A stretch of 57,963 bases of DNA. It comes from Oscillospiraceae bacterium (GTDB lineage Bacteria > Bacillota > Clostridia > Oscillospirales > Oscillospiraceae). Positions 1 through 57,963 of the stretch are shown one piece after another. The notes beneath the pieces were generated by a model. It did no database searches, was not told where the DNA came from, and was given only the letters and a program-made list of their open reading frames with translations. Numbering within the stretch: the first letter of the stretch is position 1; the number at the start of each line of letters is the position of its first letter. Location of the stretch: positions 1 to 57,963 of the forward strand of contig JAFQIL010000017.1 of the NCBI GenBank assembly GCA_017397565.1. Direction: 5' to 3'. A program made the position numbers and the translations under genes.

Positions 1-157
1 AATCTGTCTAGCAAATTTACTCAAGAATTTTCGTTGGCTGTTATTTTTCATTCGTACACGAATAATCTTAAACAATCCATTTTAATTGTCCAAGGTGTTC
101 TATAGTTCGTCTCACATTATTCAATTTACAAGGTGCAGACTGTTCGCCGCAGCGAAC
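1..157 (-). other. Leader of a probable rRNA operon running off the left edge
   Basis: AT-rich non-coding DNA downstream (leftward) of two consensus promoters. A short inverted repeat (GTTCGC/GCGAAC) at about 142-157 sits at the expected transcript start. Further left on the minus strand comes a CCTTG...AAATTGAATAAT stretch that resembles the spacer/leader boxes found near clostridial rRNA genes. No open reading frame of quality is present. The 16S gene itself would lie outside the window, so the assignment is inference from promoter architecture and leader resemblance. Confidence 0.45.
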
Positions 158-163
158 TTTTAA

Positions 164-192
164 ATGATAACACAGTTTCCTGAAATTGTCAA
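164..192 (-). promoter_or_regulatory. Sigma-A promoter P2 (proximal), leftward
   Basis: On the minus strand TTGACA (187-192) is separated by 17 bases from TATCAT (164-169). It is the downstream member of a tandem pair, the arrangement typical of rRNA promoters. Confidence 0.75.
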
Positions 193-270
193 GCGCTTTT
201 ATGCTCTTTTTCAAGATTTTTTGTTATCTTTCTGTCCTCCCGGAAAACCCGTTCATCGGACAGCTTGTAC

Positions 271-299
271 ATTCTAGCATCAGCCGCACTGTTTGTCAA
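271..299 (-). promoter_or_regulatory. Sigma-A promoter P1 (distal), leftward
   Basis: On the minus strand a perfect TTGACA (294-299) is followed after exactly 17 bases by TAGAAT (271-276). Together with P2 about 107 bases downstream it forms a strong tandem promoter set. Confidence 0.7.
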
Positions 300-339
300 G
301 AGTTTTTTGCGATTTTTTGATGTTTTTTCAATCTTCTTT

Positions 340-768
340 TTATCGCTGAGAAACGTTTGTGCTAATACCGCTCAGCGCCTCCCGGGCATCCCCGCTGCTC
401 TCCTCCCGGCTTGCCAGATCTCCCAGACTTACCATGCCGCAAAGCTTCCCGTTTTCCACTACCGGAAGCCGGCGTACCTGCTCCCGACCCATCAGATGTG
501 CCGCCGCACCGATCTCCATATCCGGCGCAGCCGCGATCACCCGTCCGGTCATAACATCCCGCACCCGCATTTGCTGTGCTGATCTTTCCGATGCCATGCA
601 CCGGGTCACCAAGTCCCGGTCTGTCACCACGCCGCAAAGCTTCTCTTCCCCATCACACACCGGCAGCGCGCCGATGTTGTACCGGGCCAGCATTCTGGCA
701 GCCACCGCCACCGACTCCTCCGGACGGATTTTCACCGGGGACTGAGTCATAATATCCCGCAGTTTCAT
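340..768 (-). CDS. CBS-pair domain protein
   Basis: A 142-residue protein made almost wholly of two CBS modules in tandem (about residues 5-60 and 68-125). Each begins with the usual V-x-D-x-M-T signature (LRDIMT, VRDVMT) and carries the ALPV / RLPVV plus GVVTDRDL / GMVSLGDL strands. Stand-alone CBS pairs bind adenine nucleotides and act as energy or signal sensors; the partner here is unknown. The start chosen (ATG at 768) has AAGGAGG seven bases upstream, whereas a longer reading to 807 has no such site. It is read leftward just downstream of the glyQS terminator and ends shortly before the strong tandem promoters, so it probably has its own promoter. The last 15 residues, after the second module, are unstructured. 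Confidence 0.88.
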   Translation of the reverse strand: MKLRDIMTQSPVKIRPEESVAVAARMLARYNIGALPVCDGEEKLCGVVTDRDLVTRCMASERSAQQMRVRDVMTGRVIAAAPDMEIGAAAHLMGREQVRRLPVVENGKLCGMVSLGDLASREESSGDAREALSGISTNVSQR

Positions 769-831
769 GCTATCGCCTCCTTCTCGGAAAGTATTGGCAA
801 ATGGCAAGAAAAATATACATTATAAATACAG

Positions 832-857
832 ACCGCCCCGAAAAATTTCGGGGCGGT
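832..857 (-). terminator. Hairpin downstream of glyQS
   Basis: A 12-bp stem (832-843 with 846-857, ACCGCCCC/GGGGCGGT core) lies 18 bases past the glyQS stop. The downstream side on the minus strand is AT-rich but has no continuous T run, so terminator function is likely rather than certain. Confidence 0.55.
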
Positions 858-874
858 TGCTTTACCTTATTATA

Positions 875-2302
875 TTAGAAATCGCACTTTTCGGCAATAT
901 AAGCCTTCAGCTGATCAACGGGAACACGAACCTGCTCCATGGTATCACGGTCACGGACGGTAACACAGTTGTCAGCGGGAGTGTTCTCGTCGCCCACAGT
1001 CTGGAAGTCCACCGTGATGCACAAGGGAGTGCCGATCTCGTCTTCCCGGCGGTAACGCTTGCCGATAGAGCCGGCATCGTCAAAGTCCACCATGAAGTCC
1101 TTCTTCAGCATCTTGTAGATCTCCTCAGCCTTGGGAGAAAGCTTCTTGGAAAGGGGTAAAACGGCAGCCTTAAAGGGAGCCAGGTAGGGATGCAGACGCA
1201 GCACAGTACGGACATCATCCTTGCCGTTCTTGTCCTGACCCACCACTTCCTCGTCATAAGCTTCGCACAGGAAGGCCAGCGCCACACGGTCACAGCCCAG
1301 GCTCGGCTCAATGACATAAGGAATGTAATGCTCATTCTTTTCCTGATCGTAGTATTCCAGACTCTTGCCGGAAGCCTCCTGATGGCGGCCCAAATCGTAG
1401 TTGGTACGGTCAGCAATGCCCCACAGCTCGCCCCAGCCATTGCCGAAGGGGAACTGATACTCGATGTCGGTGGTGGCACGGGAGTAGAAGGCCAGTTCAG
1501 CAGGATCATGATCACGAAGCCGCAGACTTTCTTCCTTGATGCCCAAACTCTTCAGCCAGTTGACGCAGTAATCCTTCCAGTAGGCAAACCACTCCAGATC
1601 AGTGCCGGGCTGGCAGAAGAACTCACACTCCATCTGCTCAAACTCACGGGTGCGGAAGGTGAAGTTACCGGGAGTAATCTCATTACGGAAAGCCTTACCT
1701 ACCTGGCAAACACCGAAGGGCAGCTTCTTCCGGGTGGTACGCTGAATATTGGCAAAGTTTACGAAAATTCCCTGGGCAGTTTCAGGCCGCAGATATGCGG
1801 TGGATGAGGAATCCTCCGTAACGCCGATCTGCGTCTTGAACATCAGGTTGAAGTTACGGATGGAGGTAAAGTGGTGCTTGCCGCAGACAGGGCAAACCAC
1901 ATCCTCATGCTCTTCAATGAAGGCATTCATTTCTTTGGTGTCCATGGCGTCTACATTGACGCTCTTTCCGGATTCGGAAGCAGAGATCAGCTGGTCTGCC
2001 CGCTGGCGGGAACCGCAGCCCTTGCAGTCCACCAAAGGATCGGAGAAAGAACCCACATGACCGGTGGTGACCCAGGTGGTGGGATTCATGATAATGGCGG
2101 CATCCAGACCCACATTATACTCAGACTCCTGAACGAACTTCTTCAGCCACGCCTTTTTCACATTGTTCTTGAACTCTACGCCCAAAGGACCGTAGTCCCA
2201 GGAGTTGGCAAGACCGCCGTAGATCTCAGAACCGGCATAAACATAGCCACGGTTTTTGCACAGGTTCACGATCATATCCAGTGTCTTTTCGCTGTTTTTC
2301 AT
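875..2302 (-). CDS. glyQS: Glycine--tRNA ligase, single-chain type
   Basis: Charges tRNA-Gly with glycine. This is the homodimeric class II enzyme (475 residues), not the two-subunit GlyQ/GlyS form. Visible landmarks: the N-terminal catalytic start with [14 protein letters not shown], paired Cys motifs (CKGC near residue 130 and CPVC near 163) that probably bind zinc, the class II motif 2 [14 protein letters not shown], the motif 3 arginine in [10 protein letters not shown], and a C-terminal anticodon-binding domain ([11 protein letters not shown] onward). The ATG at 2302 has GGAGGG eight bases upstream; an in-frame TTG further out lies inside that site and is unlikely. There is only a 77-base gap to the gene upstream and no room for a T-box leader, so it is probably cotranscribed with plsC and the glycosidase. 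Confidence 0.97.
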
Positions 2303-2379
2303 ATGCGCACCCTCCAAAACGGATTATTTATCTTAATGTAGCATTATACTTGAATTTCTCTGTGAAATCAAGCTTTTTC

Positions 2380-4086
2380 TCAGGACAACTTCTGAATCTC
2401 TTCCTGCAGGATCTCCACACCCTGGCGGAAATTATCCCGCAGCCACAGCCGCTCATATTCTGCAAGGAGCCGCTGCCGCTCTGCCTCATTTTTGTTGCCT
2501 GCAAACCAGTTGGCAAAGAAGATCACCAGGTCGCAGTCCACCGCAGCTTCCTGCAGAGCGGTCTCATCCGCCTCCACCGCGGCCAGCTCCGCCTTCAGGC
2601 CTTCCATGTAGGCCGCTACCCGCTTTGAAGCCGCAACCTTGGCTGCGTTGGGTGTTTCTCCCACACGGATCAGATAGCAAATCTCTGTTTCGTTCCAATA
2701 ATACTGGCTCTGCAGCTGATAATAGTTACCCATTCGGAACACAATATCTGCCATGGAAATTTCGCCCTTGCAGCCATAATAATACCGATCTGCATAATAA
2801 AGGGCATCCTGGATCCGCCGTTCCCGATCCCGAAGGGCTGCGCTGTATCCCTGCTCATCCTGCTCCCAGGCCGCAACAGCCGCGAAGATCATAGGTATCT
2901 GCTCAAACACCGGGAAGGCCGCATGGCCCAGATTTCCCCAGTTGGTCATCAAAAGGCCCTCCGCCTTGTATCGTTTGGCCACATCCGCACAGGTGGTGAT
3001 ATTGCGCATGGCATTCATACTTCTGCCGGTAAAGCTTCTCCACATGGAGTCACCAGGGCAAATATAGTACCGAAGTCCCCGATCAGACAGTTCCCGGCAG
3101 TGGCGCTCCATGGGTTTTTCCTCTTCATAGCCCCAATCCAGGAAAATCGCATCTTTATCGATCTGATCCAGCTGCTCCGGATGGCGAATCACCACATCAT
3201 CCCAGAACATAGGAGTCTTGCCATGTCTCTTAGCCAAGGCAATAATTTTATTTAAGTATTCCGTATAGACCGTACCGATACCAACTTGCTCGCATTTCTC
3301 GCGAGTCTGTCCTTTGCCCAGTTCAAAAGGCTCGTCCATGCCCACATTCATAAACTTTGAGGTGTAGGCATCCATCATACCAGCATAGATCCGCTCCACC
3401 AATTCCAAAGAACCCGGATCCAAAGGGTTAATGGTTGTCGTGGGCCACTCATCATCACGGTCGATACCCAAATGGGCAAAATCCGGAACCTCGATCCATG
3501 GCTGCATATGGCCAAGACTATTCTGATTGGGTACAAGATCAATAAACCGCTCTTTGCAGTATGCATCCAGTTCCTGAATTTCCGCGCAAGTCAACACATC
3601 CCGGCCCACCAAATACTGCTCCAAACCCTTATATTCATAAACAAGGCTTTCAATGTACAGCTGAAACTGGTTGTACCGCAGATCCGCCAGCTGGTCCACC
3701 AGCTTCTTCAGATAAGAAAGCTTCGGCACTCTGCCACGGCTGATGTCCAGCATATAACCACGGTTCTTGATAGCAGGATAGTCCTCTATGCACAGATACG
3801 GGATCTCGCCCGCTGTCTGAGCCAGGATCTGCTTCAAGGTGGTGCAAGCACGGAAAGCCGCTTCCAAATCGCTGTAGGTCACTTCGATGCCTTCGGCATT
3901 CACTGTCACCGTATAGCTTTCCGCTTGGGGAAACTCCGCCTTCCGGAAAACAAGCTTTGCTTCTCCACCGGAGAATTGACCGGCAAATGCCAAAATCTTT
4001 TCATCATCTGCTGAAACAGCAAAGGCCTTTGCCTGCAGGCAGCCTTCCAGCATTTCCAGTTTTACAGGTTGCGGTATCAGTCTCAT
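2380..4086 (-). CDS. GH20-family glycosidase (beta-N-acetylhexosaminidase-like), cytoplasmic
   Basis: A 568-residue protein with the glycoside hydrolase family 20 layout: a small alpha/beta domain (residues 1-98, ending in the LEAAFRACTTLKQIL signature), then a TIM barrel starting at IEDYPAIKNRGYMLDISRG. The catalytic Asp-Glu pair characteristic of the family is visible at D251-E252 in NVGMDEPFE, which supports substrate-assisted hydrolysis of terminal N-acetylhexosamines. There is no signal peptide, so it would act on imported oligosaccharides or recycled wall fragments. AAGGAG precedes the ATG by eight bases. It starts 21 bases after plsC and probably belongs to the same transcript. Exact substrate cannot be read from sequence. 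Confidence 0.85.
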   Translation of the reverse strand: MRLIPQPVKLEMLEGCLQAKAFAVSADDEKILAFAGQFSGGEAKLVFRKAEFPQAESYTVTVNAEGIEVTYSDLEAAFRACTTLKQILAQTAGEIPYLCIEDYPAIKNRGYMLDISRGRVPKLSYLKKLVDQLADLRYNQFQLYIESLVYEYKGLEQYLVGRDVLTCAEIQELDAYCKERFIDLVPNQNSLGHMQPWIEVPDFAHLGIDRDDEWPTTTINPLDPGSLELVERIYAGMMDAYTSKFMNVGMDEPFELGKGQTREKCEQVGIGTVYTEYLNKIIALAKRHGKTPMFWDDVVIRHPEQLDQIDKDAIFLDWGYEEEKPMERHCRELSDRGLRYYICPGDSMWRSFTGRSMNAMRNITTCADVAKRYKAEGLLMTNWGNLGHAAFPVFEQIPMIFAAVAAWEQDEQGYSAALRDRERRIQDALYYADRYYYGCKGEISMADIVFRMGNYYQLQSQYYWNETEICYLIRVGETPNAAKVAASKRVAAYMEGLKAELAAVEADETALQEAAVDCDLVIFFANWFAGNKNEAERQRLLAEYERLWLRDNFRQGVEILQEEIQKLS

Positions 4087-4107
4087 CTTGATATCTCCTT
4101 CATGTTT

Positions 4108-4947
4108 TTACGTTTCGTCGTCACTTACCAGTTCCGGGCCCAGATCCTGCGCCATCATCTGATAAATCCGGTCAGCCAATTCCACTGTCGTGATGCCTTC
4201 ATATTCCTCAGGCTGGATCACCTGCAGCAGCCGCACATCCACAGTGCTGGACTTCAGCCGCTTAAAACTACTCAGCACATCGGTCGTCCCCCGCATGGTG
4301 CACACCACGATCGGAACCTTCGCTTTTGTGGCAATCTTAAAGACACCGGGACGGAAATGATGTAGCTTTTTATCCGGATGAATGTAGCCTTCCGGAAAGG
4401 CAGCAACGGAGGCTTTGTCTTCCTTGATGATCTGAATACACTTAAGAATCGTCTTCAGTGCTTCCCTGTCATTTTCCCGGTTGATAGGCTGACATAACAG
4501 CTTATGCATCATTTCTCCTGCCATGAAATAGTCCTGCACCTCCCGCTTGGAGATAAAGGCCAGCTGGCTTTTTCGGAAACAGGTCAGCAAAAACACAGGG
4601 TCTATCACATGTCTGTGGTTGCACACCAATAAAAACCGACTGTTTTTTGGTGTATTCTCCAGCCCGCTTGTTTTTATACGCACCCGGGCAAGGAACAAAA
4701 CCGCATCCACATACAGATGCATCGTTCTGCGGTAAAATTTACTGTCATTCTCCTGAGGCTTTTCCTGATCCACCAGCTTGCAGATCAGCCACAGAAACCC
4801 AAAGGCCAAACACAGCAGCAACACAAAGGCCGCAAGAAAGCCCACGGGCAGGATCCAAATCCAATTCAGTCCGCAATAACCATCCGCAATACCGCAAACG
4901 GCAGCGGATGCCGCAACGGACAAAATGAATATGGCAGTCAGCAGCAT
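4108..4947 (-). CDS. plsC: 1-acyl-glycerol-3-phosphate acyltransferase-like (PlsC family)
   Basis: Membrane-anchored acyltransferase of 279 residues. Two hydrophobic segments (about residues 1-20 and 30-56) precede the LPLAT domain. The catalytic NHxxxxD box is present as NHRHVIDP, and the glycerophosphate-binding block as FPEGYIHPDKKL (a variant of the usual EGTRS form). The family transfers an acyl chain to the sn-2 position of lysophosphatidate in phospholipid synthesis. It is the first gene of a leftward unit that continues into the glycosidase and glyQS. A consensus promoter lies 32 bases upstream, and AAAAGGGG serves as ribosome site. The longer N-terminal region than minimal PlsC is shared with other Firmicute members of the family. 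Confidence 0.85.
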   Translation of the reverse strand: MLLTAIFILSVAASAAVCGIADGYCGLNWIWILPVGFLAAFVLLLCLAFGFLWLICKLVDQEKPQENDSKFYRRTMHLYVDAVLFLARVRIKTSGLENTPKNSRFLLVCNHRHVIDPVFLLTCFRKSQLAFISKREVQDYFMAGEMMHKLLCQPINRENDREALKTILKCIQIIKEDKASVAAFPEGYIHPDKKLHHFRPGVFKIATKAKVPIVVCTMRGTTDVLSSFKRLKSSTVDVRLLQVIQPEEYEGITTVELADRIYQMMAQDLGPELVSDDET

Positions 4948-4978
4948 AATAACGTCCCCTTTTCTCCCATTTTATTCT

Positions 4979-5007
4979 ATTATACTCCTTCTTCATCCCA
5001 GACACAA
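4979..5007 (-). promoter_or_regulatory. Promoter for the plsC-GH20-glyQS unit
   Basis: Minus strand TTGTGT (5002-5007), 17-base spacer, perfect TATAAT (4979-4984). The transcript would begin near 4972, about 25 bases before the plsC ATG. Confidence 0.6.
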
Positions 5008-5143
5008 GCACAAAATAGTAAAGAAAGAGTTTTTTTCACAAGGGGTAGAAATTGCTGCTTTATACTGTTATAATATAGTATTATATTACGATTCTCCAAT
5101 ACATCAGGGATTTACAAATGCAACCGAAAGGAAAATAAGAACC

Positions 5144-6856
5144 ATGTCCTTATCCTCCACCGCACCCTGGCACGCTTTCTACGGAAACACCCCCACTACC
5201 ATTGACTACCCACAAAAGACCATGTATCAGATGGTTGCGGTTGCTGCCGAAAAGTATCCCGCCAAGGATGCCTATTGCTTTATGGGCAAAAATACCACCT
5301 TCCAAACTTTTTTGGCACGAATCGATGCCGCTGCCAAGGGCCTTTATGCTCTGGGCATCCGCAAAGGTGACCGGGTCACCATCTGCATGGCCAACACTCC
5401 TCAGGCGGTGGACTGTTTTTATGCACTGAACCGAATCGGCGCTATTCCCAATATGATCCACCCGTTGTCTGCTGCGGAAGAGATCGCGTTTTATTTGAAC
5501 GTTTCTCATTCCAAAGCCATTCTGACTTTGGATCAATTCTATACCAAAGTCGCTTCCATCCTTCCCAAATTGGAGCAGCCGGTAAAGATCCTTATCGCCA
5601 AAATCAGGGACGAGCTGCCTTTCCTGAAAAAGCTCTTGTTTCCCCTGACCAAAGCCGGCAAAGCAGGCAAAGATCTTCCCAAAGCCGGCTATACTTTGTG
5701 GACAGATATGGTGGCAGCAGGCAAGGATGTTGTTCTGCCACCCCACGACGGTCAGGCTGAGGACTGCGGTGCCATTCTTTACTCCGGCGGCACCACCGGT
5801 ACCACAAAAGGTATCCTGCTCAGCAACTTGAATTTCAACGCCTTGGGCTTACAGACCATCGCCGCTTCCGGCTTTGACTCCGTTGCAGGCATGAAAATGC
5901 TGTCTATCATGCCGGTTTTCCACGGTTTTGGTCTGGGTATTGGTATTCATACCGCTCTGATCGGCGGTGCCGCCTGTATTCTTGTCCCCCGATTCAGCGT
6001 CCAGATATACGCTGACATTTTGCGAAAGCAAAAACCAAATCTGATTCCCGGTGTTCCCACCCTGTTTGAGGCATTGCTCCGGGCAGACAAGCTGAAAAAT
6101 GTGGACCTTAGCTTCCTGAAGGGCATCTTCTCCGGCGGCGACAGCCTGTCCCCGGAGCTGAAGAAAAAAGTGGATGCCTTTCTGCAAGCTCATAACTGCT
6201 CCCAGCAGATTCGGGAGGGTTACGGCACTACCGAGTGTGTCACAGCCTCCTGCCTGACCCCAAAAGATTATGCCCGCCCGGGCTCTATCGGCATTCCCTT
6301 CCCGGATACCTTTTATAAGATCGTCAAACCCGGTACTACGGAAGAGGTGGAACCGGATACCGAAGGCGAGATCTGTGTCCACGGCCCCACCGTCATGCTG
6401 GGATACATGGACAATCCGGAAGAAACCGCCAACACCCTAAAGGCCCATGCTGACGGCAAGCTTTGGCTGCACACCGGCGATTTGGGTCATATGGACACAG
6501 ATGGCTTCATCTATTTCCATCAGCGGCTGAAGCGGATGATCATCACCTCCGGCTATAATGTTTACCCCTCTCAGCTGGAGAATATCATCGACGCCCACGA
6601 AAAGGTGCTGCTTTCCTGTGTCATCGGCATCAAAGACGAATACCGGGGTCAGAAGGTAAAGGCTTTTGTGGTGCCCATGCCCGGCATTGAGCCTACTCAG
6701 GCGCTAAAGCAGGAGCTGCTGCAATACTGCGCTGAGCGCATTGCCAGGTATGCCCTTCCCCGGGATATAGAATTTCGCGCGGAGCTTCCCAAAACACTGG
6801 TGGGCAAGGTGGCCTATCGGGTTTTGGAAGAGGAGGCCGCGCAGCAGGATGTGTAA
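5144..6856 (+). CDS. AMP-binding acyl-CoA synthetase-like enzyme
   Basis: Member of the ANL superfamily of adenylate-forming enzymes (570 residues). The P-loop-like phosphate signature is YSGGTTGTTKG, followed by the A5 motif EGYGTTE, the A7 ATPase motif LHTGDLG, the A8 hinge KRMIITSGYNVYP, and the C-terminal catalytic lysine region PKTLVGKVAYR. These imply activation of a carboxylate (most likely medium- or long-chain fatty acid) with ATP and transfer to CoA. The ATG at 5144 follows AAAGGA; a reading extended to 4925 would cross the divergent promoter region and lacks family similarity. A TATAAT-like box at 5069-5074 may be its -10 element, with no clear -35. It is followed after three bases by a membrane acyltransferase-like gene, so the product may feed an acylation step at the membrane; that link is inference. 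Confidence 0.9.
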   Translation: MSLSSTAPWHAFYGNTPTTIDYPQKTMYQMVAVAAEKYPAKDAYCFMGKNTTFQTFLARIDAAAKGLYALGIRKGDRVTICMANTPQAVDCFYALNRIGAIPNMIHPLSAAEEIAFYLNVSHSKAILTLDQFYTKVASILPKLEQPVKILIAKIRDELPFLKKLLFPLTKAGKAGKDLPKAGYTLWTDMVAAGKDVVLPPHDGQAEDCGAILYSGGTTGTTKGILLSNLNFNALGLQTIAASGFDSVAGMKMLSIMPVFHGFGLGIGIHTALIGGAACILVPRFSVQIYADILRKQKPNLIPGVPTLFEALLRADKLKNVDLSFLKGIFSGGDSLSPELKKKVDAFLQAHNCSQQIREGYGTTECVTASCLTPKDYARPGSIGIPFPDTFYKIVKPGTTEEVEPDTEGEICVHGPTVMLGYMDNPEETANTLKAHADGKLWLHTGDLGHMDTDGFIYFHQRLKRMIITSGYNVYPSQLENIIDAHEKVLLSCVIGIKDEYRGQKVKAFVVPMPGIEPTQALKQELLQYCAERIARYALPRDIEFRAELPKTLVGKVAYRVLEEEAAQQDV

Positions 6857-6859
6857 ACC

Positions 6860-7570
6860 ATGAAAAAGCGAATTTGGGAATTGGATGCCCTGCGGGGTCT
6901 GTGTATTTTATGTGTGGTGTTTATCCACCTCATGTACGACCTGACCGATCTTTACGGTCTGCTCCATTTTGAATATCCGGCTGTGTATCTGTTTATCCAG
7001 CAATGGGGCGGCGTGCTGTTTCTGCTGATTTCCGGCATATGCGTAACCTTGGGCAGCCACTGTATCCGTCGGGGAATTTTGGTATTCCTTTGCGGCTTGG
7101 TCATCAGCGCCGTCACCGCCGGTATGTATTTTCTGGGCATGGCAGGCAATGGTGTGATCATTTATTTCGGTGTTCTCCATTGCTTAGGTGTTTGTATGCT
7201 GCTTTGGCCGCTGTTCCGAAAGCTTCCCAATTGGGTCTTGGCCGCCATCGGAGTCATTTTGGCAGTGACAGGTCTTCTGCTCAGCCGGGTATATCTAAGC
7301 CACAATTGGTTGATGCCCTTGGGACTGGTCAGTCCTCAGTTTATCTCTGCCGATTATTTCCCCCTGCTGCCTCACTTCGGCTTTTTCCTGCTGGGTGCAT
7401 TTTTAGGCAGAACCCTGTATCGCAAACAGCAGTCCCTACTGCCTAAAGTAAACCCCGAGCTTTTGCCCATTCGCTTTTTGCGGCTTTGCGGCAAGCACTC
7501 TCTTTGGATCTATCTGCTCCATCAGCCCATTTTCAGCGGAATCTTTTGGCTGATCCTGTCCCTGAAATAA
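6860..7570 (+). CDS. DUF1624-type membrane protein (heparan-alpha-glucosaminide N-acetyltransferase-like)
   Basis: Integral membrane protein of 236 residues with about seven hydrophobic segments. It opens with ELDALRGLCILCVVFIHLMYD, typical of the DUF1624/acyltransferase-3-like families in which the early Arg-Gly and His residues are conserved, and ends with the LWIYLLHQPI signature. Relatives are predicted to move acetyl groups across a membrane onto sugars. It begins three bases after the acyl-CoA synthetase gene and is probably translationally coupled to it. The biochemical substrate is unknown. Confidence 0.8.
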   Translation: MKKRIWELDALRGLCILCVVFIHLMYDLTDLYGLLHFEYPAVYLFIQQWGGVLFLLISGICVTLGSHCIRRGILVFLCGLVISAVTAGMYFLGMAGNGVIIYFGVLHCLGVCMLLWPLFRKLPNWVLAAIGVILAVTGLLLSRVYLSHNWLMPLGLVSPQFISADYFPLLPHFGFFLLGAFLGRTLYRKQQSLLPKVNPELLPIRFLRLCGKHSLWIYLLHQPIFSGIFWLILSLK

Positions 7571-7589
7571 ACCACACCGGGAGGAAACT

Positions 7590-8363
7590 ATGAAAAAATA
7601 TCTGAAACCTGCCACATTGCCCTGGTTCGTCCTGATTACAGGCGGTATGGGTATTGCCTTGCGTTTTTGGCTGCTGTCCTCTGGCGTAGATGCCAAAGGT
7701 CTGTTAAAAAGCGGTCACCCCGCCATCATTCTGCTTTGGATCCTCACCGTCATTACCGCCGGCGTGGTGATCTATGGATGTCTGCCTTTGGTAGAAGCCA
7801 ATAAATATGCCTTCAATTTCCCGCCCAACCCCCTCAGCGCCATTGGCGAAGGCATCCTTGCTTTTGGCGTTCTGGTTGCAGGTATCTTGGCTCTGTGCCG
7901 CTCCACCGATACGATTTCCGTTATCATGGCCATTGTTGGTTTTCTTTCCGTGCCGATGCTGCTTCTGTGCGCATTCTACCGCTTTAAGGGCATAAAGCCT
8001 TCGTTTTTATTTCACAGTTTCGTCTGCATCTTTTGGGTTCTGCGGCTGATTTCTCTGTATCGGAGCTGGAGTCCGGAGCCCCAGCTGCAACGCTATATTT
8101 TCTCCCTTCTTGCCAACATTTTCGTGATGCTCTCTTTCTATCAGCGGACAGCCTTTGATGCAGCCAGCGGAAACCGCAGAGCCCACGTCATCACCCATCT
8201 GGCCGCAGCCTTTTTCTGCTGTCTGTCTATTGTAGGCAGTCGGGATTGGTTTTTGTATATTGCCTGCGCTTTGTGGGCTGCCACCGATCTGTGCCGCCTG
8301 ACACCTATGCCCAAAAGAGCCCCGCGTACTCCGAAAAAGGATGAAGGCCATGAACCTGCCTGA
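7590..8363 (+). CDS. Integral membrane protein of unknown function
   Basis: A 257-residue protein with about seven predicted membrane segments and a basic, proline-rich cytoplasmic tail (PKRAPRTPKKDEG). I do not recognise a catalytic motif. GGGAGG lies six bases before the ATG at 7590. It sits 19 bases after the DUF1624 gene and overlaps the start of the CCA-enzyme gene, so it belongs to the same rightward operon. Confidence 0.85.
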   Translation: MKKYLKPATLPWFVLITGGMGIALRFWLLSSGVDAKGLLKSGHPAIILLWILTVITAGVVIYGCLPLVEANKYAFNFPPNPLSAIGEGILAFGVLVAGILALCRSTDTISVIMAIVGFLSVPMLLLCAFYRFKGIKPSFLFHSFVCIFWVLRLISLYRSWSPEPQLQRYIFSLLANIFVMLSFYQRTAFDAASGNRRAHVITHLAAAFFCCLSIVGSRDWFLYIACALWAATDLCRLTPMPKRAPRTPKKDEGHEPA

Positions 8364-9675
8364 GTATGCCGCTTCCTGTATTGCCGCCCTGGAAAATGCC
8401 GGCTATTCTGCCTATGCCGTAGGCGGTTGTGTCCGGGATATGACTTTGGGCTTAACCCCTCAGGACTATGATCTTTGTACCAACGCTCTGCCTCATCAGA
8501 TCCGCACTGTTTTCAGCGCCCAGAAGCTTGTTTTGGCCGGAGAAAAGCACGGTACCGTGGGTGTTGTCACCGAAGGCGGTGTGGTAGAGATCACCACCTA
8601 CCGCACGGAAGGCGACTACCGGGATCACCGGCATCCCACCTGGGTTGAATTTGTTGACCGTATTGAAGGGGACTTGGCCCGACGGGATTTTACTGTCAAC
8701 GCCATGGCCTGGTCTCCCAACCGGGGCTTTGCCGATCCCTTTGGCGGCAGACAGGATTTGTCTGACCGTATTCTTCGTGCCGTTGGCGACCCTGAGAAGC
8801 GGTTTGAAGAGGATGCCCTGCGGATTTTACGGGGTGTTCGGTTTGCGGTTCGTTATCGGCTGGCAGTAGAGCCCGCCACTATGGATGCTATGATCCGGTT
8901 GGCACCCTTAATGGACAACCTTGCCCGGGAACGGGTTTTTGATGAGTTATGTAAACTTCTCCCTCTGGTTACCCCTGAGGATCTGCTGCAGTTTGCCCCG
9001 ATCCTCCAACAGGTCATCCCGGAGCTGAAGGCAACCATCGGGTTTGACCAGCATAACCCTCACCATTTGCACGACGTCTTCACCCACACCGCCATTGTCA
9101 CCGGTGGCGTGCCGCCACTGCTTCCCCTGCGCCTTGCCGCACTCCTCCATGATATCGGAAAGGTTACCACCTTTACATTGGACGAAACCGGCAGAGGACA
9201 TTTTCTCGGTCATGCCGGTGCCGGCGCGGAAATGGCAGAGCGCATCTTGCTGCGGCTGAAAGCCCCCACCGCCCTGCGTAAGCAAGTGGTTTTCCTGATT
9301 GAAAAGCATATGCTCCCCCTGACCCCGGAGAAAAAGCTTTTGCGCCGCCGGTTAAGTCAGTACGGGGAGGAAAACCTTAGGCAGCTGCTGCTTTTGCAGC
9401 AGGCTGATTTTTGTGGAAAAGGTGTTCTGGGAGACCCTCCCCCCTTTGAAGAGATCCACGCAGTTCTGGACGAAATCCTGGCAGAGAACGCTTGCTTGCA
9501 GGTATCGGATCTGGCCATCAACGGTCATGACCTGCTGGCCCTTGGCATCACCGGCCCGGCAATCAAACAAGCTTTGGAATGGCTGCTTTCCCAGGTGCTG
9601 GAGGAAACCCTGCCCAATCAACACGCCGCTTTGCTGGACGCCGTAACACAGCGCATAAAGGAGTGTCAACAATGA
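8350..9675 (+). CDS. cca: CCA tRNA nucleotidyltransferase
   Basis: Adds or repairs the 3' CCA end of tRNA. The polymerase-beta-like head carries AYAVGGCVRD and the metal-binding DYDLCT, followed by RRDFTVNAMAW and the DPFGGRQDL and EDALRILRGVRF nucleotide-recognition motifs of class II enzymes. An HD domain follows (LLHDIGK, about residue 268), which in some relatives gives phosphohydrolase activity. Two in-frame ATGs exist (8341 and 8350). The second is preferred because AAAAAGG lies nine bases before it, whereas it abuts the first. The start overlaps the upstream membrane gene by 14 bases and the stop overlaps the next start as ATGA. Confidence 0.95.
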   Translation: MNLPEYAASCIAALENAGYSAYAVGGCVRDMTLGLTPQDYDLCTNALPHQIRTVFSAQKLVLAGEKHGTVGVVTEGGVVEITTYRTEGDYRDHRHPTWVEFVDRIEGDLARRDFTVNAMAWSPNRGFADPFGGRQDLSDRILRAVGDPEKRFEEDALRILRGVRFAVRYRLAVEPATMDAMIRLAPLMDNLARERVFDELCKLLPLVTPEDLLQFAPILQQVIPELKATIGFDQHNPHHLHDVFTHTAIVTGGVPPLLPLRLAALLHDIGKVTTFTLDETGRGHFLGHAGAGAEMAERILLRLKAPTALRKQVVFLIEKHMLPLTPEKKLLRRRLSQYGEENLRQLLLLQQADFCGKGVLGDPPPFEEIHAVLDEILAENACLQVSDLAINGHDLLALGITGPAIKQALEWLLSQVLEETLPNQHAALLDAVTQRIKECQQ

Positions 9676-10706
9676 AACGTATCCTGCTCATTGCCCTGAT
9701 TGTGGTTGTGCTGGGCTTTTGTCTGTACTTTTTTATCCCCCGTGATCCGGAAAAACCGCCTGTCCCCACCTCCGGAGACCTCACTGTCCATTATATCGAT
9801 GTTGGACAAGCCGACTGTGCTTTGCTGGAGTGTGACGGCAAATTTATGCTCATCGACGGCGGCAATGTGGAAGACAGCTCTCTGGTCGTCAGTTACCTGC
9901 AAAAAGCAGGTGTTGAAAAGCTGGAGGCCGTTGTCTGCTCCCACGCCCATGAAGATCATGTAGGCGGCTTGCCCGGTGTCCTGGCAGTGTTCCCCACCGC
10001 CGCGGTCTATGCTCCCACCAACACCTACAGCTCCAAATGCTTTGACGATTTTCTGTACTATACCGACCAGCAGCGGCTTTCCGTCACCATCCCCAAAGCC
10101 GGCGATACCATTCCCTTTGGTGATGTTGCAGTTACCGTCCTTGGCCCTGTAAAAAGCTACGCAGACACGAACAACACCTCCTTAGTGCTTCGGGTAGACT
10201 TTGGAGATACCCGTTTTCTCTTTACAGGCGATATGGAGACCGATGCAGAAACGGATATGCTGGATGCCGGAGCGGATGTAAAAGCCGATGTGCTGAAGGT
10301 AGGTCACCACGGCTCCAACACCTCCACCGGCTACCGTTTCCTCCGGGAAGTAGATCCCAAGTGGGCAGTCATTTCTGTAGGAACCGATAACAGCTATGGT
10401 CATCCCCATGAAGAGCCTATGTCCCGTCTGCATGACGCGGAAGTCACCGTCTACCGCACCGACAAGATGGGCACCATTCTGGCGGTTTCTGACGGAAAGA
10501 CCGTAACCTTTTCCTGGAAGAACACCTCCGCTCAGCCGGAATCCACCGGAGCCAACACCCCCACCGCCTATATTGGAAACATCAACAGCAAAACACTCCA
10601 TAGCGCGGACTGTAAAAACCTGCCGGACCCCAAAAATCAAATTGTCTTTGATTCCTACGAAGATGCCATAGAAGCCGGCTATAAACCGCACTCATGTCTT
10701 GACTGA
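9672..10706 (+). CDS. Membrane-anchored ComEC-like metallo-beta-lactamase-fold hydrolase
   Basis: A 344-residue protein with an N-terminal membrane anchor or signal (residues 3-20), then a metallo-beta-lactamase domain of the ComEC/Rec2 C-terminal type. The family signatures DVGQADCAL, the zinc-binding SHAHEDHVGGL, FTGDMETDAE and KVGHHGSNTST are intact, so it is likely an active exported metal hydrolase, possibly a nuclease. The last 45 residues form a small domain (IGNINSKTLHSADC...AGYKPHSC) resembling the Ada-type metal-binding tail often attached to secreted nucleases, but with its final Cys pair reduced to one. It overlaps the cca stop by four bases and ends at a strong terminator. Confidence 0.85.
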   Translation: MKRILLIALIVVVLGFCLYFFIPRDPEKPPVPTSGDLTVHYIDVGQADCALLECDGKFMLIDGGNVEDSSLVVSYLQKAGVEKLEAVVCSHAHEDHVGGLPGVLAVFPTAAVYAPTNTYSSKCFDDFLYYTDQQRLSVTIPKAGDTIPFGDVAVTVLGPVKSYADTNNTSLVLRVDFGDTRFLFTGDMETDAETDMLDAGADVKADVLKVGHHGSNTSTGYRFLREVDPKWAVISVGTDNSYGHPHEEPMSRLHDAEVTVYRTDKMGTILAVSDGKTVTFSWKNTSAQPESTGANTPTAYIGNINSKTLHSADCKNLPDPKNQIVFDSYEDAIEAGYKPHSCLD

Positions 10707-10710
10707 ACAA

Positions 10711-10748
10711 AACCTTCTTTCTCGCTTGCCGGGAAAGAAGGTTTTTTC
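10711..10748 (+). terminator. Rho-independent terminator
   Basis: An 11-bp stem (10711-10721 with 10733-10743, AACCTTCTTTC arm) runs straight into a T-rich tract. It closes the 5144-10706 operon. Confidence 0.85.
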
Positions 10749-10793
10749 GTCTTTTCATACCCCCTTTTACCCGGAATTACTGTTATTTTGTTC

Positions 10794-10822
10794 TTGCACA
10801 ATGGCCAAAAATGTTATAAAAT
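10794..10822 (+). promoter_or_regulatory. Promoter for the lctBCD-like operon
   Basis: TTGCAC (10794-10799), 17-base spacer, TAAAAT (10817-10822); an overlapping TATAAA is present at 10815. Transcription would start near 10829, leaving a leader of about 57 bases that I cannot fold into a known riboswitch. Confidence 0.5.
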
Positions 10823-10885
10823 ACAGGAAGAAGCAACTTTTGAAACATTGATTTCATATATTTTGTAAAATCCCGGAGGTTTGTC

Positions 10886-11674
10886 ATGAAGATCCTTGTC
10901 TGTGTGAAGCAGGTTCCCGGCTCCAACAATGTGGAAGTGGATCCTGTTACCGGCGTGCTGAAGCGAAGCGGCATCGCCAGTAAGATCAACCCCTATGACC
11001 TGTATGCCATTGAAACCGCCCTTTCTTTAACGGAGCGGTTTGGCGGCACGGTTGAAACCCTGACCATGGGCCCTCCCCAGGCCAAGGCCGTGATCCAGGA
11101 AACCGTCTGCATGGGCGCACAGAGCGGCACTGTTTTAACAGACCGTAAGTTTGCCGGTGCCGATGTTTTGGCAACCGCCTACACCCTTTCTCAGGGTGTC
11201 CGCAAGTGCGGTGATTACGACCTGATCCTCTGCGGCAAGCAGACCACTGACGGCGATACCGCTCAGGTAGGCGCAGAGCTTTCCGAGTATTTGGGCATTC
11301 CCAACATCTCCAATGTCCTGTCTGTAGACGATTATCAGGACGGCAGGCTGCTGCTCACCGCCAGTCTGGACGATCAGATCGTCACCTTGGAGACCGCCCT
11401 TCCCTGCCTGATCAGCGTAGACGGAGATATCAATACCCCCCGTCTGCCTTCCTATAAGATCCGCAAGACCCTGACTGACGATTCTGTAAAATTTCTGACC
11501 TTCGCTGACTTTGAAGATCAGAACGCCGATCACTACGGTCTTTCCGGCTCTGCCACCCAGGTGGAACGGATCTTCCCCCCGGAGAAGTTATCACAAAAGC
11601 AAACCGTAGAGGGCGATGCCGACACCCAGGCTGAGGCGCTGTATGCGCTTCTGCTGGAAAAGAAAATGCTGTAA
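10886..11674 (+). CDS. etfB: Electron transfer flavoprotein beta subunit (LctB-like)
   Basis: Beta subunit of an electron transfer flavoprotein (262 residues), opening with the family signature MKILVCVKQVPGS. The AMP/FAD-binding region includes GKQTTDGDTAQVGAELSEYL and the later SVDGDINTPRLPSYK block, as in bifurcating Etf proteins, where this subunit holds the electron-splitting FAD. CGGAGG lies six bases before the ATG. It is the first of three tightly packed genes (etfB, etfA, FAD dehydrogenase), the order seen in the Acetobacterium lactate dehydrogenase-Etf complex. The electron acceptors are inferred from that family, not visible here. Confidence 0.94.
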   Translation: MKILVCVKQVPGSNNVEVDPVTGVLKRSGIASKINPYDLYAIETALSLTERFGGTVETLTMGPPQAKAVIQETVCMGAQSGTVLTDRKFAGADVLATAYTLSQGVRKCGDYDLILCGKQTTDGDTAQVGAELSEYLGIPNISNVLSVDDYQDGRLLLTASLDDQIVTLETALPCLISVDGDINTPRLPSYKIRKTLTDDSVKFLTFADFEDQNADHYGLSGSATQVERIFPPEKLSQKQTVEGDADTQAEALYALLLEKKML

Positions 11675-11686
11675 GGAGGGAATTTC

Positions 11687-12871
11687 ATGGGTAAGCTGGT
11701 TATTAACCACAATCTGGTCACACCGGAAAAGGCGGAAGCTTTGGTTTCCCTGTGTCCCTTCGGTGCTATTACTTACGCAGACGGCAAGCTGGACATCTCT
11801 TCCGGCTGCAAAATGTGCAAAATGTGTGTCCGTAAAGGTCAGGGGCTGGTGGACTTCGTAGAGGAAACCAAGGAAATCGACAAATCCTTGTGGAATGGCA
11901 TCTGCGTCTATGCCGATTGCACCGGCGGCAATATCCACCGGGTAACCTTTGAGCTGTGCGGCAAGGCAAAGGAGCTGGCCAAGGTCACCTCCCATCCTGT
12001 GTACGCCTTGGTCATCGGTCATAATACCGGTGAGTGCGCCCGGAAGCTGCTCCATTACGGCGTGGACAAGGTCTTTGTTTACGACCATCCCGAATTTGCG
12101 GATTTCCGCATTGAGCCTTACACAGCGGCCTTCTGCGACTTTATTGAAAAGGAAAAGCCCTCCTCCATTTTGGTGGGCGCCACCAATCTTGGCCGTCAGC
12201 TGGCACCCCGGGTAGCTGCCCGGTGCCGTACCGGTCTGACCGCGGACTGCACCGTTTTGGAAATGAAAGAGAATACCGATCTGGTTCAGATCCGCCCTGC
12301 CTTCGGCGGCAATATCATGGCCCAGATCGTCACCCCCAACACCCGTCCCCAGTTCTGTACCGCCCGTTATAAGGTCTTTACAGAGCCGAAGCCTTCTCAG
12401 GAAGCCAACGGTGAAGTCATTTCCATGGCTGTCACCGAGGATATGTATCAAACCAACGTCCGGGTGCTTCGCACCGTCCAAAAGCCTAAGGATATCGATA
12501 TTGCCGAAGCCGAAGTCATCGTAGCCGTTGGCCGCGGTGCTTCCGGTGAAGGGATGCGCCAGGCCGCCAAGGAATTGGCAGACGCTCTGGGTGGCGTAGT
12601 TGCCTGCACAAGGCCCTTGGTAGAAAGCAATGTCTATGATGCCAAGCACCAGATCGGTCTTTCCGGACGGACTGTCAAGCCCAAGCTGATCATTACGCTG
12701 GGTATCTCCGGTGCCGTGCAGTTTGCCGCCGGTATGAAGTCCTCGGACTGCATCGTCGCCATCAACAGCGATCCTGCCGCACCGATTTTTGACGTAGCCC
12801 ACTACTGCGTGGTTGGTGATGTGAATCTCATCGTTCCCAAGCTGATTGAGAAAATCAAGGGGGTGTCCTAA
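11687..12871 (+). CDS. etfA: Ferredoxin-domain electron transfer flavoprotein alpha subunit (LctC-like)
   Basis: Alpha subunit of 394 residues with an N-terminal ferredoxin-like extension (residues 1-60). Four cysteines, C23, C41, C44 and C47 (CKMCKMC plus an isolated Cys-Pro), are enough for a single [4Fe-4S] cluster, the arrangement described for the lactate-dehydrogenase Etf of Acetobacterium. The rest is a normal EtfA with the C-terminal FAD site (GRGASGEGM near 280, then [18 protein letters not shown] and [11 protein letters not shown]). It starts 12 bases after etfB behind AAGGAGGG and its stop overlaps the ATG of the dehydrogenase by one base, so the three subunits should be made together. 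Confidence 0.95.
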
Positions 12872-14265
12872 TGTATAACAAGATCACCGCGGCAGACATT
12901 GCCGCTTTGCAGGCCATTGTCGGCACCGACGAGGTTCTCACCGGAAACGCCATCAATCCCGACTATGCCCATGACGAGCTGGGCGGCATCTCCCGGATGC
13001 CGGAAGCCTTGGTTCGGGTGCGTACCACCGAGGAAGTTTCCGCCATTATGCGCCACGCCTGGGAGCGCAATATCCCTGTCACCGTCCGTGGCAGCGGTAC
13101 CGGTCTTGTGGGCGCGGCTGTTCCCATTGAAGGTGGCATCTTGCTGGAGACCACCAAAATGAATAAGATCCTTTCTTTGGATCCCAATAATCTGACTGTC
13201 ACCGTGCAGCCCGGCGTTCTTTTAATGGAGCTTGCGGCTTTTGCGGAAGAAAATGACTTCCTGTATCCTCCGGATCCCGGCGAAAAGTCTGCCACCATCG
13301 GCGGTAACATTTCCACCAATGCCGGCGGTATGCGGGCAGTAAAGTACGGTGTTACCCGGGACTATGTCCGTTCTCTGACCGTGGTTCTGCCCAACGGTGA
13401 GATCCAGACCTTTGGCGCAGCCGTGGCAAAGAACAGCTCCGGCTATAGCCTGAAGGACCTGATCATCGGTTCAGAAGGTACTTTGGCCATCATTTGCGAG
13501 GCAGTTTTGAAGCTGGTTCCCCTGCCTAAGGTCTCCGTCAGTCTGCTGGTTCCCTTCCCGGATATGAAGAGCGCCATTGAGGCCGTTCCGGAGATCATCC
13601 GCTCCAAGGTGACCCCCACTGCCATCGAATATATGTCCCGGGATACCATCTTGTTCTCCGAAAGCTATTTGGGCAAAAAGTTCCCGGATACCAAAAATGA
13701 TGCCTATATTCTTTTGACCTTTGACGGCAATTCTGACGCTCAGGTGGATCAGGATATGAGCACTGTGGCAGAGCTTTGCCTGAAGATCGGCGCGCTGGAC
13801 GCCTACATTGTGGATACCGAAGAGCGGAAAAAATCCGTTTGGTCTGCCCGGGGCGCGTTCCTGGAAGCCATCAAAGCCTCCACCACCGAAATGGACGAAT
13901 GTGACGTGGTCGTTCCCGGAAACCAGGTGGACACCTTCATCAAATTTACCCATGAGCTGGCAGACGAAATGAATGTCCGCATTCCCAGCTTCGGTCATGC
14001 CGGTGACGGCAACCTCCACATCTACATCTGCCGGGATGCCTTGTCTGAGGCTGACTGGCAAAACACCCTTTCTGTCTGCTTCGACCGGATGTACGCCAAA
14101 GCTGTGGAGCTGGGCGGCTTAGTCTCCGGCGAGCATGGCATCGGCTATGCCAAGAAAGAGTTTTTGAAGCGCCAGTACGGCGAAACCCCCATCGTCCTGA
14201 TGCAGGGCATTAAGAAGGTCTTCGACCCGAAGAACATCTTAAACCCCGGCAAGGTTTGTTTCTAA
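12871..14265 (+). CDS. lctD: FAD-linked 2-hydroxyacid dehydrogenase (LctD/GlcD-like, likely D-lactate)
   Basis: A 464-residue flavoprotein of the vanillyl-alcohol-oxidase (PCMH) fold. The FAD-binding domain shows [16 protein letters not shown] and [10 protein letters not shown]. The C-terminal catalytic cap has the [12 protein letters not shown] histidine motif and [11 protein letters not shown] signature of lactate/glycolate dehydrogenases. With the adjacent Etf it is best read as the lactate-oxidising subunit of an electron-bifurcating complex that would couple lactate:NAD+ oxidation to reduced-ferredoxin use. Glycolate or another 2-hydroxyacid cannot be excluded. No lactate permease or racemase gene follows; a terminator does. 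Confidence 0.9.
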
Positions 14266-14282
14266 ATAACCCCTTGGATATA

Positions 14283-14316
14283 AAAACTCCTCGGTTTTCG
14301 AACCGGGGAGTTTTTC
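14283..14316 (+). terminator. Bidirectional terminator between lctD and the Na/Pi symporter
   Basis: A stem of about 12 bp (AACTCCTCGGTT arm at about 14285-14296) with A runs on the left and T runs on the right, so it can stop both the rightward lct operon and the convergent leftward symporter transcript. Confidence 0.8.
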
Positions 14317-14344
14317 GTCTTGCCACAGGAAATCCATTTATCAG

Positions 14345-16117
14345 TCATTTTTCTTCCGGGAATGCGTATTTTGCTTTATACTGGGCAAAGTGCTCGGAGA
14401 ATGCCGCACTCTCATGAAGCTCTCCCGCCTTCAGAGCATTCAGGTATTCGTGAGCCTCCAGCTTACCCTCGGATACCTGCAGCATTTCAATTGCAACATT
14501 GGAGCAGTGGTCTGCGGTACGCTCACAGGCAGTCAGCAGATCTTCCAGCACGAAGCCGTATTCTACCGTACACAGACCGTCTCTCAGACGGCGGACATGG
14601 CGGCTTTTGACCTCCCGAACGAGGCTATCCACCACCTGCTCCTGAGGTTCGATCTTGATAGCCTGCTCCAGATCAAAACTGCTGTAAGCAGCAACAGTAC
14701 GGTCTACGATATCCAACACAGCCTGCTCCAGAACAGCCAACTCGCCTTTCGCCTGTTTAGAAAACTCGATCTTCTTTTCTTCGATCTCCAGGGCCGCCTT
14801 GGCGATAGCCAGAGCATGGTCACCTATCCGTTCGATATCTGAAGTCGTGTACAGCAGGGTATTGAGGATCCGGTTGTCCCGGACGGAAAGCTTTCTGTCG
14901 GACAGTTTTACCAGGTACGTACCCAAGGCATCTTCGTAGTGATCGGTACGGTTCTCCAACTCTATGACCTGCTCCATGACAGCTGGGTCAAACTTCTTAG
15001 TCAGTCCAATGGCAAGACGCATGGCCTCTGCTGCATCCGCAGCCATCTGACCGGCGATCTCATGAGCGCGCTGCACAGCAACTGCAGGGGTAGCCAGCAG
15101 ACGCTCGTCCAGCAGCTCGGTTTTCTGCGGTGTCTGCTCCTTGGGAATAAACAGATATGCCAGTTTTACCAGCAGACCGTTCATAGGTATCAGCACGCAG
15201 GTTGCTGCCACATTGAAGAACGTATGGATCACGGCGATATCCCATGCTGCCGCAGTGTTATCCAGGAATCTCCAGTCAATGAACAAGCCCAAGCCATAGA
15301 ATGCCACCACAAAAATCGTCACACCAACCACATTGAACAGTAGGTGCACCAGTGCGGTACGGCGGGCATTCCGGTTAGCGCCGATGGCACCCATCATAGC
15401 AGTTACGCAAGTACCGATATTCTGGCCTAAGATAATAGGAATCGCGCTGCCGAAAGTAACAACACCCGTACCGCACAGGCCCTGCAGGATACCAATAGAT
15501 GCAGAAGAGGACTGGATTACTGCGGTCAGCACTGCGCCAAACAAAATACCAACGATGGGGTTGGAGAAGGAGATCATCAACTCAGCAAACCACGCTTCGC
15601 TTTTCAGGAAAGACATGGAACTGCTCATAAGATCCATACCGGTCATCAGAGCCATAAAGCCAAGGCAAATGGTACCGATTCCCTTCTTCTTTTCACTCTT
15701 GGTGAACATGAAAAGGACAATGCCAATGATTGCAATCAGCGGGGCAAGTGTGGACGGCTTAAAGATTTGGACCAGGAAGCTGTCACCCTCCAAACCGGAC
15801 AGGGACAGGATCCATGCCGTGACGGTGGTACCGATATTGGAACCCATGATAACACCCACGGCCTGCTTCAGGGTCATAATGCCGGAGTTAACGAAACCGA
15901 CCACCATGACTGTGGTTGCAGAGGAGGACTGGATCACCGCAGTGACACCCAAACCCAGCAGAAAGCCTTTGAACACATTGGAACTCATCTTTGCCAGGAT
16001 GGTTTGCAGTTTCCCACCGGCCTGACGTTCCAAAGACTTGCCCATAACATCCATGCCGAACAGGAACAGCGCAAGTCCGCCGAGCAGGGTGATGATTTTA
16101 AAAATGTAAGTCGTCAT
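14345..16117 (-). CDS. Na+/phosphate cotransporter with PhoU-like tail
   Basis: Sodium-dependent phosphate importer of the NptA/PNaS family (590 residues). The membrane half contains the two inverted QSSSAT / QSSSAS repeats that define the family (VIQSSSATTVM near residue 61 and VIQSSSASIGI near 200), with about eight hydrophobic segments. The cytoplasmic C-terminal part (about 340-575) is a pair of PhoU-like helical bundles, usual in the bacterial subfamily. AAAGGAG precedes the ATG. It lies directly downstream of the PhoPR genes, and its promoter region carries 11-base-spaced TTTACA-like repeats, so control by phosphate limitation is likely. Confidence 0.93.
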   Translation of the reverse strand: MTTYIFKIITLLGGLALFLFGMDVMGKSLERQAGGKLQTILAKMSSNVFKGFLLGLGVTAVIQSSSATTVMVVGFVNSGIMTLKQAVGVIMGSNIGTTVTAWILSLSGLEGDSFLVQIFKPSTLAPLIAIIGIVLFMFTKSEKKKGIGTICLGFMALMTGMDLMSSSMSFLKSEAWFAELMISFSNPIVGILFGAVLTAVIQSSSASIGILQGLCGTGVVTFGSAIPIILGQNIGTCVTAMMGAIGANRNARRTALVHLLFNVVGVTIFVVAFYGLGLFIDWRFLDNTAAAWDIAVIHTFFNVAATCVLIPMNGLLVKLAYLFIPKEQTPQKTELLDERLLATPAVAVQRAHEIAGQMAADAAEAMRLAIGLTKKFDPAVMEQVIELENRTDHYEDALGTYLVKLSDRKLSVRDNRILNTLLYTTSDIERIGDHALAIAKAALEIEEKKIEFSKQAKGELAVLEQAVLDIVDRTVAAYSSFDLEQAIKIEPQEQVVDSLVREVKSRHVRRLRDGLCTVEYGFVLEDLLTACERTADHCSNVAIEMLQVSEGKLEAHEYLNALKAGELHESAAFSEHFAQYKAKYAFPEEK

Positions 16118-16160
16118 GAAAACTCTCCTTTGAGATAGTATGCTCGTTTTGACAGTTTAC

Positions 16161-16226
16161 ATTATAGTTTTTGCCGTATGTAAATACCATAGAGGGTTTG
16201 CAAAACCTAAGTAAAATCTATGTAAA
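16161..16226 (-). promoter_or_regulatory. Symporter promoter with candidate PhoP box
   Basis: On the minus strand TATAAT (16161-16166) has no good -35. Upstream of it lie three hexamers at exact 11-base steps: TTTACA (16221-16226), TTTACT (16210-16215) and TTTGCA (16199-16204), with another TTTACA at 16179-16184. Direct repeats of TT(A/T)ACA at 11-base spacing are the recognised PhoP box in Bacillus, and a weak -35 fits an activated promoter. Confidence 0.5.
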
Positions 16227-16278
16227 GCGGCAAAAGAAAAGTCATTGCGAACCGGTGCGGATGCCAGCTCGCAATGAC
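16218..16278 (-). terminator. Terminator after phoR built from a GTCATTGCGA inverted repeat
   Basis: Perfect 10-bp arms (16241-16250 and 16269-16278) followed on the minus strand by a TTTTCTTTT tract. The arm sequence recurs in the longer repeat at 47213-47389. Confidence 0.65.
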
Positions 16279-16287
16279 AGTCATGTT

Positions 16288-17922
16288 TTAGAATTGAATG
16301 GTTATTGCCGTTCCCTTTCCGGGAGTGCTTTCCAAGGCGATTTCTGCATTGTGGTAAGAAACAGCGTGTTTGACGATGGAAAGGCCCAGGCCGGTACCAC
16401 CGGAGGCTTTGGAATGGCTCTTATCCACCCGGTAGAACCGTTCGAAGACTCTTTCCCGGTGTTCTGCCGGAATACCGATACCAGTATCCAAAACAGTCAG
16501 CCTGTTGTGCTCGATATGTATATCGACACTGCCGCCGGGAATGTTGTACTTAACGGCATTGTCAAAGAGGTTGTAAAGCATCTCATACAGAATCCTGCGC
16601 ACACCGGAAAGGCTGAAGCCTTCGCCGGAAACAGTTATGCTGACATTCTTTTCTGTCGCACTTGGCTTTAAGACTTTTTTTACTTCCTCTGCCAAAGCCA
16701 GCATATCCACAGTTTCCGTGGGCAGTTCCACACCTTCATCCAACTGGGAAAGACGGATAATATCTTCAATAAGATTCACGAGCCGGGATGCTTCCTTGCG
16801 GATATGCCCCACAAAACGAGAGGTATCCTCCGGTTTCACCATGCCGCTTTCCAGCAGTTCGGCGCTGCCGATAATGCCTTGCAAGGGAGTCTTCAATTCG
16901 TGGGACACATTGGCGGAGAACTCCCGGCGCATCTGCTCGGAATTGAGTCGGTCGGTGATATCAAAGGCCAACACCACTGCGCCAACTATATCTGCGCCGG
17001 ACTGAATACGGCTCAGGTCAAGCTGGTAATCCCGTCCGTTTCGGTTAATACGGGCAAAGCCGCGTCCTTTATCCAGAGCATCATTGACGGCAGCACGTAC
17101 CACGCTGGTACGGTCAACCGTCAGAAAGTTCTTGCCTGTGCAATCATCCGGCGCATTGAACAATCTCTTGGCCGTCGGATTGATGGACAGAATGTTCCCC
17201 TCGCTGCTGAGAAGCACCAGTCCCTCTTGCATACTTTCGGTAATCTGCCCGAATTCATCGGTCTTTCGGCGCAACTCCTCCACCTGAACGGCAATCTGGT
17301 TGCGCTGGCGATGGATGCGGTGCAGAAGCGGAGAAATCTCCTCATACACATCATTTTTCAGAGGTTGCTCCAAGTCCAGGGTATTCAGCGGCTCCACGAT
17401 CTTTCTCGCCATGCGCCGGGCCAAAAAGGCAGACAATCCCAGCGAAAGAATCACAATCAGGACAAGGGGCCACAGCATCCCCATCATCAGCGCCCAGGCG
17501 GATTTCTGACTGGTAGAGATACGCAGCACCGTTCCGTCCTGCAATTTTTGTGCCTCATAAAAAGTCTGCACGGTCAGCGTGGTAGATGTTCGCACCGCAC
17601 TGCCAAAACCGGTATGGAAAGCATCCCGGATCTCTTCGCGGTCCGCGTGGTTCTCCATGGCGGTCTGATCCACCTGGGTATCAAAGAGGACTGTACCGTC
17701 GGTATCGATCCAAGTGATACGAAACCGATCCGCTTCCACATTTTCCAGAAACGCATTGCCGTACTGCTCTGTTCCAGTTACGGCTAAACTCAGCTCATCC
17801 TTAAGCTGCTGCACCTGCACCTGAGAGAAATGGTTATACAAGATACCCATCACGATCCCAAGAGAGCACAGCAAAACCACCGCAGCAACGAAAACCGTTG
17901 AACGGAATATCCTACTTGTCAT
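16288..17922 (-). CDS. phoR: PhoR-like sensor histidine kinase
   Basis: Membrane sensor kinase of 544 residues. A first membrane segment (about 7-28), an extracytoplasmic sensing region, a second segment (about 150-172, ending in RRMARKIVEPL of a HAMP-like linker), and a PAS domain (about 220-310) precede the kinase core. The phosphoacceptor histidine is in NVSHELKTPLQG, and the ATP-binding N, G1 and G2 boxes appear as NLFDNAVKY, DTGIGIP and GGTGLGLSIVKHA. The ATG at 17922 has GGAGG seven bases upstream. It overlaps the regulator gene by 11 bases. Domain order and neighbours match PhoR, so it probably senses phosphate status or wall intermediates. Confidence 0.93.
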   Translation of the reverse strand: MTSRIFRSTVFVAAVVLLCSLGIVMGILYNHFSQVQVQQLKDELSLAVTGTEQYGNAFLENVEADRFRITWIDTDGTVLFDTQVDQTAMENHADREEIRDAFHTGFGSAVRTSTTLTVQTFYEAQKLQDGTVLRISTSQKSAWALMMGMLWPLVLIVILSLGLSAFLARRMARKIVEPLNTLDLEQPLKNDVYEEISPLLHRIHRQRNQIAVQVEELRRKTDEFGQITESMQEGLVLLSSEGNILSINPTAKRLFNAPDDCTGKNFLTVDRTSVVRAAVNDALDKGRGFARINRNGRDYQLDLSRIQSGADIVGAVVLAFDITDRLNSEQMRREFSANVSHELKTPLQGIIGSAELLESGMVKPEDTSRFVGHIRKEASRLVNLIEDIIRLSQLDEGVELPTETVDMLALAEEVKKVLKPSATEKNVSITVSGEGFSLSGVRRILYEMLYNLFDNAVKYNIPGGSVDIHIEHNRLTVLDTGIGIPAEHRERVFERFYRVDKSHSKASGGTGLGLSIVKHAVSYHNAEIALESTPGKGTAITIQF

Positions 17923-18592
17923 GTTTGACCTCCAAACGATATCCCACATTGCGGACAGTTTCGATCATTGCGCCGTAACTGCCCAGCTTCTGCCGCAGAG
18001 TGCGAATGTGCATATCCACCGTCCGGGTTTCCCCTACGAATTCTGCATTCCACACACTGGAAAGCAGCTGTTCTCTTGTAAAAGCAATCCCCGGCTGAGA
18101 AAGGAACAGATGTAGCAGTTCATATTCCTTGTAAGTCAGGACGATCCGTTCTCCATCCACAGTAACGGTATGTTCATCGGGGTTCAGCACAAGTCCGTCC
18201 AGTTTCAGCAAGTTGGAGGGTGATTTCGGCTTACACCGTCGAAGAACAGCCTTCACCCGGCTGACCATTTCCATAACGCCAAAGGGCTTGACCAAATAAT
18301 CGTCAGCCCCCAGGTCCAAGCTTTGGATCTTATCAAACTCCGTACCTTTGGCTGTGGCCATGATCACAGGAATATCCCGAAAATTTTCTGCCTGCTTCAT
18401 CATCTTCAGTAGCGTTACGCCGTCCTTGCCGGGAAGCATCACATCCAGCACAATGAGTTCCGGCTTCTCGGATTGCAGTGCATTCCAAAAACTGTCGCCA
18501 TCTTCAAAGCCTTTTGCTTCAAATCCGGTAGAAGTGAGGGCATATACTTCAATGTCACGGATGCTGGAATCGTCTTCTACACACCAAATCAT
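17912..18592 (-). CDS. phoP: PhoP/PhoB-like response regulator
   Basis: OmpR-family regulator of 226 residues: a receiver domain with the phosphorylated aspartate in LIVLDVMLPG (D51 region) and the conserved Lys in DDYLVKPFG, then a winged-helix DNA-binding domain (about 125-222, with the YKEYELLHLFL and RTVDMHIRTLRQKLG signatures). It would bind TTTACA-like repeats such as those upstream of the adjacent symporter. GAGGAGG precedes the ATG, and a 17-base-spaced promoter lies upstream. Cotranscribed with the kinase. Confidence 0.94.
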   Translation of the reverse strand: MIWCVEDDSSIRDIEVYALTSTGFEAKGFEDGDSFWNALQSEKPELIVLDVMLPGKDGVTLLKMMKQAENFRDIPVIMATAKGTEFDKIQSLDLGADDYLVKPFGVMEMVSRVKAVLRRCKPKSPSNLLKLDGLVLNPDEHTVTVDGERIVLTYKEYELLHLFLSQPGIAFTREQLLSSVWNAEFVGETRTVDMHIRTLRQKLGSYGAMIETVRNVGYRLEVKHDK

Positions 18593-18615
18593 AGCAACAC
18601 CTCCTCGTTTTTTAC

Positions 18616-18644
18616 ATAGTAACGATTTTTTAATGAAATTTCAA
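18616..18644 (-). promoter_or_regulatory. Promoter for phoPR
   Basis: Minus strand TTGAAA (18639-18644), 17 bases, TACTAT (18616-18621), about 25 bases before the phoP ATG. Confidence 0.55.
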
Positions 18645-18665
18645 GCATCACATTTGGAAATAAAA

Positions 18666-18705
18666 AACCGCCCTATACTGTGTCAAATCACAATATAGGG
18701 CGGTT
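18666..18705 (-). terminator. Strong terminator after the M13 peptidase gene
   Basis: A 12-bp GC-rich stem (18666-18677 with 18694-18705), extended by an inner CTGTG/CACA pairing, is followed on the minus strand by TTTTTTATTT. Confidence 0.85.
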
Positions 18706-18724
18706 AAAAATCAAGAATTGGTTT

Positions 18725-20617
18725 TTACCAAATAACTACTCTCTTGGAAGGTGCCAGGTACATACCGTCAGTCTTCTTCACGTTGAAAGCAGCATACCAC
18801 TCGGGGAAGTTTCTGGGGGGCATATTGGCCCGGAGATAGCAGGGGCCATGGACATCCACCTGCAGCAGCAGAGCCTGATATTCAGGCTTTGCCTTCTGAC
18901 ACCATACTCTTGCCCAGTTGGCAAAGTACTCTTCGAAGGAAACACCCTCGGTCTGAGACATAATATCCAGCGTTACAGCCATACCGCCGTTGTCGGCGAT
19001 GTTTTCGCTGACGGTAAACTTGCCGTTCACCGTGCCCCAGGGCAGCTCGATGCCATCAAACTGCTTGATCATGGCATTTACCTTCTTGTTGAACTTCCGC
19101 TCATCGGCCTTGGTCCACCAGTTGTTCAGGTTGCCCAGCTCATCACACTTGGCGCCGTTGGAGTCGAAGGCATGGGAGATCTCGTGACCGATGACGGCAC
19201 CGATACCGCCCAGATTCTCGCTTCTGGACTGATGGATGGAGTAGAAGGGAGCCTGCAGAATAGCGGCGGGGAAGGTAATGTCGTTGACAAAGGGATCGTA
19301 GCAGGCATTGACCATGTGTCCGGGCATTGCCCAGTGGGTGCGATCCACTTCCTTGCTCAGCTTGGAGAAGTTTTCCTCCATGCGGATCTTTCTCAAAGAA
19401 GCCACAATGTCAAACAGGGACTTACTCTTATCAAATACCAGCTTGTTGTAGATCTCCTCCACCCGGTCGGGATAAGCCAGCTTCAGTCCCATCTTGTTAA
19501 GCTTCAGAATAGCCTTTTCCTTGGTAGCCTGCTCCAGAATGTCGTTTTCCGCGATCCGCTTCTGATATGTGGCCACAATTTGCTTGACGATCTCGGTAAT
19601 GTCCTTCTTAGCCTCTTCGCCGAAGTATTTTTCGCCGTAGTACAGGCCTACAGGCTCACTGTACAAAGAGGATGCCATCTGGTAAGCAAACTTTTCTGCA
19701 GAAGAAACTGCGGCAATACCGGAGAGAGCTCTGCGGAAACCGCCGCCCAGATCCCGGAGTTCTTCGGAAAGCAGGGAGCAGCTGCCCATCAGGGTAGTCA
19801 CATAAGCCCAGTTCTTGTACATTTCAAAGGTATCCTCGTTGAAGATCTCTTTGAAATTCTTGAAATAGCGGGGTTCTGTCACAATGATCTCTTCGGGAAC
19901 AAAGCCAAAGATATCCTTCAGCAGCTTTTTCAGGTTCAGGGGCTTAACCATGCCGGCAACTCTTCCGGTCTTCATGGGGTTGTACATCTTGACGTACTCG
20001 GACCACTCTTCCTGACTCTTGGCATACTTTGCCACGAGCGCATCAAATGCCAGAGTGTCCTTCAGCAAAGCATCGCAGGCTTCCTCACTGTGGCCTGCCA
20101 TTTCCAGAATCTGCTTGGCAAAGCCACACCACAGATTCAGCAGCTGATCTTTTTGCTGTTCATTCTTGTAATAAGAAACATCAGGCAGGATCACAGACGC
20201 GCCCTGGATCATCACGCAGTGATGGGTGGTATCCTTCATATTGGCCTCTACCATGATGTTCAGGGGCATATCGATGCCCTTCAGGATCAGCTCCTTGGTG
20301 TGCAGGTTGAAGCTGCGCAGAGTACCCAGCTTCTTGAGGATCGCCAGGTTCTTCAGGGCAGGCTTGATGCCGTGCTTTTTCTTCCGCTTCACATCCTTGG
20401 CCAGCTTAAACAGGGTGCAGGCTCTCTCCAGATGCTCATTGGGATAAACAGCGTCAGCACACATGGTGTTAAATTCGCCGATCATCAGCTTTTCCACGTC
20501 GGTGCCCAGAGTAGCAAAGCCTCCAGCAACGGGCATATCCTCAGGAATTACCAATTCCTCCAGCTTTGCCTGATTGACGAAGGTATACAGGTCATCTTGA
20601 ATTCTGATTTTTTCCAT
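18725..20617 (-). CDS. pepO: M13-family zinc metallopeptidase (PepO-like)
   Basis: Neprilysin-family oligopeptidase of 630 residues. The zinc-binding motif HEISH is at 478-482 and the third ligand is in ENIADNGG (E538). The substrate-binding NAxY element is seen as NACYDP near 437. The large helical N-terminal domain that limits access to small peptides is present. No signal peptide or membrane anchor exists, so it acts in the cytoplasm on oligopeptides. The ATG at 20617 follows GAGGAG; a longer reading lacks a ribosome site. Monocistronic, with a consensus promoter on one side and a strong terminator on the other. Confidence 0.93.
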   Translation of the reverse strand: MEKIRIQDDLYTFVNQAKLEELVIPEDMPVAGGFATLGTDVEKLMIGEFNTMCADAVYPNEHLERACTLFKLAKDVKRKKKHGIKPALKNLAILKKLGTLRSFNLHTKELILKGIDMPLNIMVEANMKDTTHHCVMIQGASVILPDVSYYKNEQQKDQLLNLWCGFAKQILEMAGHSEEACDALLKDTLAFDALVAKYAKSQEEWSEYVKMYNPMKTGRVAGMVKPLNLKKLLKDIFGFVPEEIIVTEPRYFKNFKEIFNEDTFEMYKNWAYVTTLMGSCSLLSEELRDLGGGFRRALSGIAAVSSAEKFAYQMASSLYSEPVGLYYGEKYFGEEAKKDITEIVKQIVATYQKRIAENDILEQATKEKAILKLNKMGLKLAYPDRVEEIYNKLVFDKSKSLFDIVASLRKIRMEENFSKLSKEVDRTHWAMPGHMVNACYDPFVNDITFPAAILQAPFYSIHQSRSENLGGIGAVIGHEISHAFDSNGAKCDELGNLNNWWTKADERKFNKKVNAMIKQFDGIELPWGTVNGKFTVSENIADNGGMAVTLDIMSQTEGVSFEEYFANWARVWCQKAKPEYQALLLQVDVHGPCYLRANMPPRNFPEWYAAFNVKKTDGMYLAPSKRVVIW

Positions 20618-20662
20618 GATTATCTCCTCACATTCCATGTAATCTAGGTCATAAACAATATA

Positions 20663-20691
20663 TTTATACCACAGTAAATACAATTTGTCAA
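20663..20691 (-). promoter_or_regulatory. Promoter for the M13 peptidase
   Basis: Minus strand perfect TTGACA (20686-20691), 17 bases, TATAAA (20663-20668). Confidence 0.75.
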
Positions 20692-20710
20692 AATATACGC
20701 AATAAAATTC

Positions 20711-20739
20711 TTCCTATCCCCTGTTTTTTGTGATATAAT
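20711..20739 (+). promoter_or_regulatory. Promoter for the GTPase-NYN fusion gene
   Basis: Perfect TATAAT (20734-20739) with a TG extension upstream and only a weak -35 (TTCCTA, 20711-20716). The predicted transcript start, near 20746, leaves a leader of only about 15 bases before the first possible start codon. Confidence 0.55.
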
Positions 20740-20760
20740 GCCTGTAATTGCGTAAGAAAG

Positions 20761-23307
20761 TTGGTGTCTGCCTTGGGTGAGCAACCAAAAAAGTCTTATA
20801 TTTGCGTCGGGCTGCTGGCCCATGTTGACGCGGGAAAAACGACGCTGTCCGAAGCACTGCTCTATTGCAGCGGCAGCCGCCGGACCTTGGGGCGGGTAGA
20901 TCATGGAGATGCCTATTTGGATACCCACGCATTGGAGCGGCAGCGGGGCATTACCATCTTCTCCAAGCAGGCCCTTTTGTCCACCGAGAATTTGGACATC
21001 ACCCTGCTGGACACCCCGGGGCATGTGGATTTTTCCGCAGAAGCCGAACGGATCATGCCTGTTTTGGACTGTGCCATTTTGGTCATCAGCGGCACGGACG
21101 GTGTCCAGGCCCACACACTGACGCTGTGGCAGCTTTTGCAGCGGTATGAGATCCCCGTTTTTTTATTTATCAACAAAATGGACCTGCCGGGTGCTGATCG
21201 GGACCAGATTTTGCGGCAGCTGCAGTCGCAATTAAGCACCGGCTGCATCGATTTTGGGCAGGAATTGTCCCAAATTGAAGAAAATTGCGCTATGTGCGAC
21301 GAAGCGCTTTTGGAAAACTACTTAGAAACCGGTACTGTTACTACCGGCAACATCCGGGGTTTGATTCAGCAGCGCAAAGTATTCCCCTGCTGCTTTGGCT
21401 CTGCCCTGCAGTTGACCGGAGTAGAAGATTTTTTGGCAACACTAAACCAGTATGCCCCCTACCCCCAGGTTTCCCCCAGGTTCGGGGCCCGGGTTTACAA
21501 AATCTCCCGGGATCCCCAGGGTAATCGGCTCACCTGGCTGAAGGTCACAGGGGGCAGTCTGGAGGTCCGGTCTTTGCTGTGTTATGTAAACCAAAAGGGT
21601 GATGCTTTGGAAGAAAAACCTCTGCAGCTGCGGCGGTACTCCGGAGAGAAATTCACCCCGGTACAAACCGCGCTGCCCGGTCAGACTGTAGCTGTTACCG
21701 GTCTGACCGCCACCTATGCCGGGCAAGGTCTTGGGGTCGCCCTGGGGGCTGCTGCGCCGGTTTTAGAACCCGTAATGACCTACCGGGTGAGTCTTCCCCA
21801 GGGGAAAGACCCCCTCACCGTACTGCCCAAGCTGCGACTGCTGGAAGAGGAAGATCCTCAGCTGCACATTTTATGGGAAGGCGGTCAGATCCATGTACAG
21901 ATCATGGGCAAGGTACAGCTGGAGGTGTTCCAAAGCCTTGTCAAAGAAAGGTTTGATTTAGAGATCACCTTATTAGATCAGCGGATCTTCTACAAGGAGA
22001 CCATATCCGATACTGTGGAGGGTGTTGGGCATTTTGAGCCACTGCGCCACTATGCGGAGGTCCATGTGCTTCTGGAGCCTCTGCCCCAGGGCAGAGGTTT
22101 GGTATTTGATACGGTATGTCCTACGGATGTACTGGACCTTGTGTATCAAAAGCTGATCCTCTCTCACATGTCGGAAAAGGTCCACCGGGGCGTTCTGACC
22201 GGTGCGCCCATTACCGATATGAAGATCACGCTTTTGGTGGGTAAGGCTCACTTAAAGCACACCGAGGGCGGCGATATGCGGCAGGCTACCTACCGGGCGA
22301 TCCGGCAGGGGCTGATGCAGGCAAAATCCGTTCTGTTAGAGCCCTGGTATCGGTTTATCCTCACCGTGCCTACAGAAAATGTGGGTCGCGCCATTACGGA
22401 TATTCGCGGTATGGGAGGAGATTTTGAGTCTCCGGAGCCTACAGGCGGTTTTTCCGTACTGAAAGGCACTGTTCCGGCATCGGAGCTGGGAGATTATGCC
22501 CAACAGGTGGCGGCCTACACCCAGGGACGGGGACGGTTACAGATCGCCATGGACGGCTACGCCCCCTGCCACAACACGGAAGCGGTACTGGAAGATATCG
22601 GATATGACCCGGAAGCAGACCTGGAAAATACACCGGATTCGGTGTTTTGCGCCCACGGCGCCGGCTTCCATGTGAAGTGGGATCAGGTAAAAGAATATAT
22701 GCACCTGGAAAGCGGTCTTCCTGCCAAGCCAAAGCCTCAGCTGATCACCCGGAATCTGCAGCTGGAGGACAAGGAGCTGGAAGCCATTATGCTCCGGGAA
22801 TTTGGCCCTCAGAAGACCCGACTTTACCACGCCCCGGAAAATCGCCCGGCGGCGGAAACCCTCACCATACGCCCACCCCGGCAGCAATATCTTATCGTAG
22901 ACGGCTACAACATCATTTTTGCCTGGGATGAGCTGGCCAAGATCGCCAAAGAGGACCTGGATGCCGCCCGGCGGTTACTGTGTGACCGGCTTAGCAGCTA
23001 CGCAGGCTTCAAAAAATGCAGGGTGGTTTTGGTGTTTGACGGCTACAAGGTCAAAGGAAATCCCGGAGAAAAAGTGCAGTTTCACAACATTCAGGTGGTT
23101 TACACCAAGGAAAATGAGACCGGCGACGCCTACATTGAGGCTCTGGTTCATGAGATTGGCAGTAACTACAACATTCGGGTGGCCACCTCTGACGGCTTGG
23201 TACAGCTGAGCTCTTTGCGCTCCGGTGTGCTGCGGATGTCTGCCCGGGAATTACAGCAGGAGCTACAGGATGCTCAAAAAGAAATGCAAGAACATTTTCA
23301 AAAATAA
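20761..23307 (+). CDS. TetM/EF-G-like translational GTPase fused to a YacP/Rae1-like NYN nuclease domain
   Basis: An 848-residue two-part protein. Residues 12 to about 640 are a ribosomal-protection-type GTPase: P-loop AHVDAGKT (20-27), RGITI (62-66), DTPGH (84-88), NKMD (139-142), then EF-G-like domains II-V, ending in the subfamily motif HGAGFHVKW. Residues 708-845 are an NYN/PIN domain with its acidic set intact: D714 (IVDGYN), D760 (VFDGYK), E786 and D789 (TKENETGDAYIE), D811 (ATSDG). In Bacillus the stand-alone homologue Rae1 cuts mRNA in the ribosomal A site, so a fused factor could bind stalled or drug-bound ribosomes and cleave. That is inference; resistance to tetracycline is not shown. 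Start codons are TTG 20761 or GTG 20764 with only a weak AAGAAAG ahead. The last 38 bases overlap the next gene. Confidence 0.92.
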   Translation: MVSALGEQPKKSYICVGLLAHVDAGKTTLSEALLYCSGSRRTLGRVDHGDAYLDTHALERQRGITIFSKQALLSTENLDITLLDTPGHVDFSAEAERIMPVLDCAILVISGTDGVQAHTLTLWQLLQRYEIPVFLFINKMDLPGADRDQILRQLQSQLSTGCIDFGQELSQIEENCAMCDEALLENYLETGTVTTGNIRGLIQQRKVFPCCFGSALQLTGVEDFLATLNQYAPYPQVSPRFGARVYKISRDPQGNRLTWLKVTGGSLEVRSLLCYVNQKGDALEEKPLQLRRYSGEKFTPVQTALPGQTVAVTGLTATYAGQGLGVALGAAAPVLEPVMTYRVSLPQGKDPLTVLPKLRLLEEEDPQLHILWEGGQIHVQIMGKVQLEVFQSLVKERFDLEITLLDQRIFYKETISDTVEGVGHFEPLRHYAEVHVLLEPLPQGRGLVFDTVCPTDVLDLVYQKLILSHMSEKVHRGVLTGAPITDMKITLLVGKAHLKHTEGGDMRQATYRAIRQGLMQAKSVLLEPWYRFILTVPTENVGRAITDIRGMGGDFESPEPTGGFSVLKGTVPASELGDYAQQVAAYTQGRGRLQIAMDGYAPCHNTEAVLEDIGYDPEADLENTPDSVFCAHGAGFHVKWDQVKEYMHLESGLPAKPKPQLITRNLQLEDKELEAIMLREFGPQKTRLYHAPENRPAAETLTIRPPRQQYLIVDGYNIIFAWDELAKIAKEDLDAARRLLCDRLSSYAGFKKCRVVLVFDGYKVKGNPGEKVQFHNIQVVYTKENETGDAYIEALVHEIGSNYNIRVATSDGLVQLSSLRSGVLRMSARELQQELQDAQKEMQEHFQK

Positions 23308-23563
23308 CTTGGATTTGGATCACTATCTGCACAGCGCATTGACCATTGTTGTTGATTTGGAATTTGTGCGTATGATCATTGACACCACCCCCGCCAACAT
23401 TTTGGAGGTTTTGACGGTGGCTATCACCCGTCACGTCATTCTCTCCCACGATGATCCCTGGAGCAATATCGCCTGCACCGCCTGTGTGGCCGGTCTGTTT
23501 GCCATCCGCCGTTTCCTGGTTCGCCGGAACGAGCTGAAGGAAGAAATGGTGGAAATCGAGTAA
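23270..23563 (+). CDS. Small membrane protein, PsiE-like
   Basis: A 97-residue protein with about two to three hydrophobic segments and charged ends; the central ILEVLTVAITRHVIL and FAIRRFLVRR stretches resemble the PsiE (phosphate-starvation-inducible) family, a weak assignment. CAGGAG within the upstream coding region precedes the ATG at 23270 by seven bases, so translation is coupled to the GTPase-NYN fusion through a 38-base overlap. A strong terminator follows. Confidence 0.78.
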   Translation: MLKKKCKNIFKNNLDLDHYLHSALTIVVDLEFVRMIIDTTPANILEVLTVAITRHVILSHDDPWSNIACTACVAGLFAIRRFLVRRNELKEEMVEIE

Positions 23564-23579
23564 GCGATACATACAATTA

Positions 23580-23615
23580 CCGCCCGGAACAAAACGGTTC
23601 CGGGCGGGTTTTGTT
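23580..23615 (+). terminator. Rho-independent terminator after the fusion operon
   Basis: An 11-bp GC-rich stem (23580-23590 with 23597-23607) and a GTTTTGTT tail. Confidence 0.85.
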
Positions 23616-23648
23616 AGGTTGACTGCTCAATAAATTGCCATTTCTCGG

Positions 23649-23787
23649 GCAGGCTGCGCCTGCTAATGAATAATGAATAATGAATAATGAAGGAGTCGCC
23701 TTCGGCGACATATTTAAAATCATTTCCGAAGGAAATACCGCAATTATTCATTATTCATTATCAATTATTCATTCGTGCGTCAGCACG
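23649..23787. repeat. Palindromic AATGAATAAT repeat element
   Basis: An intergenic element of about 139 bases. Three tandem AATGAATAAT-like units on the left (from 23664) are mirrored by ATTCATTATTCATT units on the right (to 23773). Between them are two perfect small hairpins, GTCGCCTTCGGCGAC at 23695-23709 and ATTTCCGAAGGAAAT at 23722-23736. GC-rich mini-hairpins bound the whole (23649-23663 and 23774-23787). It has no coding capacity and looks like a miniature mobile or REP-like element. It fills most of the gap between the convergent fusion operon and thrB. Confidence 0.7.
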
Positions 23788-23809
23788 ATAAACGGGAATT
23801 GGCATACAA

Positions 23810-23841
23810 AAAATGCAGACCGGAAGACTGGTCTGCATTTT
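23810..23841 (-). terminator. Terminator after thrB
   Basis: A 12-bp stem (23810-23821 with 23830-23841) followed on the minus strand by TTTTTTG. Confidence 0.85.
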
Positions 23842-23846
23842 CATGT

Positions 23847-24737
23847 TTATTCCTGAGAAATGACTCTTGCGCCCTGGAATTCCACATGGAGGGGAAGCAT
23901 CTGCCAGTTGGCTTCTGTGATATCATGGATCTTCCTGGCAAGCTTCTCTTCCAGACCGGGATTGCGGGTGATGCACAGCAGCGTCGGGCCTGCGCCACTG
24001 AGGCAGAAAGCCGCGCCGGTGGTACGAATCAGGCTTTCGATCTTATCATAATCGGAGATCATCTTCTTCCGGTAGGGCTGGTGGATCCGGTCCTGCATGG
24101 CGTTTCGCAGCAGCTTCTCATCACCCAGCTCCAAAGCCTTCAGCACCAGCGCGCCATGGGCAATGTTATAGACCGCGTCTGCCCGGTCATACTCTGTAGG
24201 CAATGCCTGACGGGCAACGGTGGTGGGCAGCGTGAAGTCCGGCACCAGCGCCAAAAACTCCCAATCGGGATGCAGCGGGAAATTGACGCACACCGGCAGG
24301 CCGTTATCTACCATAGAAGCCGTCAAACCGCCGTAGAAGGCCGGAGCTAAGTTATCCGGGTGACCTTCCATGGCATTGGTGATATTGAGAAGCCCCTGGG
24401 TACTAAGCTTATTGCCCCGGAGCACATTGGCACCCATCGCGCCGGCTACCAAGAGCGCTGCAGAAGAACCCAAGCCCCGGCAAACGGGAATTTGGGAATC
24501 GATATGGATCTTGATGCCACGCAGTTCCTCGCTCATGGTAGCTAATGCCGCGCAGTAAGACACATAGGCCAAATTATCCGGGCCGGTAAATTCCTCGTCG
24601 CAGCCGGTGATTTCCAGGCCTTCCTCGGTTTCCTCAAAGGTTACATCGGTATAAAGGCTCAGGGCACAGCCAAAGGCATCAAATCCGGGGCCTAAGTTTG
24701 CTGTGGTTGCGGGCACGCGGATGGTAACACGTTTCAT
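23847..24737 (-). CDS. thrB: Homoserine kinase
   Basis: GHMP-family kinase (296 residues) that phosphorylates L-homoserine, the step before threonine synthase. Signatures: the N-terminal VPATTANLGPGFDAFG, the ATP-binding GLGSSAALL loop (about residue 89), EGHPDNLAPAFYGGL, and the C-terminal LSGAGPTLL. AAGGAG precedes the ATG. It lies 12 bases after thrC and is cotranscribed with it. Confidence 0.97.
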   Translation of the reverse strand: MKRVTIRVPATTANLGPGFDAFGCALSLYTDVTFEETEEGLEITGCDEEFTGPDNLAYVSYCAALATMSEELRGIKIHIDSQIPVCRGLGSSAALLVAGAMGANVLRGNKLSTQGLLNITNAMEGHPDNLAPAFYGGLTASMVDNGLPVCVNFPLHPDWEFLALVPDFTLPTTVARQALPTEYDRADAVYNIAHGALVLKALELGDEKLLRNAMQDRIHQPYRKKMISDYDKIESLIRTTGAAFCLSGAGPTLLCITRNPGLEEKLARKIHDITEANWQMLPLHVEFQGARVISQE

Positions 24738-24749
24738 ACAGTTCTCTCC

Positions 24750-26195
24750 TTACAACATCAAAACAAAGTCAAGCATTTCTTCCTTAGCGATCACTTTGGT
24801 ATGGCGCTCCGGTTTTTGGCGCAGACCGGCAAGGTTTTCCGGGATCTTCACGCCGGTGATGGATTCCAGTCGCTCCATTTGGGTGAATTCATCGCCGGCA
24901 GTATCGCCGCCGATGGCGCTCAGCACCGCCGCCGGGAATTTATAAGGCGATGCGGTGGAAAGCACCACCATGGGTGTTTTGTCGCCGGTTTGGTTTACAT
25001 AATCTTCCGCAGCTGCCCAGCCCGCAGCGGTATGGGTATCACAAAGGTAGCGGTGCTTCTCCCACACACGGCAGATAGCGGCAGCCGCTCCGGCGTCGTC
25101 ACAGCACCCTGCCCAAAACTGACTTTGGATTTGGGAAAGTAAGCTCTCCGGCACGGTATATGCGCCTTCCCGGTTCAGCTTGTCCATCAGCTCTGCTACC
25201 AAAGCGGTGTCGCCGGACATCAGGTACAGAAGCCGCTCCAAATTGCTGGACACCAAAATATCCATAGACGGAGAAGCGGTCTTATACAAAGGGCGCCGAC
25301 GGTCATAAGTACCGGTACGGATAAAGTCTGTCAGCACATTATTGGCATTGGAAGCACAGATCAGCTTCCCTACCGGCAGACCCAGCAGCTTTGCCAGATA
25401 GCCCGCCAAAATATCACCGAAATTACCGGTGGGCACCGAGAAATTCACCGGGTCACCCAATTGAATTCTGTTTCTGCTGAGAAGATCCTGATAGGCCTTG
25501 AAATAGTATGTGATCTGGGGCACAAGGCGACCGATATTGATGGAGTTGGCAGAAGAAAGGGCAAAAGGCATTTCTTTGTCCCGACAGGCGGCAAAGATGT
25601 TTTTAACTCCGGTTTGGGCATCGTCAAAATTACCCCGGACAGCGCAGACTGTTACATTCTTGCCTTCCTGGCTCACCATTTGTCGGCGCTGCACCTGAGA
25701 CACACCGCCGTCGGGGTAAAACACGCAGATGCGGATCCCGGGAACATCCTGAAAGCCCACCAAGGCCGCCTTGCCGGTATCGCCGGAGGTGGCGGTGAGA
25801 ATGAGGATATCCTCTTCCATCCCCTTTTGGGTCTTGGCCGCAGTCATCAGCTGGGGCAGCATGGAAAGAGCCACATCCTTAAAGGCGGAAGTCGGGCCAC
25901 GAAACAGCTCAAGCACCGTAAAATCTCCCACCGGTACAGTTGGGGTCAACTCCTCGGTTTCAAACTTACCGGTATAGGCTTTATCTACCAAAATATCCAT
26001 TTGCGGTATATCCGGCAGGAAGACAGACAGAATCTTTTCCGCCATTTTTTTCGTATCATAAGTCAGGCATGTCTTCCAGTCAAAGGCCGGAATTTCCACC
26101 GGCAAAAACAGGCCGCCGTCCTGGGCAAGGCCCTGTAAGACCGCCGCGGCACTGTCCAGCCGGTCACTGCCGCCACGGGTAGAATGATATTGCAT
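24750..26195 (-). CDS. thrC: Threonine synthase
   Basis: PLP-dependent enzyme (481 residues) that converts O-phosphohomoserine to threonine. It begins with YHSTRGG and the long-form family layout. The PLP lysine lies in FRGPTSAFKDVAL (about residue 110), followed by the phosphate-binding ATSGDTGKAAL. GGGAGGG precedes the ATG by seven bases. First gene of the leftward thrC-thrB unit, divergent from hom-lysC-asd. Confidence 0.97.
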   Translation of the reverse strand: MQYHSTRGGSDRLDSAAAVLQGLAQDGGLFLPVEIPAFDWKTCLTYDTKKMAEKILSVFLPDIPQMDILVDKAYTGKFETEELTPTVPVGDFTVLELFRGPTSAFKDVALSMLPQLMTAAKTQKGMEEDILILTATSGDTGKAALVGFQDVPGIRICVFYPDGGVSQVQRRQMVSQEGKNVTVCAVRGNFDDAQTGVKNIFAACRDKEMPFALSSANSINIGRLVPQITYYFKAYQDLLSRNRIQLGDPVNFSVPTGNFGDILAGYLAKLLGLPVGKLICASNANNVLTDFIRTGTYDRRRPLYKTASPSMDILVSSNLERLLYLMSGDTALVAELMDKLNREGAYTVPESLLSQIQSQFWAGCCDDAGAAAAICRVWEKHRYLCDTHTAAGWAAAEDYVNQTGDKTPMVVLSTASPYKFPAAVLSAIGGDTAGDEFTQMERLESITGVKIPENLAGLRQKPERHTKVIAKEEMLDFVLML

Positions 26196-26266
26196 AAGAA
26201 AACCCTCCCGGAAAAAACTGTTTCTTCGCTACCTGCACAAAAGAGAAAACTTTTTGCAGAAAAAGC

Positions 26267-26295
26267 TTGGTTTTTGATTGGGTATATGATATACT
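26267..26295 (+). promoter_or_regulatory. Promoter for hom-lysC-asd
   Basis: TTGGTT (26267-26272), 17 bases, TATACT (26290-26295). It overlaps the opposing thrCB promoter. Confidence 0.5.
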
Positions 26296-26314
26296 GTATC
26301 AATAAAAAAAGCAA
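26286..26314 (-). promoter_or_regulatory. Promoter for thrC-thrB
   Basis: Minus strand TTGCTT (26309-26314), 17 bases, TATCAT (26286-26291). Its -10 shares bases with the -10 of the hom promoter, so both cannot be occupied at once. Confidence 0.45.
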
Positions 26315-26339
26315 GTGTTTTTCTGAGGAAAACACTTGC
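26303..26339 (-). terminator. Hairpin in the hom leader, terminator-like on the opposite strand
   Basis: An 11-bp perfect stem (26311-26321 with 26329-26339, GCAAGTGTTTT arm). Read leftward it is followed by seven Ts, so it is a complete intrinsic terminator for any antisense transcript from hom toward thrC. Read rightward it is a stable hairpin in the hom 5' leader with no T run. Confidence 0.6.
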
Positions 26340-26368
26340 CTCCATCAGAGAAGAAAGAGGGAATCTTT

Positions 26369-27481
26369 ATGAACATTGGTTTACTTGGCTTTGGTGTTGT
26401 TGGCAGAGGTGTATACGAGATCACACAGCAGCGAGACGATATGCAGGTCACTCATGTTCTGTGCCTGGAAGATATTCAGCTGCCGGATGCCAAGGTGGTC
26501 AATAACTTCCAGGAGATCCTGGAAGATTCCACTGTAGATACCGTTGTGGAAGCCATGGGCGGTTTGCACCCTGCCTACGAGTTTGTGAAGGCTGCCATTG
26601 AGGCCGGCAAGAATGTTGTCACCTCCAATAAGGCTCTGGTGTGCACCTTTTACGACGAGCTGATTCCTCTGGCCAAGGAAAAGGGTGTCAGCTTCCGTTC
26701 CACCGCAGCGGTGGGCGGCGGTATCGGCTGGCTCTCTGAGCTGGAGCGGGCCCGTCGGGTTCAGAAGCTGCAGCAGGTAGGCGGCATTATGAACGGCACC
26801 TGCAACTATATTTTGGATAACATGACCCGTTTGGGTTTGGATTACAGCGTGGTTTTGAAGCAGGCTCAGGAGCTGGGCTATGCCGAAGCCAACCCCTCCA
26901 CCGATGTAGACGGCATCGACACCTGGCATAAGGTGATTTTGTCCTCCAACATTGCCTTTGGTGTTACGGTGGATAAGGAAACAGTTCCCGTTGCCGGCAT
27001 CAGCCGCATCACCGCAGACGACGTGGAGAATTTCAAAGCCCACGGTCGGGTCTGCAAGCTGATTTCTACCGGCAAGTGCATTGACGGCACCTACAGCGTT
27101 TATGTACAACCCACTCTGGTGAAGGACGGCGAGCCGGAAGCCGCCGTTCCCATGAACTACAATCTCATCACCTTTGTCGGCGAGACCTCCGGCCGCATGA
27201 GCTTCTTTGGTCAGGGCGCAGGCCGGTATCCCACCGCCTACAACGTGGTGCAGGATCTGGTGGATGTGCTGGAAGGCAAGAGCTTCTACGCTCCCTACGG
27301 GGAAAAGGTTGCCGCTGACAACAGCGAAAAGCTTTGCTACTACATCCGGGGCGGCAAGGGTCTGCCTGCCCCTGCTACAGAAATTTGGGGCAATGCCGCC
27401 ATCACTGACCGGGTCAGCGTTTCTGCTGTTCATGCCTGGCTGAAGCAGAACCCCGATGCCTTTATTGCGGCTCTTCATTAA
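26369..27481 (+). CDS. hom: Homoserine dehydrogenase
   Basis: Reduces aspartate semialdehyde to homoserine (370 residues). The N-terminal Rossmann motif is GLLGFGVVGRGVYE, and the catalytic domain shows GGIGWLSELERAR, MNGTCNYIL, YAEANPSTDVDG and the lysine-containing DTWHKVILSSNIAFG. It is shorter than the common 420-440 residue form and lacks the C-terminal ACT domain that gives threonine feedback, so allosteric control must lie elsewhere. AGAGG precedes the ATG at 26369. First gene of the hom-lysC-asd unit. Confidence 0.96.
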   Translation: MNIGLLGFGVVGRGVYEITQQRDDMQVTHVLCLEDIQLPDAKVVNNFQEILEDSTVDTVVEAMGGLHPAYEFVKAAIEAGKNVVTSNKALVCTFYDELIPLAKEKGVSFRSTAAVGGGIGWLSELERARRVQKLQQVGGIMNGTCNYILDNMTRLGLDYSVVLKQAQELGYAEANPSTDVDGIDTWHKVILSSNIAFGVTVDKETVPVAGISRITADDVENFKAHGRVCKLISTGKCIDGTYSVYVQPTLVKDGEPEAAVPMNYNLITFVGETSGRMSFFGQGAGRYPTAYNVVQDLVDVLEGKSFYAPYGEKVAADNSEKLCYYIRGGKGLPAPATEIWGNAAITDRVSVSAVHAWLKQNPDAFIAALH

Positions 27482-27497
27482 AGAAAGGAACATACCT

Positions 27498-28817
27498 ATG
27501 CTGAAAGTTGTTAAATTTGGTGGCTCCTCTATGGCGGATGCCGGCCAGTACCGGAAGATCCGGAGTATTCTTCAGGCCGATCCCACCCGCAGCGTGGTGG
27601 TGGTCAGTGCCGCCGGCAAGCGGTTCAGCGGTGACCATAAGCTGACGGATCTATTATATCTGTGCCATGCCCATGTGCAGTACGGTGTGGATTGCAGCCG
27701 TATTTTCAAGATGATCACTTCCCGGTATCTGGACATCCAAAGCGATTTGGATCTGGATCTGGACCTCGGCCCTGAGCTGGAAGCACTGAAGTTAAGCATT
27801 GATGCCAAGAAGGTTACCCAGGAAGAGCTGGTCAGCCGGGGTGAATATTTCTCCGCGAAGCTGATGGCCGCCTATCTGGGCTTCCAGTTCATTGATGCCG
27901 CAGATTGGGTAAAGTTCAACATGGATGGCACTGTGAATCAGGATGCCTCCTACGAGGCTTTGCGCAATCGTATTACCCCCGGCTATGGCTGTGTCATTCC
28001 CGGCTTCTACGGCGTGATGCCTGACGGTGCCATACACACCTTCTCCCGTGGCGGCAGTGACATTACCGGCTCATTGGCCGCTGCCGCGCTGGATGCGGAT
28101 GTCTATGAAAACTGGACGGATGTTTCCGGTATTTTGATGGCTGACCCCCGGATCGTGGAGGATCCTCAGGCCATTCCGGAAGTAACTTATGATGAATTGC
28201 GGGAGCTGAGCTACTCCGGTGCTCAGGTGCTCCACGAGGACTGTATCTTCCCTGTCCGGGAAAAGAACATTCCCGTAAATATCCGCAACACCAACGACCC
28301 CGAGGCTCCCGGCACCATGATCCGGGGACAGTTTCAGGGGGAGAAGGATCCGGATCGGTTCATCACCGGCATCACCGGCAAGAAGGACTTTTCTATCATT
28401 TCCCTGAGCAAGCGGGGTATGAGCAATCAGGTCGGTGTGCTGCGAAAGGTTCTGACTGTGCTGGAACGGCATAATATTTCTGTAGACTATGTACCCAACG
28501 GCATTGACAATGTTTCCGTAGTACTGCCCACCGCTTCTGTGGAAAAGGATCTGTACACCATCATGGCGCAGATCAAGCAGGAGGTCCAGCCTGACACCCT
28601 GGATGTGCACCACCAGATCGCTGTGGTCGCCGCTGTCGGTCGGCAGATGGCCTTCCGCCCCGGTATTTCCGGTAAGATCTTTGCCGCGCTGGGTGAGTCC
28701 GGCATCAACATCCGTATGATCAACCAGGGTCCTGACGAGTTGAACATCATCTTTGGTGTGGACAACAAGGACTTTGCCGATGCCATCCGGGTGCTGTACA
28801 ACAGCTTTGTAAAGTAA
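27498..28817 (+). CDS. lysC: Aspartate kinase
   Basis: Monofunctional aspartokinase (439 residues) making beta-aspartyl phosphate, the entry step to threonine, lysine and methionine. It starts with the diagnostic VVKFGGSS, has FSRGGSDITGS in the aspartate/ATP site, and two ACT domains at the C-terminus (from about residue 305: GVLRKVLTVLERHNISVDYV, then GISGKIFAALGESGINIRMI), the usual site of lysine or threonine feedback. AAAGGA precedes the ATG at 27498. It starts 16 bases after hom. Confidence 0.97.
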   Translation: MLKVVKFGGSSMADAGQYRKIRSILQADPTRSVVVVSAAGKRFSGDHKLTDLLYLCHAHVQYGVDCSRIFKMITSRYLDIQSDLDLDLDLGPELEALKLSIDAKKVTQEELVSRGEYFSAKLMAAYLGFQFIDAADWVKFNMDGTVNQDASYEALRNRITPGYGCVIPGFYGVMPDGAIHTFSRGGSDITGSLAAAALDADVYENWTDVSGILMADPRIVEDPQAIPEVTYDELRELSYSGAQVLHEDCIFPVREKNIPVNIRNTNDPEAPGTMIRGQFQGEKDPDRFITGITGKKDFSIISLSKRGMSNQVGVLRKVLTVLERHNISVDYVPNGIDNVSVVLPTASVEKDLYTIMAQIKQEVQPDTLDVHHQIAVVAAVGRQMAFRPGISGKIFAALGESGINIRMINQGPDELNIIFGVDNKDFADAIRVLYNSFVK

Positions 28818-28839
28818 TCTCATTTGGGAGGAATTGACT

Positions 28840-29844
28840 ATGAAAAAGTATACAGTTGCTGTTTTGGGCGCCACCGGTGCCGTAGGACAGGAAATGATCA
28901 ACGGCTTGCAGGAGCGCAAGTTCCCTGTAGGCAAGCTGATTCCTCTGGCTTCCGCCAGAAGTGCCGGCAAGACCCTGAAGTTCAACGGTGAGGATGTGAC
29001 CATTCAGCTGGCCTGTGAAGAGGCTTTTGAAGGTGTTGACATCGTTTTGGGTGCCGCGGAAAATGATATCGCACAGAAGTTTGCCCCTGCCATCGTGAAG
29101 GCCGGTGCTGTTTTCGTGGATAACTCTTCCGCTTTCCGTCTGGATCCCAAGGTTCCTCTCATCGTTCCCGAGGTCAACCCCGAGGATGTAAAATGGCACA
29201 ATGGCATTATCTCCAACCCCAACTGCTCCACCATCATCACCATGACCGCTGTCAACGCGCTGAACAGCCTCTCCCCCATCCGCACCATGACCACCTCCAC
29301 CTATCAGGCGGTTTCCGGTGCCGGTGCGGAAGGTCCTGTGGAGCTGATGAACGAAGTGGAAGCTCTCCGGGAAGGCAAAACCTACCAGCCTAAGGTATTC
29401 TCTCATCAGATCGCCTACAACCTGATCCCCCAGATCGGCGGCGAGCAGTTTGAAGGCTACACCAGCGAAGAAATGAAAATGCAGAATGAAGGCCGCAAGA
29501 TCATGCATCTGCCGGAGCTGAAGGTCAGCTGCACCTGTGTCCGTGTTCCTGTTATCCGCAGCCACTCTATTTCCGTTTCCTGTCACTTCGACATCCCTGT
29601 CACCGTAGAGCAGGTTCGGGAAGTTCTTGCCACAGCTCCCGGTGTGAAGCTGGTAGATGATCTGGCCAACAAGCAGTATCCCATGCCTTTGGATACCTCC
29701 AATCAGGATCTGGTGTTTGTGGGTCGTATCCGTCCTGACCTGACCGACGATTGCGGCATCTGCCTGTGGTGCTGCGGCGACCAGGTTCGCAAGGGCGCTG
29801 CCATCAACGCCATCCAGATTGCGGAGCTGCTGATCGAAAAATAA
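28840..29844 (+). CDS. asd: Aspartate-semialdehyde dehydrogenase
   Basis: NADPH-dependent enzyme (334 residues) that reduces aspartyl phosphate to the semialdehyde. The NADP-binding motif VAVLGATGAVGQEM is at the N-terminus, the catalytic cysteine is in SNPNCSTI (about residue 129), and the substrate arginine and histidine are in the RVPVIRSHSISV block. GGGAGG lies nine bases before the ATG. Last gene before a shared terminator. Confidence 0.97.
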   Translation: MKKYTVAVLGATGAVGQEMINGLQERKFPVGKLIPLASARSAGKTLKFNGEDVTIQLACEEAFEGVDIVLGAAENDIAQKFAPAIVKAGAVFVDNSSAFRLDPKVPLIVPEVNPEDVKWHNGIISNPNCSTIITMTAVNALNSLSPIRTMTTSTYQAVSGAGAEGPVELMNEVEALREGKTYQPKVFSHQIAYNLIPQIGGEQFEGYTSEEMKMQNEGRKIMHLPELKVSCTCVRVPVIRSHSISVSCHFDIPVTVEQVREVLATAPGVKLVDDLANKQYPMPLDTSNQDLVFVGRIRPDLTDDCGICLWCCGDQVRKGAAINAIQIAELLIEK

Positions 29845-29852
29845 GCTTCATA

Positions 29853-29894
29853 AACAATTCGGGCGAGCTGCTAAAAGCAGCTCGCCCGTTGTTT
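29853..29894 (+). terminator. Bidirectional terminator between asd and the LCP gene
   Basis: A 13-bp GC-rich stem (29860-29872 with 29876-29888) flanked by AAACAA and TTGTTT. It ends the asd transcript and the long convergent polysaccharide operon. Confidence 0.85.
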
Positions 29895-29900
29895 ATGGGT

Positions 29901-31016
29901 TTATCCGTAAATAAAGGCCTTGAGGTACTGGTTGCATTGATACAGATTCGGTACCATCACCTGCATACCCATAATGGTAGCACCGTAATACTGGCCGCTT
30001 TGGGGCACTTTGCCGCTTTTAATGCCGTTTCCGGACAGCAAGGCCTGAATGCCGGCCGTAATCACATCAAACAACTCGCTCTCAGACATATCCGTACGCA
30101 CATAAGGAAGCACCGAATTGATTACCTCCCACACCTGTGTGGCAGACATTCCCTGGGCCTTGGCTGCAACAGTCAGCAGGAGCTTGCGCTGCCGTTCGGT
30201 ACGCTTATGGTCAGAGTCAATTTGGCGGGTCCGGCAGTATTCCAGTGCAGTTTTGCCGTCCAAATGATTCATCCCGGGTTCCAATGTGCCATAATAGCCA
30301 AACTGACTTAAATACCTTGCTTCTGCCGCGGTTAGTTCAATATCCACACCGCCCAGAATATCAATGATCTTCTCAAACTGCCGGAAGTCTACTTCTACAT
30401 TGCCATCAATAACGATACCAAAGTTCTTCTCAATCGTGGCATTGAGAAGCTCGATGCCGCCGAAACGGTAGGCCGCATTGATCCGGTTGTCGCTGTAGCC
30501 ACCGGGAATCTGCACATAGAGATCCCGCATCAGGGAAACCATAGACAAACTGTTGGTTGCTTTATTGATACTCACCACGATCATGGAGTCTGTACGGGGT
30601 CTGCCGTCTGCCGAGCTGGCATCCTTGCCAACCAGCAAAATGTTGATCACATCGTCACTTTGCAGCTTTTCTACCTCCGGCCAGTCAAAATCAGGTCTGG
30701 TGGGGGGTGGCGGCTCTGTGGCCGGGGGCTGTGTTGTAGGCTCCGTAGGCTGTGTTTCTACTGTTGGCTCAGTCCCCTCCGTGGGCACCGTGGTCGGTTT
30801 CTGTGTGGTTATGGGTGGATCTGTCTCAAAATCCTCATGCTCCGGAGGAATGATGGAAACAGTCTCATTTTCCACCGCAGAGCCTAACTTATTGACAAAA
30901 TACTTCCATCCAATCAGCATTGCCAAAACTACTGCCAAAATCAGCGCCAATACAACAATCAGTGAAATTAAGGCGGGTTTTTTCCATTTCCGCCCTTTGT
31001 TTGTATATTCATTCAT
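29901..31016 (-). CDS. LytR-CpsA-Psr (LCP) family wall-polymer ligase
   Basis: Membrane protein of 371 residues: short cytoplasmic tail, one membrane segment (about 15-37), a Thr/Pro-rich linker (about 58-108), then the LCP domain. The conserved arginine/aspartate pocket that holds the polyprenyl pyrophosphate is visible as GRPRTDSM and SLMRDLYVQIPG, with NRINAAYRFGG following. LCP enzymes attach finished glycopolymers to peptidoglycan. As the last gene of the polysaccharide operon, it is the likely ligase for that polymer. Its ATG at 31016 overlaps the stop of the GNAT gene by four bases. Confidence 0.92.
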   Translation of the reverse strand: MNEYTNKGRKWKKPALISLIVVLALILAVVLAMLIGWKYFVNKLGSAVENETVSIIPPEHEDFETDPPITTQKPTTVPTEGTEPTVETQPTEPTTQPPATEPPPPTRPDFDWPEVEKLQSDDVINILLVGKDASSADGRPRTDSMIVVSINKATNSLSMVSLMRDLYVQIPGGYSDNRINAAYRFGGIELLNATIEKNFGIVIDGNVEVDFRQFEKIIDILGGVDIELTAAEARYLSQFGYYGTLEPGMNHLDGKTALEYCRTRQIDSDHKRTERQRKLLLTVAAKAQGMSATQVWEVINSVLPYVRTDMSESELFDVITAGIQALLSGNGIKSGKVPQSGQYYGATIMGMQVMVPNLYQCNQYLKAFIYG

Positions 31017-31531
31017 ACCTGTTTTTCTCCTTGTGCATCCTGCACGCAATACCACAGCAGCTGACTTACCAGTTGGGGGGCATAATATCTTTCTGCGTTT
31101 ATGTTTTCTGCTTTTGTCCGGTTATAGCCGCCTTTTTCATAAAACCGGACTGCCCGGCGGTTTTCCGGAGATACGCACCAAAAAATTCGGTGAAGGCCCA
31201 ACTCTGTAAGGCCTATATGGAGGATCTGCTCCATTGCCCATCGGGCACAGCCGGTCCCCATGGCATCAGGATGGATGGCAATGGCAAATTCCCCATCCTT
31301 CTGTTGCCGATCTATATGCTTGAGGCTGACAGTTCCCAAATAAACATCCTCATCATCTGCTATCGCCAAATGCAGATGGTCCTGCGTTTCCTGACTGCAG
31401 GCGATAAAATTCAGGCAGTCAGCCAAGGTTTTTTCTAAAAAGTGTCCTTGCAGATAGGCTACCGCATCCGTATCATGCATCCATTGCAGCATACGGGGGG
31501 CATCCTTTGGTTCTAGTTTTCTTAGCTTCAC
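31013..31531 (-). CDS. GNAT-family N-acetyltransferase
   Basis: A 172-residue RimJ/RimL-like acetyltransferase (MKLRKLEPKDAPRMLQWMHD start, acetyl-CoA-binding region IHPDAMGTGCARWAMEQIL, then the RAVRFYEKGGY signature). Its place in the operon suggests acetylation of an amino sugar or a surface precursor, possibly the 3-amino sugar made by the FdtA/FdtB pair; the fold alone does not settle that. Overlaps both neighbouring genes by four bases. Confidence 0.85.
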   Translation of the reverse strand: MKLRKLEPKDAPRMLQWMHDTDAVAYLQGHFLEKTLADCLNFIACSQETQDHLHLAIADDEDVYLGTVSLKHIDRQQKDGEFAIAIHPDAMGTGCARWAMEQILHIGLTELGLHRIFWCVSPENRRAVRFYEKGGYNRTKAENINAERYYAPQLVSQLLWYCVQDAQGEKQV

Positions 31532-32823
31532 GATTTTTCACGGTCCTTTGCCAATTCTTCCAGGATCCCCAAGCTGGGGGTGCTGTTTAAGCCGCCATAG
31601 AGTTCTGCTGCTATTTTCTGTCGGGTTTCGGCCAGGGGATCCTCCCCTGCTGCCAGCTGCTCCAGACAGGCAAACAATTCCTCCTTGTTATACACCGTAT
31701 AGCACCCTTTCAGCATGGTTTCAGTATGGGGTGAGGGTGTCAGCGGCATATTGGAGCCGCAATAAATCATAGGCTTTCCGGTGGCGAAATATTCCGGCAT
31801 GATTCCGGAAATATCCGTAACCAATACCGATGCTCCCCACATAGTGGAAAAGTATTCTTTTTGGCTGTCCAGGCTCACATTGGGAAGCGACTGGATCTGA
31901 TCCAAAAAATCTTGCACCTGCTGAGCGGTCATTTCCCCGGTCTTTTTGAAATTCTCCAGTGCCAAAGGATGGGGACGGAAGAGGAAATCCATGGTTTTGT
32001 GGGTACGGGCATAGTCCAGCAAAACCTGGTAATATTCAAAAAAGTTTGTACCGCCTAAGGCAGGGTCTGTTGTCCACCGGGGTGTCCAGATCACCCGGAA
32101 GCTGTTTTGGGAAAAGTCCCAGGCTCCACTGGCCACAGCTTTTTTTGCGGCGATCTCTTCCATGCCGGGAAGGCCCTTATATACACTCTTTTGCAGGCCC
32201 AAGCCATGCAAGAATCTGCCCATTTTACGGTTACGCGCTCCCACATAGGGGGATTCGGCAAAGTAGCAGTATACATAGCGGAAAAAGCTTCGCTCCATCA
32301 CAGTGTCGATGATCTGCTCCGTCATACTCATGCCGTACATCACCAGGCAGATCCGGCAGTAGCGGCTGACCAGCTTACTGTCATAGCAAGGGGGCAGAAA
32401 GTCGTTATAGGGTCTGGGATAGAAGATATAGTGAAGCTTCAAAGTGGCCAGATCCAGCCATTGCCCCTGATTCCATGCATTGATTGGCTCTGCGTAGCCT
32501 TCCTTTACGAAATAGTCATAGGTATCGTTGGTGTGGGTATCCCCTACCAATTCCCGGTTTTCTATGTTGGAGGGAACGCAGATCAGCACCGGCTGGAATC
32601 GGTCATCTTTCAGCATTTGCTGATATACCGGCATCAGCTTGCTCCAGGCCGGGATAAACTGGCACAGAAAGCCTACCCGGATGGGGCCGGTAGCATCGGT
32701 CTTTCGGCGCTGGGCCAAAAAGCCTGCGGCGGCTTTTAAGTCCAAAATGCCGTTTTTTACACTCCGACCGAGGTTGTGTATCCAAGGGACTGCTTTTAAG
32801 TTGTCTTTCAGCGATGATTTCAA
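31528..32823 (-). CDS. CDP-glycerol glycerophosphotransferase-like enzyme
   Basis: A 431-residue protein of the TagB/TagF type. The C-terminal half has the signatures of the superfamily: TPRWTTD, FLFRPHPLAL and VTDISGIMPEYFATGKPMIY. Such enzymes add glycerol phosphate (or a related CDP-activated unit) to polyprenyl-linked glycans on the inner membrane face, so the polymer encoded here may be phosphate-bearing. The N-terminal part is less conserved. No CDP-glycerol synthesis gene is in the window. Confidence 0.82.
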   Translation of the reverse strand: MKSSLKDNLKAVPWIHNLGRSVKNGILDLKAAAGFLAQRRKTDATGPIRVGFLCQFIPAWSKLMPVYQQMLKDDRFQPVLICVPSNIENRELVGDTHTNDTYDYFVKEGYAEPINAWNQGQWLDLATLKLHYIFYPRPYNDFLPPCYDSKLVSRYCRICLVMYGMSMTEQIIDTVMERSFFRYVYCYFAESPYVGARNRKMGRFLHGLGLQKSVYKGLPGMEEIAAKKAVASGAWDFSQNSFRVIWTPRWTTDPALGGTNFFEYYQVLLDYARTHKTMDFLFRPHPLALENFKKTGEMTAQQVQDFLDQIQSLPNVSLDSQKEYFSTMWGASVLVTDISGIMPEYFATGKPMIYCGSNMPLTPSPHTETMLKGCYTVYNKEELFACLEQLAAGEDPLAETRQKIAAELYGGLNSTPSLGILEELAKDREKS

Positions 32824-32841
32824 AACAATCCCTCTCTTTCT

Positions 32842-34281
32842 TCAGGTATCCGGATTGCCCCGGAAGGTTCGCAAAAGCTGCCCGATGTCCCGGAAGCGGA
32901 AAGCCAAAACTATGACAAAGACTGCAGCAATTGCCAACCGGATCACAAGATAATCATACAGTGCCATCGCGGCAGCAGACAGCACCACAAAGGCAAGAAG
33001 AATCAGGCTTAGGCCCCGCATGTCGAAAAGCTTTTCCTGTATTGCCTGCTTTTTCAGAGTTTGCCGCATGGCCCAGAAGTTCGCCCCGGCAAATACCAGA
33101 TAGCTGACCAAGGTCGTATAGGCTGCCGCCAGAAAGCCAAACCGCGGAATCATCAGGGCATTGAGCACGATATTGAGAACGGCTGCCCCCAAAGAAGCAA
33201 AGACCAGCATCCCTTTTTGCTCATAGTAAAATTGAATGTTGATAAACAGCTGGGAATAAAACAGCAGCAGTACACTCACCGCCACCGGGCCTACCGCCCA
33301 AACAGCTTCCCTGTATTGCTCACCTGCCAGCAGGTGAATCAGCTCCGGTGCCAAACCGATGACTCCCAACAGCAGCACCGCCATCAGCACACCAATGATA
33401 TTGGCGACCTTAGGACTGTCTGAGGTATTTTTTATCTTCAGATTACGGTAGAGCCAGGGAACATAGGCATCGTTGATGGCATTGAGTACAAAATTCAGCA
33501 CCAATGCCAAGGTGCAGGCTACGCCGTAGATACCGGCCTTGTCCTGTCCGGAGAAGTGGCTGATCATGATCCGGTCACTTTGGTTAAACACCACCTGGGA
33601 CAGGTAGTATGGGATCAGGGGTACATTGAAAGAAAGGGCATAGCGCCAATATTTCTTGTGGAAAAAGCTTTTTCCCCGGAGAAGATTTCTCATGTAGATT
33701 GCGCCGCCAAAGGCAACCACCACCAAACCGTAGCCAAAGATCCGGGCATAGCCCTTCTCGGGACTGGCTGTGACCAAAAAATAGGCAAGCAGCGGAGACA
33801 GCACCGCGATCAGCAGTGTCACCGCAGCCACCGGCTTATAGCGGAAGGAAAAGCGAAGCTTTCCGTACCAGCAGGACAGGGAGAAGGTCATGACGATCTC
33901 CGCCACCATCAGCAGCACCAGGGCTGTGGGTAATTCAAACAGCTTGTTGAAAAAGTTTCGAAAGGGCAGATAAATGGCCAAAAACACCACTGCCAAAGCC
34001 GTACAAATTCCCTGAATGGCGGCGATATAACGGTCAGAATCCTCTTCGAACCGAACCATGGCTGTATTGAAACAGCCAAACGCCAGATACAAAGTAATAA
34101 AAATGGTAAAAATGGAACTCCAGGAGGTATAGACCATATACTGACCGTACTGCGCAGTGGTCATCAGCCGGGTAAACAGGGGCATGGTCAAAAAAGACAG
34201 GCACTTTTGCAGAATACTGCAAACGGCATAGACAGCCGAAGCCTTCACCGCCACCGGCACGGCATTCCATTTTTTCAGCAT
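32842..34281 (-). CDS. Oligosaccharide flippase (Wzx/MATE-like)
   Basis: A 479-residue membrane protein with about 12-14 hydrophobic helices. The N-terminal SILQKCLSFLTMPLFTRLMT and the central NVPLIPYYLSQVVFNQSDRIMI segments are typical of polysaccharide-biosynthesis flippases that turn lipid-linked repeat units to the outer face. Presence together with a Wzy polymerase and a chain-length protein indicates a Wzx/Wzy-type assembly route. Confidence 0.92.
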   Translation of the reverse strand: MLKKWNAVPVAVKASAVYAVCSILQKCLSFLTMPLFTRLMTTAQYGQYMVYTSWSSIFTIFITLYLAFGCFNTAMVRFEEDSDRYIAAIQGICTALAVVFLAIYLPFRNFFNKLFELPTALVLLMVAEIVMTFSLSCWYGKLRFSFRYKPVAAVTLLIAVLSPLLAYFLVTASPEKGYARIFGYGLVVVAFGGAIYMRNLLRGKSFFHKKYWRYALSFNVPLIPYYLSQVVFNQSDRIMISHFSGQDKAGIYGVACTLALVLNFVLNAINDAYVPWLYRNLKIKNTSDSPKVANIIGVLMAVLLLGVIGLAPELIHLLAGEQYREAVWAVGPVAVSVLLLFYSQLFINIQFYYEQKGMLVFASLGAAVLNIVLNALMIPRFGFLAAAYTTLVSYLVFAGANFWAMRQTLKKQAIQEKLFDMRGLSLILLAFVVLSAAAMALYDYLVIRLAIAAVFVIVLAFRFRDIGQLLRTFRGNPDT

Positions 34282-34296
34282 AAAAACGGTCCTCTC

Positions 34297-35394
34297 TTAG
34301 TGAAAGCTGTTGACAACTTCGATCACCCGGCTTACTTGATCGGGTGTCATTCCATAGTACATAGGGATGCTCAATTCTTCCGCACTAATCCGCTCCGCAA
34401 TGGGAAGACTCCCCTTGGGAAGCCCCAGCTCTTGATAACACTTCTGCAGATGCATAGGGATGGGATAGTGCTTCACTGTCCCGATCTGGCGCTCCGCCAA
34501 ATGGGCTTCCAGCTCGTCCCGGTGCTGACAGCGCAGGGCGAACACATGCCATACGCAGACTGTATCCGGCAAACACTTGGGCAGGATCACCTGAGGATTG
34601 GTAATTTCCTGCAGATACCGCCGGGCCACCTGCTCACGGAAAGCGTTCATCCGATCCAAATGGGGAAGCTTCGCCAGCAGAAGCGCCGCCTGCAGCTCAT
34701 CCAGCCGGGAATTGACCCCCTTGTAAATATGGTGATATTTATAATCCGACCCGTAGTTACCCAGGGCACGAACCTTGTCCGCCAAGGTCTTACTGTTGGT
34801 AACCACCGCGCCGGCATCTCCCAACGCGCCCAAATTCTTGCCGGGGTAGAAGCTGAAGGCCGCGGCATCACCGAAAGTGCCCACCGGCTTGCCGTGATAA
34901 CGGGCGCCGTGAGCCTGGGCGCAATCCTCCACCACATAGAGGTTATGCTTTTTTGCCAGCTCCATAATAGGATCCATATCACAGGGCTGTCCATAAAGAT
35001 GCACCGGCATAATGGCCCTGGTGTTGGGCGTGATTTTTTCTTCGATCCGTTGGGGATCTATATTATAGGTATCCAAATCCGGCTCTACAAACACCGGTGT
35101 CGCACCGGTATAGGTTACTGCCAGCGCGCTGGCAATATAGGTATTGGAGGGCACCAGAACCTCGTCCCCTGCCCCAATATCCAATGCCCGGAGGATCAGC
35201 ATTAAGCCATCCAAGCCATTGCCAACACCCACACAGTAAGCTGTGCCGCAGTAATCTGCAAAGGCTGCTTCAAAGGCTTCGTCCTCCTTGCCGCCGATAT
35301 ACCAGCTGTTGGTCAGCACCCGGTCAAAAGCCGCCCGGAGGTCTGCCCCCAGTTCAGCCTCCATGGGCCGAAATGTTGCAAAAGGAATTTTCAT
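34297..35394 (-). CDS. DegT/DnrJ/EryC1-family sugar aminotransferase (FdtB-like)
   Basis: PLP-dependent sugar transaminase (365 residues). The N-terminal [14 protein letters not shown] and GNGLDGL motifs, the [11 protein letters not shown] segment, and the PLP lysine in [17 protein letters not shown] are diagnostic. Coupled by a four-base overlap to a dTDP-sugar 3,4-ketoisomerase gene, it most likely aminates carbon 3 of a dTDP-3-keto-6-deoxyhexose, giving a Fuc3N- or Qui3N-type sugar. Which epimer is formed depends on the isomerase and cannot be read here. Confidence 0.9.
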
Positions 35395-35810
35395 AGGTGA
35401 CGCTCCTCCCTTTTGCCTTGCACCATTTCCAAAAACTTGGTGTATTCCCGGATATAATCCGCTTCATCATAATGCTCTGATGCCAGCACCAGCAGCACCG
35501 CGCCTTCCGAAAAATCGTACATTTCCCGCCAGGTATCGTTGCTGATGTAAAGGCCCAAGGTGGGGTCGTCCAGGCAGATCTCCTGCCGGGTCTGTCCATC
35601 CTCCAAGGCCACCTTGCAGCTGCCGTGGACGCAGATCAGAATCTGCTCCAAGCACCGGTGGGCATGCTTTCCCCGGACGACATCAGGCAATGTATCATAA
35701 ATATAATAGACCCGCTTTATCTCAAACGGAATATCCTCCAAGGCTTCCAGCGCCACCAGCTGCCCCCGGTCATCACCATGGGGTGGGAAGCGGTATGTTT
35801 TGATTTCCAT
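35391..35810 (-). CDS. dTDP-4-keto-6-deoxyglucose 3,4-ketoisomerase (FdtA/QdtA-like cupin)
   Basis: A 139-residue cupin of the WxcM/FdtA family. Visible family elements are [26 protein letters not shown] with the catalytic histidines, and the C-terminal [14 protein letters not shown]. These enzymes shift the keto group of dTDP-4-keto-6-deoxyglucose from C4 to C3. It acts between RmlB (41886-42905) and the adjacent aminotransferase in the same operon. Confidence 0.9.
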
Positions 35811-35827
35811 GGCAAACCTCCTGCGAT

Positions 35828-37288
35828 TTATGGTTTCCGTTTTTTTCGCAGCTTCATCATAAGTCCCAAGGTATAGTCCACAGGAAAATGGGCTAGCAAA
35901 TAGCCATTTCCCTTGCGTACCAGGTCCTGTCGCAGCTGTCTTTGGGTATAATTCTTGGCATACGTGTTTTGCAGTTTCTCCACATCCGGCAGGGTATAAT
36001 CCAGGGAGAGTTCGGTATCTCCCGTTTTCAAAAGCTTCTGCAAGCTTTGGGTAAAGGTATCCGGGTCCAATACCGCTTGAGAAACAGCCCCTTCCTTTTC
36101 CTTGCGATAGTCCGGCTGCTCCACCAGCTTTCTGATTTCCTGCAGTGCTTGTTCTATGGAATCAAATTCGATCCCCAAGTTTTTTTGATCCAGCAAGAAG
36201 CCATCCGAAATGTCATCATGGCGCAGCGTCACCGGCACTTTCCCGGCGGCGGCGGCATACTGGAACATCAGGCCGCCGCAAACAGGATAGGTGCTGAGAT
36301 AAAACAGGCAATGCTCTAAAACCCCAAACAGATCCTGCCGCTCCGGAGTATGCCACACACGGCTCGGAAATTCTCGGATCAGCTGATCCAGTTGGGTAGC
36401 GTCGCCGCTGCCGGCGTACCAAAACACCACATCAGGATGGCTGCGGAGCATTTGCGATACCAGACGGTAATAGGCATTATCCGCGCTTTGGGTCTTATAA
36501 AGAGCACCGCCGGAAAATACCAGCTGCTGTTTCTCCGGGTCAAAAGCACCGGGATACCCAGCAAAGGGTTTATATTGATCCAACCGGGGATAAAAGGGCA
36601 GTTTTACCAATTTTTCCTTGGGAATGCCCCGGTAGGCTGCGGAAATCGCGCCACCGTAATCCCGGAATTCGATATATTTATCCGCACATCGGCTTCCCAG
36701 CCAGAAGGCGTGGTCTGTCAAATTGATCTGATAGCGCACCCGGTCTTTGGGCGCACCTAAAAACGCGGTGGTGACCACCACATCGTCTGCATTGGCATAC
36801 ATAAACAGATGCTTTGCTCCGCTGCCGCAGATGATTTCCTGCAGGCTGCGGATATCCTCTGTTTTTTTCTTGCCCTCCAGCAGAGCTACCTGTCCGCCAC
36901 AGGACTTCACCAGCGCGATTGCTTCCTTGAGTCCCGGTACCCAATCCCGACGGGTGACCAAGATCACTTTTCGGAAGCTGCACAGCGCCTGAAGATAAAC
37001 GGTCAACAGTCCACGGCTGCCCAGGCCAAAGCCATCGTAAAACAGCACCCGGTCTTCCGCAATGGGGGCTGTCGCCGGCGGAAAGGGTATTGTTTCCGCC
37101 GCCCGGGAAAGAAGGGTCTCCAGTTCATCGCTTTGATAGCACTGATTGGCAGAATACAGGGTCAGCGCGCAGGTAGCCACCGTGTTGAGCGCCTGTTCCA
37201 CTTTCCCCCGGCGCAGTTGGGTTTGGGCGATGGCGATCAGCTTATTGGCCCGCTTTTGAACAATTGCTTTTGCGGTTTTTTCGTCCAT
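35828..37288 (-). CDS. GT-B-type glycosyltransferase, operon-specific
   Basis: A 486-residue protein whose C-terminal half looks like a GT-B nucleotide-sugar domain (QQLVFSGGALYKTQSADNAY, then FWYAGSGD and the EHCLFYLSTYPVCGGLMFQYAAAAGKVP acceptor/donor loop). The N-terminal helical stretch (about 1-75) resembles a TPR-like pair. I cannot name the sugar. The ATG at 37288 is preferred because AAAGGAG lies ten bases before it; a start at 37324 would run into the previous gene. Confidence 0.8.
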   Translation of the reverse strand: MDEKTAKAIVQKRANKLIAIAQTQLRRGKVEQALNTVATCALTLYSANQCYQSDELETLLSRAAETIPFPPATAPIAEDRVLFYDGFGLGSRGLLTVYLQALCSFRKVILVTRRDWVPGLKEAIALVKSCGGQVALLEGKKKTEDIRSLQEIICGSGAKHLFMYANADDVVVTTAFLGAPKDRVRYQINLTDHAFWLGSRCADKYIEFRDYGGAISAAYRGIPKEKLVKLPFYPRLDQYKPFAGYPGAFDPEKQQLVFSGGALYKTQSADNAYYRLVSQMLRSHPDVVFWYAGSGDATQLDQLIREFPSRVWHTPERQDLFGVLEHCLFYLSTYPVCGGLMFQYAAAAGKVPVTLRHDDISDGFLLDQKNLGIEFDSIEQALQEIRKLVEQPDYRKEKEGAVSQAVLDPDTFTQSLQKLLKTGDTELSLDYTLPDVEKLQNTYAKNYTQRQLRQDLVRKGNGYLLAHFPVDYTLGLMMKLRKKRKP

Positions 37289-37311
37289 TTCGCCCACACT
37301 CCTTTCCGGGA

Positions 37312-37965
37312 TTACTTCTGCCAAATTTCTAAAATTTGATCAACATTTTCTTCTGTTAACGGGGTATAAATCGTATCCAGATTTTCAAGGATCTGCTTTC
37401 TTGTCAGCTTGCTCATATCCACCTGCAGCAGCTTTTCAATCACCGGCTCCGGGAAACGGTAACGCAGAACCTTAGCAGGCACGCCGCCAACCACTGCATA
37501 GGGTGGAATATCCTGAGAAACCACCGCACCGGCTGCCACACAAGCACCCTTGCCAATGCGCACACCGGACAGAACCGTTACGCCCTGACCTAACCAGATA
37601 TCATCCTCTAAAACGATCTTACCCTTGGTCCAGGCTTCATAATCTGCCAGGTGGAACATGGTACGGAAGGGATAGGTAGACATGGTGTTTCCATGGTGAT
37701 TGCCTCCAAGAAGAAATACACAGTCCGGACCAATGGAGCAATAATTGCCAATCTGCAAATACTCCTCAGGATTACCAAAGTAGCGCACATCCAAATCGCC
37801 GTAGGTTTCTTTTCCCACCGTAACCCGATCTGCGGGAAACACACTTTTGGCAATGGTAAAATTGTGCTTATTCCGCTTCCGCCACCGGATACGCATCACC
37901 AGCAATCTTGTTTGGCGCAAGGGAGTCCGCCGTTTCAGTGCAGCCATAATATGCTTCAGATCCAA
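37312..37965 (-). CDS. Hexapeptide-repeat O/N-acetyltransferase (CatB-like)
   Basis: A 217-residue left-handed beta-helix acyltransferase of the xenobiotic/CatB group: repeats around IGNYCSIGPDCVFLLGGNHH (catalytic His in GGNHH), then WLGQGVTVLSGVRIGKGACVAAGAVV and GVPAKVLRYRF. It probably acetylates a sugar of the repeat unit and is one candidate for N-acetylating the 3-amino sugar. The start appears to be TTG at 37965, supported by GGAGGA six to seven bases upstream; the next in-frame ATG is at 37947. Confidence 0.88.
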   Translation of the reverse strand: MDLKHIMAALKRRTPLRQTRLLVMRIRWRKRNKHNFTIAKSVFPADRVTVGKETYGDLDVRYFGNPEEYLQIGNYCSIGPDCVFLLGGNHHGNTMSTYPFRTMFHLADYEAWTKGKIVLEDDIWLGQGVTVLSGVRIGKGACVAAGAVVSQDIPPYAVVGGVPAKVLRYRFPEPVIEKLLQVDMSKLTRKQILENLDTIYTPLTEENVDQILEIWQK

Positions 37966-37983
37966 GATGTCTCCTCCTACTTT

Positions 37984-38739
37984 TCAATCCTTGGGCCAAT
38001 GCAAATGTCTTTGCAAAAAGCCCTTGAGCTTCATTTTATACAAATAGTATGCCCGGTAAGCTGCAGCTTTCCATCCCTGAGTGGCCCATTGCTTTACCGT
38101 GGTGTTGAAATAAGGCGTATCCTCGCCATATTCCGCAACCAGCTCCTTCAAGGTCTTCAGATAGCTTTGCTCCAAAGACCCGCCCTTGGAAAGATGCCAG
38201 ATCCTGGCGGTGAGTACATAGTTTTGATAGCCAGCCCGACGCAGCTGAAGGCACTGCTCTACAGCATACATATGCCAGCCTCCCCGTTGGGAGAAGGGGT
38301 ATTTCCGGGCAAGGTCTGTTCTCATCAGGAACAGACACTCGTCCACCGTCTGCACCGGCATACTACCCTTTACCTGTTTTCCTGCCGCCAGAGCCTCTTT
38401 CCCGTGGACGATATCAGAGCAAAGGATCCATTCCTTTCCCTCCGGACAGCCGGCCACACCGGCAATTCCCAGATTCTCCAGGTTTTCCGCAGAGGCCATC
38501 AGATCATGCAGAGCCCTTTCGTCCTGAAAACGGATGTCCTGGTGCATAAACACCACAAACTCCGTCTGCACCTGATCCATTTGAGAAAGGAATGCCTCCC
38601 GGGCGCCTAAGTAACGGTTTTGGGAGTTATCCACCGCCAAAAGGGTATATGTCACCTCCTGCTGCCGCTTCAGCTCCTGCTGAAACTGCGCAAACAGGTC
38701 CGGCTTATTCCACACTGTTATGATGGTGAACTTCGACAT
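37984..38739 (-). CDS. GT-A-type glycosyltransferase, group 2-like
   Basis: A 251-residue protein beginning with the GT-A strand FTIITVWNKPDLF, with a putative metal-binding HQDIRFQD (DxD-like) near residue 85 and a C-terminal basic amphipathic tail. Similar to variant family 2 enzymes in Firmicute capsule loci. GGAGGG precedes the ATG at 38739. Donor and acceptor unknown. Confidence 0.8.
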   Translation of the reverse strand: MSKFTIITVWNKPDLFAQFQQELKRQQEVTYTLLAVDNSQNRYLGAREAFLSQMDQVQTEFVVFMHQDIRFQDERALHDLMASAENLENLGIAGVAGCPEGKEWILCSDIVHGKEALAAGKQVKGSMPVQTVDECLFLMRTDLARKYPFSQRGGWHMYAVEQCLQLRRAGYQNYVLTARIWHLSKGGSLEQSYLKTLKELVAEYGEDTPYFNTTVKQWATQGWKAAAYRAYYLYKMKLKGFLQRHLHWPKD

Positions 38740-38770
38740 AACGTCCCTCCTGTTGGGTGATCGTTGGGTA

Positions 38771-39622
38771 TCAGCAGAAATAGGCAAAGGCTTTCCAAAA
38801 TAGGATATCCGGGTATTTCAGAATGGCCTTCAGGGTGGGGCGGTTGCGGTAGCCGTTTTCTGCCAGGAACGCGCACATCCGTTCCCGCTTCCGGATGGCC
38901 TTCTCCGGAAGCAAGCTGTGCTCTCGCAAAATGCCGCACATCTCTTCGTCAGAACGGCACATCGCTTCCAGACTGTTGGAAAGATTATCTCCCACCTGTT
39001 TGTGGGTGTAAAGCTTTTGGGGATTTATCACGAACTTGGTCCCCCGAGTCAAATACAGCAGCCACAGATACAGATCGTCTGCACCGTTGCTGGCCATAGG
39101 ATAGTCCAGCCACGCCTGTGGAATGGCACTTTTCCGCAGCAGTGCCTGTCCCGGAGATACGATCTGATTGGCCGCCTTAAGATAGATCTTCATACGGTTG
39201 ATCAGACTCATCTTCAAGCGATCTTTATAAATGCTTTTGGTGTGTTCCGGCAGTTCTTTATAGCCGTTACAGATCACCACATCCCGGCTACCTAAAGCCC
39301 GGTACTGGGAGACAAGAAAATCCTCCGCAATCTCATCATCCTGGTCAAGTATGGTCAGCAGCTCACCTTTGGCTTCCCGGATGCCCCGGATCCGGCTTTT
39401 ATGAATACCCTGGTTCTCCGCATTATCCAAAATACGGATAGTCAGATCTTCCACACCGGTTTCCGGAAGTCGGATAGGATCCCAAGGGCTATCATTAATG
39501 AGAAGGTACTCTACCCTTTTTCCCACTTCTGCCAAAAGCCTTTTGGCATTGGCCTCCAGCATTTGGATCAGTTTAGGCATATAGGCATTACCTTGGTAAA
39601 AGGTAGTAATTACTGTAATCAT
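38771..39622 (-). CDS. Family 2 glycosyltransferase
   Basis: A 283-residue inverting GT-A transferase: VITTFYQGNAYM start, the NAENQGIHKSRIRGIREA nucleotide-binding segment, and the DQDDEI metal-binding motif (about residue 95). It ends with a hydrophobic LFWKAFAYFC tail. It presumably adds one sugar of the repeat unit on the cytoplasmic face. Confidence 0.9.
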   Translation of the reverse strand: MITVITTFYQGNAYMPKLIQMLEANAKRLLAEVGKRVEYLLINDSPWDPIRLPETGVEDLTIRILDNAENQGIHKSRIRGIREAKGELLTILDQDDEIAEDFLVSQYRALGSRDVVICNGYKELPEHTKSIYKDRLKMSLINRMKIYLKAANQIVSPGQALLRKSAIPQAWLDYPMASNGADDLYLWLLYLTRGTKFVINPQKLYTHKQVGDNLSNSLEAMCRSDEEMCGILREHSLLPEKAIRKRERMCAFLAENGYRNRPTLKAILKYPDILFWKAFAYFC

Positions 39623-39626
39623 TGGC

Positions 39627-40871
39627 TTATCGCCCCTTTAACTCATTGGTACTCGACGTATCCCACCGGGGATTCCTCAAAAATGCCAGTAATAGATAAA
39701 ACAGGCAGATGCTCCAGTTGGAGCCATCGATATCCTCCAGCACCATCATCAGCGCCGCTCCCAAAACACAGATTTTCAGCATCAGGAAACTGTTGTCCTT
39801 TTCCCGGCTTTTCAAAATCGGAACAAACGCCGCAATTAACGACAGCAAGTATAACGTGCCGCCCAAAAGGCCGATCTTATAGAACATACCCAAGTAGGTA
39901 GAATGAGAACCCAGCGCATAATACTGCATGGCATAGCCGTCAGCCCGGAAAGCCAAAAGGTCCTTGATGCCGATACCGATTATGGGAGATTCTCTCAGCA
40001 TTTGTGTCAGGCTTTTCGTATAAAGGAAGATCCGCATACTGTTGCTGCCTGCCCGGAGGCTGATAAACTTCTGCAGGATCCCCACTGCCATCTGAAAGGC
40101 TGCTACACCTACTACCAAAACCAATATGCCGCACAAAACAATGGTATGCGCCCGGTACTTTCTGTAGATTTTGAAGAAGGTTTTTTGCAGAACAAACAGC
40201 ACATAGGCCAAAAACAGCACTGCCATCAGCACCAGTCCCGTCCGGGAATTGGTGGCAGATACCACAGGGAATAAGATCATGGTCAGGCCCAAAGAGAGCA
40301 GGGGTCTGTTGGATAAATACCGCAAAGCCAGGGGATAAAAAAACAAAATGCAGAAAATCACCAGATTGCTGTAATCCAAAAAGCCCATGAAGCGCATATC
40401 CAGCAGACCGTTGATCCAGTCGTCATCGGAAAGCTTTCGCCCCCAGAACATGATCTTAGCACCGTTTGTTGCCGCAAATACCAACCAAAGGCCAATGAGG
40501 ATCAACAAATTCATCAGCGCGTATTTCCCGATGCGACGGTGATCCAGCTCCATGTTCCTATAAAAGGCATACAGCGCCAAGGCTACCAAATTGATCGCCC
40601 AGGTGTTTACAGCGGCAAACACACGGGACATCGGATGGTTTCCCAAAATAGCGTTGACCACAATGGACAGCGCATAGATCATCAGGCACAGCCCCTGCAG
40701 CAACACAAACCGATCCGGACGCAGCTTCCGGTCAGACCGAAGCACCGCCAGGAGCATCAAACCGCCCAGGGCAACCAATTGCAGCGCTTTGGGAAGCACT
40801 GCTATGACCCAAAAATATTGAAATATAGCATAGCGCTCCCAATGTCCGCGCAAACGTAAGGTAATACCCAT
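39627..40871 (-). CDS. Wzy-like O-antigen/capsule polymerase
   Basis: A 414-residue membrane protein with about ten to eleven helices and one large external loop region containing SLRAGSNSMRIFLYTKSL and GIGIKDLLAF, the placement seen in O-antigen ligase/polymerase (Wzy_C) proteins. Predicted to join repeat units outside the membrane. Lies four bases from the downstream glycosyltransferase gene. Confidence 0.85.
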   Translation of the reverse strand: MGITLRLRGHWERYAIFQYFWVIAVLPKALQLVALGGLMLLAVLRSDRKLRPDRFVLLQGLCLMIYALSIVVNAILGNHPMSRVFAAVNTWAINLVALALYAFYRNMELDHRRIGKYALMNLLILIGLWLVFAATNGAKIMFWGRKLSDDDWINGLLDMRFMGFLDYSNLVIFCILFFYPLALRYLSNRPLLSLGLTMILFPVVSATNSRTGLVLMAVLFLAYVLFVLQKTFFKIYRKYRAHTIVLCGILVLVVGVAAFQMAVGILQKFISLRAGSNSMRIFLYTKSLTQMLRESPIIGIGIKDLLAFRADGYAMQYYALGSHSTYLGMFYKIGLLGGTLYLLSLIAAFVPILKSREKDNSFLMLKICVLGAALMMVLEDIDGSNWSICLFYLLLAFLRNPRWDTSSTNELKGR

Positions 40872-40894
40872 ATCATCTCTCCAAGGCAGTGGCC

Positions 40895-41392
40895 TTATCG
40901 GAACAGCTTTTCCACCTGTTCCTGAAATTTTTTGCAGAAAGCCGCATTGTTGCTGGCTTCCGACCTGTTCAGCTTTGCCACTGCGGCATCATAGTTTACG
41001 ATCAGATCCTTCAGTTCCTCAATATCTTCCACCACCAAAATATTGTTCTTCCGCTGAGCAACCTCCCGGGAAAACTCTACCTGATGGTCGTTCACATGTT
41101 CGTTCAGCTCGCTTTTTCTGGGCACTACGATAGGAGTCTTGCCCACCTGAAGGGCGGAAATGAAGCTGGCCGGGCCGCCATGGGTAATGATGATCCGTGC
41201 CTCGGCAATATATCTTTCCATTTCCGGGTAGGGCAGCAGCTTTTGGAAAGAACAATGCTTCGGCTCATAGATACTGTAGCCTGTTTGGATCATCACAGGC
41301 TCTTGAATGATACCTTCGGCTACCAGATCATCCATTTTCTTGACCAGCCGGTCAAAGGGCTGTTCATGGGTTCCTACAGTTACAAAAATCAT
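40895..41392 (-). CDS. pssE: PssE-like glycosyltransferase catalytic subunit (Alg13 type)
   Basis: A 165-residue protein matching the C-terminal half of a family 28 glycosyltransferase (MIFVTVGTHEQPFDRLV, then IITHGGPASFISALQVGKTPIVVPR, the donor-binding site). It needs the membrane-anchoring partner encoded just upstream, as in Alg13/Alg14 and EpsE/EpsF-type pairs. Confidence 0.9.
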   Translation of the reverse strand: MIFVTVGTHEQPFDRLVKKMDDLVAEGIIQEPVMIQTGYSIYEPKHCSFQKLLPYPEMERYIAEARIIITHGGPASFISALQVGKTPIVVPRKSELNEHVNDHQVEFSREVAQRKNNILVVEDIEELKDLIVNYDAAVAKLNRSEASNNAAFCKKFQEQVEKLFR

Positions 41393-41404
41393 ACCGCGTC
41401 CCCC

Positions 41405-41854
41405 TTAAAAAATACTGCCCAGGTTGATAGCCTTGGAATAGACATTCAGCATCTCTTCCCACTGCACCACAAACAGGTCCGTCACAGGATGAACCAGCTT
41501 GCCGGTAAGGGTGGATTTGTCGATCCGGTCAAAAACCTCGATATACGCGGTCTTTTTCCGAAACAGCTTGCCCAGATAAAAGAAGGGTACTGCTACCGCC
41601 GCGCCGGAAGAGATGATCAGATCCGGTTTTTCTTTCCGAAGCACCTTCCAGGCAACCACAGTGTTGCGAAGAAGATTTTTAATATTGCGGTTGGTAGGGA
41701 AATAGCAGGGATACATCTTTTCATCCTTTAGCAGGCTTTGGGCGTCAGCCTTATCGAAGGTGACCCATACTCTTTCGTGTTCCTGCCAAAAGGGTTTAAG
41801 CATATAAAGATGGGTCAAATGCCCACCGGATGAGCCAACCAAACAAATCTTCAT
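41405..41854 (-). CDS. pssD: PssD-like glycosyltransferase membrane subunit (Alg14 type)
   Basis: A 149-residue partner of PssE: ICLVGSSGGHLTHLYML start, a central PDLIISSGAAVAVPFFYLGKL membrane-associating segment, and an IEVFDRIDKSTLTGKL region. The ATG at 41854 gives the standard length; a reading to 42001 would overlap rmlB with no homology. Together the pair would transfer the second sugar of the repeat onto the lipid-linked primer. Confidence 0.9.
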   Translation of the reverse strand: MKICLVGSSGGHLTHLYMLKPFWQEHERVWVTFDKADAQSLLKDEKMYPCYFPTNRNIKNLLRNTVVAWKVLRKEKPDLIISSGAAVAVPFFYLGKLFRKKTAYIEVFDRIDKSTLTGKLVHPVTDLFVVQWEEMLNVYSKAINLGSIF

Positions 41855-41885
41855 ACAAGGCGCGCCCCTTTCCCAATGTTTTTTA

Positions 41886-42905
41886 TCAGCGGTTTGCGTA
41901 CATTTTCTCGTAGTAATCCTGATATTCTCCGGAAATAATGGTCTGCCACCAGGTCTTATTGTCCAAATACCACTGGATCGTCTTCTGAATGCCGTCGGCA
42001 AACATCGTCTCCGGCAGCCAGCCCAGCTCGGTATGGATCTTGGTGGGGTCGATGGCGTAGCGCATATCGTGACCCTTGCGGTCGGTCACATAGGTGATGA
42101 GGCTTTCCGGCTTACCCAGAGCCTTGCAGATCAGCTTCACGATATCGATGTTGCGCATCTCATTGTGACCGCCGATGTTATAAACCTCACCTGCCCGACC
42201 CTTGTGAATAATCAGGTCAATGGCTTTGCAGTGGTCCTCCACATACAGCCAATCCCGGACATTGAGGCCCTCACCGTAAACAGGCAGGGGCTTATCCGCC
42301 AGAGCATTGGCGATCATCAGGGGAATCAGCTTCTCCGGGAAGTGATAAGGTCCGTAGTTATTGGAGCACCGGGAAATGGTCACCGGCAATCCGTAGGTAC
42401 GGTGATAGGCCATGACCAGCAGGTCTGCTGCCGCCTTGGAAGCAGAGTAAGGAGAGCTGGTATGGATGGGTGTTTCTTCCGTAAACAACAGATCCGGGCG
42501 ATCCAAAGGCAGGTCACCGTAGACCTCATCGGTGGAAACCTGATGATAACGGGTGATGCCATACTTCCGGCAGGCATCCATCAGCACCTGGGTACCCAAA
42601 ATGTTGGTTTGCAGAAATACCTCGGGGTTTTCGATGGAACGATCCACATGGCTTTCTGCCGCAAAGTTTACCACCACATCCGGATGCTCTTCCTCGAACA
42701 GCTGATATACGCCCTCCCGGTCACAGATATCCAGCTTTACAAAGCGGAAGTTAGGGTTTTCCATCACGGGTGCCAGTGTGCTTAAGTTTCCTGCGTAGGT
42801 CAGCTTATCCAGACAGATGACCCGGTACTCAGGATACTTGCCCAGCATGTGGAATATAAAGTTGGAGCCGATAAAGCCGGCACCGCCGGTAACAAGGATC
42901 GTCAT
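41886..42905 (-). CDS. rfbB: dTDP-glucose 4,6-dehydratase
   Basis: Short-chain dehydrogenase/reductase-fold enzyme of 339 residues. It has ILVTGGAGFIGSNFIFHML (NAD-binding), the AAESHVDRSIENP motif, the catalytic Ser-Thr-Asp-Glu context QVSTDEVYGDL, and YSASKAAADLLV with the Tyr/Lys pair. It converts dTDP-glucose to dTDP-4-keto-6-deoxyglucose, the substrate of the FdtA-like isomerase in this operon. No rmlA, rmlC or rmlD homologue is nearby, which argues for an amino sugar rather than rhamnose as end product. Confidence 0.96.
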   Translation of the reverse strand: MTILVTGGAGFIGSNFIFHMLGKYPEYRVICLDKLTYAGNLSTLAPVMENPNFRFVKLDICDREGVYQLFEEEHPDVVVNFAAESHVDRSIENPEVFLQTNILGTQVLMDACRKYGITRYHQVSTDEVYGDLPLDRPDLLFTEETPIHTSSPYSASKAAADLLVMAYHRTYGLPVTISRCSNNYGPYHFPEKLIPLMIANALADKPLPVYGEGLNVRDWLYVEDHCKAIDLIIHKGRAGEVYNIGGHNEMRNIDIVKLICKALGKPESLITYVTDRKGHDMRYAIDPTKIHTELGWLPETMFADGIQKTIQWYLDNKTWWQTIISGEYQDYYEKMYANR

Positions 42906-42934
42906 GCTGTTATCCTCCGTTTTTCTATAGTTTA

Positions 42935-44323
42935 TTATTTTTCCAAAACCACGCAGCCCAGCAGCCGCTTATCCATGCCCTTGATCGCTTCCAGCTGCGC
43001 GCCAACCTGACTGTACCGGGAAACACCGCAACGTTCTACCAAAAGGACAGCATCACACTTAGACAGCCCTTCGATAGCCATCAGGGATTCCAGCAGGCTG
43101 CCGCCGGCGATCACGGTTACTCCTGGTAGAGCTTTTGTCAGCGCTGCTGCAACCTTTTCCATGGCTGCTTCATCCGCTGTGCCTGCTACCAGCAACGTGG
43201 CATTTTCCGGGCAATGATTGGCTACATTCGCGCCCATCACAGCCAATGCGCCCTGTTTCTCGGTCTTGCCCCGATTCTCCAAGCGGTCCAGCATACGGTC
43301 GATGCAGCAACGCTTTTTATTTTTCAGAGATACTTTGCCCAGCAGCATCAGGCCATACCGGCTCTTCAGCTCCTCTGCAGAGTATACCTTGTCACCAACA
43401 ACAAAGAAAACGCAAGTCACAGCAGCTACCAGGAACGCGCCGGCTATGAAGCCTACCACCGCATACTTGACAGCACTCTTGACTGCACCGCCTGCGGACA
43501 GGACCGACATTGCCGGTGCATGCAGTTGCTCCAAATCATAGCGATAGCTTTCCAAATAACTGACATAATCCAGCAGGCGTTCTGCCGCATTTTCCTGCAG
43601 ATCTGCCAGTTCTTCATCTACCCTCGCGGTAACATCAGGATTGACTGCATTCACGGTATGCTTTCCCATTGTTGCCGTGATTTCGTCCTGCATCGCATCC
43701 AGGCAAGCCAGCAATGCATCCAAGATCTTTTGCGCAGTTTCGGCATCGCCGCTGCGGATCAGAACAGCAACCAAGGGACCTTCCTGATATTCATAGTATA
43801 CCGGCAGGCGGACGGAGATCAACTCACGCAGATATTGGGGCGCCAAATCCACCGATTCCGCTGCCTTTTCCAGCACAAGGTTGCTCATCAACATGTTGCG
43901 ATAAGCATCCGCTATCAAATCAGCCCGGGTATAGCCCTCTCCGGCACCGCTGACAGAAGTGTTCTCCGGGGTCTCGATATACAGATCAACCGAAGCCGTC
44001 CAGGTGTTCCGATAGTCGATCCCCATCAGAACGGACTCTTTCATATACACACCATGGTTTCGGATATCTTCCTCAAGCTGGCTGATTTTCGTGTTCAGTG
44101 CCGCAACCTGTCCCTGGTGCTTGGCATACTCCGCCTCATAGGCTGCTTGCTGCTGCGCCAAAACCTCGGGATCTGTCACTGCAGACATACTCTTCCAGCC
44201 TTTGTATCCACCCAGAACCAAAGCCAGTGCCAAGGCTGCCACCAGCATCCGTTTCCACTTCCGCGCTACGCAAAAGCAAAGCGCCTTCAGATTCAGCTCT
44301 CTGTCTTTATTTTCGTAATTCAT
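42935..44323 (-). CDS. Wzz-like chain-length regulator fused to a degenerate tyrosine-kinase domain
   Basis: A 462-residue polysaccharide co-polymerase. Membrane segments at about 27-40 and 287-310 bracket an extracytoplasmic, coiled-coil-rich domain (about 50-280). The cytoplasmic C-terminus (about 372-462) has the later strands of a BY-kinase/MinD-like ATPase (LLVAGTADEAAMEKVAAAL, CDAVLLVERCGV, LLGCVVLEK), but the Walker A loop is absent and no tyrosine-rich tail is seen. It therefore cannot be an active kinase as read. First gene of the operon, with AGGAGG before the ATG. Confidence 0.85.
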   Translation of the reverse strand: MNYENKDRELNLKALCFCVARKWKRMLVAALALALVLGGYKGWKSMSAVTDPEVLAQQQAAYEAEYAKHQGQVAALNTKISQLEEDIRNHGVYMKESVLMGIDYRNTWTASVDLYIETPENTSVSGAGEGYTRADLIADAYRNMLMSNLVLEKAAESVDLAPQYLRELISVRLPVYYEYQEGPLVAVLIRSGDAETAQKILDALLACLDAMQDEITATMGKHTVNAVNPDVTARVDEELADLQENAAERLLDYVSYLESYRYDLEQLHAPAMSVLSAGGAVKSAVKYAVVGFIAGAFLVAAVTCVFFVVGDKVYSAEELKSRYGLMLLGKVSLKNKKRCCIDRMLDRLENRGKTEKQGALAVMGANVANHCPENATLLVAGTADEAAMEKVAAALTKALPGVTVIAGGSLLESLMAIEGLSKCDAVLLVERCGVSRYSQVGAQLEAIKGMDKRLLGCVVLEK

Positions 44324-44385
44324 AGCTCCTCCTGCTACCCGGAACCTTAAAAAGCTCCTGAAAATGGGTATACATACTTCTTGTT

Positions 44386-44414
44386 ATTATAGTGCAAATT
44401 GGAAGAAAAGTCAA
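44386..44414 (-). promoter_or_regulatory. Main promoter of the surface-polysaccharide operon
   Basis: Minus strand TTGACT (44409-44414), 17 bases, perfect TATAAT (44386-44391). Its -35 overlaps the stop codon of the upstream gene, and the leader is about 55 bases. Confidence 0.75.
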
Positions 44415-46171
44415 TGTAACACCAGCGTTCCCTGTTCGTCAAAAAACCACTGTTTTCCCTCAATTGTGATCTGCCCCGTGGCCAAACGTCCGTCATAAAG
44501 CAAATAGCTCGTTCCCCGGTCTGTTTCCACCCACCCGGTGTCTGCTGCGCCGGATCCTGAGAAGTGATACCACTGTCCCCGGATCATCCGCCAGCCATCG
44601 GGTACGTTCCCATAATTATCTTGCCAAAAATACAAACCGTTATAACGGAACCAGCCGTAGACCGGTTTCCCGTTACGCAAATATGTCCATTCCCCGTCCT
44701 CTTGTAACCAGCCGGCATAGTCAGGGTCTTTTTCCCATTGGGCATAAAGGATGGTGTTGAGGGTAAAGGTCGTTTCCGGGTTGATTTTCTCTCCACCCTC
44801 CGGCAAAGTGTACCACCCTAAGAAGGTATAGCCGGTTCGGTAAGCCACGGGAAGCGCTGTCAAGGTGCCTCCCCGGTCTGTCACCGTTCGTTCTGTTTGA
44901 GCATCACCGCCACAGGCATCAAAGGATATCTCCGGCAGCCAAGCATTACTGCCAACTACACGAAATTGTGAACGCCAAAGCTCTTTCTCCTGTAGCTGTG
45001 TCTGCAAAATTCCGTTCTCTACCGTGTAGCTTTCTATCTCCACCCGGATGGTCAGCCTGTATTCTCCCTCCGGAAGATATTTCCAAAGGATCACATCATG
45101 GGTCAATTCACTGAGTTGAAGCGTCTTCCTGTTTACTTCCGCTTCCGCAGTATAGACCGGCTCTGCCTCCGCGCTATTATGGACTGTTGCCGTTGCTTTA
45201 CGGAAACAGCCACCCCGGGCATGAAGCGTACCTCCCAACACAAAGTGGCTTCCCTGCTTCAAATAAGCCGGCATATGGACATTTTCCCAGCCAACAGGAA
45301 TCTCATCTGCTGTTACCTGCAGTGTCTTACAGGCAGAAGCTTCCACATAGCCGTACAGACTATCCCGCTCTACTTCATACCAAAACACGCCTTCAGGGGT
45401 TTTCATCAGTCCGGTTACCGACAAAATCTCCCCGGCTTGCACCGTTCCCAAAAGCTCCGGTTGTTCATCGTTTTCCGGGTCAGGAATTTCGGCAAGCATG
45501 GAGGTATCCGTCAAAACCATGGTGTTCAAATTTGCGTTGAAGCTCTCACATTTCTCACTATAGCCTTTATTGCCAAACCAAATAAGCCCGTCCAGGGTCG
45601 CCCAGCGATTATAATAATTGCTGAAGGTTTCAATAGAGCAGTAAATAGCACTGCGCTCCGGCCAGAATCTTCCGTCTATGTACACAGCAGAGCTTTCTGC
45701 AAAGTACACAACACCATCCAAAATAGCATAGATCAGCATCGTATGGCCAAATTTTTGTCCGGACTCGCTTTTGGTAGATTCAAAGCCCACTAGAATATTG
45801 TATACATCCCGGGTGCCGTTGTCACTGATGGTATTCAGGGCATCTTCCAGGGTATACTGCGATGCCGGATAGGGTCGGCATGGATATCCGCCGCTGGTGG
45901 TTCCCATCTTCTTGTATTTATCAAACTCGTCCTTACCGTCGCAGCCGATCACCTTGGTATCGATCCCCAAATAGTACAGCTGATTATTGACAGCTCTGCC
46001 GCAATACCCCACAAAGCTGGAGGCACCCATTCTGCGCAGAGCTTTGGAATATACGGTAACAATCCGGTTTTTAATTCTCTCTTCTCTGCTTTCCGCGGCA
46101 TTGGTTTGCACCGGCAGTACGGAGCAAATCAGCGCCAACAGCAGCGCTATGGCGAGCAATCGCCTTTTCAT
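44411..46171 (-). CDS. Secreted wall-binding protein with putative Cys/His catalytic domain, SH3 and InlB-type repeat
   Basis: A 586-residue exported protein. Signal peptide 1-25 (cleavage near TNAA-ES). Residues 30-205 hold an unrecognised domain with C57 (VGYCGRA), H143 (FGHTMLIY) and E159 (FAESS), in an order compatible with a papain-like or CHAP-like triad. Residues 215-285 resemble a bacterial SH3 domain. Residues 300-405 are beta-rich with no assignment. Residues 413-480 are an InlB B-repeat (YRTGYTFLGWYTLPEGGEK...LYAQWE). Residues 485-586 are choline/glucan-type wall-binding repeats (GEWTYLRNGKPVYGWF and similar). It may trim or remodel wall material. GGGAGAG precedes the ATG at 46171. 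Transcribed toward, but promoted separately from, the polysaccharide operon. Confidence 0.85.
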   Translation of the reverse strand: MKRRLLAIALLLALICSVLPVQTNAAESREERIKNRIVTVYSKALRRMGASSFVGYCGRAVNNQLYYLGIDTKVIGCDGKDEFDKYKKMGTTSGGYPCRPYPASQYTLEDALNTISDNGTRDVYNILVGFESTKSESGQKFGHTMLIYAILDGVVYFAESSAVYIDGRFWPERSAIYCSIETFSNYYNRWATLDGLIWFGNKGYSEKCESFNANLNTMVLTDTSMLAEIPDPENDEQPELLGTVQAGEILSVTGLMKTPEGVFWYEVERDSLYGYVEASACKTLQVTADEIPVGWENVHMPAYLKQGSHFVLGGTLHARGGCFRKATATVHNSAEAEPVYTAEAEVNRKTLQLSELTHDVILWKYLPEGEYRLTIRVEIESYTVENGILQTQLQEKELWRSQFRVVGSNAWLPEISFDACGGDAQTERTVTDRGGTLTALPVAYRTGYTFLGWYTLPEGGEKINPETTFTLNTILYAQWEKDPDYAGWLQEDGEWTYLRNGKPVYGWFRYNGLYFWQDNYGNVPDGWRMIRGQWYHFSGSGAADTGWVETDRGTSYLLYDGRLATGQITIEGKQWFFDEQGTLVLH

Positions 46172-46271
46172 GGTCACTCTCTCCCTACGGCATCCTGACC
46201 TTTTGTCAGAACGCAAAATATCGCCCATGATATCTAGTTTAATGTATCACAAAACCCCAGTAAAAGCAAGA

Positions 46272-46307
46272 AAAACTGTCGTTTTTTGCAACAAAAACGA
46301 CAGTTTT
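46272..46307 (-). terminator. AT-rich hairpin between divergent genes
   Basis: Perfect 15-bp arms (46272-46286 with 46293-46307, AAAACTGTCG core). On the minus strand a T-rich tract follows, so it may stop transcripts heading toward the secreted-protein gene or act as its leader structure. No gene lies upstream on that strand, which leaves its role open. Confidence 0.4.
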
Positions 46308-46339
46308 AAGGGCCTCTGAAAATTTTTTACCATCCGTTG

Positions 46340-46368
46340 GTTTAACCCGGAAAAATGTGGCAATAATC
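46340..46368 (+). promoter_or_regulatory. Candidate sigma-F-type promoter for the SpoIIQ-like gene
   Basis: GTTTA (46340-46344), 14 bases, then GGCAATAATC (46359-46368). This agrees with the forespore sigma-F pattern GYWTA / GGNRANANTW at all but the last position. No sigma-A -35/-10 pair competes in the same stretch. Confidence 0.45.
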
Positions 46369-46388
46369 AGCTTCGGAGGTGCTTAATT

Positions 46389-47075
46389 ATGAGCAACAAA
46401 AAACGCGCCGGCGGCAGCTTTGGCACGAAGGGCTACTACATAGCCCTGATCCTGTGCGCAGCTGCTATCGGGATTTCCGGCTATTTGTACTATCGAAACG
46501 CCAACCAGGAGGAGCCGCAAATTCAGGCTCCCACGCAAGACCAGTATGTGGATGTTGTAAGTCCCACGGAAGATGACATTCACGCTGTGGCAACCCAGCC
46601 TACGCTCCCCCCTGCCGGGGACGGGACTGTACCCACAACACCCCAGACACCTGTTCAAAAGCCCCTGCAGACCGGACAGCCTTTGACCGGAGAAACCTTG
46701 ATGGTGTATGCTATGGACACTCTGTGCTACAATCCCACCACCCGGGACTGGCGTGTCCATGACGGCATTGACATTGCCGCAGAGGCCGGCACCCCGGTGT
46801 GTGCCGCGGCGGCGGGTACTGTCAGTGCCACTTACGAGGACGACACTATGGGTACCACCGTTGTCATCACCCACAAAGACGGCTATGTAACCGTGTATTC
46901 CAGTCTGGACTCGGAGCTTACCGTTAGCGTAGGCGACCATGTTGACTTGGGACAGACCATCGGTCAGGTAGGCAACACCGCGCTGCTGGAGTCCGCTTTG
47001 GGAGACCATCTGCATTTCAGCGTCAGCTGTAACGATGTGCCTATGGATCCTAACCTATTTTTCGGTCTGAATTAA
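46389..47075 (+). CDS. spoIIQ: M23-type peptidase homologue, probable SpoIIQ
   Basis: A 228-residue protein: short cytoplasmic start, one membrane segment (about 16-34), a Pro/Thr/Gln-rich linker (about 40-100), then a LytM/M23 domain. The zinc ligands are complete: H124 and D128 in VHDGIDIA, and H207 and H209 in DHLHF. SpoIIQ of clostridia keeps these ligands, while the Bacillus protein has lost one. Size, topology and the VYAMDTLCYNPTTRDWRVHDG lead-in fit SpoIIQ, which spans the engulfed forespore membrane and pairs with SpoIIIAH. The upstream promoter looks sigma-F-like, as expected. A general M23 endopeptidase is the alternative. Confidence 0.8.
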   Translation: MSNKKRAGGSFGTKGYYIALILCAAAIGISGYLYYRNANQEEPQIQAPTQDQYVDVVSPTEDDIHAVATQPTLPPAGDGTVPTTPQTPVQKPLQTGQPLTGETLMVYAMDTLCYNPTTRDWRVHDGIDIAAEAGTPVCAAAAGTVSATYEDDTMGTTVVITHKDGYVTVYSSLDSELTVSVGDHVDLGQTIGQVGNTALLESALGDHLHFSVSCNDVPMDPNLFFGLN

Positions 47076-47107
47076 ACCGCTTGCTTTCCTTTCTTTCCTC
47101 TTTGTTA

Positions 47108-47131
47108 GGACAGGGCCATTTGGCTCTGTCC
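47108..47131 (+). terminator. Weak hairpin after spoIIQ
   Basis: GGACAG...CTGTCC with an inner GCC/GGC pairing (47108-47131), 33 bases after the stop. There is no T run, so it is an imperfect terminator. Confidence 0.4.
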
Positions 47132-47212
47132 GATACATAAGCATATTCTTCCTTACATATTGCCATTTTTCGGACAGTTGCTACTTCGAAACGCAACCAC
47201 ATAACGAAAGAA

Positions 47213-47389
47213 CTGTCATTGCGAGGAGGGCGAATGCCCGACGTGGCAATCTCCCGGTACAAATTACCGACTTTTGCCAAGGTTACATAGGGATAATTGC
47301 CTGATTTGACTTATCTTTACAGCCTTTCCAAAGGACATCATCGGTTCCAGGAGATTCCCACGGCTGCTGCCGCAGCCTCGGAATGACAG
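47213..47389. repeat. CTGTCATTGCGAGG inverted-repeat element
   Basis: Imperfect terminal inverted repeats (47213-47226 and 47376-47389) enclose a second nested pair (GTGGCAATCTCC near 47243 and GGAGATTCCCAC at 47350-47361). The element is about 177 bases with no coding capacity, and is of the dispersed kind often seen between bacterial genes. A shortened relative with the same arm forms the phoR terminator at 16241-16278. It fills most of the 415-base gap between spoIIQ and rodA. Confidence 0.65.
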
Positions 47390-47456
47390 CGCTTTTGGCA
47401 GGTGGTTCCTATATCGTAATTCCCCGGCAAACGTGAGTTTGATGTTCCTGTTACGC

Positions 47457-47491
47457 AAAAACAGGTCTGTCATGTGACAGACCTGTTTTTT
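47457..47491 (-). terminator. Bidirectional terminator after rodA
   Basis: A 12-bp stem (47461-47472 with 47475-47486) with an A run on the left and seven Ts on the right. It touches the rodA stop codon. Confidence 0.8.
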
Positions 47492-48660
47492 TAGTATCTT
47501 GGGGCACGGATATAGCGTTCATGGCTGGTGGGAGCGGGTCGGGCGTGGACACCTGACACCAGTCCCAACATGGCATAAATGGTAACAACAGAGCTGCCGC
47601 CGTAGCTGAACAGCGGCAGGGTCAGTCCGATAACCGGCACCAAGCCCACGCACATTCCCACATTGATACACACCTGGAAGATCATAGCAGCGGCCGCGCC
47701 AAAGCAGACCATGCGGCGCATATAGTCAGAGCTGTGATTGCCCACCCAAATACAGCGGATCACGATCAGCACCAGCAGCAAAATCACCAGAAAGCAGCCG
47801 ACATAACCAAGCTCCTCGCCAATGGAGGAGAATACGTAGTCTGTATGCTGGGCATACAGCGCACCTGCCTGGGTACGGTTGCCATTGAACAGCCCCTGTC
47901 CCAGCATGCCGCCACCGGTCAGGGACTGAAGACTTTGGCTGGTATGCCAGCCCACGCCCAAGCCCTTGGGATCAATTTCTTCCGGATTGAGGATGTATAA
48001 AATACGTTTCTGCTGATATGGATCCAAATAGTATTTCCACAGGAGGGGGAATACTGCCGCAATAGCACCGCCGCCCAGTAAAAACCAAATCAGGTTTACA
48101 CCGCCGGCAAAGGCCATACCCAGGAAAATAAACACGAAGATCAGGGTAACGCCCAAGTCCTTAGACAGGATCATATTGGCTGCCACCAACAAAATCAGAT
48201 GGCCGGCCATCATCAGTACCGATGAGAATTTGGATATTCGGTTTTGCCGGGAACTCATGACAGAAGCTAAAATGACAATGAAGAAAATCTTACAGATTTC
48301 CGCGGGCTGAATGTTAACCGGCAGGAAAGGAAAGTCCAGCCAGCTTCGGTTCTCTGTACCGGCGTCTGTACCAAAGGGGATCAGCAGAAGCAGCATTCCC
48401 ACATTCAGCACCGCCAGCACAGCTCTATGCTCTGCCAAAAAATCCAGATTAATGGAGGACATAATGGCATAAGCCAGCAGACCGATCAGGGTTGCCACTA
48501 CATGAATGACGATATAACGGGTGGAGCTGCCAAACTTACTGGCATTGGTAGCACTGGCGATGATCAGGCTACTGTATGCCGATGTGATCAGGCACAATGT
48601 CAAAAGTACCATATCGCCCTTTCGGAAGAAGCTTCTCAGCTCCCGAAACCAGTCGCGCAT
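47491..48660 (-). CDS. rodA: RodA/FtsW-family peptidoglycan glycosyltransferase
   Basis: SEDS-family polymerase of 389 residues with about ten membrane segments. Conserved points: FLPVNIQPAEICKIFFIV, SKDLGVTLIF (loop with the essential aspartate), GWHTSQSLQSLTGGGMLGQG, QAGALYAQHTDYVFSSIGEELG, and the terminal GLTLPLFSYGGSS. It polymerises lipid II glycan strands for elongation; SpoVE or FtsW cannot be fully excluded, but length and termini favour RodA. The ATG at 48660 has AAAGGAGG eight bases upstream. Confidence 0.92.
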   Translation of the reverse strand: MRDWFRELRSFFRKGDMVLLTLCLITSAYSSLIIASATNASKFGSSTRYIVIHVVATLIGLLAYAIMSSINLDFLAEHRAVLAVLNVGMLLLLIPFGTDAGTENRSWLDFPFLPVNIQPAEICKIFFIVILASVMSSRQNRISKFSSVLMMAGHLILLVAANMILSKDLGVTLIFVFIFLGMAFAGGVNLIWFLLGGGAIAAVFPLLWKYYLDPYQQKRILYILNPEEIDPKGLGVGWHTSQSLQSLTGGGMLGQGLFNGNRTQAGALYAQHTDYVFSSIGEELGYVGCFLVILLLVLIVIRCIWVGNHSSDYMRRMVCFGAAAAMIFQVCINVGMCVGLVPVIGLTLPLFSYGGSSVVTIYAMLGLVSGVHARPAPTSHERYIRAPRY

Positions 48661-48685
48661 ATCATCGCCTCCTTTCTTTTTTGCT

Positions 48686-48714
48686 ATTTTACCATTAAAC
48701 ACGAGAAAAGTAAA
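48686..48714 (-). promoter_or_regulatory. Promoter for rodA
   Basis: Minus strand TTTACT (48709-48714), 17 bases, TAAAAT (48686-48691). Moderate match. Confidence 0.4.
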
Positions 48715-48770
48715 TAGAAGAAATCAAAACCTCCCCTCACTTTCTTTCTCGGGAAAAACGACAAAATCGA

Positions 48771-48799
48771 TTGACACATTTTCTTTACTGTTGTACAAT
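48771..48799 (+). promoter_or_regulatory. Promoter for the sialidase-fold gene
   Basis: Perfect TTGACA (48771-48776), 17 bases, TACAAT (48794-48799). Strong sigma-A match; the transcript would start near 48806. Confidence 0.8.
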
Positions 48800-48864
48800 G
48801 CGTACAGGCAAAAAATATTTCTGCCACTATAATTTCATGTTTTTATACCAGGAGGATGCGTTTC

Positions 48865-49956
48865 ATGAAGAAAATCGGAAAAGAGGTAGCCTTTTGGGCC
48901 ACCGGCGAAAACAACCCCCGGAACGGTGAATGTGACTTTATCCGCTTAAAGGACGGCCGGATCCTGTGCGCCTACTCCAAGTTCTACGGTGACAAATGGG
49001 GCGACCACTGCCCTGCAGATGTGGTTGGCCGTTATTCCTTCGACGAGGGTGAGACCTGGGGTGAAGATTTCATCATTGCACAGCACGACGAAACCGCAAA
49101 AAATTACATGTGTCCCAACCTGTTCCGTATGGCAAACGGTGACATGGGCATGATCTACGGCAGAAAATATGCCTCCAACGACCCGGATACTCCTGTTTTT
49201 ACAGAAAAGTGGTTTGTTCGCTCCGCCGACGAGGGCAAGACCTGGTCTACTCCCCTGCGCTGTACCCCGGAAAAAATGTACTGTGTCATTGAAAATGACC
49301 ATGTGATCCGGTTGCAGAGCGGACGGATCGTCATTCCTCTTAATCTGGCCTGTCCCGGAACCAACGCTTTCGGTAAGAGCACTTGGGGCGGTAGATTCTT
49401 TGTTTCCGCTTCCGACGATGACGGTGCTTCCTGGCGCACCATCTGCGACTATCAGGATCTGCCCGGCGGAGAATTCAGTACCACCGGTCTGCAGGAAACT
49501 GCTCTGTATCAAAAAGAAAACGGTACACTTTGCGCCTATTCCAGAACCGACATGGGCTTCCAGTATGAAAGCTTCTCTACCGACGACGGCGAGACCTGGA
49601 CAACGCCTCGTCCCAACCGGTTCTTCACTTCTCCCAGATCTCCCATGCTGATGAAAAAGGCCGGCAAATACACCGTTGCCATTTTCAACCCCATTCCCCA
49701 GTACACCGGTCAGGAAGGTGAGCTGTGGGGACGGACACCGCTGGTTTGCGCCGTCAGCACCGATGACGGTGAGACCTTCACCAAGATCTTCTGCCTGGAA
49801 GACGACAGAAAGAATAACTACTGCTATCCCGCAATTTTTGTGGCGGACGACTACATTTTGGTAAGCTACTACCATTCCAACAACTCTGTCACACCGCTGA
49901 ACTCCACCAAGGTCATCAAGATCCGTTTGGATGAGTTTGAGGATGAGCAGGCTTAA
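48865..49956 (+). CDS. Sialidase-fold (BNR/Asp-box) glycosidase-like protein, cytoplasmic
   Basis: A 363-residue six-bladed propeller with five Asp-box motifs of the S-x-D-x-G-x-T-W type: SFDEGETWG, SADEGKTWS, SDDDGASWR, STDDGETWT and STDDGETFT. This is the layout of exo-sialidases and related glycosidases. No signal peptide is present, so it would act on imported glycans, or it may be a non-sialidase member of the fold. The ATG at 48865 is preferred: AGGAGG abuts another ATG at 48856 but is nine bases from this one. Own promoter and terminator. Confidence 0.83.
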   Translation: MKKIGKEVAFWATGENNPRNGECDFIRLKDGRILCAYSKFYGDKWGDHCPADVVGRYSFDEGETWGEDFIIAQHDETAKNYMCPNLFRMANGDMGMIYGRKYASNDPDTPVFTEKWFVRSADEGKTWSTPLRCTPEKMYCVIENDHVIRLQSGRIVIPLNLACPGTNAFGKSTWGGRFFVSASDDDGASWRTICDYQDLPGGEFSTTGLQETALYQKENGTLCAYSRTDMGFQYESFSTDDGETWTTPRPNRFFTSPRSPMLMKKAGKYTVAIFNPIPQYTGQEGELWGRTPLVCAVSTDDGETFTKIFCLEDDRKNNYCYPAIFVADDYILVSYYHSNNSVTPLNSTKVIKIRLDEFEDEQA

Positions 49957-49970
49957 CTTCAAAGTATACA

Positions 49971-50002
49971 AAAGGGACTGTTGCAAAACAGTCCCTTTTT
50001 TT
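49971..50002 (+). terminator. Bidirectional terminator
   Basis: A 12-bp stem (49971-49982 with 49987-49998) and a run of Ts to 50002. It ends the sialidase-like transcript and meets the stop of the convergent DUF3786 gene. Confidence 0.85.
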
Positions 50003-50609
50003 ACATATTGCCTTTGATGACGGAAATCAGAATGTCTCCCGCCACCACACGGTCTTCCGCGGCAAAGCCATCGGCAAAGTTATCGGTATAGAGAACCTGA
50101 GCGTTGGGTGGGAATTCCTCGTCCCCCTCCCAAACCAGAATCTGCATTTGGAAATCCCCGATCAGGTCAAACCGGAAGCCGGCATCGCCATGATTCACAG
50201 GTTCTGCGCCCATTTTTTCACAGGCTGCCCGGAATGCCGCCACCCGGGTTCCAAAGGTAAAGGCTGCCCGGGTCAGCACCCGGCCGGTATAGGGCTTGAT
50301 GTACATCTCCCCCCAAGGCATTTCCCGGAAGGTTTTCCATTCTCCGCCCCAGACGACCTTCTTGCTTTCCAGCAAATAACGGAGCAAAAAGGTTTGGGTA
50401 GGCAAGGTCGGTAATACGCCGCCATCCAATGCACGGATGGCATACTGCGGGTAAGATATGGCATATTCTTTGCCTAGAAGGTTTACATAAAACTCTTTCC
50501 CATCCCACTTGACACCGGTTCTTGCCACAGCTTCCGCCGGGTCCAGCTTCTGAAACAGCCCTTCGTAGTGGGAAAAGGGCACTTCTTCTTTATGATTTTC
50601 GATCTGCAT
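50001..50609 (-). CDS. DUF3786 domain protein
   Basis: A 202-residue cytoplasmic protein of a family that tends to sit beside corrinoid and Wood-Ljungdahl genes in anaerobes; its function is not known. The domain spans most of the length (KWDGKEFYVNLLGKEYAISYP near 40-60, then VPTLPTQTFLLRYLL-like helix and a VWEGDEEFPPNAQVLYTDNF C-terminal segment). The ATG at 50609 is chosen because CAGGAG lies nine bases upstream; the longer frame runs through the hairpin repeat and is not credible. Last gene of the leftward cluster. Confidence 0.85.
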   Translation of the reverse strand: MQIENHKEEVPFSHYEGLFQKLDPAEAVARTGVKWDGKEFYVNLLGKEYAISYPQYAIRALDGGVLPTLPTQTFLLRYLLESKKVVWGGEWKTFREMPWGEMYIKPYTGRVLTRAAFTFGTRVAAFRAACEKMGAEPVNHGDAGFRFDLIGDFQMQILVWEGDEEFPPNAQVLYTDNFADGFAAEDRVVAGDILISVIKGNM

Positions 50610-50636
50610 GATTTTTTCTCCTGCCATCATAATAAG

Positions 50637-50778
50637 GCTTCTCTGCGAGGAGAAGCTGGCAAAAATCGGCTCTTCGGAACCGATTTTCGACTGATGTGGT
50701 GTTATCTTTTTTCTGCTTCGCAGACCACCACATCCGCCCCAGTGTGCACACTGGGGCACCTTCTCCTCAAGGAGAAGG
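50637..50778. repeat. Five-hairpin palindromic element
   Basis: Five consecutive hairpins: 50637-50656 (GCTTCTC arms), 50662-50687 (AAAATCGG arms), 50693-50734 (GATGTGGTG arms with an inner CTGC/GCAG), 50737-50756 (CCCCAGTG arms) and 50759-50778 (CCTTCTCC arms). The first and last carry related TTCTC/GAGAA arms, so the unit is roughly palindromic overall. The stop codon of the DUF559 gene lies in the loop of the last hairpin (50767-50769). Confidence 0.75.
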
Positions 50779-51138
50779 CTTTTTCTCAGAATCTTGCAAC
50801 CTATTCCAAACATCCTCACATACAGAGGAAAATCGTAGATTGACATCTGCATTGGAATATCGCAAAACCGTAATCCCTACCGAATGTAAATAGTTATCCC
50901 GTGCTTCGTCCATCCGCTTTCCTTCCGGTTCGTAATGCTGCGAACCGTCCAATTCAATGACGATTTTCACTTCGGCAATATAAAAATCCACGATATAATC
51001 GCCAATTACCTTCTGTCTGTGAACCATGACCGGCAAGCCTTTTAGAAAACCATACCAAAGACGCCGCTCCTCTTTGGTCATATTCTTGCGAAGCTGCTTA
51101 GCATGACCACGCAATCGAGGATTGTGTGTTTGGTTCAT
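50767..51138 (-). CDS. DUF559 endonuclease-like protein
   Basis: A 123-residue protein of the DUF559/Vsr-like PD-(D/E)xK group. The helix LRKNMTKEERRLWYGFL is followed by VIGDYIVDFYIAEVKIVIELDGSQHY, which places the expected acidic and Asp-x-Ser-Gln residues, and a C-terminal RYSNADVN-type strand. It is probably a DNA-binding nuclease fold; activity and target are unknown. The ATG at 51138 lies two bases past the stop of the corrinoid activator gene, with CAGGAG inside that gene's end. The last residues (KKPSP) and the stop are encoded by the adjoining hairpin element, so gene and repeat appear to be one unit. It interrupts an otherwise metabolic cluster. Confidence 0.83.
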   Translation of the reverse strand: MNQTHNPRLRGHAKQLRKNMTKEERRLWYGFLKGLPVMVHRQKVIGDYIVDFYIAEVKIVIELDGSQHYEPEGKRMDEARDNYLHSVGITVLRYSNADVNLRFSSVCEDVWNRLQDSEKKPSP

Positions 51139-51140
51139 TC

Positions 51141-53072
51141 CTACATCTCCTGCACGGAATTGGGGAACAAACTGCTGTCGGTATGGGGAAGGAAGCAAGC
51201 TGCCACAAAGGAATCCATATATCCGGGATAGGTGCTTAGCTCCAGATAGGTCATATTGGCTGCCACCTCATGGCACTTATCATTCGCCAGATTGCTCATG
51301 ACCATGGCATAAGCACCGGTCAGAGAGGAATTGCCGATATAATGGTATTTCTCCAATTCCACATCCGGCAGCATGCCGATATTGACGGCATTTTTCATAT
51401 TGATGCCGCTGCCGATACCGCCGGCCACATAAACCTTTTCAATGCAGTCCGGGGTCATATCCACTGACTGCAGCAAGGTATCGATACCGGAGTAAATAGC
51501 GCCCTTGGCACGGATGAAGTTATCGATATCCACCTCATTGATGGACACTTCCCGGCCGGTCTCGGATTCCTCTGCCGTTGCCAGCACATACCGACCCATA
51601 CCATGCTCATCCCGTTTGACACGGTCGCCCTCCCGCACAAAAAGTCCCTTGGCATTGATAATGCCGGTACGGTACAGCTCGGAAATAGTATCTATAATAC
51701 CGCTGCCGCAGATGCCTACGCACTTTTGTCCGGGTTCTCCCACAATGGTCACGGTGGGTTCCATGGTTTCTTTATCGATGGTCACGGCTTCCACCGCGCC
51801 ATCGGTAGCCCGCATACCGCAGGAAATATCGCCGCCCTCAAAGGCAGGGCCGGCAGAGCAGGCACAGGACATCAAAAAGTCCCGGTTACCGAAAACGATC
51901 TCGCCGTTGGTTCCCAAGTCGATAAAGAGGGTCATTTCGTCGCTGTCCCACATCATGGTTGCCAAAGTACCGGCAGTAATATCGCCGCCGACATAAGAGC
52001 CGATGTTGGGCGCGATGATCACCGGTGCCAAGGGATTGGCCACCAGCTTTAAGTCTCCTGCCTTCAGTCCGTCCCAGGAAAAGAAGCTGGGAATATAAGG
52101 ATCCATCCGCACCGGGTCGGCATCCACGCCCACCAAAAGGTGGTTCATGGTGGTATTGGCGCCGATGGCAATGTTCAAAATACTTTTTGCACTGATGCCG
52201 GCACTTCTGCAAAGGTTTCCTAAAATCGGATTCAGAGTTTCCTTGACAACGGCATCCTGCAAAGCCTTCCTGCCCCCGGGCTTGGTGCTTTGGATGATGC
52301 GATTGATGACATCCGCGCCAAAACGGATCTGACCGTTACCGGAAGAGCCCTTGGCAAGAATCGCACCGTTGCTTAAGTCCACCAGAACCATAGAGACGGT
52401 GGTGGTGCCGATATCGATGGCCGCACCCACAATGGCGGTATCGTCATAACCGCACAGTTCCATGCAGGTAAAGGTGTCATCCTTCAGCTGGCCCTTGACC
52501 GTAACCCGGAAATTTTCTTCCCGGAGAACCGTTGCCAGCTTCACCATTACGGTATAGGGGATCTGCACCTTCAGCGCTTCCGGCTCTGCTGCCTGGATCG
52601 CCCACTGCAAGCGCTCGATATCGGGCATGGTATCTTCTTCCGTGGGGGCTGTCATTTCCAGCTGCAGCGCCCGGAAGGAATTGGTAAAGGGGATCGCTCC
52701 CTCCTGCTCCATATTTTTCTTGGCCTGCTCAAAAATCGCCACTTCCTCGGGAGATGACAGATCCGCTGTCTTCATACGGCTTTGGTAAGCACTGGCGATA
52801 TCCGGCACCAAGACGTTGCAGTCGCCGATCACCTTACAGTTACAGCTTAAACGCCAGCCGGCCTCATATTCCTCGTCGGTGATATGCCGGGAGGGGAAAG
52901 ACTCTACCTCTCCCTCCAAAATCTTTACACGGCACTTGCCGCAGGAGCCGTTGCCGGAGCAGGGTGCGTCGATAGCCACATTGGCCCGTCTTGCCAGCTC
53001 CAGCAGGTTATCACCGGCGTTACAATCAACTTGAACGGGGCTTCCGCCCTCAATTTGGAAGGTTACTTTCAT
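51141..53072 (-). CDS. Reductive activator of corrinoid protein (RACo-like, ASKHA domain)
   Basis: ATP-dependent activator (643 residues) that returns oxidised cob(II)amide in corrinoid proteins to the methyl-accepting Co(I) state. The N-terminal plant-type ferredoxin has C38, C44, C47 and C77 for one [2Fe-2S] cluster (PCSGNGSCGKC plus a later Cys). The C-terminal ASKHA ATPase region begins at about 205 with AAIDIGTTTVSMVLVDL and includes FIDLGTNGEIVFG and KVYVAGGIGSGI. Length is close to that of the Carboxydothermus protein. The ATG at 53072 is used; its AAAGGA is rather far (about 12 bases). With acsB and acsE this marks a Wood-Ljungdahl locus, but the target corrinoid protein genes (acsC/acsD) are not in the window. 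Confidence 0.92.
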   Translation of the reverse strand: MKVTFQIEGGSPVQVDCNAGDNLLELARRANVAIDAPCSGNGSCGKCRVKILEGEVESFPSRHITDEEYEAGWRLSCNCKVIGDCNVLVPDIASAYQSRMKTADLSSPEEVAIFEQAKKNMEQEGAIPFTNSFRALQLEMTAPTEEDTMPDIERLQWAIQAAEPEALKVQIPYTVMVKLATVLREENFRVTVKGQLKDDTFTCMELCGYDDTAIVGAAIDIGTTTVSMVLVDLSNGAILAKGSSGNGQIRFGADVINRIIQSTKPGGRKALQDAVVKETLNPILGNLCRSAGISAKSILNIAIGANTTMNHLLVGVDADPVRMDPYIPSFFSWDGLKAGDLKLVANPLAPVIIAPNIGSYVGGDITAGTLATMMWDSDEMTLFIDLGTNGEIVFGNRDFLMSCACSAGPAFEGGDISCGMRATDGAVEAVTIDKETMEPTVTIVGEPGQKCVGICGSGIIDTISELYRTGIINAKGLFVREGDRVKRDEHGMGRYVLATAEESETGREVSINEVDIDNFIRAKGAIYSGIDTLLQSVDMTPDCIEKVYVAGGIGSGINMKNAVNIGMLPDVELEKYHYIGNSSLTGAYAMVMSNLANDKCHEVAANMTYLELSTYPGYMDSFVAACFLPHTDSSLFPNSVQEM

Positions 53073-53133
53073 CTTTAGAAATTTCCTTTCGGGTAATGCA
53101 TTTCCCAAGCATACGGGGCTTTTCTTTGCTCAT

Positions 53134-53853
53134 TTACAGAAAAGCCATCAGGGAAGTACCTAAATTAAAAATTGCTAATGTCACAATGGGTGCCCAAACA
53201 GTGTCTGCTTTTTGATAAGTCCAGCAGGCGATCCAATGCATGGGCAGCTGCAGAATAAAGATCAAGATTGTCAGACTTGCCTGACCCCGCCACAAAATAT
53301 CCAACGCGCAGGGTACCGCCATCAACACGGTTACCACCACATAGCCAAGCCAGCGATTACGGCGGCATACAGGCGCAAAAATCGAAACATAAAACAAGCC
53401 AACCACGGCAAACGGTGTGAAAAGACTGAGACAGATGGTGCCGAAGATCGGCTGCTGCTTCACCAATAGTCCCGAAGTTAACGCAACGGACATTTCCTTT
53501 ATGGGATAGATATCTGTCATGCCGCGGCCCAAGCAGTAACGCAGTCCTGCCGCCATCGCAAGCATCGCCAATACCGAAAAGCCCACAGTCTTCAAAAATC
53601 CTTTGGGATCTAACTGCACATTGAGAAAGGAGTCTTTCAAATAGGTTTTCAGCATAATAACAATCACCACACCATTTATAACATGGTAGGCAATTTCGAA
53701 CCAGGAAATGACCGGAAGATTATCCCAAAATCCGTCACCAAACAGAGGCATCCATGTTGGCATCACACCAAAAGCAAAGATCCAGTAAGCAAGCAGCGCA
53801 AAATGCATGCCTTTTTCCGTATCATCGTTCATAATCGGGAAAAACCGTTTCAT
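53134..53853 (-). CDS. CPBP-like membrane protein, catalytic residues not conserved
   Basis: A 239-residue protein with about seven membrane segments. The C-terminal KADTVWAPIVTLAIFNLG resembles the last conserved block of CPBP intramembrane proteases, but the usual His is absent and no Glu-Glu-xxx-Arg motif is seen earlier, so protease activity is doubtful. AAGGAG is seven bases before the ATG at 53853. It sits between the acsB-like relic and the corrinoid activator gene, and nothing ties it to acetogenesis except position. Confidence 0.8.
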   Translation of the reverse strand: MKRFFPIMNDDTEKGMHFALLAYWIFAFGVMPTWMPLFGDGFWDNLPVISWFEIAYHVINGVVIVIMLKTYLKDSFLNVQLDPKGFLKTVGFSVLAMLAMAAGLRYCLGRGMTDIYPIKEMSVALTSGLLVKQQPIFGTICLSLFTPFAVVGLFYVSIFAPVCRRNRWLGYVVVTVLMAVPCALDILWRGQASLTILIFILQLPMHWIACWTYQKADTVWAPIVTLAIFNLGTSLMAFL

Positions 53854-53879
53854 TTTCCATCTCCTTCCTGATTCCAATT

Positions 53880-53959
53880 GGGAGGGGCATTGCCCCTCCC
53901 CTACTTTGGATTGCCAAAATTACATCAAGGGTTCCAGATTCAAAACGGGGTGACCCTTC
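53880..53959. repeat. Direct repeat copy A (acsB 3' end plus GC hairpin)
   Basis: Near-identical to 54588-54669: it differs by one two-base indel and about two substitutions. It includes a GGGAGGGG/CCCCTCCC hairpin and the reverse complement of the last 13 acsB codons and stop. With copy B it flanks the YcxB-like gene. Confidence 0.85.
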
Positions 53960-54004
53960 AATTTGAGCAGGTCTTTCACCCTCGCTTTGTAAAGTTGCTT
54001 TCAT
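53918..54004 (-). pseudogene. Chimeric relic: activator 5' end joined to acsB 3' end
   Basis: Read leftward from the ATG at 54004, the first 16 codons resemble the corrinoid activator start (MKATLQSEGERPAQIE here, MKVTFQIEGGSPVQVD in the full gene; about three quarters of bases agree). The next stretch, to about 53918, is a copy of the acsB tail in another frame. No complete product is possible. It is best read as the scar of a deletion between an activator gene copy and an acsB copy. The acsB part is certain; the activator part rests on 48 bases. Confidence 0.55.
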
Positions 54005-54055
54005 CGCCTTTTGTCCCTTATTTGGTGGCCATATGGGCGGACTTTCCCTACCCAA

Positions 54056-54562
54056 TTATTCAGGGATTTGAACATTCGGACATTTTTCCCGGAGAAATTT
54101 CTTGAAATTATAAAAATTCCCCTCTGTAAAGGTTTCCGGATCAATGGCGATGCCCATGTTTTTGTCTTTCATCAAAAGATAGGTGTTTCTGAGTCTTTTA
54201 ACCTGCTGTATATCACTATACTCCCATACAACCTTAACTGTTTTTTCCAAAATTTCGATAGAATCCCCAAAAACAATTTCACGGGTGAGATTCGGCCCCA
54301 TACTTTTCTTGCTTCGTCTGATAGCAAAGAAAGAATTAATTTCTGGTGAAACAATACTCCAAACCAGCAAAAACACACCAAATGCAAAAAGAAGACCGAA
54401 TACATCTTGAAATTCAAATTCCAATGCGGTAATTAACGTGTAAAGGAAATATGCCACGGCAAACACTATCCGGATAATCACTCTCACCGGATGCAGTTTC
54501 CTTGTTATCTCGGCATTTTTTCTAACAGTAGGTGTATAGGTACAAACAAATCTTGTTTCCAT
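54056..54562 (-). CDS. YcxB-like membrane protein
   Basis: A 168-residue protein with two closely spaced membrane segments (about 32-52 and 55-78) followed by a YcxB-type domain of PH-like character (REIVFGDSIEILEKTVKVVWEYSDIQQV, then LLMKDKNMGIAIDPETF and the closing FKKFLREKCP). Function unknown. The ATG at 54562 follows AAAGGGGAAG. It is flanked on both sides by the 80-base direct repeat carrying the acsB 3' end, and its base composition looks more AT-rich than its neighbours, which suggests it was acquired. Confidence 0.83.
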   Translation of the reverse strand: METRFVCTYTPTVRKNAEITRKLHPVRVIIRIVFAVAYFLYTLITALEFEFQDVFGLLFAFGVFLLVWSIVSPEINSFFAIRRSKKSMGPNLTREIVFGDSIEILEKTVKVVWEYSDIQQVKRLRNTYLLMKDKNMGIAIDPETFTEGNFYNFKKFLREKCPNVQIPE

Positions 54563-54587
54563 ATTTCTTCCCCTTTGTTGTTGCGGT

Positions 54588-54669
54588 GGGAGGGGCAAAT
54601 TGCCCCTCCCCTACTTTGGATTGCCAAAATTACATCAGGGGTTCCAGATTCAGAACGGGGTGACCCTTC
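54588..54669. repeat. Direct repeat copy B (native acsB 3' end plus GC hairpin)
   Basis: The original copy of the repeat, covering the acsB stop and the downstream GGGAGGGG/CCCCTCCC hairpin (54588-54610). The hairpin has no T run, so it is at best a weak terminator. Confidence 0.85.
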
Positions 54670-56753
54670 TCGGTCAGCCAGCTATACAGCTCTTCTGCGT
54701 CACAGGTAACGGTTTCGTCGGCTACCAGATCGGTGAAGTTTTCGATACCATAGAGTTCCTTGGCGGTCTTATTCAGCCGCTCAGCCACATCGTCCTTCAG
54801 CTCCTTGGGCATCCAAACGATACGCTCGATGCCGCCTTCCGCAGCCAGGAACTTCTTGGAGGCGATGAAGTGACGGCCATGACCCATGAAGCCGGGAGTC
54901 TGGACACCGCCGCCGGTGCAGGACGCCAGCTCGCCGAAGGTCATACCGGCAGGCGTCATACCCTTATACTCACGGTTGACAACAATAACACCGGAGGAAA
55001 CGGCTTCGATACCGCAGATGCACTCGAAGCAGCCGCAGGAGGTCATGGGATCTTCCAAAATGGAATACAGGGTAACATTTTCCACAGCGCCGTGGGTAGC
55101 CTCCGCGATCATGCGGTTGACTTCCTCATAACGGCCGGTGCGCTCGTCAATGAGGCCCTTCTTAAGGATGGGCTGGCAGGGGCCGTTGGGGTCCAGCTCG
55201 TTGGTAGCCTTGGCATCCAGCCAGGAAACCGCGCCGCACAGGCCCAGACGCTCAGGTGTGACCACGCAGCAGTGGGCAGGCGCGAAGGACTGGCAGAGGA
55301 TACAGGTATAGTAACGGTCTACCGCTTCGTCAGTCATGGAAGCCAGACGGTCATCCCGCTGAGCATAGCGGGGCATTGCGATCTCGTCACGGAACTTACC
55401 GGCTTCGGTAGCCTCGGTAATGATGGTGACCTGGCACTTATCCACCACAGCTTCAAACTCATTTTTAACCATGACATACAAAACTTCCGCGAAGTCCTTC
55501 AGCCGCAGGCCGGCATCAAAAGCCGCGTTGGAAACACGGACACGAACCTGATTGCGCTGACCGGTATGCATAACACCTTCCATATAGTTAAACCAGGCAT
55601 GGAACTTACGCTCAATAACGGACTCAAAGTCTACCTGCATTTTCTTGCCGGCAACCTCTACAAAGGTCACCAAAGCCAGCTCCTTGGCATCACTAAAGTC
55701 CGGTCCGATGATGGTGATCTTATGATCCTCCACCTCATGAAGCTCCTTCATCACGACCAGCTCAGCGGTGGGGTTCTTGGAAGACCACATTTCGTTGTGC
55801 ATATCCGCCTTACGGATGATCTCACCCTCAAAAGCAGCGGCAAATGCCACAGGAATAGGCAATTCGGTAACCTTAATCTTGATTTCCCGCAGCTCCAAAG
55901 AGGTTTTGACGGTCTCGTTATGGTCACAAACGGAAACCAACGCACCGGGCACCTGATTTTCGCCCAGGTCAATGTCCACGATCACAGGGAAGCCCAGAGC
56001 AATGGCGCCGGCACCTGCAGACACCTCCACGGGGCCAATGGCACCAAAGGTGTTGACAAAAGCGGGAACGCGTTTCTTGGTATAGTCCAGCAGACCTGCC
56101 AGATCGCCGGGCTGAACATTACCGAAAATCAGTGCGGCACGGACGGCAACGGTAACGACATGGATCACAGCGGTAACATCGTAACCCAGAGGGATCACAC
56201 GCAGTTCAAGGCCCATCTTGACACCCTCTGCCACCTGGTCAATGCACTCGCCCACCAGGAAGGTCATGATACCCTTGGACTGGTAGTCCTTGACCACCTT
56301 GATCACATCAGCGGCATTGTCTGCCTTGCCCAGCACCACGGCGACACCGGGGATATCTCCGGTAACCAGAGGTACGCCCAGGCTGCGGATGATGGGATCG
56401 GGTACAAAGCCGATACCGGTTTCATCTTCGTAAGGATTGCCGCCCTCCACATACTTCAGGCCTTCAAGGATCTCAGCACCTACAGCGGTGGCAAGACCGG
56501 CATTCAGTGCCTGTCCCAGATCTTCCTGATTGGTGATGAGGCTCTTGAGAACGCCTACGCAAGCGACCAAGTCGCCCAAAGTCTTCACTTTTACACCGGT
56601 AGCGGCATAAATGGTGGGGAAAAAGTAGGCAGTATCGGGGAATGCGATTTCTTTGTCTGCGCCATACTTGGCAATGGCATCGTTAACGGCACCTTCGGTC
56701 AAGCCTGCAACCGCATTGGAGCCGCCATAAATCAGATCGGTTAATACGCTCAT
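54630..56753 (-). CDS. acsB: CO-methylating acetyl-CoA synthase (CODH/ACS beta subunit)
   Basis: The enzyme of the Wood-Ljungdahl pathway that joins a corrinoid-borne methyl group, CO and CoA into acetyl-CoA. At 707 residues it is the full three-domain bacterial form, including the N-terminal domain (about 1-310) that docks on CO dehydrogenase. The A-cluster ligands are all present at a constant offset of 22 from the Moorella protein: C484, C487, C496 and C506 for the [4Fe-4S] cube, and C573-G574-C575 for the nickel site. GGGAGG precedes the ATG. No acsA (CODH), acsC or acsD is seen in the window; they probably lie to the right with acsE. Confidence 0.96.
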   Translation of the reverse strand: MSVLTDLIYGGSNAVAGLTEGAVNDAIAKYGADKEIAFPDTAYFFPTIYAATGVKVKTLGDLVACVGVLKSLITNQEDLGQALNAGLATAVGAEILEGLKYVEGGNPYEDETGIGFVPDPIIRSLGVPLVTGDIPGVAVVLGKADNAADVIKVVKDYQSKGIMTFLVGECIDQVAEGVKMGLELRVIPLGYDVTAVIHVVTVAVRAALIFGNVQPGDLAGLLDYTKKRVPAFVNTFGAIGPVEVSAGAGAIALGFPVIVDIDLGENQVPGALVSVCDHNETVKTSLELREIKIKVTELPIPVAFAAAFEGEIIRKADMHNEMWSSKNPTAELVVMKELHEVEDHKITIIGPDFSDAKELALVTFVEVAGKKMQVDFESVIERKFHAWFNYMEGVMHTGQRNQVRVRVSNAAFDAGLRLKDFAEVLYVMVKNEFEAVVDKCQVTIITEATEAGKFRDEIAMPRYAQRDDRLASMTDEAVDRYYTCILCQSFAPAHCCVVTPERLGLCGAVSWLDAKATNELDPNGPCQPILKKGLIDERTGRYEEVNRMIAEATHGAVENVTLYSILEDPMTSCGCFECICGIEAVSSGVIVVNREYKGMTPAGMTFGELASCTGGGVQTPGFMGHGRHFIASKKFLAAEGGIERIVWMPKELKDDVAERLNKTAKELYGIENFTDLVADETVTCDAEELYSWLTEKGHPVLNLEPLM

Positions 56754-56819
56754 AATGTTTTTCCTCCCAATATGTAATGATAAATATTATATAAAGCCTA
56801 AGTGGCTGAATATACGTTT

Positions 56820-57569
56820 TTACTTTTCTCTTTTAAAATGGGGAAACCGGGCAGCAAACTCACTGCTGACTTCCACAGCCTTGTATTTTGTTTCTGTTTT
56901 GGTGACCAGCTTACCATTTACATAGGCAACGGAAAGGATCTGGTTACCGTAATCATCGTATTCACTCTCTATGTGCCCCAATTCCACTCCATCCTTCTCA
57001 TCGGATTGGCGCACCAAATAGTAATTTTTATCGTATATCCGGACCTTCGTAAGTCCGTTTACTGTACTCTTTCCTTCACTTCCCTGCTCTGTATCGGTGT
57101 AGGTGTATATCCATTCACGGACATCCGCATCCTTGGAGGGGAAGTAAGTCGTTATTTTCTCTGTCAGAAGCCTGCCGTAGGCATCGTAAGTATAGGTAGT
57201 TTCCATTTTATCCATATTGGATGTCATGGTATATTCTGTGACCTGGCTGATCAGCAGACCATTGTCATCATAGCGACTCTCTGTCCTGCTCACATTGGAC
57301 ACTTCGGTAACAAGGCACTTGTCGCTGTAGGTCATCACCGGTACATTCTGCCCCAGCACATCCGTATTTCCACCGTATGTAAGGGTAAAGGTTTTCTTGG
57401 TCTGCCAGCCTTCTTCAAAAAGATAGCTGATAACCCCAGTAGACTCTCCGTTGGGTCCATTCACGGCAACCGACTCCGGAATATAAACTGTGACCTTACT
57501 CTCCTGCGTGCAGGCTGAAGAGGAAAGAAAAACCATCACCGCTAAAAGAATGCACAGTAGTTTCTTCAT
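56820..57569 (-). CDS. Putative lipoprotein with YD-type repeats
   Basis: A 249-residue exported protein: signal peptide with lipobox SSSAC (Cys about 20), then a beta-rich body containing YD/RHS-like motifs (YDDNGLLISQVTEY, YDAYGRLLTEKITTY, YDDYGNQILSVAY). Such motifs occur in sugar-binding or toxin-like surface proteins; function here is unknown. GGAGGAG lies eight bases before the ATG at 57569. It sits between acsE and acsB, an unexpected place for a surface protein. Confidence 0.85.
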   Translation of the reverse strand: MKKLLCILLAVMVFLSSSACTQESKVTVYIPESVAVNGPNGESTGVISYLFEEGWQTKKTFTLTYGGNTDVLGQNVPVMTYSDKCLVTEVSNVSRTESRYDDNGLLISQVTEYTMTSNMDKMETTYTYDAYGRLLTEKITTYFPSKDADVREWIYTYTDTEQGSEGKSTVNGLTKVRIYDKNYYLVRQSDEKDGVELGHIESEYDDYGNQILSVAYVNGKLVTKTETKYKAVEVSSEFAARFPHFKREK

Positions 57570-57593
57570 AAAAATTCTCCTCCAAAGCAAGCA

Positions 57594-57621
57594 GCCGGGA
57601 GGGAGGTACCTCCCTCCCGGC
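57594..57621. repeat. 28-base perfect palindrome between acsE and the lipoprotein gene
   Basis: A self-complementary GC-rich sequence (GCCGGGAGGGAGG arm) without a T run. It may attenuate transcription or protect the acsE mRNA end. Its GGGAGG arm echoes the hairpins at 53880 and 54588. Confidence 0.6.
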
Positions 57622-57647
57622 CATAGGTTGCGGGAATGATCCTGTAA

Positions 57648-57963
57648 TTACACTTCCAGATAGGAGTCGGAGTACAGGACGTGGTTCTTGAAGATGTCGC
57701 AGGACTTGATGGTCTCCATCAGCCGCAGGTCGTTGGGGTTAACGATAGCGGAAGTCAGACCCTGCATCATACACATAGCAACCAGAGCGGAGTCCATGAT
57801 GGGACGGACATGCTTGGGTGCGCCGTTAGAGTTATTGGACAGACCACCGGTGGACTTCAGGCCCTTGTCGGAGAACATCTTGATGGCTTCCAGAACTTCC
57901 ATCTGCTTGTCCTGCATGCCCTTGACGACCAGGAACAGGGGGTCGAACCACAGGTCGTCGATA
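57648..57963 (-). CDS. acsE: Methyltetrahydrofolate:corrinoid protein methyltransferase, C-terminal part
   Basis: The last 105 residues of a pterin-binding methyltransferase whose start lies beyond the right edge. DDLWFDPLFLVV matches the substrate-binding strand, followed by the GGLSNNSNGAPKHVRP loop (the GLSN signature of the family) and ALVAMCMMQGLTSAIVNP. AcsE moves the methyl group from methyl-tetrahydrofolate to the corrinoid iron-sulfur protein, which then feeds acsB. A related corrinoid methyltransferase is possible, but the neighbours favour AcsE. Confidence 0.88.
   Translation of the reverse strand, partial: IDDLWFDPLFLVVKGMQDKQMEVLEAIKMFSDKGLKSTGGLSNNSNGAPKHVRPIMDSALVAMCMMQGLTSAIVNPNDLRLMETIKSCDIFKNHVLYSDSYLEV

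Follow-up and report, generated by a model that had tools for sequence, protein, structure and literature searches.

The window, meaning the whole stretch of 57,963 nucleotides from an Oscillospiraceae gut bacterium that was analysed here, contains on its plus strand a single uninterrupted open reading frame of 848 codons, which opens with TTG at position 20761 and runs to the stop at 23307. Alignment of the regions upstream of 13 loci identified the start codon which they have in common (ATG in 11 loci, TTG in the window at 20773 and in L015), hence the gene is more likely to span 20773..23307 (844 residues) than to begin at 20761, from which residues are numbered in the following. The Pfam domains of a translational GTPase and of a NYN nuclease were found in this one frame, which confirms the unbroken chain from a TetM/EF-G-like factor into a NYN domain that an earlier note on this DNA had described. 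The same note had named a frameshift joining two genes as an observation that would undo its reading. Such a frameshift, or an assembly artefact, is ruled out by homologous loci sampled from public genomes, whereby among the best 80 of 586 loci both domains reside in one unbroken frame in 78, the other two being L037, which is cut off by the end of its contig, and L086, in which the frame is broken. The nearest relative within these 80 loci stems from an Oscillospiraceae MAG from goat caecum (90% identity), and three Candidatus Faecousia records possess 69-73% identity to the window protein. For protein alignments the window protein was combined with the 78 intact fused proteins from the best 80 of 586 loci (referred to as the 79 proteins in the following). 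Compared with the nearest relative (L010), a simple counting method gave dN/dS values of 0.069 for the NYN part and of 0.025-0.126 for the five GTPase domains; in more distant pairs, in which synonymous sites are near or past saturation, the linker reaches values of up to 0.41. Judged from sequence comparison, purifying selection is acting on the GTPase and NYN parts alike and the fused protein is a real, conserved protein.

Domain architecture of the fused protein

All features of the gene lie on the plus strand. The G domain (residues 12-233, 20794..21459) was identified by Pfam GTP_EFTU above its cut-off and possesses intact AHVDAGKT, DTPGH and NKMD motifs, which are near-invariant in the 79 proteins, where they are intact except for single-position variants. 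EF-G domains II and III (residues 242-404, 21484..21972) scored 24.7 and 21.8 bits, below the Pfam cut-off of 27, and are followed by domain IV (residues 409-522, 21985..22326; EFG_IV above cut-off) and domain V (residues 524-606, 22330..22578; EFG_C above cut-off). With GTP_EFTU, domains IV and V, the G motifs and the DTPGH histidine the protein thus carries what defines the EF-G/Tet-type translational GTPase superfamily. Domain IV was found to be the best-conserved domain, with a mean majority identity of 0.838 as compared to 0.571-0.729 elsewhere in the 79 proteins. Its tip involves loop 1 (GHFEPLRHYAEVH, residues 423-435, 22027..22065), which was located by alignment, and loop 3 (HLKHTEGGDMRQA, residues 497-509, 22249..22287), which occupies the position of the TetM/TetO tip. 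In the fused proteins these loops read GH(F/Y)EPLRHYAEVH and KHTEGGD, the latter being invariant in the 79 proteins from the best 80 of 586 loci, while its E is exchanged for Q in two of nine further fused proteins.

TetM and TetO act through the tip of domain IV, and it is here that the window protein departs from them. Their tips read PNPFWAS and YSPVSTP (SPVSTPA), whereas the fused protein possesses EPLRHYAEVH and LKHTEGG at these places, hence the TetM/TetO tip sequence was not found in the window protein; domain order, an equal length of loop 3 and the DFR following loop 3 are alike in both. The best NCBIfam model among the matches listed is tet_protect with 375.8 bits, which does not reach the cut-off of 775 bits for tetracycline-protection proteins, and two other fused proteins and four unfused sister proteins scored 393-450 bits. 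The elongation factor G model TIGR00484 likewise remained below its cut-off (264.6 versus 659.4 bits), and among the 25 NCBIfam models listed the only cut-off passed was that of the general small-GTP-binding domain. When a profile of the GTPase part was compared with solved structures, TetO was the top match with 362.3 bits and EF-G was level with it at 361.5 bits. The fused GTPase resembles EF-G in domain order, P-loop, DTPGH and NKMD and matches it about as well as TetO, but over the aligned part it lacks approximately 76 residues relative to EF-G, whose residue 677 is matched to residue 601. The GTPase is apparently unlike a classical tetracycline-protection protein and would represent an EF-G/Tet-related subfamily not devoted to resistance, by which the distinctness from classical resistance proteins proposed in the earlier note is supported at the level of sequence, given the tet_protect score and the domain IV tip of its own. 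In the window genome, which is 60.55% complete, none of the nine matching frames scored above the tetracycline-protection cut-off.

Domain V is followed by a C-terminal extension (residues 607-650, 22579..22710), which was delimited by alignment and is common to unfused sister GTPases. In the 17 sisters aligned, proteins of about 650 residues, the patterns EPLxHYAEV and KHTxGGDF are kept and the extension stops about where the linker of the fusion starts. The linker (residues 651-709, 22711..22887) varies in length and sequence among relatives and, measured together with the extension, is the least conserved part of the 79 proteins from the best 80 of 586 loci. The distance from the extension motif to the NYN domain amounts to 73-125 residues (measured in 77 of 88 fused proteins). 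Within the linker, alignment identified a conserved motif (DKELEAIMLREFGP, residues 670-683, 22768..22809) of the form (D/E)KELxAIFERTYGPIKR, which could serve as a docking site; 76 of 88 fused proteins match a loose pattern derived from it, a related stretch being present in a diverged clade.

The YacP/Rae1-type NYN nuclease domain (residues 711-848, 22891..23304) was identified by Pfam and by structure matching. Pfam NYN_YacP (PF05991) covers residues 711-847 with 152.9 bits, far above the curated cut-off of 24.6, and comparison with the solved Bacillus subtilis YacP (5mq9) gave an E-value of 1.2e-23, whereby the five acidic positions are common to 5mq8 and 5mq9. The YacP/Rae1 NYN domain is usually a separate small protein, and B. 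subtilis Rae1/YacP is such a stand-alone protein with the same five acidic positions, whereas here the domain trails a GTPase. The residues D714, D760, E786, D789 and D811 were found as given in the earlier note, which had also regarded their loss among homologues as fatal to its reading; instead, D714, D760, D789 and D811 are D in all of the 79 fused proteins from the best 80 of 586 loci, and position 786 is E in 74 and Q in five. The tail after the last acidic residue comprises 37 residues in the window protein. It measures 35-41 residues in 41 of the 79 proteins, the window protein included, and 48-79 residues in the other 38, as compared to 61-68 residues in stand-alone YacP (26 of 27 rows measured; rows were cut at 175 residues, so the upper end may be short). 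The window protein thus does not possess a tail of stand-alone length, tail length not being known as a defining feature of the family. The available text of PMC6613710 gives R166P as a loss-of-function change of Rae1, which by its number lies near the end of that protein. Together, the shortened tail and the position of R166P would count against reading the fused protein as a Rae1. The pattern would suit a takeover of some task of the YacP tail by the GTPase, yet the 38 fused proteins with longer tails do not follow it.

Upstream region and neighbouring genes

A conserved -10-like box, TATAAT, was identified at 20734..20739 by alignment of the 13 loci. The region of this box and of an inverted repeat was located at 20720-20773 in the window and correspondingly in L011, L012, L014-L017, L025 and L059. 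In some fused loci the box resides in the loop of the inverted repeat and the Shine-Dalgarno site falls within its 3' arm; CCCCCTTTCATGG and CCATGAAAGGGGG are an example of the consensus arms, and the arms vary among loci yet still pair, for example in L025 and L059. Repeats that contain TATAAT in the loop and outscore each of 20 shuffles were found in 16 of 75 fused loci versus none of 75 control genes, plain shuffles having been used and the starts of the control genes having been guessed, and the same arrangement occurs in none of 17 unfused sisters. L067, L068 and L072 possess such a repeat without an exact TATAAT, and the repeat of the window itself did not score above shuffles. Inverted repeats as such were rejected as a special property of the fused loci, being above shuffles in 24 of 75 fused loci as compared to 15 of 75 control genes. 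The promoter-in-hairpin arrangement may block the translation of read-through transcripts. No known RNA element was found near the gene at the gathering threshold.

At its end the fused gene probably overlaps with a downstream gene for a PsiE-like protein (23270-23563; Pfam 20.6 bits, below the cut-off of 23.9). This PsiE-like gene was dismissed as a conserved operon partner, as only 19 of the 74 loci with 600 or more bases of downstream sequence possess it. Between it and the next gene lies an AT-rich repeated stretch (attattcattattcatt, 23660-23790). Upstream, on the minus strand (14345-18592), a Na/Pi cotransporter with PhoU domain, a histidine kinase and a response regulator are encoded. 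The PhoU and two-component genes together with the PsiE-like gene hint at a phosphate-related neighbourhood.

Origin of the fusion and exchange with yacP

In a tree of the GTPase part, computed with a quick method, all 32 fused rows fall into a single clade (support 100), beside 21 unfused rows, and a single label change suffices. For the NYN part, the tree places the fused rows in one group (support 98) that also includes two stand-alone rows, G281, which sits at the unresolved base of the group, and G265. The latter was placed among Lachnospiraceae-type rows; no trace of a GTPase was found within 6.5 kb beside this NYN gene (L130), and the unfused GTPase of the same genome sits on a separate contig. 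The G265 protein may hence be a nuclease that was set free again, and as it falls among the fused ones the NYN domain may work without the GTPase. Taken together, the fusion has probably one origin, in which the NYN domain was gained at the C-terminus of the GTPase through a variable linker. In a set of 80 chosen genomes the sister GTPase was present in 15 of 51 genomes with stand-alone YacP (one of them, G202, assigned by a partial match and motifs) and in two of 20 without YacP. As only 15 of the 51 genomes hold the sister, the functions of sister GTPase and YacP would not be obligately coupled.

Among 60 genomes (the window's own and relatives) a NYN match was found in 33, including 28 of 36 of the same genus, and 31 of these matches reside in frames of at least 843 residues, those of G014 and G023 being in shorter frames. 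The window genome, at 60.55% completeness, has one NYN_YacP match, namely the fused gene. The GTPase profile gave matches at E ≤ 1e-150 in 35 of 398 genomes drawn from the phylum, 28 of them in frames of at least 857 residues, i.e. of fusion length, and seven in frames of 651-674 residues. At class level, 250 of 393 genomes possess a NYN_YacP match, the window genome being taken as counted. Frame length, together with a closer look at nine genomes of unclear assignment, was used to tell the fusion from the stand-alone form; the GTPase itself was observed in the intact fused loci, in nine fusion genomes of the 80-genome set and in some others, while elsewhere frame length served as the sign of fusion. 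On this basis 136 genomes contain the fusion (seven with frames broken or cut by contig ends) and 114 the stand-alone gene, whereby 113 possess the stand-alone form only and one is G340; one further genome possesses a fragment. Both forms in full were found only in G340 (loci L137 and L108), as compared to about 39 genomes expected under independence if kinship among the 393 genomes is ignored. The survey for fusions in genomes lacking stand-alone yacP, which the earlier note had proposed, thus came out positive.

Both forms are present in five family groups. A sigH tree, on which the program flags many long branches, requires 11 changes of form, of which four are forced by starred branches, and sister pairs of opposite form are G076/G262 (support 97), G121/G301 (99), G081/G110 (89) and G077/G153 (86). 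Stand-alone yacP was found between rlmB and sigH in L137, L131 and L092, with L134 showing sigH only; sigH lies within the fetched stretch at 25 of 27 stand-alone loci. The names of the neighbours rlmB, sigH and mrnC are presumed, and we take rlmB and mrnC to be rRNA-modifying and rRNA-processing genes. Among 38 fusion genomes chosen for inspection of this old slot a sigH match was obtained in 32, of which 30 loci entered the set, and rlmB adjoins sigH in 17. Within these 17, the slot contains an intact yacP in G340, interrupted pieces in G426 and G081 and one weak piece of 35 residues (E 5e-4) in G134, and no yacP remains were found in the other 13. G177, G230 and G264 each possess a further, weak NYN match (21-22 bits, below cut-off), which at first looked like decaying yacP; that of G177 was taken as spurious, its frame resembling by eye a Lrp-type regulator. 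The comparison indicates that the fused gene is standing in for yacP in related bacteria, and two or three fusion genomes still contain yacP relics at its former position. Most simply, genomes that possessed yacP would have received the fused gene, whereupon yacP decayed because the fused NYN domain would fulfil the same function.

Little sign of recent mobility was found in the plasmid, phage and viral contig collections searched, and a recent mobile gene was therefore rejected. Among the 48 plasmid records with a match (E up to 1e-60) two reached a query coverage of at least 80%, as did two of the 44 phage records with a match (E up to 1e-20), and a viral contig scan yielded two loci, which match residues 14-650 only. 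One plasmid relative, on the megaplasmid pMP118 of Ligilactobacillus salivarius UCC118 (L182), lies near rpsN, covers residues 13-650 and carries the annotation of a TetM/TetW/TetO/TetS resistance protein; the same genus accounts for 33 of the 48 matched plasmid records. Two unannotated Bacteriophage sp. scaffolds (MT835563, L184, and MT835514, H32) contain relatives covering 99% of the query and may be bacterial or prophage sequence.

A GTPase-tethered nuclease and its possible function

The architecture is not new. In the available text of Atkinson 2015 (PMC4342817) a Tet/EF-G-type GTPase joined to a YacP-like NYN RNase was reported from ten clostridial species, and these Tet-NYN proteins of Clostridiales, of the same architecture as the window protein, were classed as Tet with the suggestion of RNase-based resistance; both architecture and resistance idea have hence been in print since 2015. 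In the literature searched, which covered few subscription journals, neither another paper describing the fusion nor experiments on any fused protein were found. What is added here is that the GTPase appears to be of a non-classical kind with its own domain IV tip, that the tree fits one origin of the fusion and that the fusion replaces yacP.

The reading considered likely is that the fused protein represents a GTPase-tethered Rae1/YacP which cleaves mRNA on ribosomes. The available text of PMC6613710 describes Rae1 as a ribosomal A-site mRNA endonuclease, whose access may rise on ribosome stalling. According to this reading an EF-G/Tet-related translational GTPase would have acquired a YacP-type NYN endonuclease at its C-terminus, probably once, and the fused gene would have spread and displaced stand-alone yacP in many Clostridia; because it displaced yacP, the fused protein would carry the Rae1 function, i.e. 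mRNA cleavage on ribosomes. Factors which possess domain IV and the DTPGH histidine, such as EF-G and TetM, bind the A site and leave it on GTP hydrolysis. The GTPase may accordingly occupy the factor site, placing its domain IV in the A site, and depart after GTP hydrolysis, whereupon the tethered NYN domain would enter the freed A site and cut the mRNA; the stretch of 73-125 residues could let the nuclease enter once the GTPase moves. As GTPase and NYN domain could hardly share the A site, they would have to act one after the other, or two molecules would be required. At the level of sequence this reading is supported by the two domains, the kept catalytic residues, the single fused clade and the one-for-one swap with yacP including its relics. 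A more elaborate form, in which a GTP-driven factor empties or inspects the A site with its new domain IV tip and hands the site to the tethered nuclease, so that cleavage becomes conditional on GTP and is guarded against read-through in part of the range by the promoter inside a hairpin, is tentative and judged rather doubtful.

The resistance function suggested in PMC4342817, a tetracycline ribosomal protection protein to which the added RNase contributes, appears the least probable alternative. That classification, the top ranks of tet_protect and of TetO (the latter level with EF-G) and the names TetM/TetW/TetO/TetS given to some relatives by NCBI speak in its favour, but the tet_protect score is less than half of its cut-off, both tips known from TetM/TetO are replaced and the protein is exchanged one for one with yacP. 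A role in drug release or antibiotic response, which the earlier note had considered possible, was not supported, with tet models well below cut-off, the TetM/TetO tip replaced and the distribution being that of an interchangeable yacP. Hardly more probable is that the NYN domain cleaves rRNA or tRNA instead of mRNA, such as during the maturation or turnover of ribosomes, a function to which the presumed rlmB and mrnC beside the old yacP would point; B. subtilis Rae1, however, is described as an A-site mRNA endonuclease (PMC6613710, available text).

A function beyond that of a tethered Rae1, namely a ribosome rescue or stall-clearing factor whose GTPase would detect that the A site is empty or blocked and whose nuclease would destroy the message, is possible though somewhat unlikely. 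It is consistent with the outstanding conservation of domain IV and its His/Arg/Lys-rich conserved tip, with the conserved motif in the linker and with a promoter arrangement that suggests tight control in part of the fused loci; the unfused sister GTPases, however, also occur in genomes without YacP, and no new task is needed to replace plain yacP. This alternative overlaps with the GTPase-tethered Rae1/YacP, and the probabilities of the readings do not sum to one. Passive joining, i.e. two independent activities in one chain without mechanistic link, would fit the poorly conserved linker and the stand-alone NYN of G265 among the fused ones, but was considered unlikely in view of the single fused clade, the one frame kept in 78 of the 80 loci, the fusion in place of yacP in several lineages and the conserved motif inside the linker.

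As a consequence for annotation, NCBI labels relatives TetM/TetW/TetO/TetS although this name does not agree with the features tested, and counts in resistance surveys of gut bacteria could be too high as a result. If the more elaborate form with GTP-conditional cleavage proves true, the fused protein would be a bacterial combination of a GTPase step and a mRNA-cutting step in one chain. To our knowledge, the route by which Rae1 enters the A site is not settled. The fusion would provide a natural version of Rae1 tied to a GTPase of the A-site type, widespread in Clostridia, and as it is found in place of the plain enzyme, the question of A-site access would become directly testable by swapping the two forms.
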